64,000 nucleotides of DNA, from NCBI RefSeq assembly GCF_964355755.1, contig NC_092679.1, forward strand, positions 2,170,001 to 2,234,000, given 5' to 3'. This stretch comes from Antedon mediterranea (Eukaryota > Echinodermata > Crinoidea > Comatulida > Antedonidae). The translations under genes were made by a program, and so were the position numbers. The notes beneath the pieces are model-generated. The model was not told the DNA's origin, searched no databases, and was given only the letters and a program-made list of their open reading frames with translations. Of this stretch, positions 1 through 64,000 are shown piece after piece; position 1 is the stretch's first letter, and each line of letters begins with the position of its first letter.

Positions 1-2055
1 TTATTATACATATCCGTTAACATTTCTATATATACTAAAACTTTCGTTAAAAAACGCGAAACAAGAGGTCAAGTCTCAAGTTAAGTGTTGTATTTTCAAA
101 CACAGAGATCTCCGTGTTAGGCAGTGTTAACAAACTTTCCACTTTTATCTATTCTAAAACCTCAACAGAAATTTTCTTCTTTTGAAAATTAAGAATTACG
201 TACGTCTGTATATATGTACAGTGCATAAACCAAACAAAATAAAATACGATTTTGTTAACAACGATCTTTCCGTTAAAAAAAATCAATTAATATCCTACAA
301 ATATCAACACACTGTAGAACACCTATTAAAGGAACACTCTTCAAACACATGAGGGAAAATAACACTACTAACAACACCTATACAAGGGACACACCTATTA
401 AGGGACACACCTATACAAGGGACACACCTATTAAGGGCACACCTTGTTGGGTCCCGAAGGTGGGATTGTACTGTAATTTCCTAATTAAATAACAAAATTG
501 CATTATCAAATTTATAATTACTCGTTTGAAAAAATAACAAGGCACTTGATCAATAACAAGTATCAATATGTTTGTAACGGGACATGGGAAGGTCAACACG
601 GAAGGTCAACACGGAAGGTCAACACGGAAGCATTTTAGTTTCTGTATAGTAATTCCTAGTCTTTAAATAAACTATATTCCTTTGAAACTCAAAATTGTTT
701 TACGTAAAAGTGCACCTCATATGAATGGTAATACTAAACAGGAGAAATAGAAATTAAACAAGAATATTTCTTACAAAAAACGCTGCTCGCTTATTGTTAT
801 TGCTAAGGTCAAGTCTGGGGGTCACTTCATCACGCCTAGATACTTCAAGTATCCTATTACAAACAAAAACTTCAATGGACTGTTTTGATAATAATTCAAT
901 GATTATCTGACAGCGAATTATATCATGGGACTCATAAATACCAGAATGCTTTGGGATTTGTCGTTAGACTCTTTTCTCAGCCGTTTTTGGATTCAACAGG
1001 TGGTACCAATAAATTATAGTGGAGTTTCCATTTTAACAAAAATGTCAAAGTGTAGTACTATAAAGCTGCTTGATTTCATCTAATGAATGAGTCATCTCGT
1101 GTGACGTAGCGGGCTAGAGCAGCAGCGTGAAAAATGTTTTATCTTTCTACCATTTTCGAATAAAATAGTTTATTATATTAACCTGGGTGTCAAGTCCAAA
1201 TCTCTAGATCAAGAAAATTAGGATATTGCAGGTTTTCGTTTTCTAGACACCCTATAAAACTGTTTGTTTTTGTAAATTTTTGAAATGAGCCTCTTGTAGT
1301 TGAGAACAGTTAGTTTAGCAAAATAGTTAGTTTTCAATACATTCGTTTTCCAGACAGCCTAACTGTTTTTGTAAATCTTTAAAATGGTTGAATACAGTAA
1401 ATTCAACATATTTAGTTTTCAATATCTTATTTTTTTTTGTAAATATGTTGAATTAAGCCTCATGCGTTTGAATACAGTATGTTCAGCGTAGACAAAGCCT
1501 ATAGATTAAAAGAATAAAAGGCAGCTTAAAATGTAGTATAATGTCAGCCATAATCAGTTATTGAGGTATCTGATTGGGTTTCAGATGAGGTATATTGACT
1601 ATTTCACCTGAAAAATGTCAAGGCTGCTTGAACCAATTAATTAAAGAAGTGCTTCATAATTAAAGGTGCCTATTCTAAATGTATATATTATTTATATTTG
1701 TAGTAAAACCAATATTTACAATTGTTGCATAGAAACTGTTGTACTGTTCTTTCTAAACTTTTTTAAAATGTGTTAAAATTAGTTTAAGTAACAATGTTGA
1801 TGAATACATAACAGTATCATTATGGTGGTATGATGTCATACATTACTAGTGATGATGTCATCAATGGCAATGGTGGTTTTACGTCATACATTACTTGCAA
1901 TGACGTCATATGTAACAGTACTGTAAGTTAATGATGAGTTCATGTATATAAAGTTGTGATGTCACATTAACAATGATATCTCGATTGATTACAGTCAATA
2001 AGGTATCTGTTGATTGGTCACTTTCAATCCCAGCCTGGGTTTTTTTAAAAAATTA
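1..2055. other. gene-free flank downstream of ENT-A
   Basis: I see no supported exon on either strand. The stretch is A+T rich. It holds a short tandem repeat of about 16 bp around 350-450 (ACACCTATTAAGGG-like), a 13-bp repeat GGTCAACACGGAA present about four times at 590-630, and diverged repeats around TGACGTCAT-like motifs at 1820-1910. The 3' untranslated region of ENT-A probably lies in its upper part, just below 2056. Confidence 0.6.
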
Positions 2056-5000
2056 TTACATTTCAACAAGGTATGGGAAAACGAGCGAGAACTGTAGCCC
2101 GCAGAAAATGCCAAGTACCAGGAAAAGGACCATCATTGCGGCAGCAACACTTGCATGGTTTGGATCTTTCAGAGTACTATAAAAAAAAAACAGATTTAAT
2201 AAGTGAATACATATGTTATCTTTTAAGTCATTGCTCCCTAGCTCACTGGGATAAATGTTTAGTCTCCCTAGCTTATTACAATAAATTGTTATTTATCTCT
2301 ATATTATGTTGTTATTCTATCTTTAAATTGTAATGTGCATTATGTGTCTTTTCTTAAATACTAGTTACAGCCACCACAAAAGACCATACCTTGAACCAGC
2401 AACCATAACAGCCGTCTTCAAGTAACCATTGGACAGCGAAAATATGAAGACGAACCCAATGTACAAGTAGTCGTTTAAAAAGAAGACGGGTAAAGTTCTG
2501 GTCTCTGGACGGTAGTTACAAAAGATGAAGATTGGGAAAAATATAAGACGTATCGCAACAGGTATCCACAGTACTTTAGCTGGAGGCTAAACAAAAAGAA
2601 CGGTTTTGAAGTAAATGTATATAAAGAGCATAGTACATACAACACCGGAAACACAAGACAAAATTCATAATTTTAAAGAGGCACATTTTTCCTCAACCCG
2701 TAGGCCATCCCAAAAGTTTTCCAATTATTGGTTGATATTATGTACAGTACTTATACAATAACAGAAGCCTTATTCTGTCGTAAGCTCTGTCTATACTATC
2801 AAATATCAATGTGATCAGCCCATATATAGACATGATGATGTTATATCACTACCATATTTGAGCATATATTTGGGCACATCACAACTAGTTTGATAGTGTA
2901 GACAGAGCTTTTATTGGAGAACTAAAGAAAATACTTACTGGTCTCAGGTATCCTGGAATACAGCTCCCAAAGAAGTCCAAGAAATTGAACATTAAGAAAC
3001 AAGTTACTGGTGTGAAATATACATCTAAAAATAAAAACATTTGAATTCTGTGATTTAAAAAATATTAATTTGTGTGTATGATATGGTATTTATAATTTTG
3101 ATTTGAAGGTTATTTTCAGTCTAGGTGCTGGTGTGACGTAAGCCAGGTGAACGAAATAATGATTCTTAAAACCTTACCAAAGAATGACGATCTTGGCGCG
3201 GGTGTAGATGGCTCAACTTGGACTAACATCGGTGGGAACACAGACAACGTCACGAAAAAAGTGAGCCATATGTTAAACAATTGCATAGCAACCTGTAAAA
3301 TGTTCAAATTTAAAAATCCATCAAAATATATAAGTGATTGTAAAATCAAAATGGTACTAGGTATGATCATGAAGAATTCTCCATGGTATGATCAACTAGT
3401 GTTCCTGCGTTTAACAGAACATCCATTCATAGAAGCAGTGATGAAGAAAGTCTACCTGGTGGCGACTACAGAATGGTCCCAAGACATGACTATACTTCGG
3501 CTTTAGTTAATAGAAGATATGAAATGTTTTTTTAACAAGGATTAATTAACAACAATGCATTGCTGCAGTGAATCTATTGTAATGTATTGCAGTGAAAAGT
3601 AATTAAGTTTACTCATCAGAAGAGTACAATGTTGGTACCAATAAGAATTACTTACAGCTCGGAAGATTCTTCCATACGGCGGTCTCTTATGGCTTGCTGG
3701 TGTGGTCTTTTCATCATTGTCTTCATTTCCTGGAGTAGTAGGTTCATATCCTATGTAGTACTTTGAAAATTGCTAAAATACAATATATAACATAATTAGA
3801 CACAAAACATATGTTGAATATCATTTCAATTATTCTTAACATTTCTTAAACTCATATTAATAAAAGGTTCAATTTTAATTTAGTTCCATAATATAATGAT
3901 AACACACAATAACATAATAATAGTTTAGTAATAAATAAAATTGCATATAAATACCATGAATTAATAGTTCCATTTTTCTACTTACTAATTTGAATAACAG
4001 GTACTACTTACTAATTTGAATAACAGGTTGTAAGAAATGAAGCAAAGAGCTATGACAAAGCATGCTGTAGCAAAGTAGCCAATAGCAGCATTCCGTATAC
4101 TTTTAGCCGCTATAAATAAACATTTTTTATGTTTAGATAATTATGTTTTTTTTTTACAATGTTGCAAATTTTATTCCATGTAATAATCTATCGCAATTCA
4201 GTTCAACTGTGAAGATGATTTTGAATAAATACACTATTATGAATGAATATATCTACAATTAGTATTATTCTAGTTATTTATATTTATCTATTTTTTTATT
4301 TTTCTTTCCCAGTCAAAAAAGAAAATTATACTAAAAATGGTATGAAACCTTAAACGGTTGCTTAAGATTTTAAACAAGAAACTCTGCTTAAGCTCTGTCT
4401 ACACTATCAAACTGTATGTGACAAAACAATGTGATGTGCCCATGAACATGATGATGTCATATCACTACCATATTTAACAATATCACTACCATATTTGGGC
4501 ACATCACACTTTTTCTGTCAAACGAGTTTGATAGTGTAGACAGACTTTAGTCATAAGAACAATCATTTCAACACAGCACAATTTATCTTTTATTAATTAT
4601 TTCCCAGAATAAATTGCTGACGACATGTTATTATATGAATGAAATTCTTCACATGGAACATTCCATCGACGTGAATGATTGGCTCGCTGCCAAAAGTAAA
4701 TACACTAAGTGAAGACAGGAGGTAATCTTGGGTTGTGTTCAGACTGTAAACTCAATTTACATGTGTAACCTATATTTTGGGAACTATTCACTTTGTAATT
4801 TGTATTCCTCCCCAATACCAGTACTTTCTGATATGTGAATAACATAATTTAAAACAGACAGTTAAACAAATATTTATACAATGCGAAATGTTAACATTTA
4901 AAACTTACCAGCAATGGATAAAATACTGATCATTGCAACAAACGTTCCACCAAGCCCCTGTCAAAATATATAATTTAAATAATTTTAACTCCTGATTTAA

Positions 5001-8000
5001 TAATTATAGGATAACTACGTCCTTGAATATATTTTCTTCTGTCCATAATTATATATTATTATTTGTAAAACTTAAGAACTAACCTGGCCAATGACGTAGC
5101 CTTGCATGTAGCGCGATGGAAAACGAGCAGCCATACCAAACATACCTGACTGATAGATGGCAGTACAACCTGCGAGTGTATTATAAACAAAATGTATAAA
5201 ACAATGCAAAAATTACTGACAAAATTGGTTATAAGCTCATCCCCATCTTAACCCATTAAATACGAAAAACTTGAACAACTTATAGCCAAAAACAAAATAT
5301 TATTAGTTTATGTAATTTTTTTTTCTTTTTTAAGATTTAATGTTATATCTTGGAGTGGGTCGAACCTAAAGTCTTTATGACTTATATAACTCTCCCCCAC
5401 ATGACTGAACTACTTTTAATTGCATTTATATGCAATTTTATTTATTAACAAACTAGTGTATCATTACGCTATTGTATATTATATGTTTTGTTAAAAATGA
5501 ATTGAATCTATTAAACTAATATTTTAAATGTAAAATGTTAAAAACTTACCGTTGATTACAACAATACTAGCCATTGTGATCATGAAGAAGACGCGTGGCC
5601 CTGGAAAGACAGATAAAAATAAAGAATACCTAACTATCTACAACACAAGTAAAATAATCAAATATGTTATAGAAAAAAACAACGCAATGGATTTCATGAT
5701 TGTTTTGATTGTAACGATTCTATTTTTTTAATATTTTTATTTATTCAAGAACATTCCAACAAGAAACAATGTTCCCACTTACAGGTGATATAAATATAAT
5801 ATATATATGTATATACTCAAAAGAATTAAAACACCCACCACCCACAAGTTAACGGGAAACATAGCAATGTACACTGCGTTTAAGTTTACTGTGAAGGTAC
5901 AGTAAGTCTAGGTTTAATGTTATACCATGCTTGTGTGCAATTAGACTGGACTATCGCACATCTTTAAAAAAATAGCCACTCTTTTTATGAAAATTAGGTT
6001 TGAACCCAGTGCTTTGGAATTATATAAGGCAAATAACACCCTTATAGATAATAGATTAACCCACTCATACCAAAGTTGACCATATGGTGCCATAAAACGG
6101 CCCTATACAATGCTTGAGATTATCAATCAAATATCTTTCAGTGTAAATATTTACAGTTGTATTCTTTCTGCAGGATATTTTTTTATGAATGCCATCTTTA
6201 TGTTTTGAAGTTAATGTTATATATTAATGTTACAGAGCACAAAGTGTAAATAAATAAATAAACTGTTGTGTATGTTAAGTATGGTTGATGATTTACTAAA
6301 GGTTTTTCTTTTTGTGAACTTTTTTATACACGGCCTGTTAATTGAGCCAAGTTTTTGTGTTTAAATAAAGCACATTATCATTATTATTAAAAACTGAAAA
6401 GTGAGTAATAGAGAATTACCAGGTACCACCCTGCAAAAGGTTATACAGTAGTTAAACATAATTTTATTTGATTTTAATAACACTTACAATCGCCAGTATC
6501 TATGATAGCAAGGCAGGTCGTCAGTATAAAAAGGAAAAACAGCATAATAAGAGACAAAGGAATGTTCCATCGTGATGTCCTGAAGAAAAAGAAAAGAAAT
6601 TGGCAATATTAGTAACTGTATATCTTTGTTTAAAAAATAAGTTTCATTATGCTGGAGGAGACCAGTGGCGTAACAACTATAAGCGCTCACTGGCTAAACC
6701 CAGGGGGCCTAGAGGTTAGGGGCCCAGTGGCATAACGGCTATGAGCGCTCACTGGCTAAACCCAGGGGCCCTAGAGGTTAGGGGCCCAGTGGCATAACGG
6801 CTATGGGCGCTCACTGACTAAACCCAGGGGCCCTAGAGGTTAGGAGCCCAGTGGCATAACGCATAAGCGCTCACTGGCTAAACCCAGGGGCCCTAGAGGT
6901 TAGGAGCCCAGTGGCATAACGCATAAGCACTCACTGGCTAAACCCAGGGGCCCTAGAGGTTAGGGGCCCAGTGGCATAACGCATAAGCGCTCACTGGCTA
7001 AACCCAGGGGCCCTAGAGGTTAGGGGCCCCGTGGCATAACGGCTATGGGCGCTCACTGACTAAACCCAGGGGCCCTAGAGGTTAGGGGCCCAGTGGCATA
7101 ACGGCTATGGGCGCTCACTGACTAAACCCAGGGGCCCTAGAGGTTAGGGGCCCAGTGGCATAACGCATAAGCGCTCACTGGCTAAACCCAGGGGCCTCAA
7201 AGTTTAAGGGGCCCCAGAGCATAAGCAGCCCCAATGCAACTACCCAGCGTTGGAGAGCCCTTTAGGATTGCTAAACCAGGGGATTATTTCCACTGGAGGA
7301 TATTCTTCTAACAGGCCACTATTTTTTAGCCTTTTTGTCAAACCAAGCTCTCTCGCGCTATTATAGAAATGAGAGCCTTATTATTAATATTAGAAATGAG
7401 TCACAGACTCTTGTAACTCACTTGTGTTGGAAGAACAGGGATATAACCATAAGTGTGATATTGGGGGTGAAGGCTGCAATTCCAAGGTAGCTCACAAACT
7501 TGTCTTTATATCCAACATCGGAGCTTAGGTTGCCAAACTTATGATCCGTAAAATACTAAAAAATAAGAAAAATTAGTATTTAAAAAAAATGGCTATGCAG
7601 AAAATTAAACAGACATTAGTTCAACTTTATAATATTAATCACAGACAACAAAATTGTGTTGAGAATTGAAGTATTGTGGTGGTACTGTAGTAAATATTTG
7701 AACACCCTGCGACTTGAACCCAACCTGGCTTTCAACAAAGCTAGACTTCCGCTAACTATCACTGCATACCACCGGCTTGTAATAACTTCTAATAAAAAGT
7801 GCAATAATCTTACCCCTTCAGCTGTTATAAACATGTTCCATGGTAGGAGTACACCAACCCCATGTAGCACCATAATCCAATACACAAAATTCCATCTGAA
7901 AAAAGGGAACCACATTTCTAATAAATTTTGAAAAAAAACACCCAAACATTTCATTAGGGCTATACCAATACATTATATATTCAACTTTGTTGGCATAATG

Positions 8001-11000
8001 CCAATTGCAAATTGACTTAAAATAATAGTTGCTAAGCTGTATACACTATCAAACTGATTATAAAATGTGACATGATGTGTGTCACTACCATATTTGGGTA
8101 TATCACTACCATATTTGGGTATATCACTACCATATTTGGGCACATTACACTTTTTTTGTCAAACTAGATTGATAGTGTAGACAGAGCTTTAGGATTTATT
8201 TTGAAACTATTGGCTTATTTTAAAGAAAAATAATAAAGAAAAATAATAGAATAGTGTGAAGAGGATGATAAACAGGAAATTCATGAAAAGATGGAAAGGA
8301 ACTTTAAAGGTTTGATAAGAAAGTTCCATAAAGCACCGTGAATCCATACACAGCACACTTGTTTGTTGTCAAACTGTCATAATAAAGATCACCTGTACTC
8401 CGACAATCACAGAGAGAATACCTTATCAGACAGCTGATGACGTCATAAAACACGCGCGAATCAGACTCCCTACCAACCTCAAGAACCTGTAGCATTCAAT
8501 GAAATACTTTGAACACCAGTGAGACATGAAATGATAAAACGTCATTCCAAAATGTACCCATAGCTTCAGTTTAATATTTCGACACTAATTACGTACCACG
8601 ATTGTACACAGATGTACCAACAACAGGAATGTCCAGAAATAATGAGTGTAAAGTTGACATTTGGCGTTCCATAGGGCCTGTTTCTATACCAAAGTATGAG
8701 TTTGTGGATGGACGGACGTAAACAATTCCTGTCTAAAATATTTGAAGTAACCCGTCAAAAAAAAACATGGACACGTACGTGTATAGAAAGATATGATATG
8801 AACTTGTGTTTACAAAAACAAAACGTATGCCTACTTCAACCAAAAAAGTACAGTATGTGTTATTATGTACTGTACTTTTGTTTCAGCTTTATCTTCGTGA
8901 ACATTACACTGTACCCGTCAACTGATAATTGACATAATATATTGTAGACCTATTCTGTAGGTCATGGTTGTCAAATGAATCATTTGGACCTTGTGACCCG
9001 CGGCTGTTAGGACCCTAGACATTTTTTTTACTGATACGTGGCATCAAATGGAACAAACTTGATACCCATAAGTTGAGGCTGTCAAAACATACCTCAAATC
9101 CACATACTGTATTTTACTGAATTTTAAATTTGTTGATGACATTTATAATAAATGTCCTTTCTCGAAAGTTAAAAGATTAAAAAAGTTGCAAGAGGCACGA
9201 TTTCGTCAACCCTAACCTCTGTCGTCTTTAAAGAGACAGCATCGACGTGACGTGTTATGATACTTGCAGTGACGTGTAAACGAAACGATTCTAGACTTCA
9301 TTCCCGACTTCATTGCTACTGTGCTTTCGACTTTGAAAATCAGTCAAACATCAAGGATATTTGTAGGAATTTCGATTAGATTATCGTTTTATTAAATACA
9401 TGTGATATTAGTAATTCCCTGAGTTTGTCCCCAACAGGTCGCCATTAGCCGACGTCATGTCGGGATCGATCCCTAGCCTACGGGTACGAAATTCATCTCC
9501 TTGCGACACTTATCCCTGGAAACCACGATATCATGCACATTGAAACATTATCAAGCTAAGCCATGGGGCAGACTGTTTCTAAAAGGGGAAGGAACACGAT
9601 ACATTCGGTATTACATTTATGCCGCATGGGTACAACCACCTTAACGGGTCAGGAAAAGGTGAAAACGTATCTTGTTGCTGATAACATTATAGAACGACTT
9701 CAGAAGACTTGGTGATTGTGTCGAGATTGTACTGTAAATTGCATTGTTGAAGTTTGTTGTAGTAGTATAGGCACATAAAATGAAAGTTCACATAAATATT
9801 GATGTCTCGGATTTTAGTTGATGGAGGCATCAACATTGCACGTACGTTAAATGCGTTTGGCAGCGCTCCAAAATTGCAAAGTGACGACTACACCAAAATG
9901 CTTCTAACGCTCCGGTTCCCACCAGAGACGACTTGACCAATCACAAGCGATAAAATGATTCGAACTGTCGCGTTGGTTAGTCAACTCTACGTTGCTTCCT
10001 TGCGTTGCGTCTCTTAATAAACCCTGCGCATGGAACAGCCAATCACAAGTGATAAAAACTGTATATCTTTTAAGCAACTTTACTGTATGCTCCTCGGCAA
10101 TACCGTTACAATATTAAATTTTACCAGGGTCGTCACACCTTTAATTCGATTTATTTTAAAGTAGAATTATGATCGTAACACGTTTACTTTACGTCGTGTA
10201 AGTTTCAACTCCTAATTAAAGTAACCTCTACTTTTACTAGCCTCTGGAAGTTTGTGAAATAACCTATCGTCTGCCTCGCATGAGGTCAAGTTTTTCAGAG
10301 AAATTTTATTACTAAAACAATAGATTTATTGGACAGGTGCTTCTCAAGTAAACTTTTATAAATAGAACATATGCTTTTTTTACTTTTATTGCAGAAATAT
10401 CTAAAGTTAAATTCAGTATGTCAGGAAAAATTCCGGTGAGGAGGGGGTCAATGTCAACGTTTAGTTTGAGGGAAACAAGGGTTTGTACACTGTACCTGTA
10501 CCACACTATATTCCTTTTACAAAAGTTTGAGTGACCGGACGGTCATAGGTCAAACAGTACCTATACTGTGCCTACAGAAATAGGCATCTCTACTGGAAAA
10601 CGATGTATATTTTACCCACCCTTCTTTTTTCTCTCTGACATCATCGATAAAAATGGTGAGCCAAAAAGACACGGACTTCAGATACAGTATTTTTGCCTCT
10701 TTATGTCGTTAATTTTTGAAAACTAATCCACTAGTATTCCCTATATTATAATACCCGGTGATTTTGTATCGCTGATGACGTCACTATTATAATACCAATT
10801 GATTTATATTGATTTTGTTGTTGTAATGAAGTATAATAAACTATCACCAAAAAACAAATAAATGTAACTAAAACTAGTCATTTCGCTAACATGAGTAGGC
10901 CTATAGTCTATAAGCGTAAAAAGATGATTTCAAAACTTGTTCTTCACCAAAAATGAATTAAATGATACATATTTACTTATCCGGCAAACGGTACGTAAAA

Positions 11001-12967
11001 TGACTGCATGCATAACTATAATGAGCTGATTAAATAACCTACTAGGACCGCATAAGTACATTATTTTACTCTCTGTAAAGACTGTCATGTCATGATGTCA
11101 ACATACCTGTCGGAGCACGTATTTTCCGCATTTTTAACAATTCTTCTTTTACCGGCTCCATTTGAAGTTTTCGAGATGTCCACCAGCGCATGTCCATTTT
11201 CAACATCATGACAGATAATTGTATCATTTCGAGGAGTTACATCTTCTAATTGTAAATTGTTGGAAACAAATGCTGGATTATCCATAACTGCGTGTTACTA
11301 CTCCAGCTAAAACGTGTACAGTGAACTCACGTTACAAGTGAAAGATTCGAACAAACGTACATAGTTGAAATCGTCACAGGGTTCCCTCGAGACACCAGTT
11401 CAAAAAAGTAACCCGATATTTAGGCATCCATATAATTTAGGTTTAGCAATCACATCCTAACGGGAGGTACGCGGATACGGAAGACATGAGGGCGCTGGCT
11501 ACGGTTCCGTAGTTATCGGACATCGTGGTTCCAACTAAAGTACAACAGACACGTTTGCGTTGAGCATAGCCAAGTAATTATGGCGCGCTATTGAAGTAAT
11601 AGGTGTTTGCGTCCAAAGCGTGCACGTTGCTAGTACAGAACATGACATCAATGTATTATCATATACAAAGGAGGGGTGTTTCTTGTATGATCGGGAGGTG
11701 GGGGCGGGGGTGGGGGTGTAAGAAAGAGCAAGAAAGAAGACATAGAAACTTGTTTCTCTTTCTTATGTAATGTTGTACACTTTACATAGTCTACTAATGT
11801 GAAAGAGGGCGCACCATATCATACCAATGTTGTTAGAGTTGTCAATTTGTCGATTTTATGATTTTATTTGCTTTACAATAATCTTTTTGTTGATCTGATT
11901 GTCGAACTGTCTTTTCCTTGTTTGCTTTGTTTGTTAAACTTCTGACAGAACAAATATAAACGAACGAAAAGATTGTGATAACTTACAACAACGGGTCAAT
12001 TATACGTCTGATTAGGTTCAAAAGCTTCAAAATTTGTTGCAACATTCTGTAAACCCTATCAAATTACTGATAACAACACATAATACGTCTGCAGATAACA
12101 ATTATGCAATACTCATCATTTTTTTTTTTTTTTTATGATTCGGATCTCGAATGGTTGTTTTTATACACGCAGTATCAACCATTATTATACGCTCTTTATA
12201 GGCCAATATTATAAAGCTAATTGTTTCCCACTAGGACGAAACGCATGGACGTACATCGTGTTTCTCACTAGGACGCAGAAACGTAAGCGGAACACAAGCG
12301 AGGTGACCAGACAAACGACAGTCTATGATCTATCGTTATTGGTCAAATTATTTGCGTTGAGCTTACGTCCTTTCGTTACGTCCTAGTGGGAACCAAGATT
12401 TGACATCACAAGCGATGGATTATTCGAACTGTCGCTTCGTTGCGTCTACGTTTAGGAACCAAGCTTAAATTACAGCGTTCACAGTTAAGTAACAGATCCG
12501 AAAATGGCATTATACAGTATTAATTAATCTATTTAAATAGTATGTTACCAAAAATAAAAACCATACCTTTAGTGGAAACCTTAACACCAGAGCATCTCCC
12601 AAAGCATTGATTAATTCAATATCTTTTACAAACAACCGTTACAAATAGTTTTTAAAAGATACATTTGAGTAGTAACTAACCTATCTGGCGGGGTTCTTCC
12701 AAAGTCAATGCTTTCCAATCTGTGTTTTTTCATGTCTGACGACGAACATTCTCCATTTTCCACCCGTACTTCCATCTCCATACTGGTCAAAGGAACCGCC
12801 GCGTACCCATTCCTAGAGCCGTTCATCTTTTCTGTGTTGCTATACTCGTTCATGGCTGAATACCCATTGTGATGTACTCTATGATCGTCAGCATATGTGT
12901 GTTCAGACACTTGGCCCCCGATTGCCCCGTCTGAACCATGATGCTGATTACTGCCATCTGGACCCAT
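2056..12967 (-). CDS. equilibrative nucleoside transporter ENT-A (SLC29 family), 13 coding exons
   Basis: Predicted multi-pass membrane carrier for nucleosides. Exons on the minus strand: 12681-12967 (start ATG, in-frame TAG upstream), 7814-7895, 7422-7555, 6488-6579, 5550-5600, 5084-5169, 4909-4957, 4012-4109, 3656-3772, 3178-3292, 2939-3024, 2390-2586 and 2056-2176 (TAA). All junctions are GT-AG and phases join; 1515 nt give 504 residues. A 95-residue polar N-terminus ends in Asp-Arg and leads into TM1 with the family signature LLPWNMFITA. A YLGIAAFTPN segment follows, then QSGMFG in the TM4-5 area, a charged loop (exon 3656-3772) between the two halves, and the C-terminal GYLK and AAAMM segments. 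In TM8 the usual D-x-x-G-R pattern reads DFFGS, so the arginine is missing. ENT-B is a tandem paralogue. Family is certain; subtype and substrate are not. A putative 5' UTR exon at 12968-13046 follows an AG acceptor. Confidence 0.93.
2782..2910. mobile_element. PalA MITE copy in ENT-A intron
   Basis: Palindromic element with ends AAGCTCTGTCTA and TAGACAGAGCTT. The inner part carries the family motifs GACATGATGATGT, ATCACTACCATATTTG and GGGCACATCACA. No coding capacity. Confidence 0.85.
3986..4037 (-). repeat. 26-bp tandem duplication of a splice donor
   Basis: On the minus strand the 3' end of ENT-A exon 4012-4109 and its donor (TTCAAATTA then GTAAGTAG) occur twice in direct succession. Using the first donor (intron starts at 4011) keeps the reading frame into exon 3656-3772. 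Using the second (3985) would add 26 nt and shift the frame. Confidence 0.9.
4389..4549. mobile_element. PalA MITE copy in ENT-A intron
   Basis: Left end TAAGCTCTGTCTACACTATC; right end GTTTGATAGTGTAGACAGAC. The internal ATCACTACCATATTT motif is doubled. Confidence 0.85.
6664..7210. repeat. tandem array, period about 61 bp, nine copies
   Basis: Located in the ENT-A intron between exons 7422-7555 and 6488-6579. Each unit contains AGTGGCATAACG, a GCGCTCACTGGCTAAACCC block and GGGGCCCTAGAGGTTAGG. Copies differ by a few substitutions and by a short indel (GGCTATGGGCG versus CATAAGCG). The array is clearly richer in G+C than its surroundings. Confidence 0.95.
7690..7760 (-). mobile_element. tRNA-like SINE fragment (B-box)
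   Basis: On the minus strand GGGTTCAAGTCGC matches a Pol III B-box, with an A-box-like stretch about 40 bp upstream. No cloverleaf can be drawn, so this is read as a tRNA-derived SINE relic, not a tRNA gene. Confidence 0.35.
8033..8190. mobile_element. PalA MITE copy with tripled internal motif
   Basis: Ends as in other PalA copies, with a diverged left end. The internal block ACTACCATATTTGGGTATATC is present about three times in tandem. It lies between the ENT-A first exons and exon 7814-7895. Confidence 0.85.
11107..11285 (-). CDS. alternative first coding exon of ENT-A
   Basis: The ATG at 11285 is preceded by an in-frame TAA. The exon encodes 59 residues plus two bases and ends at a GTATGT donor at 11106. 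Its last bases (GAC AG) complete an arginine codon with the first base of exon 7814-7895, exactly as the exon at 12681-12967 does. Used instead of that exon it gives a 468-residue ENT-A (1407 nt). The two N-termini share no obvious sequence except the final Asp-Arg. This implies a second promoter 1.4 kb nearer the body of the gene. Expression is inferred, not shown. Confidence 0.8.
11689..11720 (+). promoter_or_regulatory. G-rich tract upstream of the alternative ENT-A first exon
   Basis: Runs of 3 to 5 G separated by one to three bases (GGGAGGTGGGGGCGGGGGTG) form a classical G-quadruplex pattern on the plus strand. It lies about 0.4 kb upstream of the ATG at 11285. A promoter role is inferred from position only. 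Confidence 0.35.
12213..12398. mobile_element. PalB MITE copy between the ENT-A alternative first exons
   Basis: Ends TTTCCCACTAGGACG and CGTCCTAGTGGGAACC form an inverted repeat. The interior has the ACGTAAGC and ATTGGTCAAATT type motifs seen in other PalB copies, in diverged form. It lies just upstream of the first exon at 11107-11285. Confidence 0.8.
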
Positions 12968-13969
12968 GCTTACGTCTTTGGTAATCTAGTCCTTTTGGTC
13001 TTTCTACAAACGTCTCTCTTCTTTCAGCCTCAGCGTCTGTTTCAGCCTGTGTGAACACAAACATGCGTTGGGTAATAACTACGACAAAGCAGTGTAAGGT
13101 ATGTTTACATTAGATTTCATATCACATCATGAAGAGCCAGTGAATAGAGTTTATAATACAGATAAAATGACAAGATAGACAACATTGTGACGTCACTTAA
13201 GATTAACGCATAATGAAATTACTAATTAAGATAACAATAACAAGTAGCACATTTTATACCAATACCAATAATATTATAAAATAGTCATTTTCGTCAAAGA
13301 ATATTTATTATTACTAATATATTAAGTATAGTACAGTAGGACATTTAATACCGTATTTTAATAAGCCAAGACTGAACACAAAAAAAAATATGATCAAGTT
13401 GCTGTCTATAGGCGGCGCTGTTGAACTTTGTTAAAGTTACCACAATCTTCAATCAATGCAGAAAAAGTAAAAACAAATTCACCGATAACGTAACCGATAT
13501 CGCAATCGTTGTCGATTAGTGCTACCAGTTTAAGTTAGTCTCTATGATCACCCACATAATTGTGGTGCACTACAGGAAGACGAATCGGTGCATTGATTGA
13601 GGCGTCAACAACTATGCTAACGTTATATTTCTCTACCAGTAAATTCCACACCCTATTTACATATTAATATTCATTAGGCCTATATACATAAAGCAATAAA
13701 ATATGTTGTAAGATTTATTATGGAAAACTATGAAATACTTTGATTTCTCTTTTTGAAAAAAAACCCCCCTCATTTTCAATTTTTACATAGAAATGCAGAC
13801 AGACAATGGTACTCTTTGTCTAATTTGATACGCTTAATCAGTGACGTCACTATTATATGGTATGTATTACAGTACTTCTTTCTACTCATCCACAGTATTT
13901 ACTGTAAATATATTAGGCAACAACATATCCATTACAATATTTAAATCCAAAGGCAAATTACTGAAAAAT

Positions 13970-14160
13970 GACAATGCTGTGGGTATCAGTGGCTGGATCT
14001 CAATGGAGATACACATAAAATAAGCACTGAAAAAAGTACAATGCTGTGGGTATCAGTGGTTGGATCTCAATGGAGATACAAAAAAAAATAAGCACTGAAA
14101 AAATGACAATGCTGTGGGTATCAGTGACTGGATCTCAATGGAGATACAAAAAAAAGCGCG
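13970..14160. repeat. tandem repeat, about 65-70 bp, three copies
   Basis: Each copy contains ATGCTGTGGGTATCAGTG, GGATCTCAATGGAGATAC and, in two of them, an ATAAGCACTGAAAAA tail. The GGATCTCAATGGAGAT part is close to an inverted repeat. Confidence 0.9.
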
Positions 14161-15174
14161 AAAAGCTAAATCAAAACGATAAAGTAAAACAGCCAGAAAA
14201 GTTAGCAGAGAGCTTTCGGGCAACACTAGCCCTTTATCAATGCAAGTGAGTATAAATTACAATATCAAGGTAAATCAAGGTAAATCAAATCATTTCCACT
14301 TATATTCCAAGTTTCCTGGACTTTCTGATTGATCAAAACGTCGAGAAACTCAACAGTTCTTTTCAGAAGTAATATACGTAATAGATACTTCAAGTGAGTG
14401 TGCATTACAATATTTAAGATATCCTACTGTTATAACTAAGTTGGCATCAATCTACAAAAGTGTGTGTTCCTTTACAATAAAAGAAAAAACAACCTAACAA
14501 TAATAATAAAGAGCAATACCATGGCGTTTAAATAAACAGTTCAACAACAAGTCATTGTATTCAAATTACTACCGGTATTAGTACAAAAACACGTTTTTAA
14601 TAGTTTGTTGTTGTGTGTGGCTCTCTCTCTCTCTAAAATTACACAATTTGAGTAAATTTACTTCCGAATAATTTTTCTTCATTAACATAGGAAATTAATC
14701 CAAACGAACTGAATCATGATGAAAGATGTTCCTATTAGTACTACAGAATTAGTATGGAACGCCGTTTACGCCGGTTTTTAAAGGATTCAATTTAAGCACT
14801 CCATAGGCTATAAAACTCAAGTTAAAGATCCAGTCTCCGCCGATCTACGGACAAATTCACGTTCTCTATATAAACAATCCTAAAATAGTATGAAACATTT
14901 AGGGTGGTAAGAACACCCATTTGCAAGCAGCGTGATTTATAATTAAATTCATGGGAAGCAATTTGTGTGATTCCGTTCTAGATTCGTGATGGGAAAGAAG
15001 GCCGTTGTGACGTCTCATTAGAATTCAAGGTCACGGTTTATTATAGGCACTGAAACTGACGGTAATGGTTTGATTGTGATTATAACATATTCAAATATTT
15101 TCTTGTGAAGCCCCACACAGTTTAAGGATATTGTCATAGATGGATGTCCCATTCCTAACACTACTATTATTTAT

Positions 15175-15265
15175 ACAATATTTATATACATATTTATGCG
15201 CCTTGAGCACTCTGGAGTGGTATGTGCGCTATAAAAATCTTATTATTATATTATTATTATTACAT
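15175..15265 (+). mobile_element. 3' tail of an interspersed repeat
   Basis: GCGCCTTGAGCACTCTGG, GTGCGCTATAAAAATC and a run of ATTATTATT have the layout of a LINE/SINE 3' end. Similar GCGCTATATAAAT-(ATT)n tails occur at 44245 and 56385. Confidence 0.5.
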
Positions 15266-15417
15266 CGCAACAACGCAGCGGAATGAACATACAAACATGA
15301 ATAGATGAATACAATGCATGCAATGTTGACTAAATCAACATCCCCACATAGTGGAAATGGATGCATAATTAATTTGAGTTGAAGTGGTGGTAGTGGTGTG
15401 TTGTTTATCGCATCTCT

Positions 15418-15630
15418 AAAAGCTTGGTTCCCACTAACGACCCAACGTAACGCAATCTACGCAACGTAAGCAAATGCCCTTCCGATAATTATGTTTGCCC
15501 CCGCCTGCGTGAAATCAAACCTGCGATGTTTGCAGAAATGTTGCGTCGTCGGTTCCCACTTGTGATTACGCAATACAGAACTTTGCGTCAATACGTCACT
15601 GTGTTGCGTTCTAGTGGGAACCACACTTTA
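15418..15630. mobile_element. PalB MITE copy
   Basis: Ends AAGCTTGGTTCCCACTA and CTAGTGGGAACCACACTTT. The interior is diverged from the main PalB consensus: it has a second CGGTTCCCACTTGTGATT junction, which suggests a nested or composite copy. Confidence 0.8.
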
Positions 15631-15860
15631 GCGATGTGCAAGTGTTGAGAGTGCAATGACGTCGTGTATTTATGTACTATGTATGATTCTTCGAATCTCC
15701 TCGACTCGCACGTTTTCTGTCTCTGTTTTGGCACCAATTGACATTCATCAATACTGTGAAACTATCTCGACATCATGGAGCTATACAGCTTCATGGTCTC
15801 ATATACTATTAATGGCCACAATGGCCTACGTAGTACATATATTTGCCAAAGTGATCATAT

Positions 15861-15950
15861 AAAGCTCTGTGCCTAAATTATGGTAGTGATATGACATCAT
15901 CGTGCCCATATGTTTCTTGTCATAAAAAGTTTGATAATTAGACAGGGCTT
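15861..15950. mobile_element. truncated PalA MITE
   Basis: AAAGCTCTGT at the left and GTTTGATAATTAGACAGGGC at the right enclose TATGGTAGTGATATGACATC. Part of the left arm is missing. Confidence 0.7.
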
Positions 15951-16637
15951 AACTCTAGTACAAAGATGGTTAATAAAGAAGATATTCCTGTTGCGAAGTT
16001 CATCCGAATTTTTCCTTACACATTTATGTTAGTTAGCGTCTACCCTTCTTATATCGAGTGGCTCAATCGCAAGTCCTTTCGGCATTTAGACGGCGCCTTG
16101 TGGTCACTCGCGCTGCCACCGGCGCCATATAATAATTGTCCAATACTAATTATTATTATTTCTATTGCATTATTCCTGTAATATTATTAATATCCTATAG
16201 GCCCACATCTGTTGGAATTACATCAAATAAAGTGGGATGAATTAGCTAGGAATGCTGCAAGGTCAGGCTTCGATTATGGAATACACATAGTATACACAGG
16301 AAGTCCCCTTATAATAACTGATGTATCGTATCATAAAAAACAATATTTGTCCGCTTCGGCATGCAGCCACGCACTGAATGCAACACCTCAGTATGTGGTC
16401 TATTATACAAGTGTTAAGTTCACGTGTAGTTGATACTTACTACAAATTGGTGTAGATAACCTCATAGGTTAGATCAATAACTTAGTGGTCACCGGGGACG
16501 AGGTTGTAAAAAGTGCAAGGAAACGGAAGCAGGTCTCGTCCTCCTTTTCATTTAACATTAGTAATAGGCCTAATGTTACATTGTGAAATCACTATAGGGC
16601 TATGAACCGACTTACGAAATAGCCACAAATTGCTGGA

Positions 16638-16786
16638 GCTTAAAACTAAAGCCATCAAACCTTATGTGACAAAAAAAATGTGATGTGCCCATATAGTCCT
16701 ATATGGACATGATGTAATATATTTCGGTATATCACTACCATATTTGAGACATAATACTTTTTTTGATAAACTAGTTTGATAGTGAT
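16638..16786. mobile_element. degenerate PalA MITE
   Basis: The internal PalA motifs (TGTGATGTGCCCATATA, ATCACTACCATATTTGAG, ACTAGTTTGATAGTG) are recognisable. The outer ends are eroded. Confidence 0.7.
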
Positions 16787-18421
16787 TGAATATAAAGTTT
16801 ATATAAAGGGCACAGATAATAAAAAAAAATAAATTCATTGTTAGTATTTATGAAAGATTTGAAAGAAATGAATACAAGTAGTGGTTTCACAAGAAAAAAA
16901 ATTCAACTCTCTCTCTCGCACAAATCTAATTTATGGCCGTGCAAAAAAGAAAAGAATAACAGTTCGTTGGCTTTATTAGTTTTACCTTGAATTTATTTGC
17001 TATTAGTAAAACCGTTTACCAACGATTTAAGTGAAAATGTATAATCTATTATTTGAATTTTCGATACGTTGTACGTGACGTCCAATTGGTCAGATTTTGT
17101 ATTTCTTTGTTAGTATTATAAATATTTATATATGGAAATGATGTGTAACAAAATGTTCATTAAACAGAATAGAAATTAAACCCAGGAGAGAAACTGAACT
17201 TTTCTATGAAAAGTGCAACGTACTATGAGTTAATTTGAGCCGTGATTCCGAAATTAAGTCGTGTGAAGAAAACAATTATCTTGTGAGAGCGCCACCAACA
17301 AACAATAATCAAATCATTTGGAATTCATAGGTTCAAAGAAAAGGCCTATTGATGTTGAAAATGTTGAGAAATACAATTTACAAGAAGTACAAAGTTCTGT
17401 TGGGTAATGGCGTTTGAAGGTGTCCATACATGGACATGATGATGTCATATAAAAAATCGATAACCACCACCTATTTTGCTTGGTGATATCAGGGAGTTAA
17501 TAACAACTCCCTGGTTATATCTATGGCCGCAATTGCAATTAATAAGTTAAGACATTACCACATTTCTATATTTTTTAAAATTTGAATGTAGGCTACTAGG
17601 CCTAAAAGAACAAAACAGGAATCAAAACACATTGCTGCCGATTTTAACAACAACAATACACTTACATGAATAATCGTGATGTATTGTTAAATCTTGATTG
17701 AACAAAGAAAGTCGAAAACAACACTACAAAAAGTCAACAATTGTCGGTTAGTACGCATGCTCAGACGAGTAAAAAAACACGCATTGTTTGAACTGTACTT
17801 TAAATCCAAAGATAAATGGCTAGTATAGTTATACCTCCTAATAACTTATTATTCATACCCAACACGAAGTAGTTCCGGTCCGAAAACTAGATCTAATCGA
17901 ATGCGATTGAACCGTAGAAATACCAGACAACCAATACATGTTGGTTTTTAAGGAAAAGTAAATTACAGTATTTCATGGTGTACCACACGTCTATTAATTT
18001 TGTTTCATTAATAAAATAAATATCAGGCGATCTTCTGTTGTACCTGAACAATAGTTAGACCTCACGGGTCGGTAGGCGCATTGTACAGACGAATAAAAGA
18101 TGCAAAAACCACCAGCAGTTAACGCAATATTACGTAATAATTCGTTTGAAACGACACAAAAACAGAAAAATTCTCAATCAAAAAGTTGATACGCCAATTG
18201 AAAAAACCCCAACAATCGTTCTCCAATTATTTCAAATATTTTTTGGCATAGACAAAATACAAAATATAATCTTGATTAGAAAACCACTCCTCTCATGATA
18301 ATTACATAATACCGTGTTATTGAAAAAGAACCGGATTTTCCCGATATACAATATTGCCAACTAAACGTTTCCTCGGGTAATTCGTGTATGATTCGACTGC
18401 TGTAAATATATCGGTTTTAGT

Positions 18422-18776
18422 TTAAAGATATATTATTCCTCTGAAAAAATAAATCTTAAACATTTTTGTTGAATTATACCAATTTAATGTCACATAATAG
18501 TTCACTTTGACCAAAAATATGATCGAAAAAAAATTATTTACCTAAAAAACTGTAATTGAAAGCAACAAATTGTCAATTTGCTGCAATTCAATGGGTTTTT
18601 TTTTTTGGTTGAATTTAACGATTTATTTTGTCATTTTATAAGTGAAAACATCATTTTGTTTTTCATTTTTTAGTGAGTGAGTTTAGTGATTAACTTTATT
18701 AAAACTACAAAATTGTTTAAAGTCTGATTTAATGAATCTTCATTTTACGTGTTTTTGGGAGACAATACATCTTAAA
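18422..18776. mobile_element. PalC MITE copy
   Basis: The right end GGGAGACAATACATCTTAA and the interior (ATGTCACATAATAGTT, TTTAAAGTCTGATTTAATGA) match the copies at 32248-32585, 57486-57827 and 62658-62965. The left end is diverged. Confidence 0.75.
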
Positions 18777-19249
18777 AGGAACGAAAAGGCGTTTAAATGG
18801 CCTGTCTATGGAAATCTGCTCAATGCCTTATTATTTAAGAGGACTTTCCTTTTAAATCCCTTCTTGATCTATAAATAGTATTCATATAATAATTTAAGGA
18901 CGTGGGTTAACTCTGAGCGTTCGAGCGTGGATTATTAATATACCACGGTTATGCCGCATGTTTCCTGCGACCCGATGAAAGAGCTGTCAACATGGCGTGA
19001 TGACCTTCTGAGGTAAATCCCCTTGCAAAGGTCATCTAACGGACAATGATCTCTGTAGTTTATATTAAAAATACAAGGGTCCACTTAGCAATAATTATTT
19101 TGTTTGTACCGATTGTCGAGTAACTATAAAAAGTACAATAACAACGGCCGACGAGAGGCAAACATGAGAGCAGTTTACACGATACGGTATACAATTTATC
19201 ATAAACATTAATAATACTGTTCTCTATAAATTAATATAGGCCTAGGCCT

Positions 19250-19420
19250 AAAGCTCTGTCTACACTATCAAAATTGATGTGACAAAAAATGTGGTGTGCT
19301 CATAATTATTATATGGACATGATGATGTCATATCACTACCATATTTAAGCATAACACAACCATATTTGGGCACTTCACACTTTTTTTGTCGAACTAGTTT
19401 GATAGTGTAGACAATGCTTA
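19250..19420. mobile_element. PalA MITE copy
   Basis: Ends AAAGCTCTGTCTACACTATC and GTTTGATAGTGTAGACAATG, with the internal ATCACTACCATATTTAAGC motif. Confidence 0.85.
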
Positions 19421-21119
19421 TTAATTAAATGCAAAGAGAATTTTCTGGACAGACTAATTTTGTTAATTTCCTAGGCTCCATAGAGGAAAAATAGAAAAAC
19501 GCAGAGTACAGCATATATGCATGCAACAGAGATACAGTAATCAATAAATAATAATATGTTTACAATACATGTATGTAGTTAAAATTACTCCACTAAATGA
19601 ACGTACTAAAGCGTATCTCGCTTAATTAGTATGTATAATTAATGCAGTGGCAAGTAAGAAGGTTATTACAATCAGTCAGTAGGGCTACGTCAATCAATGG
19701 GACAAAGCAATTACTGTATACATTTTTTTGTTTTTGGAAATAATTTGTTAAATATTAAGACACCAACAATAAACAGTAACTATTATTCTTTATAAAAGAA
19801 ATAGGGCCTAGCTAGTAAGTTATCATTAATTATGTATGATTACGTATGTATAATTTTAATTACAGAATACACAAATATGAATATAGGCCTACACACCCTT
19901 TAACGGACATCTAGGCCCTAGCCTACTAGGCCTACGTCCACCACCAGGTCACGACAGACGTTAAAATCCCCCGGAGAGGAAAGACACAACATGACAGTCA
20001 AAATTACCACCAACCTGGCGCACTGCAGGCAGGCCTAATCAATGTGTGATTGTAATTATAAATTTCGTGTAAACTAGAAACCTAAATAAAAGACCTAAAT
20101 TAAAAATAGTGTCTCTTACCTAATTGGACCTCACAGTTATGGTTTTTAAACGGCCACCTCTTTACATAAACCACTGTATTATATTGACTGACTTAATAAT
20201 AAATTTCGAAATTTCTCTTCTTCTCTCTATCAGCTGATTACACAACCATTACTAAATTGGGAACAACCATTCTAGAGAATAGGGGGATATTTTCACGCTA
20301 AAAATCCTTTACTAAATTCATAAAGAGAGAGGGCGCAATATCCGACTCATTTTCAGATGGCTCTGCTAATTTTCACAGCCATTACAAATTTAGTCACAGC
20401 ACTGTGCATCCAACAAGAATCCGAATTAATTTGTCACCTTTATGAATTAAACGTATTTTCAATTCATTCATTGCAAAATTACTTATTATCACCTTTCTCC
20501 CAAATCCTCACAATTAAACCGCCTCCCACCAAAATAAATTGATTTGGTTTTCGTTGGTCGCAGCTAGCACAAAGAGATAGAGAAACTTCGGGGAGAGGTG
20601 AGCCTCCTCTGGACCTTGTTGAATCATCAGCCAAGATGAATAATTTTGCAGTTAAATATACGAATGATTGTGAATGTACTTTTACCGAACCAAACATGCA
20701 TTCGACTAAGTGCAAACGATGAAGCGAATTGTGGAACTTATGTCCGGGAGAAATGATTATTAAATAGCGGATAGAATTGAAGAAATTGTTATACAATAAG
20801 ATAGTATTATATAATTAACCTCTACAGGTGTTTCGATCGAAGCACGCGAAGACGCTTTCGACCCAGTGGGGTTCAGATTCATATTCTATAATCTGACAGT
20901 TGGAATAGTTGTAGGCCTATATTTCATCTAAGAGAGTATCGTCAAGATCATGTCAAACATCCCGCTTTCAACTCGCCCTCATTAAGCGCAAACCTGCTGT
21001 TGGGGTATGGTAATTACGTCATGACACCAAAGGGTGGTGGTGGCATCTGAAGTATTATAATTGCACGTCGACACTACATAGAGATATTATAGGTCTACAC
21101 AGTATATTATCAAAATGTC

Positions 21120-21200
21120 ATATTCCTTTCGCCCCCATCCCCCTCCCCAAACCACCTCCCCACCCTCATCCCCCTCTCCCACCGCAAAAAAAAAAAAACA
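21120..21200 (+). repeat. C-rich tract followed by oligo-A
   Basis: A run made almost entirely of C with interspersed T and A (CCCCCATCCCCCTCCCC type) ends in 12 A. Low-complexity DNA with no visible coding sense. Confidence 0.8.
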
Positions 21201-21249
21201 TCCATGCATAACTAGCAATTGGTGAATGCTAGACTTCTTTCATGTTTTA

Positions 21250-21760
21250 TCTTAAATTTGGTTCCCACTAGGACGAAAGAGAATGTTAACCAATTACAAT
21301 CGAAAGGTCGAATAATCCATGCATCGTTTGTGATTGTTCAAATCACTTAAGCTTGGTTCCCACTTCGACGAAACGCAAGGACGTAGACGCAACGTAAGCA
21401 AGTTGACCAATGACAAGCGACACATTAAATATCCCTTAAGCTTGGTTCCCACTAGAACGTAACGCAAGGACGTAAACGCAACGCAAGCGTTTTAACCAAT
21501 GACAAGCGAAGTTATAGACAGTTAGCAATCAAAAGCGAATAAGCCATCGCTTGTGATTGGTCAATTCACTTGCGTTGCTTTACGTCCTTGCGTTGCGTTG
21601 CTAGTGGGAACCACGCTTTACGTTGCGTTACGTCGTTGCGTCTCTAGTGGGAACCAAGCATAAAGCTTGGTTCCCACTAGAACGTAACGTAAGGACGTAA
21701 AAGCAACGCAAGTGTTTTAATCAATGACAAGCGAAGTTATAGACAGTTAGCATAATTGCT
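21250..21760. mobile_element. cluster of nested PalB MITEs
   Basis: At least four PalB ends (TTGGTTCCCACTAG or its reverse CTAGTGGGAACCA) occur in 500 bp. One complete unit lies at about 21429-21614, with partial units on both sides. Internal blocks ACCAATGACAAGCGAAG and CGCTTGTGATTGGTCAATTC recur. This indicates insertion of copies into copies or tandem amplification. Confidence 0.85.
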
Positions 21761-22092
21761 AATGCAATAACAGTATCTCATCTTTGAATAACAGGAGAAA
21801 CACATGTATTAATAATAAAAATGCTCTTTATTTTAAATATATAATGTATACCTAGTTTTAAAATAGGCATAGATAATGACGAAAACACTGAAGTGATTCA
21901 GAGATTCATAACATGCATTGTGATGTCTGGCAAAAAAAAAAACGTCATTAATTGGACCTACTTTCTTGCATTGAACTGTGTTTGCATTAATATAATGTAT
22001 AAGCTATATGAAAATATACGATTTTTTAAAAGACATTATAGGCCCAAATAGCAATATTAATCAGTTGTTTATCAAACTACAGTATTGCTTGT

Positions 22093-22098
22093 TTTATT
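22093..22098 (-). terminator. candidate poly(A) signal of ENT-B
   Basis: AATAAA on the minus strand about 70 nt after the ENT-B stop codon. A second AATAAA lies at 21828-21833. Cleavage sites are not visible. Confidence 0.4.
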
Positions 22099-22165
22099 TA
22101 CATTATCTTTATAAATAAAAACTTAGAATACCGGAAAGACATTTACAGTAAAGTCATATGTTATG

Positions 22166-25100
22166 TTACATTAACGTAGAAGCCCATGGGAATATCAACG
22201 AGGTTTGAACACCCATATAGATACCAATCACCATGAACAGCGCCATCATCGCCGCAGCTGTACTTGCGTGTTGTGGATCTTTTACACATCTGTATAAAGA
22301 AAGATAATTTATGATAAATGCAATTTATTTATTTTTTTTTTTATATTATTGATATTTCAGCAGTTTAACGAGTAAAATGAAAATTCTGAAGGCGCAAACG
22401 AATGGCACATTATTTTGTCATGGAAATACACTACTGTAGGCTTACATACCTTGGTCCGTGCATCATCACAATAGACTTAAGGTAGCCGTGTGAAAACGCT
22501 ATACATGCATTGAATGCAATGAAGAACATATCATTCAAAAAGAAGACGGGTAAAGTACGTGTTTCAGGACGGTAATTACACACAAGCACGAGTGGTAAAA
22601 ACAACAGTCTTGCCATACACAGTATCCACGTATATTTCGGCCCGGGCTAAAAAGAAAAAGTAGATATTTAATTTGTACAATTTTGAAGTAATGTCTTCAT
22701 AATTTTTTAAAGGAAATAACAATAATAACTTCATGTCATTTGGGGCCTATTGATTATTTTTAAAGATAATTATTGTCGAAGTTAATGTTACCTTCTGTGT
22801 CACAGCGGAGAAGAAGCTGCCACACGCGTCACCGATAGCGAACAACAGAAAACAACAGACAGGAGTAAAATACGTCACTGAAAGATAAAGGAAAACGATT
22901 AATCGTTTCGGTTACCTATAAAAGAGACAGTTAACGGCGGTGAAAAGGTAACAAAAAGACATTAAATCACATAAATCTGAGATTAGTGAAATAGTATCAA
23001 CAAGGACAATTTATACGGAGTTAAATGAAGATGACCTATGACCTATGACATACCTCGTAGTTGAGAGTGTGGCTGTGGTGCAGACGATTCAACAAAAGCT
23101 AACACAGCCGGAAACATACTTATGGTAACAAAGAACGTCAACCAAATATTAAAAAGTTGAACTTTGACCTAGAAAGAAAGGATATTAGAAAGAACAAAAC
23201 TAGACGAACATTTCATTAGTCATTGTTTTAAGTTTGGAGGATGTATTGCAACATCTAAATGAGGTAGTTAGCAAACTCTTTGTAAACTAATATATTTCTT
23301 AGGGCCTCATAAAGCTTGGTTCCTACGCCTACGAAAGTGTAACGCAAACGAGTTGACCAATGACAAGCGCCAATTCAAATAATCAATCGCTTGTGATTGT
23401 TAAAACTAAAGCGTGGTTCCCACTAGCGACGCAACACAAGGACATAACGCAACGCAAGTGAATTGACCAATCACAAAGGGATGGCTTATTCGCTTGTGAT
23501 TGCTAACTGTCTATAACTTCGTTTGTCATTGGTTAAAACGCTTGCGTTGCGTGTACGTCGTCATTGCGTTCGTTCTAGTCCTTAAACAATTATTTCAGCA
23601 AAGTGGTATTATATATATTAAGCCTGTTCTAACCTGTTTTGCGATACGTAAGTATGGTGGCGATTTCTTTTCATAGACTTCGTCTTCTTTTGATGCAATC
23701 AGTTTAGAACACGACGTTTGATTTGATCGATTGAGGTAGTATAATGAGATTGGCTGTTAACAAAATATTAATTAATAATAATGAATTAATTATTAGTTTT
23801 AAACAATGGTTAACAAAAAAACAAGGATCTTCAAATGAACTGGTTACTTCAGAAATGGGAAAATGTTTCAAATAAGTATACTATAACCAACGCAAAGTTC
23901 AAATAATGTTTGTAGCATGTTTTTACAGACAATTGGAATTATCGGAATTGAATCCGTTATAAGGTTGAACGATAATACAGTATCCTGACGTTATTGTCTC
24001 GGATTAACTGAGTCAAAATTGTGAATCTTACCAGTTTTAAAAGTACAAAATACGACACTAAGCACAATAAAATGACGATTATCGAACAAGTAAAAAACAA
24101 AATGGCAGCGTTCCGCAAAGAATCTGAAACTGAAAACAAAGAATAGGCCTATAGCTTAAACGTTAGAAATTTATTCTTCTGTATGATTCCAACAATCGAA
24201 ATTTCGGTGTCCTTTTTTTAATGTCTTCAGTTTAGGACTAAAATAGTTTTGAGTAAACAGGCAAGAGTGGAATTATATAAATGAATTAATTAATAAGTAA
24301 CAAATAAACGCATACGCAAAATAATATTATTCATAAAGCTTGGTTCCCACTAGAACGTACGGTAACGCAAGGACGTAAACGCAACGCAAGCGTTTTAACC
24401 AATGACAAGCGAAGTTATAGAGAGTTAGCAATCACAAGCGAATAAGCCATCGCTTGTGATTGGTCAGTTCACTTGCGTTGCGTTACGTCCTTGCGTTGCG
24501 TCGCTAGTGGAACCACGCTTTAACGGTACACTTACCTGCTAAAGTCAATATGTTCAATATTGCACATAGCATACCACCAACTCCCTGTAAAAACAACATT
24601 ATAGTATTTGTATTAGATTATTCTCGTCGTATTATTAATTTTATTCTTTCATAATTAGTGCCCCTCAACGTGAACTCTTGATTTTATATAAATATCTTTC
24701 TCTGCTCAAAGAAAACTTTTGAAAAAAGTTAACTTTGATGGAGATGAAGATAATAATTACATACCTGACCAGTGATGTGAAATTGCATGTAAGTCGGAGG
24801 GTACTTAGCTGCTAACCCAAACATACTCGATTGATACACTGCGCATGCTCCTGTTTAAAGTTAAACCAGAGAGTTGTTAATTAGAGTTAACAAATCACAA
24901 ACTTATAACTTGAAGTCTCTATCCTCTAATGAGAAGTACTTTATATTAACTTGATTTCTTAGTAGTAATTTACTACTAGTAGTTATAGTAAGCTGACGTA
25001 GAGTGATAATTTAGTTTAATAAGATATACACTTTATAGTAAAGTCAGGTTTGAGGTCCATAGCCTACATCATGTTCTAAGTAAAGAATATCTCGACGTTT

Positions 25101-28100
25101 TGGTAGTTATGCATAACTCTCATCTCGAGTCTTGTAGTGTACCACAAACTTTTTAGTTATAGTTTAATAAGCTTACCGTTTATAACAACTATTGTCACCA
25201 TAGTTATAATGAAGAATTGCTCGGGCCCTATAAATTAAAAGAAAAAAAAGAATTATGTTTTGCTCGAAGCAGCAAATTTTCCACATTTTCTTTTTCTTTC
25301 TGATCGTTCTCCTCTGTATAAACCAGAACTATAACTTCAACACTACCACCACTAGCCACCACCGTCAAAATTGTCATAGACATTTCTGGAACTAATTGTG
25401 AGGCATCCTTTATACAATTTCAAATGGTCAGAAGTTTTTTGTTAAAAAAATGAGGAAAACAAACTGAAAAAGTGCGTGCTGACAATGTTTTCAGTGGCAC
25501 TCACATGCACTTGTATCCAAGATGGCGAGTATTGTAGTTTCGAATGAGAGTATCATTATGAAACCTATACACATGGGTGTCTTCCATCTCGATTCTCTAC
25601 CGATTAAATATAGGCATATTCCAAAGGTTATACAAAGGTCAGTTATTGCACTGACCTGTAATTATATTATTATTAGTTTTTAATTTGTTAACAATGTTTC
25701 ACAACACAATTCTCAGTACGAAAAGTTTACGTGTGGTCAACGAACGATGATGTCATGATAATGTGATTGTTTTTTGTGTTGATTAAGTGATAATGAAAAT
25801 AATAATGTAATTATTCAATAATACAAATATATATAAAGTAGTACCTAGACCATTATAATTTAAGATAATTAAAGATGGCGATGTTTCTTTCTTTTTTTCA
25901 GAGAAATCATTGAAACTTTAATTTGCGATTTAAAAACAAGATAGGCCTACTGGATGGTCTCTCCAGTTTATGGACGCGCAGGTCGCGCACATTCAACGAC
26001 AATTATGTATACTCTATCCATGATATCACTGCGTTAATTTAAATAATATTAATAATGATGATATTTCATTCATTTTTTGTTATTCTCGACGTCTGAACTA
26101 AACGTACCTGTGTTGAGTAAAGAGTGAAATCAACATAAAGATGAGTGTAGGTGTGAATGCAGCAATTCCGAGGTAGCTTAAGAACTTCTCTTTGTAAGTT
26201 GATTCGTCGCTTACTCCACCAAATTTATGTTCAGTAAAATACTATACGATATTTAAAAAATACATTTAGGCTTACTCATATCCATCGACAAACACGTTAA
26301 TTATGCATATTCATATTCATATACAGTATTCATATTCATATACAGTATTCATATTCATATACAGTATTCATATTCATATACAGTATTCATATTCATTTAT
26401 TTTTCAGAAAACATAATAACAAAAAAAAAACCCAACCCCATTGTTATTGCTTTTTTTACAATCCGACAGAATGGTGTCTTGGCCCAAGACACCATTCTGT
26501 CGGATTGTAAAAAAACAATAACAATATCACTGTAAACACTGCACTTTCCTAATAGTGTTGGTTGACATAGTTAAGCATTTACAATCCGGCTAATACAAAT
26601 TATATAAATCAGAGAAAAAATTTACTTTCATTGTAAAGGAACATTTCCGTAATATGTAAGCTGTGGTCGGACAATTAAACAATTTTTCAAAAATATTATA
26701 CAAAAAGTTTTTCGGGTCAACATTAAAAATAACGGCGGACGGATATTAGCCATTCTGGTCATTTAATTTAAACGTGGCGTAAGAAATCAATTACTGTGCA
26801 GTCCGGTCATTGTACAAATAAAATACTAATATTATTAGTTAAACGAGTGTTCAACCATGGACAAAGAAAACATGGGGAAACGTTAATTTTTTCCTTCATT
26901 TTTCAACTCGTAATTCCAAATGTAATCTTCTTTATGTGCCGTATTGTCGTGTTAAAAATGTTACCAAGAATGGATTTATTTCACGTATTTGTCTTCTTTT
27001 TAATAATTGTGTTGTTAAAGATAATTCTATTGATCTCTTTTTTGACCGTTATAATTGTTTTTGTAATAAAATTAGTAAAATCTATATATAAATTTACGTA
27101 AGGGCAAAATTCGATAAATCTCGGTTAATTTATAGAATTTTTACTCGATGGTATATAAAGTTGGTTCATACTTTCGGTACTGATTTTAACCATCTGACAT
27201 AACCATGTTTACTAATTAAATTGAGTTAGGTAATTAGTTATTGACGATTAAAACGAATTTAGGTTCAACGATTTGCCCCAAATAGGGGTGTTTTCCGATC
27301 GTGGTATACACTGTACTGTACACTAATGGATGTCCATCTTGAAAAATACCCGCCACAAAAATGCGAGGAGGCTTCGCATTTTCCTATCTCCTCCTACGAT
27401 AATTGTTTTTAATAGCTAAGAACTGGTTGAACAGCTAGAGTACAGCATCATAATGTTGAAGACAGGCCGATTTTCTTAAAAAAATACTATTTTGATAGAT
27501 TTAATATACGATTATACAAATGTATTGATTTGCGATGAATGGAACATCCCAGAGTTTGGTTTAACACAAGTAGGTAAATTTATGAGCCCTTGGTTTAACA
27601 CATACGGAGGTAAATATATGGGCCCTTTGAGAATAAACTTGCAATACTTTGACAATACAGTAAATACCTATTAACTATTTTCGGTCGTCATTTGAATCGA
27701 ACATTTCTTACTGTGAATGTTCATACTGTTAGATGTAATATAAAAATATATACAAATAAACTTTATTACTGAGATTGTGGTTAGGCTCTACTGATATATA
27801 AACACATTATTATATACAAATAAACTTTATACTGACAGTTCCTTCTCAACGTTTGTATTAATTAATAATTACCAATAATATAAACGTCGTAGTGGTGTAT
27901 CGTGACATGTACTTTGATATTTCAATCGCTTATGACAGTGACAGTTTTAACAAAGTATTAAATCGCAAATGTTTTACTTTATTTAGAGGTATATTATTTA
28001 TAGGCCTATAAAACATGAAAACAATATTTCGTTACTGAGTGGATAAAGAATATATTTAAAAATTGTTCCTCTTTGTACCTATCCGCTTTCCCATCCCTCA

Positions 28101-29237
28101 ACCCTAATGTTACATACAAAACACAAATTGGGTTTCTTTAAATGAGTCCAAATCAAAAATTTGGACTCATTTTGTGATAAGTTTCTCCTTCGGAAGTAAT
28201 TCCCAGGGTGCTAATTTTAGTTGACTACATAAATCATCGTGTCTATTTATTCGTTTCTGTAAACGACAATGTATTATAGTCCTACGGTACGTACATTTGA
28301 AATCGCCAGTTTTGTTACGCTGAAATTACTGTGTATTCGAGAACCATCTGTGGGCACGACCTAGATGGTACGCGAGCGAAGCGAGCGTACCATCTAGTTG
28401 TATAAATTTGTATTGCTAGATTTTAAGATTTATATATATTTTTATATGGTATAGTTTATTTCATTCTGTAAGGGGTGGGTTTCCCGCTGTTGAATGAGTT
28501 TGAATAAAATGAAAATAAAATAAAAACAACTAAAACTTAAGATATCTCTATTCAAACTAATCATGACGTCATCTATCTAGGCCTACTTACTGCCTCAGCT
28601 GTTGTAAACATGTTCCAGGGTAAAAGAGTTCCAACACCGTGAAGCATCAGTATCCATTTTGCGAAATAGAATCTATCGAAAATAATAATGAAATTTGTAC
28701 AAGCATAATTTGAAATGTGATTTATTGAGGAGAAATTAAACAAGATTCTTTGTGTTTCTTTTTCCTATCGTTGTTTTCCCCCTGATTCTTGTCGGCTTGA
28801 TTGTAACCATTTTAAGACAAATTTCCTAAGCTAAACTTGACTCCAATTTTTTTACATGTTAAAGTATTTCGTTATTAAAAAGCGTTAACGGATAAACTTT
28901 GTATCATTCTGTTTACGTGAAAAAGTACTAATTTCGTAATAATCACTTTGTTGTACGTATGATAATTGCAGAGCGTTCCAACATGTTCTTTTTACTATGC
29001 GTATGTACTATTATGCAAACGCACATTTGGTATACGGTACGCATCTTCTCATCATTATTTCTGACGTCACACCGTCTTTTCAACTTACCTATCTCTAGGT
29101 ATCGATTGTGTTGTTTCTGACATCAACCCTTTCTCTATGGCAGATTTTTCATCCGTCACGGTGGGCTTGTGGGGCAAAAATGTCTCAATTTCTGTAGAAT
29201 TCATCCTGACCCACGGATTTTCATATGCGGCACACAT
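22166..29237 (-). CDS. equilibrative nucleoside transporter ENT-B (SLC29 family), 13 coding exons
   Basis: Tandem paralogue of ENT-A. Exons: 29089-29237 (ATG directly after the acceptor), 28591-28672, 26108-26241, 25505-25596, 25177-25227, 24765-24850, 24536-24584, 24032-24129, 23634-23753, 23054-23168, 22792-22877, 22450-22646 and 22166-22289 (TAA). All junctions are GT-AG and 1383 nt give 460 residues. Family signatures are LLPWNMFTTA in TM1, YLGIAAFTPT, QSSMFG, FNIWLTFFVT in TM7, GYLKS and AAAMM. The N-terminal tail ends in Asp-Arg like both ENT-A forms. TM8 reads DACGS where other ENTs have D-x-x-G-R. Exon 23634-23753, the central cytosolic loop, is one codon longer than in ENT-A. The true start could lie in an upstream exon (31227-31278) rather than at 29237. 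Confidence 0.92.
23308..23584. mobile_element. PalB MITE cluster in ENT-B intron
   Basis: Starts with AAAGCTTGGTTCC and contains a second end GTGGTTCCCACTAGCGACG, so one partial and one nearly complete copy are joined. The interior blocks match the consensus copy at 24334-24522. Confidence 0.85.
24334..24522. mobile_element. PalB MITE, near-consensus copy
   Basis: A complete 189-bp palindrome: AAAGCTTGGTTCCCACTAG at the left and CTAGTGGAACCACGCTTTAA at the right, with CAATGACAAGCGAAG and CGCTTGTGATTGGTCAG inside. It ends 14 bp from the donor of ENT-B exon 24536-24584. Confidence 0.9.
26305..26400. repeat. 19-bp tandem repeat, about 4.5 copies
   Basis: Unit ATTCATATTCATATACAGT, nearly perfect, in the long ENT-B intron. 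Confidence 0.9.
26441..26525. repeat. near-perfect 85-bp palindrome
   Basis: Arms of about 42 bp meet at one central base (26483). The inner half, CAATCCGACAGAATGGTGTC and its complement, is perfect. The only break is an extra C in the left T-run. It would form a long stable hairpin. Confidence 0.9.
26870..27105 (+). pseudogene. possible degraded LINE reverse-transcriptase tail
   Basis: One frame reads about 55 codons with a layout like the C-terminal end of non-LTR reverse transcriptases (VPYCRVKNVTKNGFISR followed by LFNN), ending in a stop. There is no upstream RT domain, and similarity is judged by eye only. Confidence 0.25.
28141..28170. repeat. short inverted repeat
   Basis: ATGAGTCCAAAT and ATTTGGACTCAT are separated by a few A. 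Small hairpin in an ENT-B intron. Confidence 0.7.
28361..28397. repeat. perfect 13-bp-arm hairpin
   Basis: CTAGATGGTACGC and GCGTACCATCTAG flank GAGCGAAGCGA. Located in the ENT-B intron upstream of exon 26108-26241. Confidence 0.8.
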
Positions 29238-29382
29238 CTGAAATATTATGAACAAGTACTTAATACAGTTAGATAAGGTATCTGGTATAGACTTGCAACA
29301 GTCTTCCACAGAGAGTTTACTGACAGCCACAGAACCGGGTGTATGATTGATAGTTAATATTCTCTTTTGTGATTCATGGTGA

Positions 29383-29760
29383 TGCGTGGTTCTCACTCTG
29401 GAGACACAACACAACGACTCAACGCAAGGGATTTGACCAATCACAAGCGATGGATTATTCAAACTGTCGCTTGTCATTGGTAAAGCTTGGTTCCCACTAG
29501 AACGTAACGCAAGGACGCTTTAAGCGTGGTTCCCACTAGCGACGCAACACAAGGACGTAACGCAACGCAAGTGAATTGACCAATCACAAGCGATGGCTTA
29601 TTCGCTTGTGATTGCTAACTGTCTATAACTTCGCTTGTCATTGGTTAAAACGCTTGCGTTGCGTTTACGTCCTTGCGTTACGTTCTAGTGGGAACCAAGC
29701 TTTAACTCGCTTGCGTTGCGTCTACGTCCTTACGTTGCGTCCTAGTGAGAACCAAACTTA
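29383..29760. mobile_element. nested PalB MITEs at the ENT-B 5' end
   Basis: Contains at least five PalB end motifs in both orientations and one full unit at about 29521-29705 in an older copy. It begins about 145 bp upstream of the acceptor of ENT-B exon 29089-29237. Confidence 0.85.
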
Positions 29761-29953
29761 ATCTAGCAGCAGTATAGGCCATAATTGCAATATCTGTCAT
29801 CATTGTGCTTTTTTTTTCAAGTTTCTTTTAATTTCCTATTGTTCTTTTTTATTATTTCCTCTAGGGAAGAGTGAATTTCGTTCTCTCTCTCATTTTCCAA
29901 TAACATTTCCGCTTCTCTTACAATTTCATCATCTGTTTTATAAAACTGATTCT

Positions 29954-30195
29954 AAAGCTTGGTTCCTACTAGAACGTAACGCAAGGACGTAAACGCAACG
30001 CAAGCGAGTTAAAGCTTGGTTCCCACTAGAACGTAACGCAAGGACGTAAACGCAACGCAAGCGGTTTAACCAATGACAAGCGAAGTTATAGAGAGTTAGC
30101 AATCACAAGCGAATAAGCCATCGCTTGTGATTGGTCAATTCACTTGCGTTGCGTTACGTCCTTGCGTTGCGTCGCTAGTGGGAACCACGCTTAAA
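29954..30195. mobile_element. PalB MITE with duplicated left end
   Basis: AAAGCTTGGTTCC occurs at 29954 and again at 30012, so a partial left arm precedes a complete copy (30012-30195) with right end CTAGTGGGAACCACGCTT. Confidence 0.88.
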
Positions 30196-30728
30196 TAACA
30201 CCAGGCCTAAGATTATGAATCGATAAAAAAGAACATTTGATTTAGGCTAAAAATGGAGAAACAATTCATCGTTTAATTTATATGGAAATTCTTAAGCGCA
30301 GAGTTTAACTGTTAGTGTTAGGAGACATTCTATTTATGTGGTTGTTTAGATAGTTTATATAATCTTTTTTTTTACTTGTTTTTTTAGTTTTAAACATGTT
30401 AAACTTATGTGTTAGAGAAAAGATATTAGTTAAATTGTTGTTTTTTTGGAGTTTCTAATTGTGTTATTTTATTTATATTTTATTTTTTGTTTTTGTTTTG
30501 AGGAGCCTTTTCACCACAAGCTTTGCTTTCTTTTAGGCTCCTCCACTTTATATTTATATATTTGTAAAGTGAAATAAATAAATGAAATGAAATAGTGATA
30601 TGTTCGTGAGATCAAGGGGTCCAATTATTAAATCATCTTTGATTTTGCTTAGGTTAAGTAAGTTTCTAAATCAAATATTTGTATTTTTTTGCAACTCTTA
30701 GATGAGGAAGTCCATTCAATAAGGTAAA

Positions 30729-31194
30729 CTAAGCCTCAGTTTTCCACTTAAGCAATTCTTAACTGGGTATTAACTACCTCGACTTAAGCAAAACGGCTGA
30801 CACAAATGCAAGCCATGCATTCAACGTTTATCTAGAGCCTCGACGGCACTGGACTTAATGTGGTCAAATTAACCGAGTCGCCGGCTAAAGTGACCAAGAA
30901 AAGTCCAATCCAAACATTGCTACAATTCCCACAGGGTTAAATTAACCAAGTTACTTTTACCAACCACTGCCTGGCCAGTAGAGCTTATCATGGTTTCAGT
31001 AAAACCAACCACGCAGCTAAAGTCCTATCCGAACGTGGGGCGCATGTTAACAATCACAGTTACATTTTGGTAAAATTACGGTAAAACTAACTGCTTTAAA
31101 ATAGTGCGAACGATGGTCAAATCTTCTGCTGACATTGGGTAAAGCTACCGTGGTTCATTTTAGAATTTTTCAAGTCCAGTGAGAACAAGGCTTA
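30729..31194. mobile_element. candidate MITE with imperfect terminal inverted repeats
   Basis: The left end TAAGCCTCAGTTTTCCACTT pairs imperfectly with the right end AAGTCCAGTGAGAACAAGG read in reverse. The interior has repeated GGTTAAATTAACC-like motifs. No open frame. It may be a separate family. Confidence 0.45.
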
Positions 31195-31226
31195 ATTTTG
31201 AATTTATAATTAATAAGTAAACTCAC

Positions 31227-31278
31227 CTTCGCTTGAACTTCGCACTGGTCGTCGTCCTCGTCCTGGTTGATGTGCCTC
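31227..31278 (-). CDS. possible upstream (5' UTR or coding) exon of ENT-B
   Basis: Bounded by an AAACAG acceptor and a GTGAGT donor. In the frame that joins ENT-B exon 29089-29237 it is open and acidic (INQDEDDDQCEVQAK). No upstream exon with an ATG was found, so it may equally be 5' untranslated. Its G+C is higher than that of its surroundings. Confidence 0.4.
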
Positions 31279-31727
31279 CTGTTTAAACACTGCCTAATCA
31301 TTGTTTAAACAAATGTTCCGAGTTGCGCAATGATTACATTGGTTCTATTCTAGTGAATCTGGTTTAAACCTGATTTGTTATCTTAAGTTCCACTATAATG
31401 TCTTACCCTTTACGCTAATATATATCATAAGCAAATGCGAATTTGTTTATTTAGTTCTTAAACATGACGAGTAGGGTTCACCAGCCTGGGTAGCGATGAG
31501 AAACAACCGTACACTAACTTCCTTTACAATGATTGAACCGACACCGTTCATCATACAAGCATGACGCCCACCATCCGCGCCGATATACGCACGCCTTTTA
31601 GCAGCATTCTATTACCCAAGCGAAAATATATTAGTTGATTTGATGTATGAGGTGGTGGATGGAGTTGTGAAAAAAGGTGATTCCATACACCACTCCTCTT
31701 CCACAACTAATTCCTAGAGATTAATAA

Positions 31728-31877
31728 ATAAAGCTTAGTTCCCACTAGTGCTCGAGTGGAATCGGGTTAAACTCCGTTTCCACAGGCAGTTTATCGGTTA
31801 ATTATCAGTTAATTTTTATCGTTTAATTATGGGTTAGTTTTTGGCTGTGAAAACACGGCCCTAGTGGGAGCCAAGGT
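31728..31877. mobile_element. short MITE related to PalB at its ends
   Basis: Ends AAGCTTAGTTCCCACTAG and CCTAGTGGGAGCCAAGG. The interior (CGGTTAATTATCAGTTAAT) is unlike PalB, so only the ends are shared. Confidence 0.65.
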
Positions 31878-33434
31878 TAACTAAACGGCAAAACGTAATA
31901 CATTGTGATAAGTTTACGGTTTTAAAATCCACTTTTTATTCTATTATTAAATGAACACTGTACAATCATTTTATACACTCTTTTCTAATTCAATATGTAA
32001 AAGAAAGTATTCGTTCTAGTACATATTGGATTTATCTATATTGTATATAAAAAAGAAATTGCCAAATTGTACAAAATTATTTTTTAGAAACACAAACTAA
32101 AGAAAAACATCATTTCTAAGGAATAAACAACCAACACACGATTGATTGTTCAACCAAATAATAATTAGCAAATGTAAATAATTCGCTTTATTTATTTGAA
32201 ATTGCGATTATTATCTCATAACTGAGAATCATCGGTGGTATGTGCGCTTTAAAGATGTATTGTCCCCCTGAAAATTTTTTTGTTTAATATGCCATTTTAA
32301 TGTCACACAATAGTTATTGACTTCGAGCAAAAATTGGATTACCAAAAATGTATTTACCCTGAAAAAAATGGAATTTAAAGCAAAAAATAGTCAAATTGGC
32401 TGCCAGCAAATGGATTTTTGGTTGAATTTAACCATTAATCATGTTATTTTATAAGTGAAAACAAAATTTTTTTTTTTTTTTTCTACGGAAGTGATTCACT
32501 TTATTAAAACTACAAAATAACCTATTTCAAGTCTGATTTAATTAATCTTCATTTTTCATGTTTTTGGGGGACAATACATCTTTAATAGTACAGTAGTATT
32601 ATTATTTCACTTCGCCTCAATATCTCCAAAAACCAAGCAAACTTCTGCAATTAATCATTTGGATCCGCCTCTAGTAGTAGTTTCCAAAGATTAAAATATA
32701 TATCACTGCATATTAAGTAGCAAGTTAAATCATTACAGGGTACTCTGAATAATAGTTTACATTACATACAAGTCCCAAACTGTGTAGTGGCACTATAGAT
32801 TGGTGCTTAGCTTGTTCGACAAACAGCACAGGTTCAAATCCTTGCGTAGTTTTCATACCAGAATAGTTTGGAATATTACTATACATAGCCAAGTTTATAT
32901 TATTTGTTTTTAGCATTTCTTTACAAGCTTGCGGATGTTTTCTCAAATATAAGTATGACACGCCAGGTGTGCCTAAATGTGTTTCTTTTTACTTAAGCAA
33001 AATCGCTATCTAGAACCTAAACAAGTATTTTACCATTGTTTCATTCTTTAATATGTAATTGCAGATTTGATGAGAGTTCCTTTAAATTTACTCATTATTA
33101 TTAGTTTTACATTAAAAAATTATGTAATTTAAAACCTTTAATAATATAATAAATATTAATAAAATAATTATTAAATATTGTAACTGTTTTTAAGTGATAA
33201 AATTGGTTTAAAACATGTTACCGCTCCATACCCAACACAGTTTGAGTTAAATTAAGTATAAATAATACAAAATTATCACAGCAAATGATCTCTTTGCTAA
33301 TTAATGCATGATAACATTTTACCAATAAACCAAAACAAAGATTATCATATTCATGAATATTCATGAGTAACTGGTATCAAGGTTTACCGAAGTCAGGGAA
33401 GAGTTAAATTAACCATAACCAACCAATGACCCAG
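31878..33434. other. gene-free region downstream of PSME4
   Basis: No supported exon. It contains a PalC copy at 32248-32585 and a B-box-like GGTTCAAATCC at about 32830 within a tRNA-like stretch, probably a SINE relic. The rest is A+T-rich DNA. Confidence 0.6.
32248..32585. mobile_element. PalC MITE, near-complete copy
   Basis: Ends TTTAAAGATGTATTGTCCCC and GGGGGACAATACATCTTTAA are inverted repeats. A T-run lies in the middle of the right half. 338 bp, no open frame. Confidence 0.88.
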
Positions 33435-34030
33435 TGCATAATAACCAATAGGATAAAAACAAATTCATTGATGCATAACTAATGAGGTCAAATGAATGAC
33501 CTGCATATTCATTGACGTCTATGAATAATAGCATGATGATACAAGTATATCAGTCAAAATTACCAATCGGCCATTGATGCATAACCAATGAGGTCATATG
33601 AATGACCTGCATATTCATTGACGTCTATGAATAATAGCATGATGATACAAGTATATCAGTCAAAATTACCAATTGGCCATTGATGCATAACCAATGAGGT
33701 CATGTGAATGACCTGCATATTCATTGACGTCTATGAATAATAGCATGATGATACAAGTATATCAGTCAAAATTACCAATCGGCCATTGATGCATAACCAA
33801 TGAGGTCATATGAATGACCTGCATATTCATTGACGTCTATGAATAATAGCACGGTGATACAAGTATATCAGTCAAAATTACCAATTGGCCATTGATGCAT
33901 AACCAATGAGGTCATGGGAAATGGTCAATGACCTATCCATTGATGCATAACCAATGAGGTCATATGAATGACCTGCATTTTCATTGAGTCCTATGCGTAA
34001 TAGCACGGTGATACAAGTAGATCAGTCAAA
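33435..34030. repeat. 106-bp tandem array derived from the PSME4 3' end
   Basis: The block CAGTCAAAATTACCAAT occurs at 33551, 33657, 33763, 33869 and, inside the PSME4 coding sequence, at 34023. Steps are 106, 106, 106 and 154 bp; the last step carries about 48 extra bp. On the minus strand each copy therefore repeats the end of the PSME4 reading frame (LVILTD and what follows, to a tyrosine pair and a stop) and its 3' flank. Copies are nearly identical. Confidence 0.92.
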
Positions 34031-37000
34031 ATTACCAATTGATCATCCGTAAACTGTTGCTTGTGCTCCTGCCAGTTGTCGTGGTGTGTCCGTCTAAAAT
34101 CTGAGAAAGTCTTTCGAACAGTTAACTGTGGGAAAATAAGAAATAAGTTTTAACAGATGAAGTTTATTTTAAATGTTATTTATTGTATAAAATATTTAAC
34201 CCTTTATGAAACAAACTGTTTACCTCTATTGGCTGTGGGTCATGGAGATGGTCAGTCAAGTCCATAAGGATCTGTGGCATCCAGATAGGGACATCGTACG
34301 GACACGATTGTATGCAGGCACTTAGTCCAAGTACACCAGCATGACGTTGTATGATAGAAGAATAGAAAGCTAAAGAGAAAAGACAAAACATTACAGGGGT
34401 CAAAGTTCAAAGGTCAGGAGAACTTACAGGTTAAAAGTTGAATGTTAGGCTACTGCATGTATTATTCATTGAATGGTAAATACCTTCTGCATTAAACTGT
34501 GGATCCTGAAGTCTTAGTCTCTTTGCAGGCAGCTTTGTCTTACATAACTTCTCAAAGTCTTTCTGGAGTTGGGAGTCCATCTTAAAGAATCCGCAGTGAA
34601 ATAGGCCACTCAGTGTTGTAGCGGCTGCTTCACGTACCTGTTATTGTAAAATAATACTATTCATTTATATGTATAACTGGAGTAATGATAAGCAAGTAAG
34701 TAATGAAAACATTGAATATATGCTAATTACCTCAAGACGCTCATCTTTCAGTAGGCCAACAATGAGGTTCTTAATTTGTTCAACATACTGTGGCTGACTG
34801 ATGGCATACAGGTTGTAGAAGATCATCACTTGCATGTATTGTAGCATGCTACATTTACCATGCCAAGAAGTACCAATAGCAACCTGAAAAAAAGAACATA
34901 GGTCAGTATGTTGGTTGCCACATTCTTTGCTTACTGTGAGCCAAAGTGCGTGTAAGCGTGGTTCCCACTAGCACGTATCGCAGTGATGTATCGATGCAAA
35001 GTACTTTATGGTGTTATCACAAGTGGGAACCGACAACGCATCAGTGCTGCAAACATAGCTACGGGAAATCAAATCAGTTTGATTTCACGCAATGATACAA
35101 GCCAAGAACACTGGAAAGTGCAGAGTGTAGCCAACTATGCAGGGTGAACCTGGTCAGTCCATGGAAGCCAACTTTGACGCAAAATATGCAGGTTTGATTT
35201 CACGCAGGCAGTGGCAAACACAATTATTGGAATTTTCTTACGTTGCGGTGCATTGCTAGTGAGAACCACGATTTACTTTCAGCCACTAGAGACGCAACAC
35301 AAGCAAGATGACCACTGACAAAAGTGACAGTTTGAATACTCCATCGCTTGTAATTGGTCACTTACGTTGTATTACGTCTTTGTGGGAACTAAACTAAGCA
35401 TTAGCCAATGAGAAAGTTATTTCTACATGCTTTAGCCTACTGGTAAGCTAAAAGCATGTACTTTAAAATGTTACTCATTTACTAACCTGTTCCAGAGCCT
35501 TTATCGCATGTGGAATAATATGAGAGGGCATGAGGCTTTGTGCCATGCAGGCTAACGTCAGACACGCTAACTCACTCAGTTCTTCGTCCGATTCTACCGT
35601 CTCTAGAGGTGCAAGCTATGCAAAAATACATGTAAAAAATTTACTACAGAATCTTGAATGTATAAGGTCTAAACTGTACAAATACTGCAGCATTGAAAGT
35701 CTCTATGTAATGTAGTGCAACATTTATATAGCGGTATTTCATGAAGATCAGAGCGCTGTGGACTTAGATGTTACACCTTTTGAACAACATTCTTCTCCCC
35801 TAAGGGTCATATCGTGTCATCGGCAGCCAACTACGGGGCCATTATGTCTGTCCACGAGCAATATGCATACACTGGACCTATGGTTTATAGTCCTTATCCA
35901 AAAATACTTGTTCTACCACCAGAAGCATGGAGCGAGTGAGCCTCGATTATGGTTCCACTGTCTTAATCGCTCTCTACATTTATGAAAAAAACAAAAAGAT
36001 ACTTACCATTGGTAAAAACTGCAGCATTTCAGGTGTTACATGCGAAAACATTTTTCCTATACTGCCAATCAACCATTTCATTACTATATTGAAACAAGTA
36101 AATTATTGGTGTATAAAGTTTACAACATTAATAATAATAATAATAATATCCTGGATTTATATAGCACCTAATGTTGTGTAACCTCTAAGCGCTGAACATT
36201 ATTACCCTGGTCATTTTTTGCATCAATACAGTATGAAAACAAGTTAAACTTATAATGTACCACAGAGGCAGTACTGTATGATATACATTTTATACACATT
36301 AGATATCATGTATGACATTGAGTCAGAATAACCTGCACATGCCTTAAGGCTAACTAAGACAGAATTGTACGATGGAGCCTAACAAAACATCTTGACTCGC
36401 CAGTGCTGTCTGAGCTGAATCCCGATGAGACAAGTCTTGCGAGAACATTAAAAATGATTAACTTTCTCAACGCTGTCTGAGATGGCCTTATTGATATGAA
36501 CAGTTTGACCAGAAATGTGATGTACCTGTTTTACTAAGCTTAATTATATCTTGTCTGGCTTCATCTTCACTTGATTGCACTTCCATCACTTCCATGTTGC
36601 TCGCTGATGCACCACCCTCTATCACCAGCTTTTTTAAAGCCGTTAGCCTGGGTAGTAACTTGGAAGCAAATTCTTGTGTGTGTGGAGAAGTAGTTACATT
36701 TCCATTAGGCATTGTGTAATCAAACAGGAAAATCCAGGACAAGACACTGCAAAGCAAAGGAGTATTTAATTAACTAGCGCGTTTAATAGAGCAACTATAA
36801 AGTAATCATATAATAAATACTAGTAAAGTGTCATTAATAAGCGTCCCCTGAATAGGAGTTGACCAGTGTTAACATTATATTATAACATAGGTTCAAGGAT
36901 GTAGCCAATCAGACGCACAGAAATGAGTTTAACTTCTTTCTAGGCAAGGCCAAGGTGTCTTCACCCAAAAAGGTATAAGTGAAATTAGTTCATAAGCCCA

Positions 37001-40000
37001 TTTTATAAACAAATAATGCACAAGTCTAAATTTGTATGTTACTGCAGATGCACCGGCCAGTTACTTACTTTCCAACTCTATCCCGTACATTCTTATAAGT
37101 GTGTGTAAGGTGTTGCTCAAGGTAGGCTAACAACCTATGAAGTAGGCTTGGTACTCTCCACTCCTGCTGTATTAGACAGCCTTGTAAGACAAACAGTCGG
37201 CTGGCATCACTGAACGAGCCACCGTCTCCTCTGATGGGGCTTTCCATGAGTGTCTCTAACAGCCAGTAGAGTTTACGAGGGTCACGGCTCTCACTGGCGG
37301 CAGTGAAGCAAGTGTTCCAGTCTCTTATCGTCTCCACTGTCATTTGACCGAGTACTGTCCGAAGAATTGGCACTAAGAACTCCCATAGCTTCTCAATCTA
37401 TATTAATAAACAGCATCTATTTTAGTTGCTATTCCGAACGTTTTTGTTTGTATATTGGACTCATAAGCAAAAATCAGCCTCTATTTGATTACAGAAAAAA
37501 TGAAATAAAACACACACAAAACAATGATAAACTTTGATAATTTTTTTTGGTATTGTTGCCAGAGCTTGTGGCCAATTGTTTGTGTTTTTGGAAATGAAAT
37601 AACAATAATTAAAAACAAATAAGCAATGATATAAAGAGAATCAGATTATAGGTGAAAGAACCTTTAAGATTTGTCTACACCATCAAGGTATGCAAAAAGT
37701 GTGATGTGACCATATATGGTAGTGGCATGCCCAAATATGGTAGTGAAATGACATCATCATGTCCATATATATGCACATCACATTTTTTTTTACCTCTCTG
37801 ATAACCAATGATCTTATATACACGATACATTTGTTATTGTAATATAACAAGTTCAGCCGTACGTTACCTTTTCATATGGCCAGTGCTTGTAGCCTCTAAT
37901 AAGAGCCGATACAATTTCAGAAAGACATCGTTGGCTGCTTTCCTGAGTGTCCTCCGAGAGTCTTTGAAGATGAGGCTTAAGAACCGGTAGAAACGCATCA
38001 TCAAAATTACGAAACAATCCCTGCAATGGAGTATTGTATCATTATAATAATAACAATAACAATTAATAACAATAATAATAATAATATGGAATTATAGAGC
38101 GCACATAATGCTCCAATAAAAAAAAAATTCAATATACACTAAATGAATGGAGTGGTAGGTTGGTGCTATTGATGCCTAAATCCAGATGTTCCTGGGTTCA
38201 AGACATGCTTGATGGATTTTATCTTAAACTACAATGTAATATCAAACAATATAATAATAATAATATAGATTTATATAGCGCACATACCGCTCACGTAAAA
38301 AAAAATAACAAAAAGAAAATTCAATAGACACTAAATGAATGGAGTGGTAGGTTGGTGCTATTGATGCCTAAATCCAGTTGTTCCTGGGTTTAAGTCATGC
38401 CTGATGCACAATCAGGTAGTATAAATATTCAAACAATAACAAACAATTATAACACTGACCTTAAAGAGTGTGAAACGTTTACTTTGGAATTTGTCCTTTC
38501 CCTTGCGTTCTTCTAGCGACAAGAAACGTATTAAGCGTTCTACAAAATCTGCATCGCTGAAAGCTGTGTATATTGCAAGTTCCCCCTAAAAGTAATATTA
38601 TAAATATACATATTGTATATAAAATAAAACGATACAAGATGATGACTAAATATGAAGTCGTTTTATTTTATTTAGCTCTACCTCTGTGTATCATGCATTC
38701 TACCCAGGTGATTACTTATTCTTATTTTCACAGATTTCCTTATCTTAATCGTTAATTATTAATAAATTATTTATTAATTAAAATTTCAGTGTATCACCAG
38801 GTGGTTTAGAATTCATGTTCTATGCCTGTTCTGTTTATTGTATATATATATTTTATTAAACATATTCATTTATCAACTGTTAAAATGTGTGGCTTTGAAA
38901 TGAAGTAGGAGCATACTTACTGGTGATAACTCTTCTATACTTCTTCCTAGCTTAGGCTGTTCACTCATTGGTGCATATACTTCAAATGACCTGAAATAAT
39001 TAATTATAAATGAATTTTAAAGATGTATTGTACCCCAAAAACATAAAAAATAAAAATCAATTTTAAAAAAAGATTTTGAATAGGCCATTTCACAGTTTTA
39101 ATCAAGTTAATAAAAAAACCCACAAAATTAAAGCAAAAACCATTGACTTCCAGGCAATTTGATTATTTGTGGTATGTTGATAAAACAAGCAAAACATTTA
39201 CTTTGGCCACTGGTAATAACCCCAGTGTGTTTTTTCAACAAACACCATCTTCTCCCATTCATCTTTGGTGGGTGGATGTGTACAATCGTAGTGGTGCCAT
39301 GTATTATCAGAACGAACACCTGGGTTCAATCCTCCGTCTGATGCAGATGATGTTGATAATGCCTGGGCAGCTGGGTCTATGACCATCTTTTTGTGAGGCC
39401 GCTTTTGCTGTTTTAAAATTGCACCTACTGTAGCGATAGCAATCTATTGAGAAATAAAACATAATGTTTAATTAAGAAATGTTTTTATATTTATTTTTTA
39501 TAAGTTTGTTTTTTAAGTATTATCTTGGCATCTAGAAAATTAAAAAAAAGTTACCTTGCGAACCGTTAATGCTTCGTGAACTAGACTATTGACCATAAGA
39601 CGAACACCACTCGGTGGGAATGGAATGTCCGTCCGTATAAGCAATCCTAGAAACCCTAGTGCCAGTTGGGAAAACTTCCAACGTCTATCATAAACAATAG
39701 AAAAGAATATTGATATATTATGTGAAAAAAACACATGATTACACTAATATTGTATCTTTATTTTTTTATTTATTTTTTTTTTATATTTATTTATTAATAT
39801 TTTTAGTTATTTTTTTTCTATATTTATTTATTAATATTTTAATTTATTTATTTTTTTTAAGGCTCGCCCACAAGGTGTTTGTCTTTATCTCTCCAGGCAT
39901 CTGCATTCATTCTCTGACCTATTATCAATATATAATTGCATTGTATTTTTCTTTTCCTATTTTAGTCAGAGTTAAAAAAATAAAACATTAGTATTCACTT

Positions 40001-43000
40001 ATAAATTCATATTTTAAAAACGTAAATAAGAATATAAAATAATAACTTACAGATTACCATCTTCAATTAGGTTAACAAGAGATTCCACTAAATTGTTATA
40101 AATCCTGTAAAAAACAGAAAAAAAAATGTATATAAGAGCTATAAAGATTCAGATTTATTTGGTCCTTCAATTCATGACAGGCACAATCACTCACATAAAA
40201 ATGCAATGATATACAAAATACTTAAAAATAAAGTACTATTCCACTCAAATTCAAATCCTAGACTACTGAAATCTTAATACATACCTAGTATTTTCTTGGT
40301 TCCTTCCTTCAAGCCATATCGTAGCTTCTTTCAATTCATCTGGTGATAGCCCAGGTTTGCTTGCTGCTGGGACCGCTGCAGAATCAAGCAGTGGATCAAC
40401 GGCCTTTAAACATTCATCAGTTACCTGAAAAATATGCAAATTAGGTTGAATACTATGCAAATTATGCTTACCTAACCTGTGGTTAAAATATGCAACTCAA
40501 TTTAATTATGGTAGCATTATATGCAATACATAATAAATTCCACTGCAGATGGACATTATGCAAATTAGATGGAAAATATGCAAATTAGATTATATTTATT
40601 AATATTAAATAAAACTAGCAATGTATTTTACAGGTCTGAAACTTAACAGGGCTGATAAAAAAACATTAGAATTCTTCAATTTGATGATGAACTGTCCTTT
40701 TTTAAATAGGTTTTAGCTAAAGATAAATGAAAGATATAAAGCTCTGTCTACACTATAAAACAAAGTTTGACAAAAACAGTGTGATTTGCCCAAATATGGT
40801 AGTGATATGTTGAAATATGGTAGCGATATGACATCATCATGTCCATATATGGGCAAATCACATTTTTTTTATAATGTAGACAGAGCTTTAGATTACCTGA
40901 TAGTTGACTGCAACTGTGCTGAAGTGTTTTTGTATCTTCACCATAAGTTTGTCCATAACTGCTGTTATAGATGGCTTCTCCGAGTGTCCAGCTTGGATGA
41001 TTGCCAACCAGGAGTCATGTAGCACCTTCCACCTGTGAATACATGCAAATGGGGGACGACCATGCCCTACCATTATGTACAGAGAACCCTATGAAGAAAA
41101 CAAAACAATAATAGTAATTAGTATCTATGTGCAGTTGAATAAGGCTATTTTGTAGTAATTTGATTTTAATGATATTTAAAAAAACATCAAAACAATTCAC
41201 TGACACAAATAAAATCTATAGCTGCCAAAAAAGTTGGATTAAGGATTTTTTTTACAAAAGGCCTTCAATTAATAAATATCAGTTACAAACAATTTCATAC
41301 AAAAAATAAATAAATAACAAAAATATATATAAAAAAAATCAATAAAAATAAAAAAAAATTAATAAATACAATTTTAAAAAAAAATTTATTTTGCAAAAAA
41401 AATATATAAATTGAGATAACTCGCAATATGGCAGTTGACTGTACACAGAAAGATAAGCTGCTAAAAAATTAGACAATGATGAGTGTGTTTTACCTTAAAC
41501 TGGTGATGTGGAATATCCTTATCCTCCTTCAAGCCTGCTAAAACCTTGCTTACAGTGTCATGCCTTGAGGCGCTATAATAATCATAACATTGTAGCAATA
41601 CCTCCTGCGCTTTAGTACGTACCTTTAAGGAAGGCAACAACAAATATTATAAATAATGTAAAAACTGTAACTGTATTCAAAATCAACAAACATATATTTC
41701 ATCAAATGCCATACAAATAATATAGAGCATAAAAATGAGGAGCAACCTACAAGATAACTTGTCTCAGTTGGCCCTTTAATATTTGGTCTATAATATGATA
41801 CAAAATCTACAGACTTGTTTAAAAGGCATCTGAAATCATATTTATTTCAACAAATTTACTAGTGCTAGCGGTTCTAGCGTTGCGCCTTAGGACTTATATT
41901 TATGGAAAGAATTCGGAGCATTATAAATATGAATTGAATTAAAAGCAAACACAGCGACGGCACTGTAGCTTGGTGGTTAACATGCTTGCCTTTAAATCCC
42001 AAGGTCCAGGGTTCAATCATAAGCCTAAATAAAAACTGCTGAGAATTTGTCTTCATATCTTACCACGCTGTAATGACTTGTAGACAAGGTCACAAGGTTG
42101 TGAACTATGACCCGGTCATTAGCCGTATACAGTCCTTTACTACTGTTGATCCTGCGGAAGTCATGCTGAAGGTAAATCCTGTCAATCAGAAGTGGTCGCA
42201 GGTGCCTCTTGTTTTTTCGTAGCTATAAATCAAATAAGACTTAGTTTATATAAGCACGATAAATTATAAAATAGTTTATCCATCCTATAATTGGTGAGTA
42301 AATCGCTGTTGGATGTCTAAGAAATGAAAAAATTGTTATTCAAAATATATCATTGTTGAAAACTGACCATATACAGAGTTTGTAATTGTTCATACCTTGT
42401 CCTCCATTGACCGCTTGACCAAAGCAAAACTATGGCTTCTTGAGTTGTATTCTTCTTTACTGCATCCAAAGTATGACACAAGATTAGAGTAAATCTTAAA
42501 GAAAAAAAATGTTTCGGATAAAATCATAGAATACTGAACAATTATTCGTAACATTTTGAGAACTAATAGACAGGGTGGAATTTAAAACTCTGAGAAATGT
42601 GAAAGTATGTACGCTTTGTGAATCTGTGCAAATTTCTATCCAAATATCTCTCAAAAATATTTCTGTTCATCAGATAACCTATTATGTTTTAATTTTCCAA
42701 CACTAGTTTCGTATTTAACAAATTTAGATAGACTTCTTATAAATAAGTCTATGAACAGGCAATTTGACCTAAAACAGTTAGCTTTAATTTCTACTTTGGA
42801 AAAGGTGAATAAAGCTTGGTTCTCACTATCAAAAACGTAAACGCAAGCGTGTTGACCAATGACAAGCAACAGTTCAAATAATCCATCGCTTGTGATTGGT
42901 CAACTCACTTACATTGGGTTACGTCCTTGTGTTGCGTCTTTAGTGGGAACCAAGCATAAATAAAATTGATTGTTGACTCACAACAATGATGTGAAGCATT

Positions 43001-46000
43001 GACTTGGTATCGTCGGCATGATTTTGCAACATGTACGCTTGTAGGTCATTCATTAGATTTGCAACCTCCTCTCTTGTGTTGTTGAACACACCTCCAGTGT
43101 CAGGTACACCAGTTGTAAGATGCATCTCATTGTAGTCAGCTCTTGAATAATTTCTGCATTCAATAAAAATTTATCAAAATTTTACAAAACATAATAACGA
43201 AAGCACTTCAGAAACTGAGTGAAGTACTTCTCAACATATATCAGGGAAAACTATATTCGGAGAGAGAGGTCCAACTACTTGATATTTTGGTTCATGTTAA
43301 AAGAATACAGAGGGCATGCTATTTAATATATCGTATGAAAGATACAGGCAAGACAGATTTTATTATAATAAACTTTTGTGACATGAATAATATATCAATT
43401 TTCTTGTTGTGTTCTGTAAGTATTAACACCCAACAATTCAGGACAATAACTTAAAAATTGTGGACGCCATCGTGCTAGAAACAAACGAAGCAAGTACATA
43501 AGTCTAGAAAACGTTACTTTTGTCTATGGCACACATAGTTTTAAGAACAGAATTCATGACAGTTACAATAGTCTGATCTGATTCAAACCATAGTTACCAT
43601 ACTTTCCCAATCCAACCTACACCAGCATTGGTGCAAATTGGTATTTTAGGATATTGTAGGTTGGTTTTGTGGAAGTTGCTTATATTGTTATTTTTCTGGT
43701 GAAATTGTTTCTCTTTTTGTTTTTTGTATGATTTGTATATGGATAAAGTAACAAATGAATGAAATATTAAACTTACACGTCAGCCAATGGTTCCTTGTTC
43801 CATCGAGGCAGAATGAACGCCATTCCAACAATGGTGTTCAGAATGATTGTCAACGACTGCAACAACTCATCTCTGAAATAAATAAGGTACCTATTTATAC
43901 TCATGGGTAAAAATAAATAATACCTAGGGACTGTTAAAAAATGACTACCCTATATCACAATGGTATAATCCGATGCTTGTCTATAATTTAATTTAAGCTA
44001 AATTTGGATAAAATATTCCCCAAATTTCATACCCATGTTTCCTGGGATTATACTCAGTAATATATAATATTATGTTTATTCTCTTTCAATTGAACAATCC
44101 AATACACATAATGGTCAATCAGTAATGCCGAATCACTTGCCACAGTCAAACAACTCCTAAAATCCCACATTTTATTTTGCACTTTCATCATTAATCAATT
44201 TTTGCTATTTTTTTTCTGTTGATTGTTCAGTGACTATTTTTTTTGTGCGCTATATAAATTGAACTTTATTATTATTATTTATGTATATTAACATAATTTA
44301 CCTGTTAAGAGGCTGTCCTTGAACAAAACCTTTAATCCTTTCAATTTCTGGATGAAAGAAAATGTCAAAAAATTCTTTGGCCGCCTCTACGCCTTTTGGT
44401 GTTGGAATATGCCACTGAATGTTGAGGGATTCGACATCACCAGTTGTACCCCAATGCTATAGAAATAAGCAAATTAATACTAATAATGTGTTGAAAGTTG
44501 AGAAATAATATAAAAGGTATCCACAGACACATATCTGTAATCTCATTGTAATTTTTTTTCTATTTTGTAAATGGTGGACTCTGCTTAAAATCTATTTCTA
44601 GATTTATTTTGACAACCATCCACATTTATATATATTTAATGATTTATCAAGAAAATGTATGTATTATTTGTGGAAAATCAATAAACAACAACAAAAATTA
44701 TCTTCTGTATGTGTTCACAGTCACGCTCTCTACTTACCCTAAATGGGAGATACTCTGATATAGGTCTACTTAGGCCTTCAGCAATGCTGCAATACTCTAG
44801 TGGGTAGATGATTGTCATAGCCTTAAGAAAGTACTTAAGTACAGTACTACTTACCCTAAATGGGAGATACTCTGATATAGGTCTACTTAGGCCTTCAGCA
44901 ATGCTGCAATACTCTAGTGGGTAGATGATTGTCATAGCCTTAAGAAAGTACTTAAGTACAGTACTACTTACCCTGATTGGGAGATACTCTGATATAGGTC
45001 TACTTAGGCCTTCAGCAATGCTGCAATACTCTAGTGGGTAGATGATTGTCATAGCCTTAAGAAAGTACTTAAGTACAGTACTACTTACCCTGATTGGGAG
45101 ATACTCTGATATAGGTCTACTTAGGCATTCAGCAATGCTGCAATACTCTAGTGGGTAGATGATTGTCATACCCTTAAGAAAGTACTTGAGTACAGTACTA
45201 CTTACCCTGATTGGGAGATACTCTGATATAGGTCTACTTAGGCCTTCAGCAATGCTGCAATACTCTAGTGGGTAGATGATTGTCATAGCCTTAAGAAAGT
45301 ACTTAAGTACAGTACTACTTACCCTGATTGGGAGATACTCTGATATAGGTCTACTTAGGCCTTCAGCAATGCTGCAATACTCTAGTGGGTAGATGATTGT
45401 CATAGCCTTAAGAAAGTACTTAAGTACAGTACTACTTACCCTGATTGGGAGATACTCTGATATAGGTCTACTTAGGCCTTCAGCATTGCTGCAGTACTCT
45501 AGTGGGTAGATGATTGTCATAGCCTTAAGAAAGTACTTGAGTACAGTACTACTTACCCTGATTGGGAGATACTCTGATATAGGTCTACTTAGGCCTTCAG
45601 CATTGCTGCAGTACTCTAGTGGGTAGATGATTGTCATAGCCTTAAGAAAGTACTTGAGTACAGTACTACTTACCCTGATTGGGAGATACTCTGATATAGG
45701 TCTACTTAGGCCTTCAGCATTGCTGCAATACTCTAGAGGGTAGATGATTGTCATAGCCTTAAGAAAGTACTTAAGTACAGTACTAGCTAACTGGTAACCC
45801 TGTTTACATCTTAAATGTAACGTGGCGCGTAGAACCTTTAAGATTGTACTCTTGTAGGTTAACAGCACTGCACTATCACAGCGAACAATCTAAAATATAG
45901 AAACATTTCAATAAAAAAATAATATTTTTGTAGAATTTCTTTAATATTGATGATAATGGTACTGGTACTAGTTCAAATAACCGTCTCACAGAGACATCTG

Positions 46001-49000
46001 GTAGCCATTGACTTGAAGTTGGCATTTGGATGTGTGATTAAGATGAAAAGAGATGGAGATAATGATTATTATAGTGACAATGATGATTAAGATTATAATA
46101 CTAATGATGATAATGATGATAATGATGATGATGAAGATGATGATGATGATGAAGATAATGATGATAGTGATAATGATAATAATGATGATGATGATAATGA
46201 TGATGATGATACTAGTGATGATGAAGATGATGATGATGAAGATAATGATGATAGTGATGATGATGATGATAATGATAATGATGATAATTTTGATGATGAT
46301 ACTAGTGATGATGAAGATGATGAAGATACTGATGATGATGATGTTGATGATACTGATGATAATGATGACGATGACAACGATGATGATACTGATGATAATT
46401 AAGATGATGACAATGATGATAATGATACTGATGATTATGATAATATAACGATACATCATACTATGGTAATAGGCATTAGGGCAATATAAAGCTTAATGAT
46501 AAATATAAAAAGAACAACTAAGAATGAAGCCAAGTACCTCTGACAACACTTGAAGGTTAAATAGAAGTTCATTGTCAAGCTCCACTTCATTCTGTACCTC
46601 TTCTGATGACGTCAGTGACAACACAATACGGCTACAGTGAGGGATGAACTTGCTCAGTGCTTTTGTTGGGTTTACCTTAAAAAAAATTATAAAAATAGTA
46701 CTACCACAACACTTCCTGGAAAACACATTTTACAGCAGCCTTATTTTTTAAATTAGGTCAGTAATTTTATAAACCTAAACTAGAAAGAAATCAAAGAAAT
46801 ATCAAATGAAGAGCAGGATGGAAATTATATATTGCCAAAATTTTAGAGGGTCTTCAAATAGTGACCTTTCTTAGAAATGGTGACCTCTCTTAGTACTAAC
46901 CTTCACAGTAGATCTACACAAACTTGCCAACATTTTGCCCGCTACTTTGGTTTCAAACACTCGGGATGACATGTAGCGAAACAGCTTGTCCAACGCAACC
47001 TGTAAAATAGTGAAAAATATGAGAAGGCCAAGGGAAAAATAGATGATTGAAATGCTTAGAGTCAAGCCACTAAAGCTCTGTCTACACTATCAAACTTTAA
47101 TTACCTGATAGATTTGAGGAGAACACTGGTTGAGCATGGTACTGAAGGTGGATGCCAGCCCTACCTCGACAAGGTTCTCCTGCCGGTTCACCTTGGCTTG
47201 AGTAGAGTCTTGTGATGTGGTGTGTTCAAATGTGCTGTTCTCTATCAGTATGAAACATCTGCAAAAAATGTATTATAATCATGAGGATGATGTAATGATT
47301 TTGTGTCCTTCCAATCAAAACTTGTCTGTAGTTAAGAATTTTCAAGACTGCGTTTAGAAACATATGTTTATTTCTTATTACATTTCATAACCAACTAAAT
47401 TTGTTATTTATTTTTATTTTATTGATTTGGATTATGATAGCAGAAAACACACTATAGCCTGAAAGACGTCCGTCAATATCTTCTAGGCTGTGTGTACTAG
47501 TACACCAGTGAAACCCTACCTGTCTCAAAAGATGTACTAGTTTCTTTAAAGTGCCAGATGTGTATGGAAATACATTTTAATAAATACCTTTCCATAAAGA
47601 GCGTGATGAAGTCTTCAAATGCTGCTGTCGCTGAGCAAAGTTCACGTTCCTGCTCCGTCAGATCCGTCCAGTGCAAGTGAGCTTGTGAACAGTCAACTAA
47701 GGGTACCAGGGCTACGAACGTTGAGATGGCTTGAAATGTTATCTAATGGCAGATAGAAAGGCTGGTTAAACATAATAACTATGGTGGGCTACTGGGGACA
47801 AAATCTAAGTGGCTTGGTCAAGATAATTCACAAGTTCACTGTATATTGTAATAGCATCTCTATGTGAATTAACATATATAAAAATACACAATAAAGATAA
47901 ACTTAAGAATCTATATTATTTTGAGAAGATATTTGGTCTTATTGCACTTACCATACACTTGATAAAATCATTAGGATCAATGCCAGGCAAGACCGCCATC
48001 ATCAGTGGCAATACATGAGTGGGGCCCTCAGGAAACCGCTTGCGGCCCTTCAACATGGATCGTGCAACTGATACCACACAGCTCAGGGTTGCAGTCAGTT
48101 GATGTGGCTCAGTGAGCGTTTCCAACGCTGCATACGTCCTGAAATGATGTCATAATTATGAGAGAATTGTTGGGTCTGATTTGATTTTCCTAAAAAGGGT
48201 ATAAAAATCTAAGTTCCCTAAATAAATTTAAACCACACCAAATACAATATAATCTAATATTACAGTATAAATAAATTTTGTTTGCATTCTTAGTAAAGTA
48301 TTTACTTTTCAAGGAGTTGTGGTATAACAAGCTCAGGTCTAACAAGTGACAGGCACTGTAGGCCCACAGCAGCATCAAGGTGTCCCATTTTACTGAAGAT
48401 AGCCAGGAAAATAACAGGTTTGAAAGCCTCTACAAACATCGTAATATCACTCTCAGTCAGCCTGTAGTCTTCTGGGATACGATTTTGCCAAGATTCAGGT
48501 GCATATCGCTCTCTGTATAAATAAATAGTGAAAAAATTAAAATGAGTAAATGGTCTCCTGATAAATACCCTCAATAAAATTCCTCTTAATAAAAAACTTG
48601 TTTTCTCTCATAATCTCATAAAGTGGTATCTATAGTACATGATAGTACTGACTCTCACTTAAGAAGCCCTGGGGTATTAAGTTTTCCAAAAAATAAGAGA
48701 TTTTTTCATACAAAATTTATCCATTACATTTTGAACAACAATTCACCCAATTTCACATCAAAGGATTTATATTATATCATTTAAAAAAATACTTGATTTA
48801 CCTGTGTAGACGATTTATAAATGCTTGAGGGATTTTGTGGAGTACCCGCTGTAACTTGAACTGACAAAATAAATATTAAAAACATATAATTAAAACAACA
48901 ACGGCAATATGATGTCAGCGGATTTATGACTAAATACCGTTTGATTTTACGATCATTCGGGAAATTACCTCATGATGCTATTCCAGTGTGTAAACATATG

Positions 49001-52000
49001 TAGGAAGTACTGTACCCATTCTCACTATTTATTTTGGTTAATTTTCAAACGTAGTTAATAAGATAGTTGAACTTACCGTAAATTTTCCCGCATTTGATGG
49101 GTGAAAGAACGATTCAACGGCTTTGAAGAACGTCTTTAGATGGGTTAATGCTTCTTGATCTTTTCCCTGTATAAAAGATACAACAGAATTTAAACTTAAC
49201 AAATAATCAATTCATCATAGACACATGTTTACTACCGATGAACAATATAGACTAAAGCTCTGTCTACACTATCAAACTAGTTGGACAAAAAAAGTGTGAT
49301 GTGCCCAAATATGGTAATGATATGCTTAAATATGGTAGTGATATGACATCACCATGTCCATATACGGGCACATCACATTTTTTTTTTCACATAAACTTTG
49401 ATAGTGTAGACAAAACTTAACAGGGCTGATAAAAAAACATTAGAATTCTTCAATTTGATAAAATGACAAATATAAAAATAAACCAACCATCATTGCGGCG
49501 ATGAGTGTTGCCATGACACCATTTGCGTAACCTTTTGTGCGACGTGCGACTTGTAACTTCTTTGAACCCACAGGCAGGTTGAAACCTCTTAAGTAACACG
49601 TCAAAAACTAGTGAAGAAATAAAAAAAAGTGAACGTATGTCAATTTGTCTGAAACTGGTTTATAGATGACATTTTGAATAGTACTATGAACCTAGGACAC
49701 CTAGATACTAACTTTCTCAATGTAAGGTTTCCAGTCAATATACCCAATGTTATCTTCAGCAACTCTTGCAAATAATTCTAACAATGTCTGAAAAATAAGC
49801 AAAATATGTTATTCTGACACTCTACCAGTATGATTTTTTTTATTCACATGTTGTACTTTTTGTTATAATGTCACTACTGTAAAATACTTACCCCTTCCCA
49901 TTGTGGTGAATTATGATAACTATCCCAAATTTGTAAAAACTCATCTATCCAAAGTCTGCAAAAAAATAAACAATTATTAGATGAAAATCAATTGAAGCTT
50001 AGCAACTGGAAATTCTCCCCAGCAAATTCTGATAATGGGAATACTCACTTAAAGCCCATGTGATGTTTCTCTGGTGGTAACGTCGTTGGTAAGAACGACA
50101 CAAAGTAAGTTATCGCAACCTCCATTGTGTAATCAAACGGACACATAAGAGGGCGCCATTCATCCAGCATCTCCTGCGTTGATTCATCAGAAAAATACCT
50201 ACAAAAAATATTAAATTGTTAAATTTGGTTAGTCTCATTACAACATTAGGCAGAATCAAAGCTGTTTTGTAGTCTTATTATGCGCATTTCATTTTTTGGG
50301 TTCATTTTTCTGTTTTATTAACTGTATGCATTATAAGTATAAGCTATGTCTATACTATGAAACTAGTTAGACAAAAAAAGTGTAATGTGCTTAAATATGG
50401 TAGTAATATGCCCAAAATTGGTAGTGATATGCCAAAATATGGTGTCCATATATGGGCATATCATATTTTGTTGTCACATAAAGTTTGATAGTGTAGATAG
50501 AACTTTATATCATTCTTATTTATGAGATTATACCTAAAAGGGCATTGTAAAACTTACACCCTTGCACTTTGTACCAAATTCTTTAAACAGCCTTCAATAG
50601 ATCTGGAAGAACAATACAATACATTTAGTAGGATGTCAATAAAAATAAAGTACAGAGAATCAAACATAACTACAGGTACTGTATATAGTTAATATTTACT
50701 GTAGACTTTACAAAATAGCAGATTTTCTTGTTAAAATTGGTTAACTCAGTGACTATGTTGTAAACTGCCACCAATAAGATCATTGAATGAAATCAGTTCT
50801 GGTATCAGAGGAAAGCAAGTCTGGCTAAGCAACTACCTCGGATGAGGATTTAGACCAATGAAGTCATAATACATATAATCAGTAGCACAGACTGTGGTAC
50901 ATGTATACTCACCCTGGAATCCATTGCATTCCCAACTGTTCATAAGATGAGTAAAGAATACGCTTTACCAACTCGTAAAGTGGTCGCCATGGCAATACTA
51001 GGTCGTCTCTGGATAAAATATTACGTTTCCTATCAAATAGAATACTCATATATTATTAAAGCATACAAGGAATTTGCTAGTTAGTTTGTGAGATCTTAAG
51101 CTCTGTCTACACTATCAAACTAGTTTGACAAAAAAATGTGCCACAATAAAGTAGTGATATGTTTAAATATGGTCGTGATATGACATCATCATGTCCATAC
51201 AGTAAATGGGCACATCACATTTTTTGTCACATAAAGTTTGATAGTGTAAACAGAGCTTAAAGAAATTCATTAAATATAAACAGTAAAGTAATTAGAAGTT
51301 TACTACAGTCGGATAGTATAAAATTTAAGTAGTTTGGTTTAATATTCATAAACAATAATTTAATTTACATACTTGAGAAGAACATTTAGAGTCTTTGAAA
51401 AACTCTCAACAAGTTTAAACTCCAGATCAGGAATCGTAATGAGTTCATGGTAAAGCTGAATAAATGCTAAATGGTCAGCTTTGCTAAACTTTCGACCATA
51501 CAGATTGATGTACCTGAAAAACAGACAATCATTTTTATTTTATTTCAACAATATTTTGAGGGTCGGGTGGATGAGTGGGAAACACAGGAATAAACCATTC
51601 GTACAGTATCAGTAAATTGAATGTGATCTGCAAATAAAGTTACCTATAAAACAATATTATCCCGAGACCCAAATTTAAAATAATAAAATTTAATAAATAT
51701 TATATTATAATAATAAACAATAACTCTTGTACGAAGGGTTTATGTTTTTATTATTGGGAACAATCGAGGCATAATAAAACTTTATTATCTACGATATCTT
51801 AATGACAAAGGCCAATCTATTTTGGAAATATCACAGTATTCCGTCCTTATCATTGATATGCACCACTAATTTTCTAATCCTAAACCTGAATGTAGATTCT
51901 GGAATACCCTAGAGAGCTTCAAAATTGCTCAGTCATGACCTCATAAATGACCTGTAGTAGCAATGCACCAATAGAAACATTGCTTACATATTTTATTTAC

Positions 52001-52849
52001 TAGTAGAGTAAACAAAATTACTGGCAGATATTTAATTCCTGCAAGTCATAATAATAAATAAAGAATTAAATATCTGTACATTAAAAAATACAAATGATCA
52101 ATCATACTGTATATTGTATGATGCATTTTTACAATATAACTAAAATGTTTTTAAGCTTAATATTAATGAAATTAGGTACATACACTCAGAAACAGATAAT
52201 TTAATGAGTATTCTTTTTATTTAATATTAGTTAGTCGGCATGTCTCTGGAATGAGAAAACGATCATAGGACCAAGCAAGAGATGATACAGTAGGGCCCAG
52301 ATTGCTCATTGGGAGAGATTATTTACAGGATTAGGTTTAGTTTTGTTTATGTTAGATTTAATTAGGAGTTTATATAATAATCCGGCCTAGGCTACTACAG
52401 TATCTCTAAACCGCTAATTAAAAATACAGATTAATAACAATTCATAGCTTGTCTTTCAAATTAATTTTTTAATCAATAAGAGACATCATTCATACTTTTT
52501 TATTTTACTTAAGTTTTAGAATTTAGGTTAGTTAGGCTTCTACCAGATGGTCTAGTCCTTTTGCTAGTACTACTCTAGTAGTAGGCACTGCTGCAGTGCT
52601 AGTTAAGCCTATATAAAGCAAAATTCACAAATTAATCTAGGCTATCTATTCTTACGTATGTAGCCTTGCTGTCCAGTACGCTACGCCCGGTCGAAGCTCT
52701 TTCAACTGAACCGATCTGGCCAAATTAGCCTTTATGTCCGCAATCTGGCTGTTGGATTCTTCATCCACTGACTCAGAATACGGTAAAACTTTGTTGTAAA
52801 TAATTTCTTTTTGTGGTGAAAATCCTAGTTTGTCACTTCTAGACGACAT
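33991..52849 (-). CDS. PSME4: proteasome activator complex subunit 4 (PA200), 39 exons, complete
   Basis: Large HEAT-repeat cap of the 20S proteasome, mostly nuclear, promoting ATP-independent degradation of acetylated histones and other proteins. Exons in order: 52656-52849, 51373-51513, 50913-51029, 50558-50602, 50049-50198, 49892-49955, 49713-49787, 49488-49607, 49077-49166, 48802-48860, 48306-48512, 47952-48138, 47588-47742, 47105-47258, 46901-46999, 46538-46675, 45674-45889, 44302-44456, 43777-43872, 42982-43153, 42396-42494, 42064-42222, 41494-41622, 40897-41088, 40285-40424, 40051-40104, 39555-39684, 39202-39443, 38921-38990, 38460-38585, 37868-38020, 37069-37397, 36535-36746, 36007-36083, 35487-35615, 34731-34883, 34484-34637, 34224-34369, 33991-34125. 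Phases join throughout; 5463 nt give 1820 residues, against about 1843 in human. Landmarks: [11 protein letters not shown] near the start, [42 protein letters not shown] and the 20S-docking C-terminus CYYA. Exon 45674-45889 can be extended through a tandem donor array. Confidence 0.97.
34952..35398. mobile_element. PalB-related MITEs in PSME4 intron
   Basis: A diverged element at 34952-35275 (GTGGTTCCCACTAG at the left, CTAGTGAGAACCACG at the right) is followed by a second partial copy ending GTGGGAACTAAAC. The interior of the first differs strongly from consensus. Confidence 0.65.
36148..36235 (+). mobile_element. interspersed repeat tail, copy 1
   Basis: ATATCCTGGATTTATATAGC, ACCTCTAAGCGCT and ATTATTACCC are shared with 63480-63570, both preceded by (AAT)n. 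Family unknown; it looks like a SINE or LINE 3' end. Confidence 0.6.
37665..37792. mobile_element. truncated PalA MITE in PSME4 intron
   Basis: Left end TTTGTCTACACCATCAAGG, internal TATGGTAGTGAAATGACATC. The right arm is lost in a T-run. Confidence 0.7.
38075..38406 (+). mobile_element. two copies of a SINE-like repeat in PSME4 intron
   Basis: Two stretches (about 38075-38214 and 38260-38406) share AATAATAATA, TATAG-AGCGCACATA, ACTAAATGAATGGAGTGGTA and a B-box-like CCTGGGTTCAAG or TTTAAG. They are about 185 bp apart, so either a tandem duplication or two insertions. Confidence 0.6.
39016..39145. mobile_element. truncated PalC MITE in PSME4 intron
   Basis: Begins with TTAAAGATGTATTGTACCCC and continues with PalC interior, then breaks off before the right end. 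Confidence 0.65.
40739..40890. mobile_element. PalA MITE six bases from a PSME4 splice donor
   Basis: Ends AAGCTCTGTCTACACTAT and ATAATGTAGACAGAGCTTTA. The right end lies directly next to the donor of exon 40897-41088, so intron positions from about +7 on are transposon sequence. Confidence 0.85.
41790..41945 (+). mobile_element. 3' end of a non-LTR retrotransposon
   Basis: One frame reads [16 protein letters not shown] then stop, the usual C-terminal end of CR1/L2-type reverse transcriptases. It is followed by GCGCCTTAGGACTTATATTT of 3'-UTR character. No upstream coding part. Confidence 0.5.
41946..42035 (+). mobile_element. tRNA-derived SINE fragment
   Basis: TAGCTTGGTGGTTAACATGC (A-box-like) and GGTCCAGGGTTCAATCAT (B-box-like) are spaced as in a tRNA. 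No acceptor stem closes, so not a functional tRNA. Confidence 0.5.
42811..42958. mobile_element. PalB MITE in PSME4 intron
   Basis: Ends AAAGCTTGGTTCTCACTA and TTTAGTGGGAACCAAGC. The interior has AATGACAAGCAACAG and CGCTTGTGATTGGTCAACTC. It ends 23 bp before the donor side of exon 42982-43153. Confidence 0.85.
44732..45784 (-). repeat. 117-bp tandem array, nine copies, of a PSME4 exon end plus its splice donor
   Basis: Each 117-bp unit encodes 39 residues ([20 protein letters not shown] onward to EYLPIRVS) and contains one 5' splice site, AGG then GTAAGTAG. The copy at 45674-45784 is the 3' part of the regular PSME4 exon 45674-45889. The other eight continue in the same open frame to 44732, with donors every 117 bp down to 44738. 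Copies differ at few positions (N or I in the CS-N/I-AEG stretch, LPIR or LPFR, one KGM/ECL variant). No copy carries a stop or a broken donor. Using any donor keeps phase 0 into exon 44302-44456. Confidence 0.97.
46077..46445. repeat. (GAT)n-type microsatellite, about 370 bp
   Basis: Interrupted trinucleotide run of GAT/AAT/GAA in the PSME4 intron between exons 46538-46675 and 45674-45889. It produces long artificial open frames on both strands that should not be annotated. Confidence 0.97.
47072..47098. mobile_element. PalA terminal fragment next to a PSME4 donor
   Basis: AAAGCTCTGTCTACACTATC plus AAACTTTAA only. It fills the first bases of the 105-bp intron after exon 47105-47258. Confidence 0.75.
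49253..49419. mobile_element. PalA MITE in PSME4 intron
   Basis: Ends TAAAGCTCTGTCTACACTAT and TTTGATAGTGTAGACAAAAC, with paired TATGGTAATGATATG and TATGGTAGTGATATG motifs inside. Confidence 0.88.
50340..50507. mobile_element. PalA MITE in PSME4 intron
   Basis: Diverged ends (AAGCTATGTCTATACTATGA and GATAGTGTAGATAGAACTTT). Three TGGTAGTGATATG-type motifs inside. Confidence 0.82.
51097..51260. mobile_element. PalA MITE in PSME4 intron
   Basis: Complete copy whose ends are TTAAGCTCTGTC and the mirror ACAGAGCTTAA, so a TTAA is present on both sides. Confidence 0.88.
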
Positions 52850-53326
52850 TTTGCTCAACTTTCCGGTGTATTTTATAATAATCTTATGTTTAATAAATCA
52901 TATTTTCCCCTATTTTCTATACAAAAATCACATCGTTTTCTAGGCCTCTCTCGATCCTTGCTGCTGCTGTGATAGTGGATAGTGTGACTCGTCAAAAGGA
53001 ATCATTTTTAGACAGGTCCATTTAAAAGTCAAGAGTAAATATCAATATTTGTTTTAAACTATTTATACTAATATATAAACTTTGTTGCAAATACAATTAC
53101 AATAATAAAAGAACAATTTAATTGATATATTCAAATTAATTTAAAGCGATATCTCAAGGTGATTTAAAAAAAGAAAAACATTTACCGCTAGATACACATT
53201 TCCCCATTTGAAAAAAATAAGATTACCCATGTCAAGGGCTAAAGGTCGAAAATGTTTACTAAATTTTATTTTCGGTCGCTTAATTCGCGAATGTTTGTCA
53301 ACAACATTGACATTTTGGGACTTCGA
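52850..53326. promoter_or_regulatory. divergent promoter region of PSME4 and acylphosphatase
   Basis: 477 bp between the two start codons on opposite strands. No TATA box in a convincing place. This compact head-to-head arrangement suggests a shared bidirectional promoter; that is inference. Confidence 0.45.
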
Positions 53327-54968
53327 ATGGCATCTTCTGATCAAAAAGCATATGTATCTGTAAATTTTGAAATTCATGGTAAAGTTCAGGGTGTATTTTT
53401 TCGAAAGGTAACTTTAGTCTTGCAAGAAAATTGACAGTTGCAACTAGCTAGCCATCAAACAACCTAGAGACCACCTAGGCAGGGCCTAGGCCTAGTGTAA
53501 TAGTATAGTGTGTGTATTGGGGTGGTGCAGGTGCAAGTCGGCCCCAAACCGTCTCGGCCCCACGTCAACTCGGCCTCAAGTCAACTCGGCCTCACGTCAA
53601 CTTGGCCAAAAACTAATTGGTCAACTCGGCCACAATAAAGTATGGAACGCAAAAAGTGCTTAATATTATTACGATTCTTACTATCCACGTTTTAAAAAAA
53701 ATGAAGAAATAAAAAATATAATATATAAAAAAATGAACTCATTGCCGATATGAATAGAAGAAGTACCCGCGTGTTACAAAAAAACACGTGCAGGTACCGT
53801 ATTTTAGGAAATCGAAGACGGAGGCCTACGTTCCACCATTTGGCCATAGAAAAAATGATCGTACATCGTTTTTGTGCATGATTTGCGTTTTTTAAAAATG
53901 GGAATCCCCCGGTCAGCGAAAACACGTAGCAGTTGTAGATATCGAAAAAGCTGTCAAACGCGCAGGGAGGCTCAGCTACGAAATTTTATTAAACGTAAAT
54001 AATTAAAGGAAAGTTGGTGAGATCATTCCTATTTTTTTTGATAATATATTATTATCTAAATAATAATAAAAAATTCATTAAAAGTCAGAATTATTCATAG
54101 TTAAAAAAAAAGAAGAAATATTATTTTATCAATCCCCTTCATTTGCACTTTTTGCGTTCCATACTTTAACGGGGCCGAGTTGATCGATTATTTTTTGGCC
54201 GAGTTGACGTGAGGCCGAGTTGACTTGAGGCCGAGTTGACTTGAGGCCGAGTTGACTTGAGGCCGACTTGACTTGGGGCCGACTTGACTTTGGCCGAGAC
54301 GGTTTAGGGCCGACTTGGATCGAAACCGTGTATTGTATATAGTGGCAGTGTAACCTTAATAGCCGCTCTCTCTCCCCCTGCTGTCGACATGTCCATCCCT
54401 CTGCTAACCTATCCGTCCGTCCAGCCTAGACATTTATTAATATTTTAAAGAAAGTTGTTTGTTAATAATATATTTTTATTCCTACAGACAAAATGATCAG
54501 ATCTGGTTAGTTTAAATTACTGTAAAATGTAACTTGAAGTTGGAGTAGCCTAGTTTAATGTAGTGGAGTGCCCTATGCTATGGTGATTTTCTTCTCTTAA
54601 TAATATATAGAACACAAGAAGAACAGCGCAAAAACATGGACTTGTTGGTTGGGTGAGGAATACCAGACATGGTACAGTAGAAGGACAAGTACAAGGGTAT
54701 AAAGAACAAGTTAATGAAATGTAGGTTTGTTGTAAAGTTTGTTTAATATTTAATTTATTTAATGTAGGCTCTTAAAATATTAATAATTCTAACAATCATA
54801 TACAGCACATTATTTAATAAATGTATTAAACTATTTGTTTATTTTATTAACAGGAAAATATGGCTGAAAGAAAAGGGCAGCAAGAATTCAGTGATAACAA
54901 AAGCTGATTTTAAAAATGAAAAAGTGATAGATGGAGTGAAGCATGAAGCATTTGTTATAAGAAAATAA
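53327..54968 (+). CDS. acylphosphatase, three exons
   Basis: Small cytosolic enzyme hydrolysing acyl phosphates such as 1,3-bisphosphoglycerate. Exons 53327-53407, 54611-54720 and 54854-54968 (TAA); phases join and 306 nt give 101 residues, the usual length (about 98-102). The family signature is complete: the phosphate-binding loop [10 protein letters not shown] with catalytic Arg26, then GLVGWVRNT with catalytic Asn44, GTVEGQVQG, and the C-terminal half with [10 protein letters not shown] and FVIRK. Start chosen by family length; an upstream in-frame ATG at 53252 would add 25 residues. Intron 1 carries a foldback element. Candidate AATAAA signals lie at 55332 and 55491. ACYP1 versus ACYP2 cannot be told. 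Confidence 0.93.
53525..54330. mobile_element. foldback element in acylphosphatase intron 1
   Basis: Both ends consist of short tandem repeats in opposite orientation: CAACTCGGCCTCA-type at 53540-53640 and GGCCGAGTTGACTTGA-type at 54170-54310. The outermost parts (CCAAACCGTCTCGGCC and GGCCGAGACGGTTTAGG) and inner arms (AGTATGGAACGCAAAAAGTG and its complement near 54150) also pair. The roughly 480-bp centre has no convincing gene. This is the architecture of a Foldback-type non-autonomous transposon. Confidence 0.85.
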
Positions 54969-55738
54969 GTTACCTTGATATAAAGGCTTTCTAGAAACAC
55001 ATCAAAAAGACACAGAACATGTTAATTATACATATTACCAACATTTTATAAAGAAACAGCTATGCCACCTTGAACTTGGAAGTGTAAAAACTAAGAATTG
55101 AAGATTAATTAACAAAATGGAGAGGCCTACAATCCATTCTTATGACAGACAAGCAGATAGGATTAAAGCATGGACCTATAATTTTTTAATTATATTATGT
55201 ATATGAGAATTATATATTATTTAAAATGTTCGGGTGGCTTCCATGCTTGCGGCTTTTGGCCTTAATGGAAGTCTCCCTGGTCCTTTTGTATATTTTTTGC
55301 TTTGTATTTTTTTTTTTTTTCTTTTGGATCAAATAAACTGATTTGTGACTTGTGTGACTATACATTAATTTATAGTTCCATGGTTAAACTGTATTACACA
55401 AAGATTTCAGAGTGGGTTTCTTGAATCTAAAGCTACAGTATACTGTATATATTGTATATAAGATGTAATGTTTGTATCAATGCTGTGTATAATAAAAGTA
55501 TGCTCCCACAGTAATGAAATATGTGTATGCATCATAATTCAAAATTCTCGCCGTTTAAAACATTTTCCATTCAAACAACATAAACGTCACCAAATTGTTT
55601 AAAAATGAATCAGGATTTAAGTAATTTTCACATGGAGGCTGGGAAAAATCCAGGGCTACTTAGGTTTTCTGGACGGCATGTAATTAAAAGTTATTAAAAG
55701 TATTTACTTTTTGTATAAAGTATTTTTCTACACCTGTC

Positions 55739-57002
55739 TTATATACGAGATATTTCCGTATTTCTTTGCTCTAAATAACTCTGACAGAGTTGTTTATATT
55801 TATCCAATGGTTCTGTGTGTGCATTCGGATCCTTTGCTAGCTCATCCCATCGACGCATGCGTAGTATTGCATCAAAGTACGGTGATTTCTCAAACTGTTT
55901 TGCTTCTTCTTCGATCATGGGACCGCCTTGATGTGTCAATGTTTGTTTAGAAGACCTGCTCAGACCTATAAGATAAATGTCATAAAAAAACAATAAAATA
56001 AGTCTTAATACTGTACAATTTTTAAAGCGAAATCTTTCATCTAAATCTCTTATTTTCAGAATAAAAATATTAGTATATGCCTATTACCTTCATAATATGA
56101 TTTATCTTTATATACGAGGTAGCGTTTAGCATCCACGTGACCTCGAACGAAGGCTGCAATTTCTTGGGGAATCCCCAGATCTAACAAAAACGTTTCTCCA
56201 ACGGTCTCATGGTTAACGATTCCCAGTTTCACCCCTTCTGTCGTAACCATTCCTTCCAATCCTTGGGCCATGCCGACTAGATGGCCTATGTCGTGAAATA
56301 AAGCACCCAGTACGATCTAAAAAAATTGAGATAATAAATTTTTATGTATCTGTGTAAAGCGTCTCTGCATGCTTTTTTCATGAAAAGGGCGCTATATAAA
56401 TGTGGTATATTATTATTATCATGGAGCTATACATTTAATTATAGCTCCATGCTTTGATGTCGCAAGGTAAAAGTTATTTATAGCTCCATTCTTTGATGTC
56501 GCAAGGTAATAGTTGTTTCGAAAAAAGCGGAAAAGCCACAAAACATCGATTTCGCCAATACTTTAGTGAATGAGATAGACTTAAAACCCTAACATAAAAT
56601 GTCGATTTGTTTTTCCAAACATTCTTAAACGGAGTTAATGCATGCTGACGTTGACATTTTAGAAAAATGAAGAATGTTTTTAATTGACAAATAGCAGTCT
56701 CACCGATCAGTAAAATTGGTAATGTTTAGCTTGCCCAGCCATGCGTTACTTAGGCCTACCAAAGTCCTTAATCAACCAGAAATAATATTGAGTAATCCAT
56801 AACGCAATTAAACACGCACTCATAACAGGGAGTTGTCAACTCCCTGCTCATAATAACCGACCTGTTTGGGATATCCTTCCTTTTCAGCCAACATAGCACA
56901 TTGTATCATATGTTGTTTCTGTGATACAGCTTCACCTATATACTCAGAATCACCATAATTCTCATACAGCTCAAAAATACGTTGAATATCTATGGAAGTC
57001 AT
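55739..57002 (-). CDS. PhnZ/TmpB-like HD-domain diiron oxygenase, three exons
   Basis: Exons 56862-57002 (ATG), 56088-56316 and 55739-55965 (TAA); 597 nt give 198 residues, close to bacterial PhnZ. Members of this family oxidatively cleave hydroxyalkyl phosphonates using a mixed-valence diiron centre. Residues matching the known ligands are present: Tyr21 and Glu24 (YIGE), His31, the HD pair His55-Asp56 in FHDIGHL, His83 in NHE, His107 in RGHVDAKRYL, and Asp164 in RRWDE. The LSRSSKQTLTHQGG segment matches the substrate loop. The first donor is GTCGGT, weak but the only one that joins the frames. Exact substrate in an animal is unknown; related MIOX-superfamily activities cannot be excluded. 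It is convergent with the acylphosphatase gene. Confidence 0.85.
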
Positions 57003-57485
57003 TATTAATATAAATAACCTATTTATTACTGTAAACATATAATAATAATGGCTGTTCATGCGTAGACTGACATGCCTATTGGCACTGATACAATGATAGT
57101 CAGATATCTAGACTTGAGTACACAAAAGAATTACTGATACACTTGTTCAGGATTTCATACAATTACATGGTTGAAAAGATAATTGATCATAAAGTTCAAG
57201 AATGAGAAAATTGATAGAGAAGAATGACTTTGTTTATTTATTTTTTATAAATGTATCTTGTATTTTTTTTATTTTGTAACAAATAATTATTAATAATAAA
57301 ATCAATTTTGGTTAATAATTAAAGGTGTTTTAATATTTATAATGTTCAATATATTAAACAATTTATTATTTATCATTATATTAATTTAATGAAACGATTT
57401 GCATATTCTATTGTATTGAAACATGTTTCAGCTGTTTTATAGACAAATAAAGATTACTATAACTAATACTCAAAATGCTAAAGAT

Positions 57486-57827
57486 TTAAAGATGTATTGT
57501 CCCCCAAAAACATGAAAAATGAAGATTAATTAAATGAGACTTTAATTAGGTTATTTTGTAATTTTAACAAAGTTAATTACTTCCGTAGAAAAAAAAAGCG
57601 AAAAAAAAATTGTTACCTATAAAATAACATAATAATATGGTTAAATTCAACCAAAAATACATTGTATGGCAGCCAATTTAACCATTTCTTGCTTCAAATT
57701 ACTTTTTTAGGTAAATAAATTTTGTTTAGATCCAATTTTTGGTCACAGTGAATAACTATATTATGTGAAAATGGCATTATTCAACAAAAAAAATGTAAAC
57801 AATATTTTTCAGAGGGACAATACGCGA
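57486..57827. mobile_element. PalC MITE copy
   Basis: Ends TTTAAAGATGTATTGTCCCC and AGAGGGACAATACGCGATG. Orientation opposite to the copies at 32248 and 62658. Confidence 0.82.
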
Positions 57828-57949
57828 TGATGTGATTTTGACAATTTAGCCGCCTCACTCATTCAGTTTGCTGACATCATGGGATAACAAATGCTATCAT
57901 ACTCTACGCTGTTTCCTTTTCTGCATTGTTAATTAAACAACTTATTGTT

Positions 57950-58124
57950 ATGGTTTTGAATGAATTCATATTAAAAAAAAACAACTTTATTTGCCAAATA
58001 ATTTCTTAATCTATAAAATATTCTAATATTCCTTTCAATATATTATTAAAAAGAAATAATTCCGTTATTCCGTTTACCTAATCAGAAAATGGTTGCTTCC
58101 AATAAACAGTGTACCAACTTTACA
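57950..58124. repeat. direct repeat, copy 1 (about 175 bp)
   Basis: Starts ATGGTTTTGAATGAATTC and ends GTGTACCAACTTTACA. Nearly identical to 58289-58464, 339 bp away. Confidence 0.95.
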
Positions 58125-58288
58125 ACAAACTTACTTGCAAAACTGAAGGATTTTTATGCAACACAAATCAGTTACGCTTTTCCGGCAGTAGCGATCTGTA
58201 GTGAAAACGAGGCATAGATAGATCATGGAGGTTAGGTAAATAGTGTAGGTAAAATAGTAAAATGTCCGATGACTTTTTAAAAAATGTA

Positions 58289-58464
58289 ATGGTTTTGAAT
58301 GAATTCATATTAAAAAAAAAACAACTTTATTTGCCAAATAATTTCTTAATCTATAAAATATTCTAATATTCCTTTCAATATATTATTAAAAAGAAATAAT
58401 TCCGTTATTCCGTTTACCTAATCAGAAAATGGTTGCTTCCAATAAACAGTGTACCAACGTTACA
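58289..58464. repeat. direct repeat, copy 2 (about 175 bp)
   Basis: Second copy of the unit at 57950-58124, differing by very few bases (CCAACG instead of CCAACT near the end). It ends 134 bp before the putative first donor of the repeat-protein gene. Confidence 0.95.
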
Positions 58465-58597
58465 GATGGATCTCAATATTTTATTTTCAATTAAATATTT
58501 GATATAACTTCAGTATCATGGCTGTCCTTTTCTCAAAGTAGGCCAGTATATACCTATTGATATTTTACTTGCTTTATCCTGTACTGTATATTTAAAG

Positions 58598-58819
58598 GTA
58601 AGTTTTATCATTTTAGCTTTTATTTATTTATTTATTTATTTTTTGCCGCGATCTTAATTATTAGGATTTATTCCAAATAACCTAGGCCAGTAGCAGACGG
58701 TTTCGGTTTTAGAATTCGACTTCAATAGTACATACATATTATCTATTTAACATGTTTGTCGTCTTAAACATTAAAAAAAAATTAAAGTTAAAATAAAGGA
58801 AATTGTTTTACTTGTGCAG
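58598..58819 (+). other. putative 5' UTR intron of the repeat-protein gene
   Basis: AAAG then GTAAGT at 58598 and TTGTGCAG at 58819 bracket 222 bp directly before the ATG at 58822. This would give a short untranslated first exon. Confidence 0.5.
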
Positions 58820-58821
58820 CT

Positions 58822-59475
58822 ATGAATGCCGATAAAGAAGAAAATAATGAATTTGAAAATACACAATTCAGAATCCCTGAAATTTGTAGTGGTCCAGCCT
58901 GTACTTTTCGGATACCCATCCAAGAAACCAGTGGTTCTGTCGATGATACTGATCGACATCACGTTGAAACAAGTCCACCAATTGCCTTGGTTGAAAACAG
59001 TGGTATCTTGAATAGGCATCCGATCCAGGAGGTTGGCGAAAACGCTACCGATTCTCTTAAATTCGGCATAGAAGAAACAAATGCCGAACATGTCATTAAT
59101 ACTCCGATCCAGGAGGTTGGTGAAAACGGTACTATCGTGTTTACTGATTTTCTTAAATTCGGCATAGAAGAAACAAATGCCGAACATGTCATTAATACTC
59201 CGATCCAGGAAGTTGGCGAAAACGGTACTGTCGTGTCTACCGATTCTCTTAAATTCGGGATAGAAGAAACAAATGCCGAACATGTCATCAATAGTACTCC
59301 GACCCAGGAGGTTGGCCAAAACGGTACTGTCGTGTTTACCGATTTTCTTACACTCAGCATAGAAGAAACAAATGCAGAATGTATCGTTAATGAGCCTCCG
59401 ATTCAAGAAGTTGGCGGTAGTGTGGCGTATACTGATTTTCCTAAATTCGGTATTGAAGAAACTAATTCAGAATAA
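58822..59475 (+). CDS. unrecognised 217-residue acidic tandem-repeat protein
   Basis: Single open exon, ATG three bases after a good splice acceptor. I do not recognise the family. From about residue 66 to the end the protein is five repeats of 25-33 residues, with the core PIQEVGENGT, then TDFLKFG, then IEETNAEHVIN; repeat 4 is the most diverged and repeat 5 ends at the stop. A weaker version (PIQETSGSVDDTD) precedes them at about residues 32-44. It is rich in E, N, T and V, with no signal peptide or membrane segment. Repeats are also clear at DNA level (about 96-99 bp), which opens shadow frames on the minus strand. It could be a structural or intrinsically disordered protein, or a non-coding repeat that happens to be open. 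Confidence 0.6.
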   Translation: MNADKEENNEFENTQFRIPEICSGPACTFRIPIQETSGSVDDTDRHHVETSPPIALVENSGILNRHPIQEVGENATDSLKFGIEETNAEHVINTPIQEVGENGTIVFTDFLKFGIEETNAEHVINTPIQEVGENGTVVSTDSLKFGIEETNAEHVINSTPTQEVGQNGTVVFTDFLTLSIEETNAECIVNEPPIQEVGGSVAYTDFPKFGIEETNSE

Positions 59476-60888
59476 CGAACAATTGCATAAAACAATCAAA
59501 TTGTCATTTACAGATATGTAGACACAGTTCAGGATAGAAACTGATTATCTATTTAATAATCATTATTGGAACTACGCACTTAAAAGATATAGGCCTACTG
59601 TATCGCAGGAGTTAAATGTATCAGTGTTTCTACAGTTCTCCGCTATAATCGATTTTCACTAAGTTACTTGGACGCAGCGTAATGCGGCTTGGTTCACACT
59701 AGGACGTCGTAGGCGCATCTAAAGTAATTTTACCAATCACGACGCAATGGATCAAACGAAGTGTTGCTTGTGATTGGTCAACCATTCATGCGTTGCGTGT
59801 ACGTCGTTTGGTAGCGCCCAACCAAGTGGTTAAGTATTCATTATGGAAGTTCTGAAACTCTGGCAATAATACAATGGAAACATCCACATTGAAACGCTTG
59901 GCACTGATCCAAATTTTCCTTTTTTGTTGCATTTTACAATTAATTTATTATATTGAAGACAGTAAGACTTAATAAGACAACACAAAGTTTTGGACTTGAT
60001 GAGCAATGTATAATAATCCCTGCTGTTTACATTGTATAATGCACCAGAATACAAAACTGTGTATACATTATTCTACTGCAGTAAATTCAACAGTGACTGC
60101 AGTACCTTTTACACTACGTCTGTATTATTACCCTTCATTTCACAAAACTTGTACAATTGGTACTGCAGTAAACTACATATAATTAATGCAGTAATATTTA
60201 CGGGTTTTTTCACTAAAGGGGTACACAAATTTGTACATACTTTCTTCTGAATTATATCATATTTAGTTTTAATTATAAAATTCCTCATTTCTTATTTTTG
60301 TGTTTGCTGATCTTAGGAACGTTTAGACTTAAGTATCACTAACTTATTAAAAAACATCACATGTTATGTAATACGTTATGTCATTTCTTGCAGTAATTAT
60401 CTATTTTGTTACTATTTACAATCAATAATTTTAATCCCTTTATATTTCTATTTTTTTTATTTTATGGAAATGAGGTTTTGATGGTCTTTAAAATCTACTG
60501 TGTAAATATAATATATTTTTATTCATGTTTGACATAAATGTTAATATCATTAACTGTTTGATGTTTTAACTACATGACAAATATTTCAATATAAAAAACA
60601 TTTTGAGATGGAATTTTGAATCACATAATAGGGATTTTTGAGAATATAACATCAAAGCAACGTGACAATAATCTGAGCATGCTTACAAACTAATAGTCGC
60701 TGTGATAGCTTCGCAACAAAATGATGCTTTTTGTAAATATTAGAATGTTTTATATTTATGCGGAGATCTTGCAGCAAAAACAAATGTTGGTCTTGTTATG
60801 AGCAGTGAGTTCTTTGATAATATTGTTTGTTGTCAGCAGAGTATTGCATCAAAGAGTAGCACGCCCTCTATGATCGCAGTAAAGGTCA
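59476..60888. other. intergenic region between the repeat-protein gene and STIP1 (convergent)
   Basis: Holds a diverged PalB copy at 59686-59830 and A+T-rich DNA. A possible AATAAA for STIP1 on the minus strand lies at 60456-60461. No exon seen. Confidence 0.6.
59686..59830. mobile_element. diverged PalB MITE
   Basis: GCTTGGTTCACACTAGGACG at the left and GCGCCCAACCAAG at the right. TTGCTTGTGATTGGTCAACC inside. Confidence 0.7.
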
Positions 60889-63800
60889 TCAGCGGAACTG
60901 AATGATGCCAGCATCTTGTAGTACATACAACTTCTTTGCAATATCAGGGTTACTCATATGACTGCAAAAATAATTTTAAAATGAATTCATTTTTGTAACA
61001 AGATTTTTAACTTTAAAGCTTGGTTCCCACTAGAACGTAACGCAAGGACGTAAACGCAACGCAAGCGTTTTAACCAATGACAAGTGAAGTTATAGACAGT
61101 TAGCAATCACAAGCGAATAAGCCATCGCTTGTGATTGGTCAATTCACTTGCGTTGCGTTGCGTCCTTGCGTTGCGTCGCTAGTGGGAACCACGCTTTAGG
61201 TAACAGATTTTAACTTTTATCATATAGAAATAAATGATTTGATAAATTATACCATATGTGATGCAGAACATTTGTAAATAAAATCATCTAAAAACAAATA
61301 GTATTTGTAATGTATTGATTGTGTTCACATGGACAGTAAAGGGTTTTAATGGTAGTGGTGAGGCAATTCATCTATGTGTAATGTATTGATTGTGTTCACA
61401 TGGACAGTAAAGGGTTTTAATGGTAGTGGTGAGGCAATTCATCTATGTGTAATGTATTGATTGTGTTCACATGGACAGTAAAGGGTTTTAATGGTAGTGG
61501 TGAGGCAATTCATCTATGTGTAATGTATTGATTGTGTTCACATGGACAGTAAAGGGTTTTAATGGTAGTGGTGAGGCAATTCATCTATGTGTAATGTATT
61601 GATTGTGTTCACATGGACAGTAAAGGGTTTTAATGGTAGTGGTGCTCAAATATGGTAGTGATACGCCTAAATATATTAGTGATTATCATCATGTCTATAT
61701 ATGGGCACATCACATTGTTGTCACATAAAGTTTGATACCGTAGACAGAGCTTTACAAACTTACTTTCTCATAGCAGCTGGATTTTGAGACATTTGTTCAA
61801 GTATCATCCTCATTGCTGGGTCACTCATTATCGCTTGCACCTCAGGGTCAGCCATCGCTCTTTTCTTTACTTCTTCTGGATCCTTATTTATCTCCTGTCT
61901 ACAAGTTATTAACATATTCATTGTTTCCTAAAAATAAAATAAACAAAGAAATTGAATTATAAAAAATAGTTATCCCTTTCAAAAAACCAAAACAAAATAT
62001 TGTGTACACTCAAACGTAGCATTAATCTAACTTTATGTCAATGGCCACCAGATGTCTCTATGTAGACGGTTACCTGAACCAATACCAGTGAATCAAATAA
62101 GGGGGGGGGGGGGGGCTCTATCTACACATTTTTATATTAGCCTGGAGAAATGGGAAATTTTGGACGTTCCACTGACATTTTAGAAACTCCCGGATAATCT
62201 TGGTTAACTGCTGGACAATCATGGAGACCCCAGGACAAAGTTGAGGATTATGGCGATCTAAGTATCTGTACTGTTATAGCATACCTGATTACTACTATCA
62301 ATATCCAATGCCTTCTGCAGTGCAGACTGTGCTTGCGCCCATTGTTTCATTGCCATCAAGTTTCTACCTTTATGAATGTAGCCTTTTACTATAAATACAA
62401 AAAATAAAAACATCTCCATTGTTATTCATTATTGGCAAAAATAATTTCTAATTCATTTCATTTTGTCCTGTTTATATAATGTTAAACAAAATACAGATCA
62501 AGAATACTATTGTATATGTGACTGGGACATTGAACAAATTGTTTCCTTTTCTTGGTTATTTTGACCACTATTTTTAGTAGTTATATCACCAATAGGGAAA
62601 TCCCCTAGTCATGTAGAGGGCAGCATTCAGGGATAGTAAATCTAGTAAGTAGAAGGTTAAAGATATATTGTTCCCCTAAAAAAATAATTGTTAAAACATT
62701 TTTTGTTGAATATGCCATTTTAATGTCACATAACAGTTAATCACTTTGACCAAAAACTGGATTGATAAAAAGATGTAATTTTAAAGCAAAAAAAAGGTTT
62801 TTTTGTTAAAATTAACAGTTTCTTTTGACTTTTTATAAGTGAAATAATTTGTTGGGTTTTTTTTTCTACAGAAGTGATTGACTTTATAAAAACTGAAAAA
62901 TGGCCTATTCAAAGTCTGATTTTATCAATCTTCATTTTTCATGTTTTGGGGACAATACATTTCTAAGTACAGTACTGTACACTCTTTTGTTTAGTTTTTT
63001 TAAGCTCTGTCTACACTATCAAACTTTATGTGACAAAAAAGTGTGAAGTGCCCATATATGGACATGATGATGTCATATCACTACTATATTTGGCCATATC
63101 ACCGCCATATTTGGGCAGATCACACTTTTTTTGTAAAACTAGTTTGATAGTGTAGACAGAACTTAATACTTAGTCATGACAAACACAAGACTTACTGAAC
63201 GTTGGATCAAGACGTATACATTCATTGGCGTCTTTAACAGCGCGGTTAAATTCTAGCAGTTTGTTGTAAGCTGCCGCTCGGTTACTGTATATCTTAGCGT
63301 CTTCGGGATTACGCTTAATAGCTTCATCGTAACACTTGAGGGCGCTTGGAAAGTCCGCTGAAATATAAGAAAGCATAGTTGAGAATAGATATTAATGATT
63401 TAACATACATCAGTCATGAAGCCAATAAACTCAATAGTATATACATCATTAGGCAATAAATATATAAATAATAATAATAATAATATCCTGGATTTATATA
63501 GAGCCTAATGTTGTGAAACCTCTAAGCGCTAAACATTATTACCCCAGTCATTTTTTGGGATCAAACACGTATGGAAACATACTCCCATAATGCAGCTAAA
63601 AATAAATAAATAGGGCAAAAGAATACCCCTGTCTTAGATAACTTACCTTTCTGGTAGAAGTCATTTCCCTTGTTTTTCGCTTCTAATGACAATTCTGGGC
63701 TAATGTAAGCCTTCCTTTCTTGATCCTTCAAAATCTTTTCACACTAAAACACAATACCATTAGAGAATAATATTCACATGTTTGGAAACGGCAGAAAGAC

Positions 63801-64000
63801 ATTTTAAACATTAATCCGATCTCATAATTTTTAGATAGGAATTTAAAAATTTTTTTTTTCAAAGTACTCAATATGTTAATTGTCTACTTAAAAGTTAAAC
63901 TTTTTACGTACCTCTTGTTTCTTCTTTAGTATATCATCGCTTCTGTGTTCTGTTAATGATTTCTTGAAGTATACCAATGCTTCCGTGTAATTTTTTTCTT
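60889..64000 (-). CDS. STIP1: stress-induced phosphoprotein 1 (Hop), 3' part, six exons, 5' end outside the window
   Basis: Co-chaperone that bridges HSP70 and HSP90 in the cytosol. Exons seen: 63912-64000 (cut by the window), 63647-63743, 63196-63357, 62285-62388, 61764-61927 and 60889-60961 (TGA). The first encodes the end of TPR2A ([10 protein letters not shown]). The next three encode TPR2[21 protein letters not shown], then [16 protein letters not shown], then the last helices. The last two encode the DP2 domain ([20 protein letters not shown] and [11 protein letters not shown]). At the carboxylate clamp of TPR2B, the position equivalent to human Arg433 is His (IKGYIHKG instead of IKGYTRKA). 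The other clamp residues (K and N in KNKGN, N in YSNRA, K in IKGY) are kept. N-terminal TPR1 and DP1 lie beyond 64000. Confidence 0.95.
61014..61198. mobile_element. PalB MITE, best-preserved copy, in STIP1 intron
   Basis: Complete 185-bp palindrome: AAAGCTTGGTTCCCACTAG and CTAGTGGGAACCACGCTTT at the ends, all internal blocks intact. Suitable as the family reference together with 24334-24522. Confidence 0.92.
61311..61645. repeat. 71-bp tandem array, about 4.7 copies
   Basis: TGTATTGATTGTGTTCACAT starts at 61311, 61382, 61453, 61524 and 61595. Copies look identical. The last copy runs without a gap into a half PalA element. Confidence 0.95.
61645..61753. mobile_element. half PalA MITE fused to the 71-bp array
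   Basis: CTCAAATATGGTAGTGATAC and the right arm AAGTTTGATACCGTAGACAG are present; the left arm is missing. It ends 10 bp from the donor side of exon 61764-61927. Confidence 0.8.
62101..62116 (+). repeat. homopolymer G run
   Basis: About 15 consecutive G in a STIP1 intron. Length is likely to be polymorphic or mis-sequenced. Confidence 0.8.
62658..62965. mobile_element. PalC MITE in STIP1 intron
   Basis: Starts TTAAAGATATATTGTTCCCC and ends TTTTGGGGACAATACATTTC. Interior as in the copy at 32248-32585 with small deletions. Confidence 0.82.
63001..63166. mobile_element. PalA MITE in STIP1 intron
   Basis: Complete copy: TAAGCTCTGTCTACACTATC at the left, TAGTGTAGACAGAACTTAA at the right. Ends 30 bp before the donor side of exon 63196-63357. 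Confidence 0.88.
63480..63570 (+). mobile_element. interspersed repeat tail, copy 2
   Basis: Same unit as 36148-36235, again after a run of AAT. Confirms an interspersed family. Confidence 0.6.

Follow-up and report, generated by a model that had tools for sequence, protein, structure and literature searches.

The PSME4 (PA200) gene in the 64-kb window, by which we mean the whole stretch of DNA analyzed, was found to carry nine tandem copies of a 117-bp unit, and in every one of these units the 5' splice site of an exon has been copied. The array is probably a recent donor-spanning minisatellite which is spliced mainly from its first donor, with low-level in-frame inclusion of extra units. 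The features on which this reading is based are listed in Table 1.

Table 1. Coordinates of the PSME4 features and exon-end arrays within the window (slash, splice boundary).
Feature	Position	Strand	Evidence
PSME4 exon, first-donor form, 216 nt, human PA200 ~683-754	45674..45889	-	gapless PA200 alignment
Preceding PSME4 exon (part), end TCAGAG/GTACTT, phase 0	46538..46597	-	tblastn and boundary
Next PSME4 exon, donor CAG/GTAAAT	44302..44456	-	PA200 match; single genome hit
Ancestral unduplicated intron sequence, acceptor tatttctatag/CATTGG	44457..44737	-	
Copies 2-9: intronic under donor-1 splicing, up to 8 in-frame 39-residue cassettes with later donors	44738..45673	-	unit alignment, translation, Tandem Repeats Finder
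Donor 1, AGG/GTAAGT, 5' splice site presumed to be the main one, 1217-nt intron	45668..45676	-	
Donor 9, AGG/GTAAGT, last in array, adjoins ancestral intron sequence, intron 281 nt	44732..44740	-	
106-bp array derived from the last PSME4 exon end (LVSPCYYA, stop), located past the true stop codon	33466..33915	-	

Analysis with Tandem Repeats Finder placed the array at 44730-45785 on the minus strand (period 117, 9.0 copies, 98% matches, 0% indels; about 1.05 kb in total), and a script scan located nine identical donors, AGGGTAAGT, at 117-bp spacing, each unit ending in AGG/GTAAGT. The corresponding exon ends are 45674, 45557, 45440, 45323, 45206, 45089, 44972, 44855 and 44738. Both analyses confirmed the nine open units with intact GTAAGT donors which had been described in an initial sequence-only reading of the window. 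That reading had given the interval as 44732-45889; the array does lie there, but the part outside the repeat proper consists of the first 99 exon bases, which are not duplicated. Copy 1 makes up the last 117 nt of exon 45889-45674 (acceptor ttttag/ATT, donor AGG/GTAAGT) and begins with TTAGCTAGTACTG. It is followed by eight further 117-base units, GTAAGTAGTACTG...CCAATCAGG, the last of which ends at 44738.

Frame 0 is open across the whole 45889-44732 stretch, through the last donor. As had been proposed, every one of the nine donors could be joined to exon 44456-44302 in phase 0 with the frame open, and the predicted coding potential for 0 to 8 extra 39-residue cassettes was upheld. Across the nine products the exon grows from 216 to 1152 nt while the intron shrinks from 1217 to 281 nt. 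The spliced junction would read AGG/CATTGG, and read-through into the following unit would give AGGGTAAGTAGTACTG. The junction residues VSS were present in copies 2-9 only, with copy 1 reading LAS instead. Each donor matches eight of nine consensus positions, which is the level of the gene's best donors; the best candidate acceptor inside the unit, TACTTTCTTAAG/GCT, has a pyrimidine fraction of 0.71 and lies in phase 0. A search of the 354-Mb genome with the unit returned, at the sensitivity of that search, the array alone, with no unit elsewhere and no processed gene copy recording past splicing. The genome itself consists of 11 large contigs of 22-41 Mb and small pieces, suggesting 11 chromosomes.

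The identification of the host gene as PSME4/PA200, already made in the sequence-only reading, was borne out by a phmmer match to the solved human PA200 (E 1.1e-38) and by a match to Pfam PF16507 (HEAT_PSME4_mid) of 77.9 bits against a cut-off of 25.2. Further PSME4 exons were mapped by tblastn as far as the C-terminal YYA; the human PSME4 C-terminal bait served for locating exons only, and PDB sequences were used to confirm the exons flanking the array. A Pfam search of the genome matched the PSME4 mid-region family at the array locus only, with no second PSME4 locus. The mapped introns in this part of the gene measure about 93-685 nt, and the intron upstream of the donor-array exon is 648 nt long. 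This same intron holds a long imperfect ATC/ATG-type repeat at 46052-46444.

With respect to the origin of the array, its three boundary sequences were compared. The exon reads CAGTTAGC TAG TACTG, the unit junction AGGGTAAG TAG TACTG and the array end AGGGTAAG TAG AGAGCG, giving a single breakpoint with a 3-bp microhomology, TAG. This comparison indicates that a segment running from within the exon to a few intron bases was duplicated and that the array then grew. In the founding event GTAAG/TAG in the PSME4 intron would have been joined to C/TAGTACTG of the exon that precedes this intron, so that the duplicated segment would comprise the last ~112 exon bases and the first intron bases, 5' splice site included. 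Unequal exchange or slippage would then have brought the array to nine copies. Along the array the variants are ordered (copies 2=3, 4=5=7 and 8=9), and such sharing between neighbors is the pattern that would be expected of exchange or slippage of whole units. Because the first-donor product can be aligned to human PA200 with no gap, copy 1 represents the ancestral exon end, and copies 2-9 arose by expansion. That the unit length is divisible by three is a one-in-three event for which selection is not needed.

The product of donor 1, ...YLPIR-HWGTTGD..., aligns gaplessly to human PA200 residues 663-796 (E 1.1e-38), with copy 1 corresponding to residues 716-754. Since loop 2 of human PA200, a long loop between HEAT repeats, spans residues 729-773 (PMC7077846), the splice junction falls within this loop. 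The cassette had been likened to a HEAT repeat, and it does share features with the PA200/Blm10 HEAT repeats, in that the host is a HEAT-repeat protein and 39 residues lie within the HEAT length range. It is, however, by homology to the human protein, a single helix followed by the first half of loop 2, with no alpha-turn-alpha pair, as opposed to a two-helix module, and a HEAT-repeat cassette was thus ruled out by the PA200 alignment together with the published loop boundaries (PMC7077846). Models of low confidence gave a similar picture. In that of the 72-residue exon (pLDDT 57) helices at 6-30 and 32-49 preceded a low-confidence tail and the unit covered the second of the two long helices only; in that of the 386-residue open stretch of the array (pLDDT 56) each unit formed a single long helix. 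A loop presumably accommodates an insertion more easily than a helix pair does, and PA200 may therefore form a length series. The alternative offered at the outset, in which the array is a recent minisatellite and the first donor does most of the splicing, has the better support.

Most transcripts would use donor 1, firstly because the flanking introns exceed the 200-250 nt limit of intron definition, which favors the shortest exon (216 nt), and secondly because the protein product of this donor is the conserved one. When two identical CAG/guaagu donors competed in human minigenes whose flanking introns measured 365 nt, only the upstream donor was used; intron definition gave way to exon definition at 200-250 nt, and exons longer than 250 nt were disfavored (PMC9225289). 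With an upstream intron of 648 nt and a downstream intron of at least 281 nt, the first donor is predicted under this human-derived rule. Donor choice nevertheless sits near the definition boundary, given the ~93-685 nt introns of the gene, and the rule comes from human data while the host is another animal. Copies 2-9 would then behave as intron. A small fraction of transcripts would probably carry one or more 39-residue insertions in loop 2, because the extra donors match donor 1 and all products keep the frame. In the human ABCA7 gene, transcripts retaining one unit of a variable number tandem repeat (VNTR) at an exon donor amount to about 2 ± 1% (PMC5954066), and by analogy this figure, taken with the minigene rule, leads us to expect that the first donor predominates and that in-frame leakage is low. 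Products carrying insertions would escape nonsense-mediated decay; if tolerated, as may be the case, they would allow the array to persist and its copy number to vary.

Substantial use of several donors, giving a PA200 length series with 0-8 extra 39-residue cassettes in loop 2, is unlikely but is the strongest alternative. All nine donors are identical and strong (8/9 consensus, level with the gene's best), all nine products are open and in frame, an insertion into the long inter-HEAT loop need not break the solenoid, and silent changes among the copies are slightly in excess. These points are countered by the exclusive upstream use of identical donors in an exon-defined context and by the disfavoring of exons above 250 nt (PMC9225289), as all products except the first have exons of at least 333 nt; open frames, moreover, are expected by chance at the age of the array. 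We are equally doubtful that a single gene yields, through nine identical competing donors, a graded set of PA200 isoforms carrying 0-8 inserts in ratios set by allele copy number.

The substitutions among the copies bear on these alternatives. The unit alignment gave approximately eight substitution events, four of them replacements (A/G, N/I, G/C and I/F) and four silent, where about three quarters of random non-stop changes would be replacements under the null. Four or fewer replacements in eight events has a probability of 0.09-0.13, so silent changes are slightly over-represented. The chance of encountering no stop was 0.67-0.74, and that of the nine donor bases remaining unchanged was 0.52. 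Selection read from openness or from donor invariance was accordingly set aside as statistically unsupported, both being likely by chance. The open frames and intact donors are explained by the recency of the array, and use is not thereby shown, while the slight silent excess together with nine open copies leaves room for weak constraint.

Less probable still is predominant use of the last donor at 44738 through proximity across the intron, which would produce a PA200 with eight extra cassettes (312 residues). Under intron definition the classical proximity rule prefers a downstream donor (Reed and Maniatis, cited in PMC9225289), and the 281-nt intron of donor 9 is of typical size and near that of the gene's other introns, whereas the 1217-nt intron of donor 1 exceeds every other intron mapped in this region of PSME4. 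However, 281 nt lies above the 200-250 nt at which exon definition takes over, the exon would reach 1152 nt, and a 312-residue insertion is absent from the solved human PA200. An assembly artefact, or a shorter array wrongly sized, is highly improbable: the array comes from a single assembly, but its copies differ by variants that are ordered and either shared or private, the window's other arrays have a similar appearance, and the ordered variants and shortness of the array (only 1.05 kb) make an assembly error less likely.

A second array in PSME4 also arose from an exon end. The 106-bp array (4.2 copies, 97% identity) lies a short way past the true stop codon (33991-33993), beyond which it has copied the C-terminal CYY motif four times; its unit length is not divisible by three. 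Exon-end arrays have thus arisen in PSME4 on two occasions, once outside the coding frame, which supports an ordinary minisatellite process. Counting arrays with a unit of 40-250 bp, at least 2.8 copies and at least 88% identity, we found six minisatellite-type arrays in the window (units of 62, 68, 106, 117, 96 and 71 bp) versus two in 142.5 kb of sampled genome (P 0.013, a descriptive value only as the window was chosen post hoc). The array at 58771-59475, with a 96-bp (also 192/195-bp) unit, lies inside frames that stay open for 227-231 codons on each of the two strands; neither strand gave a Pfam match above the curated cut-off.

The array had been called rare, which is fair, but there is precedent in the VNTR of human ABCA7 intron 18 (PMC5954066). 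This repeat also begins exactly at an exon donor, its first GT being the exon 18 donor, and its units can copy the donor; its copy number varies and a transcript retaining one unit was detected. While the ABCA7 repeat has a 25-bp, out-of-frame unit present in 12-427 copies, is intronic and has not duplicated exon codons, the PSME4 unit is 117 bp long, mostly exon and in frame, and is known here from the DNA of one assembly. The PSME4 array is a candidate donor-spanning VNTR, set apart by its in-frame, mostly exonic unit. Duplication across an exon-intron boundary likewise copies splice signals in intron gain by tandem duplication (potato RdRp, PMC4974935; the AGGT model). In potato RdRp the acceptor boundary was crossed and a new intron formed, whereas in PSME4 the donor boundary was copied and the expected outcome is competition between donors. 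The locus is the natural counterpart of the identical-5'-splice-site minigenes (PMC9225289), in which identical donors in one exon also face one acceptor, although those constructs had two plasmid donors in human cells, compared with nine in the native gene of another animal.

Choice among identical splice sites has been studied in designed minigenes, and the PSME4 locus offers a native, equally spaced series of nine. As every product is in frame, nonsense-mediated decay hides no outcome. Donor use falling away from donor 1 would point to exon definition and use rising toward donor 9 to intron definition, so that the two would be separable in one gene. The locus could also reveal if extra length can be accommodated by a proteasome activator.
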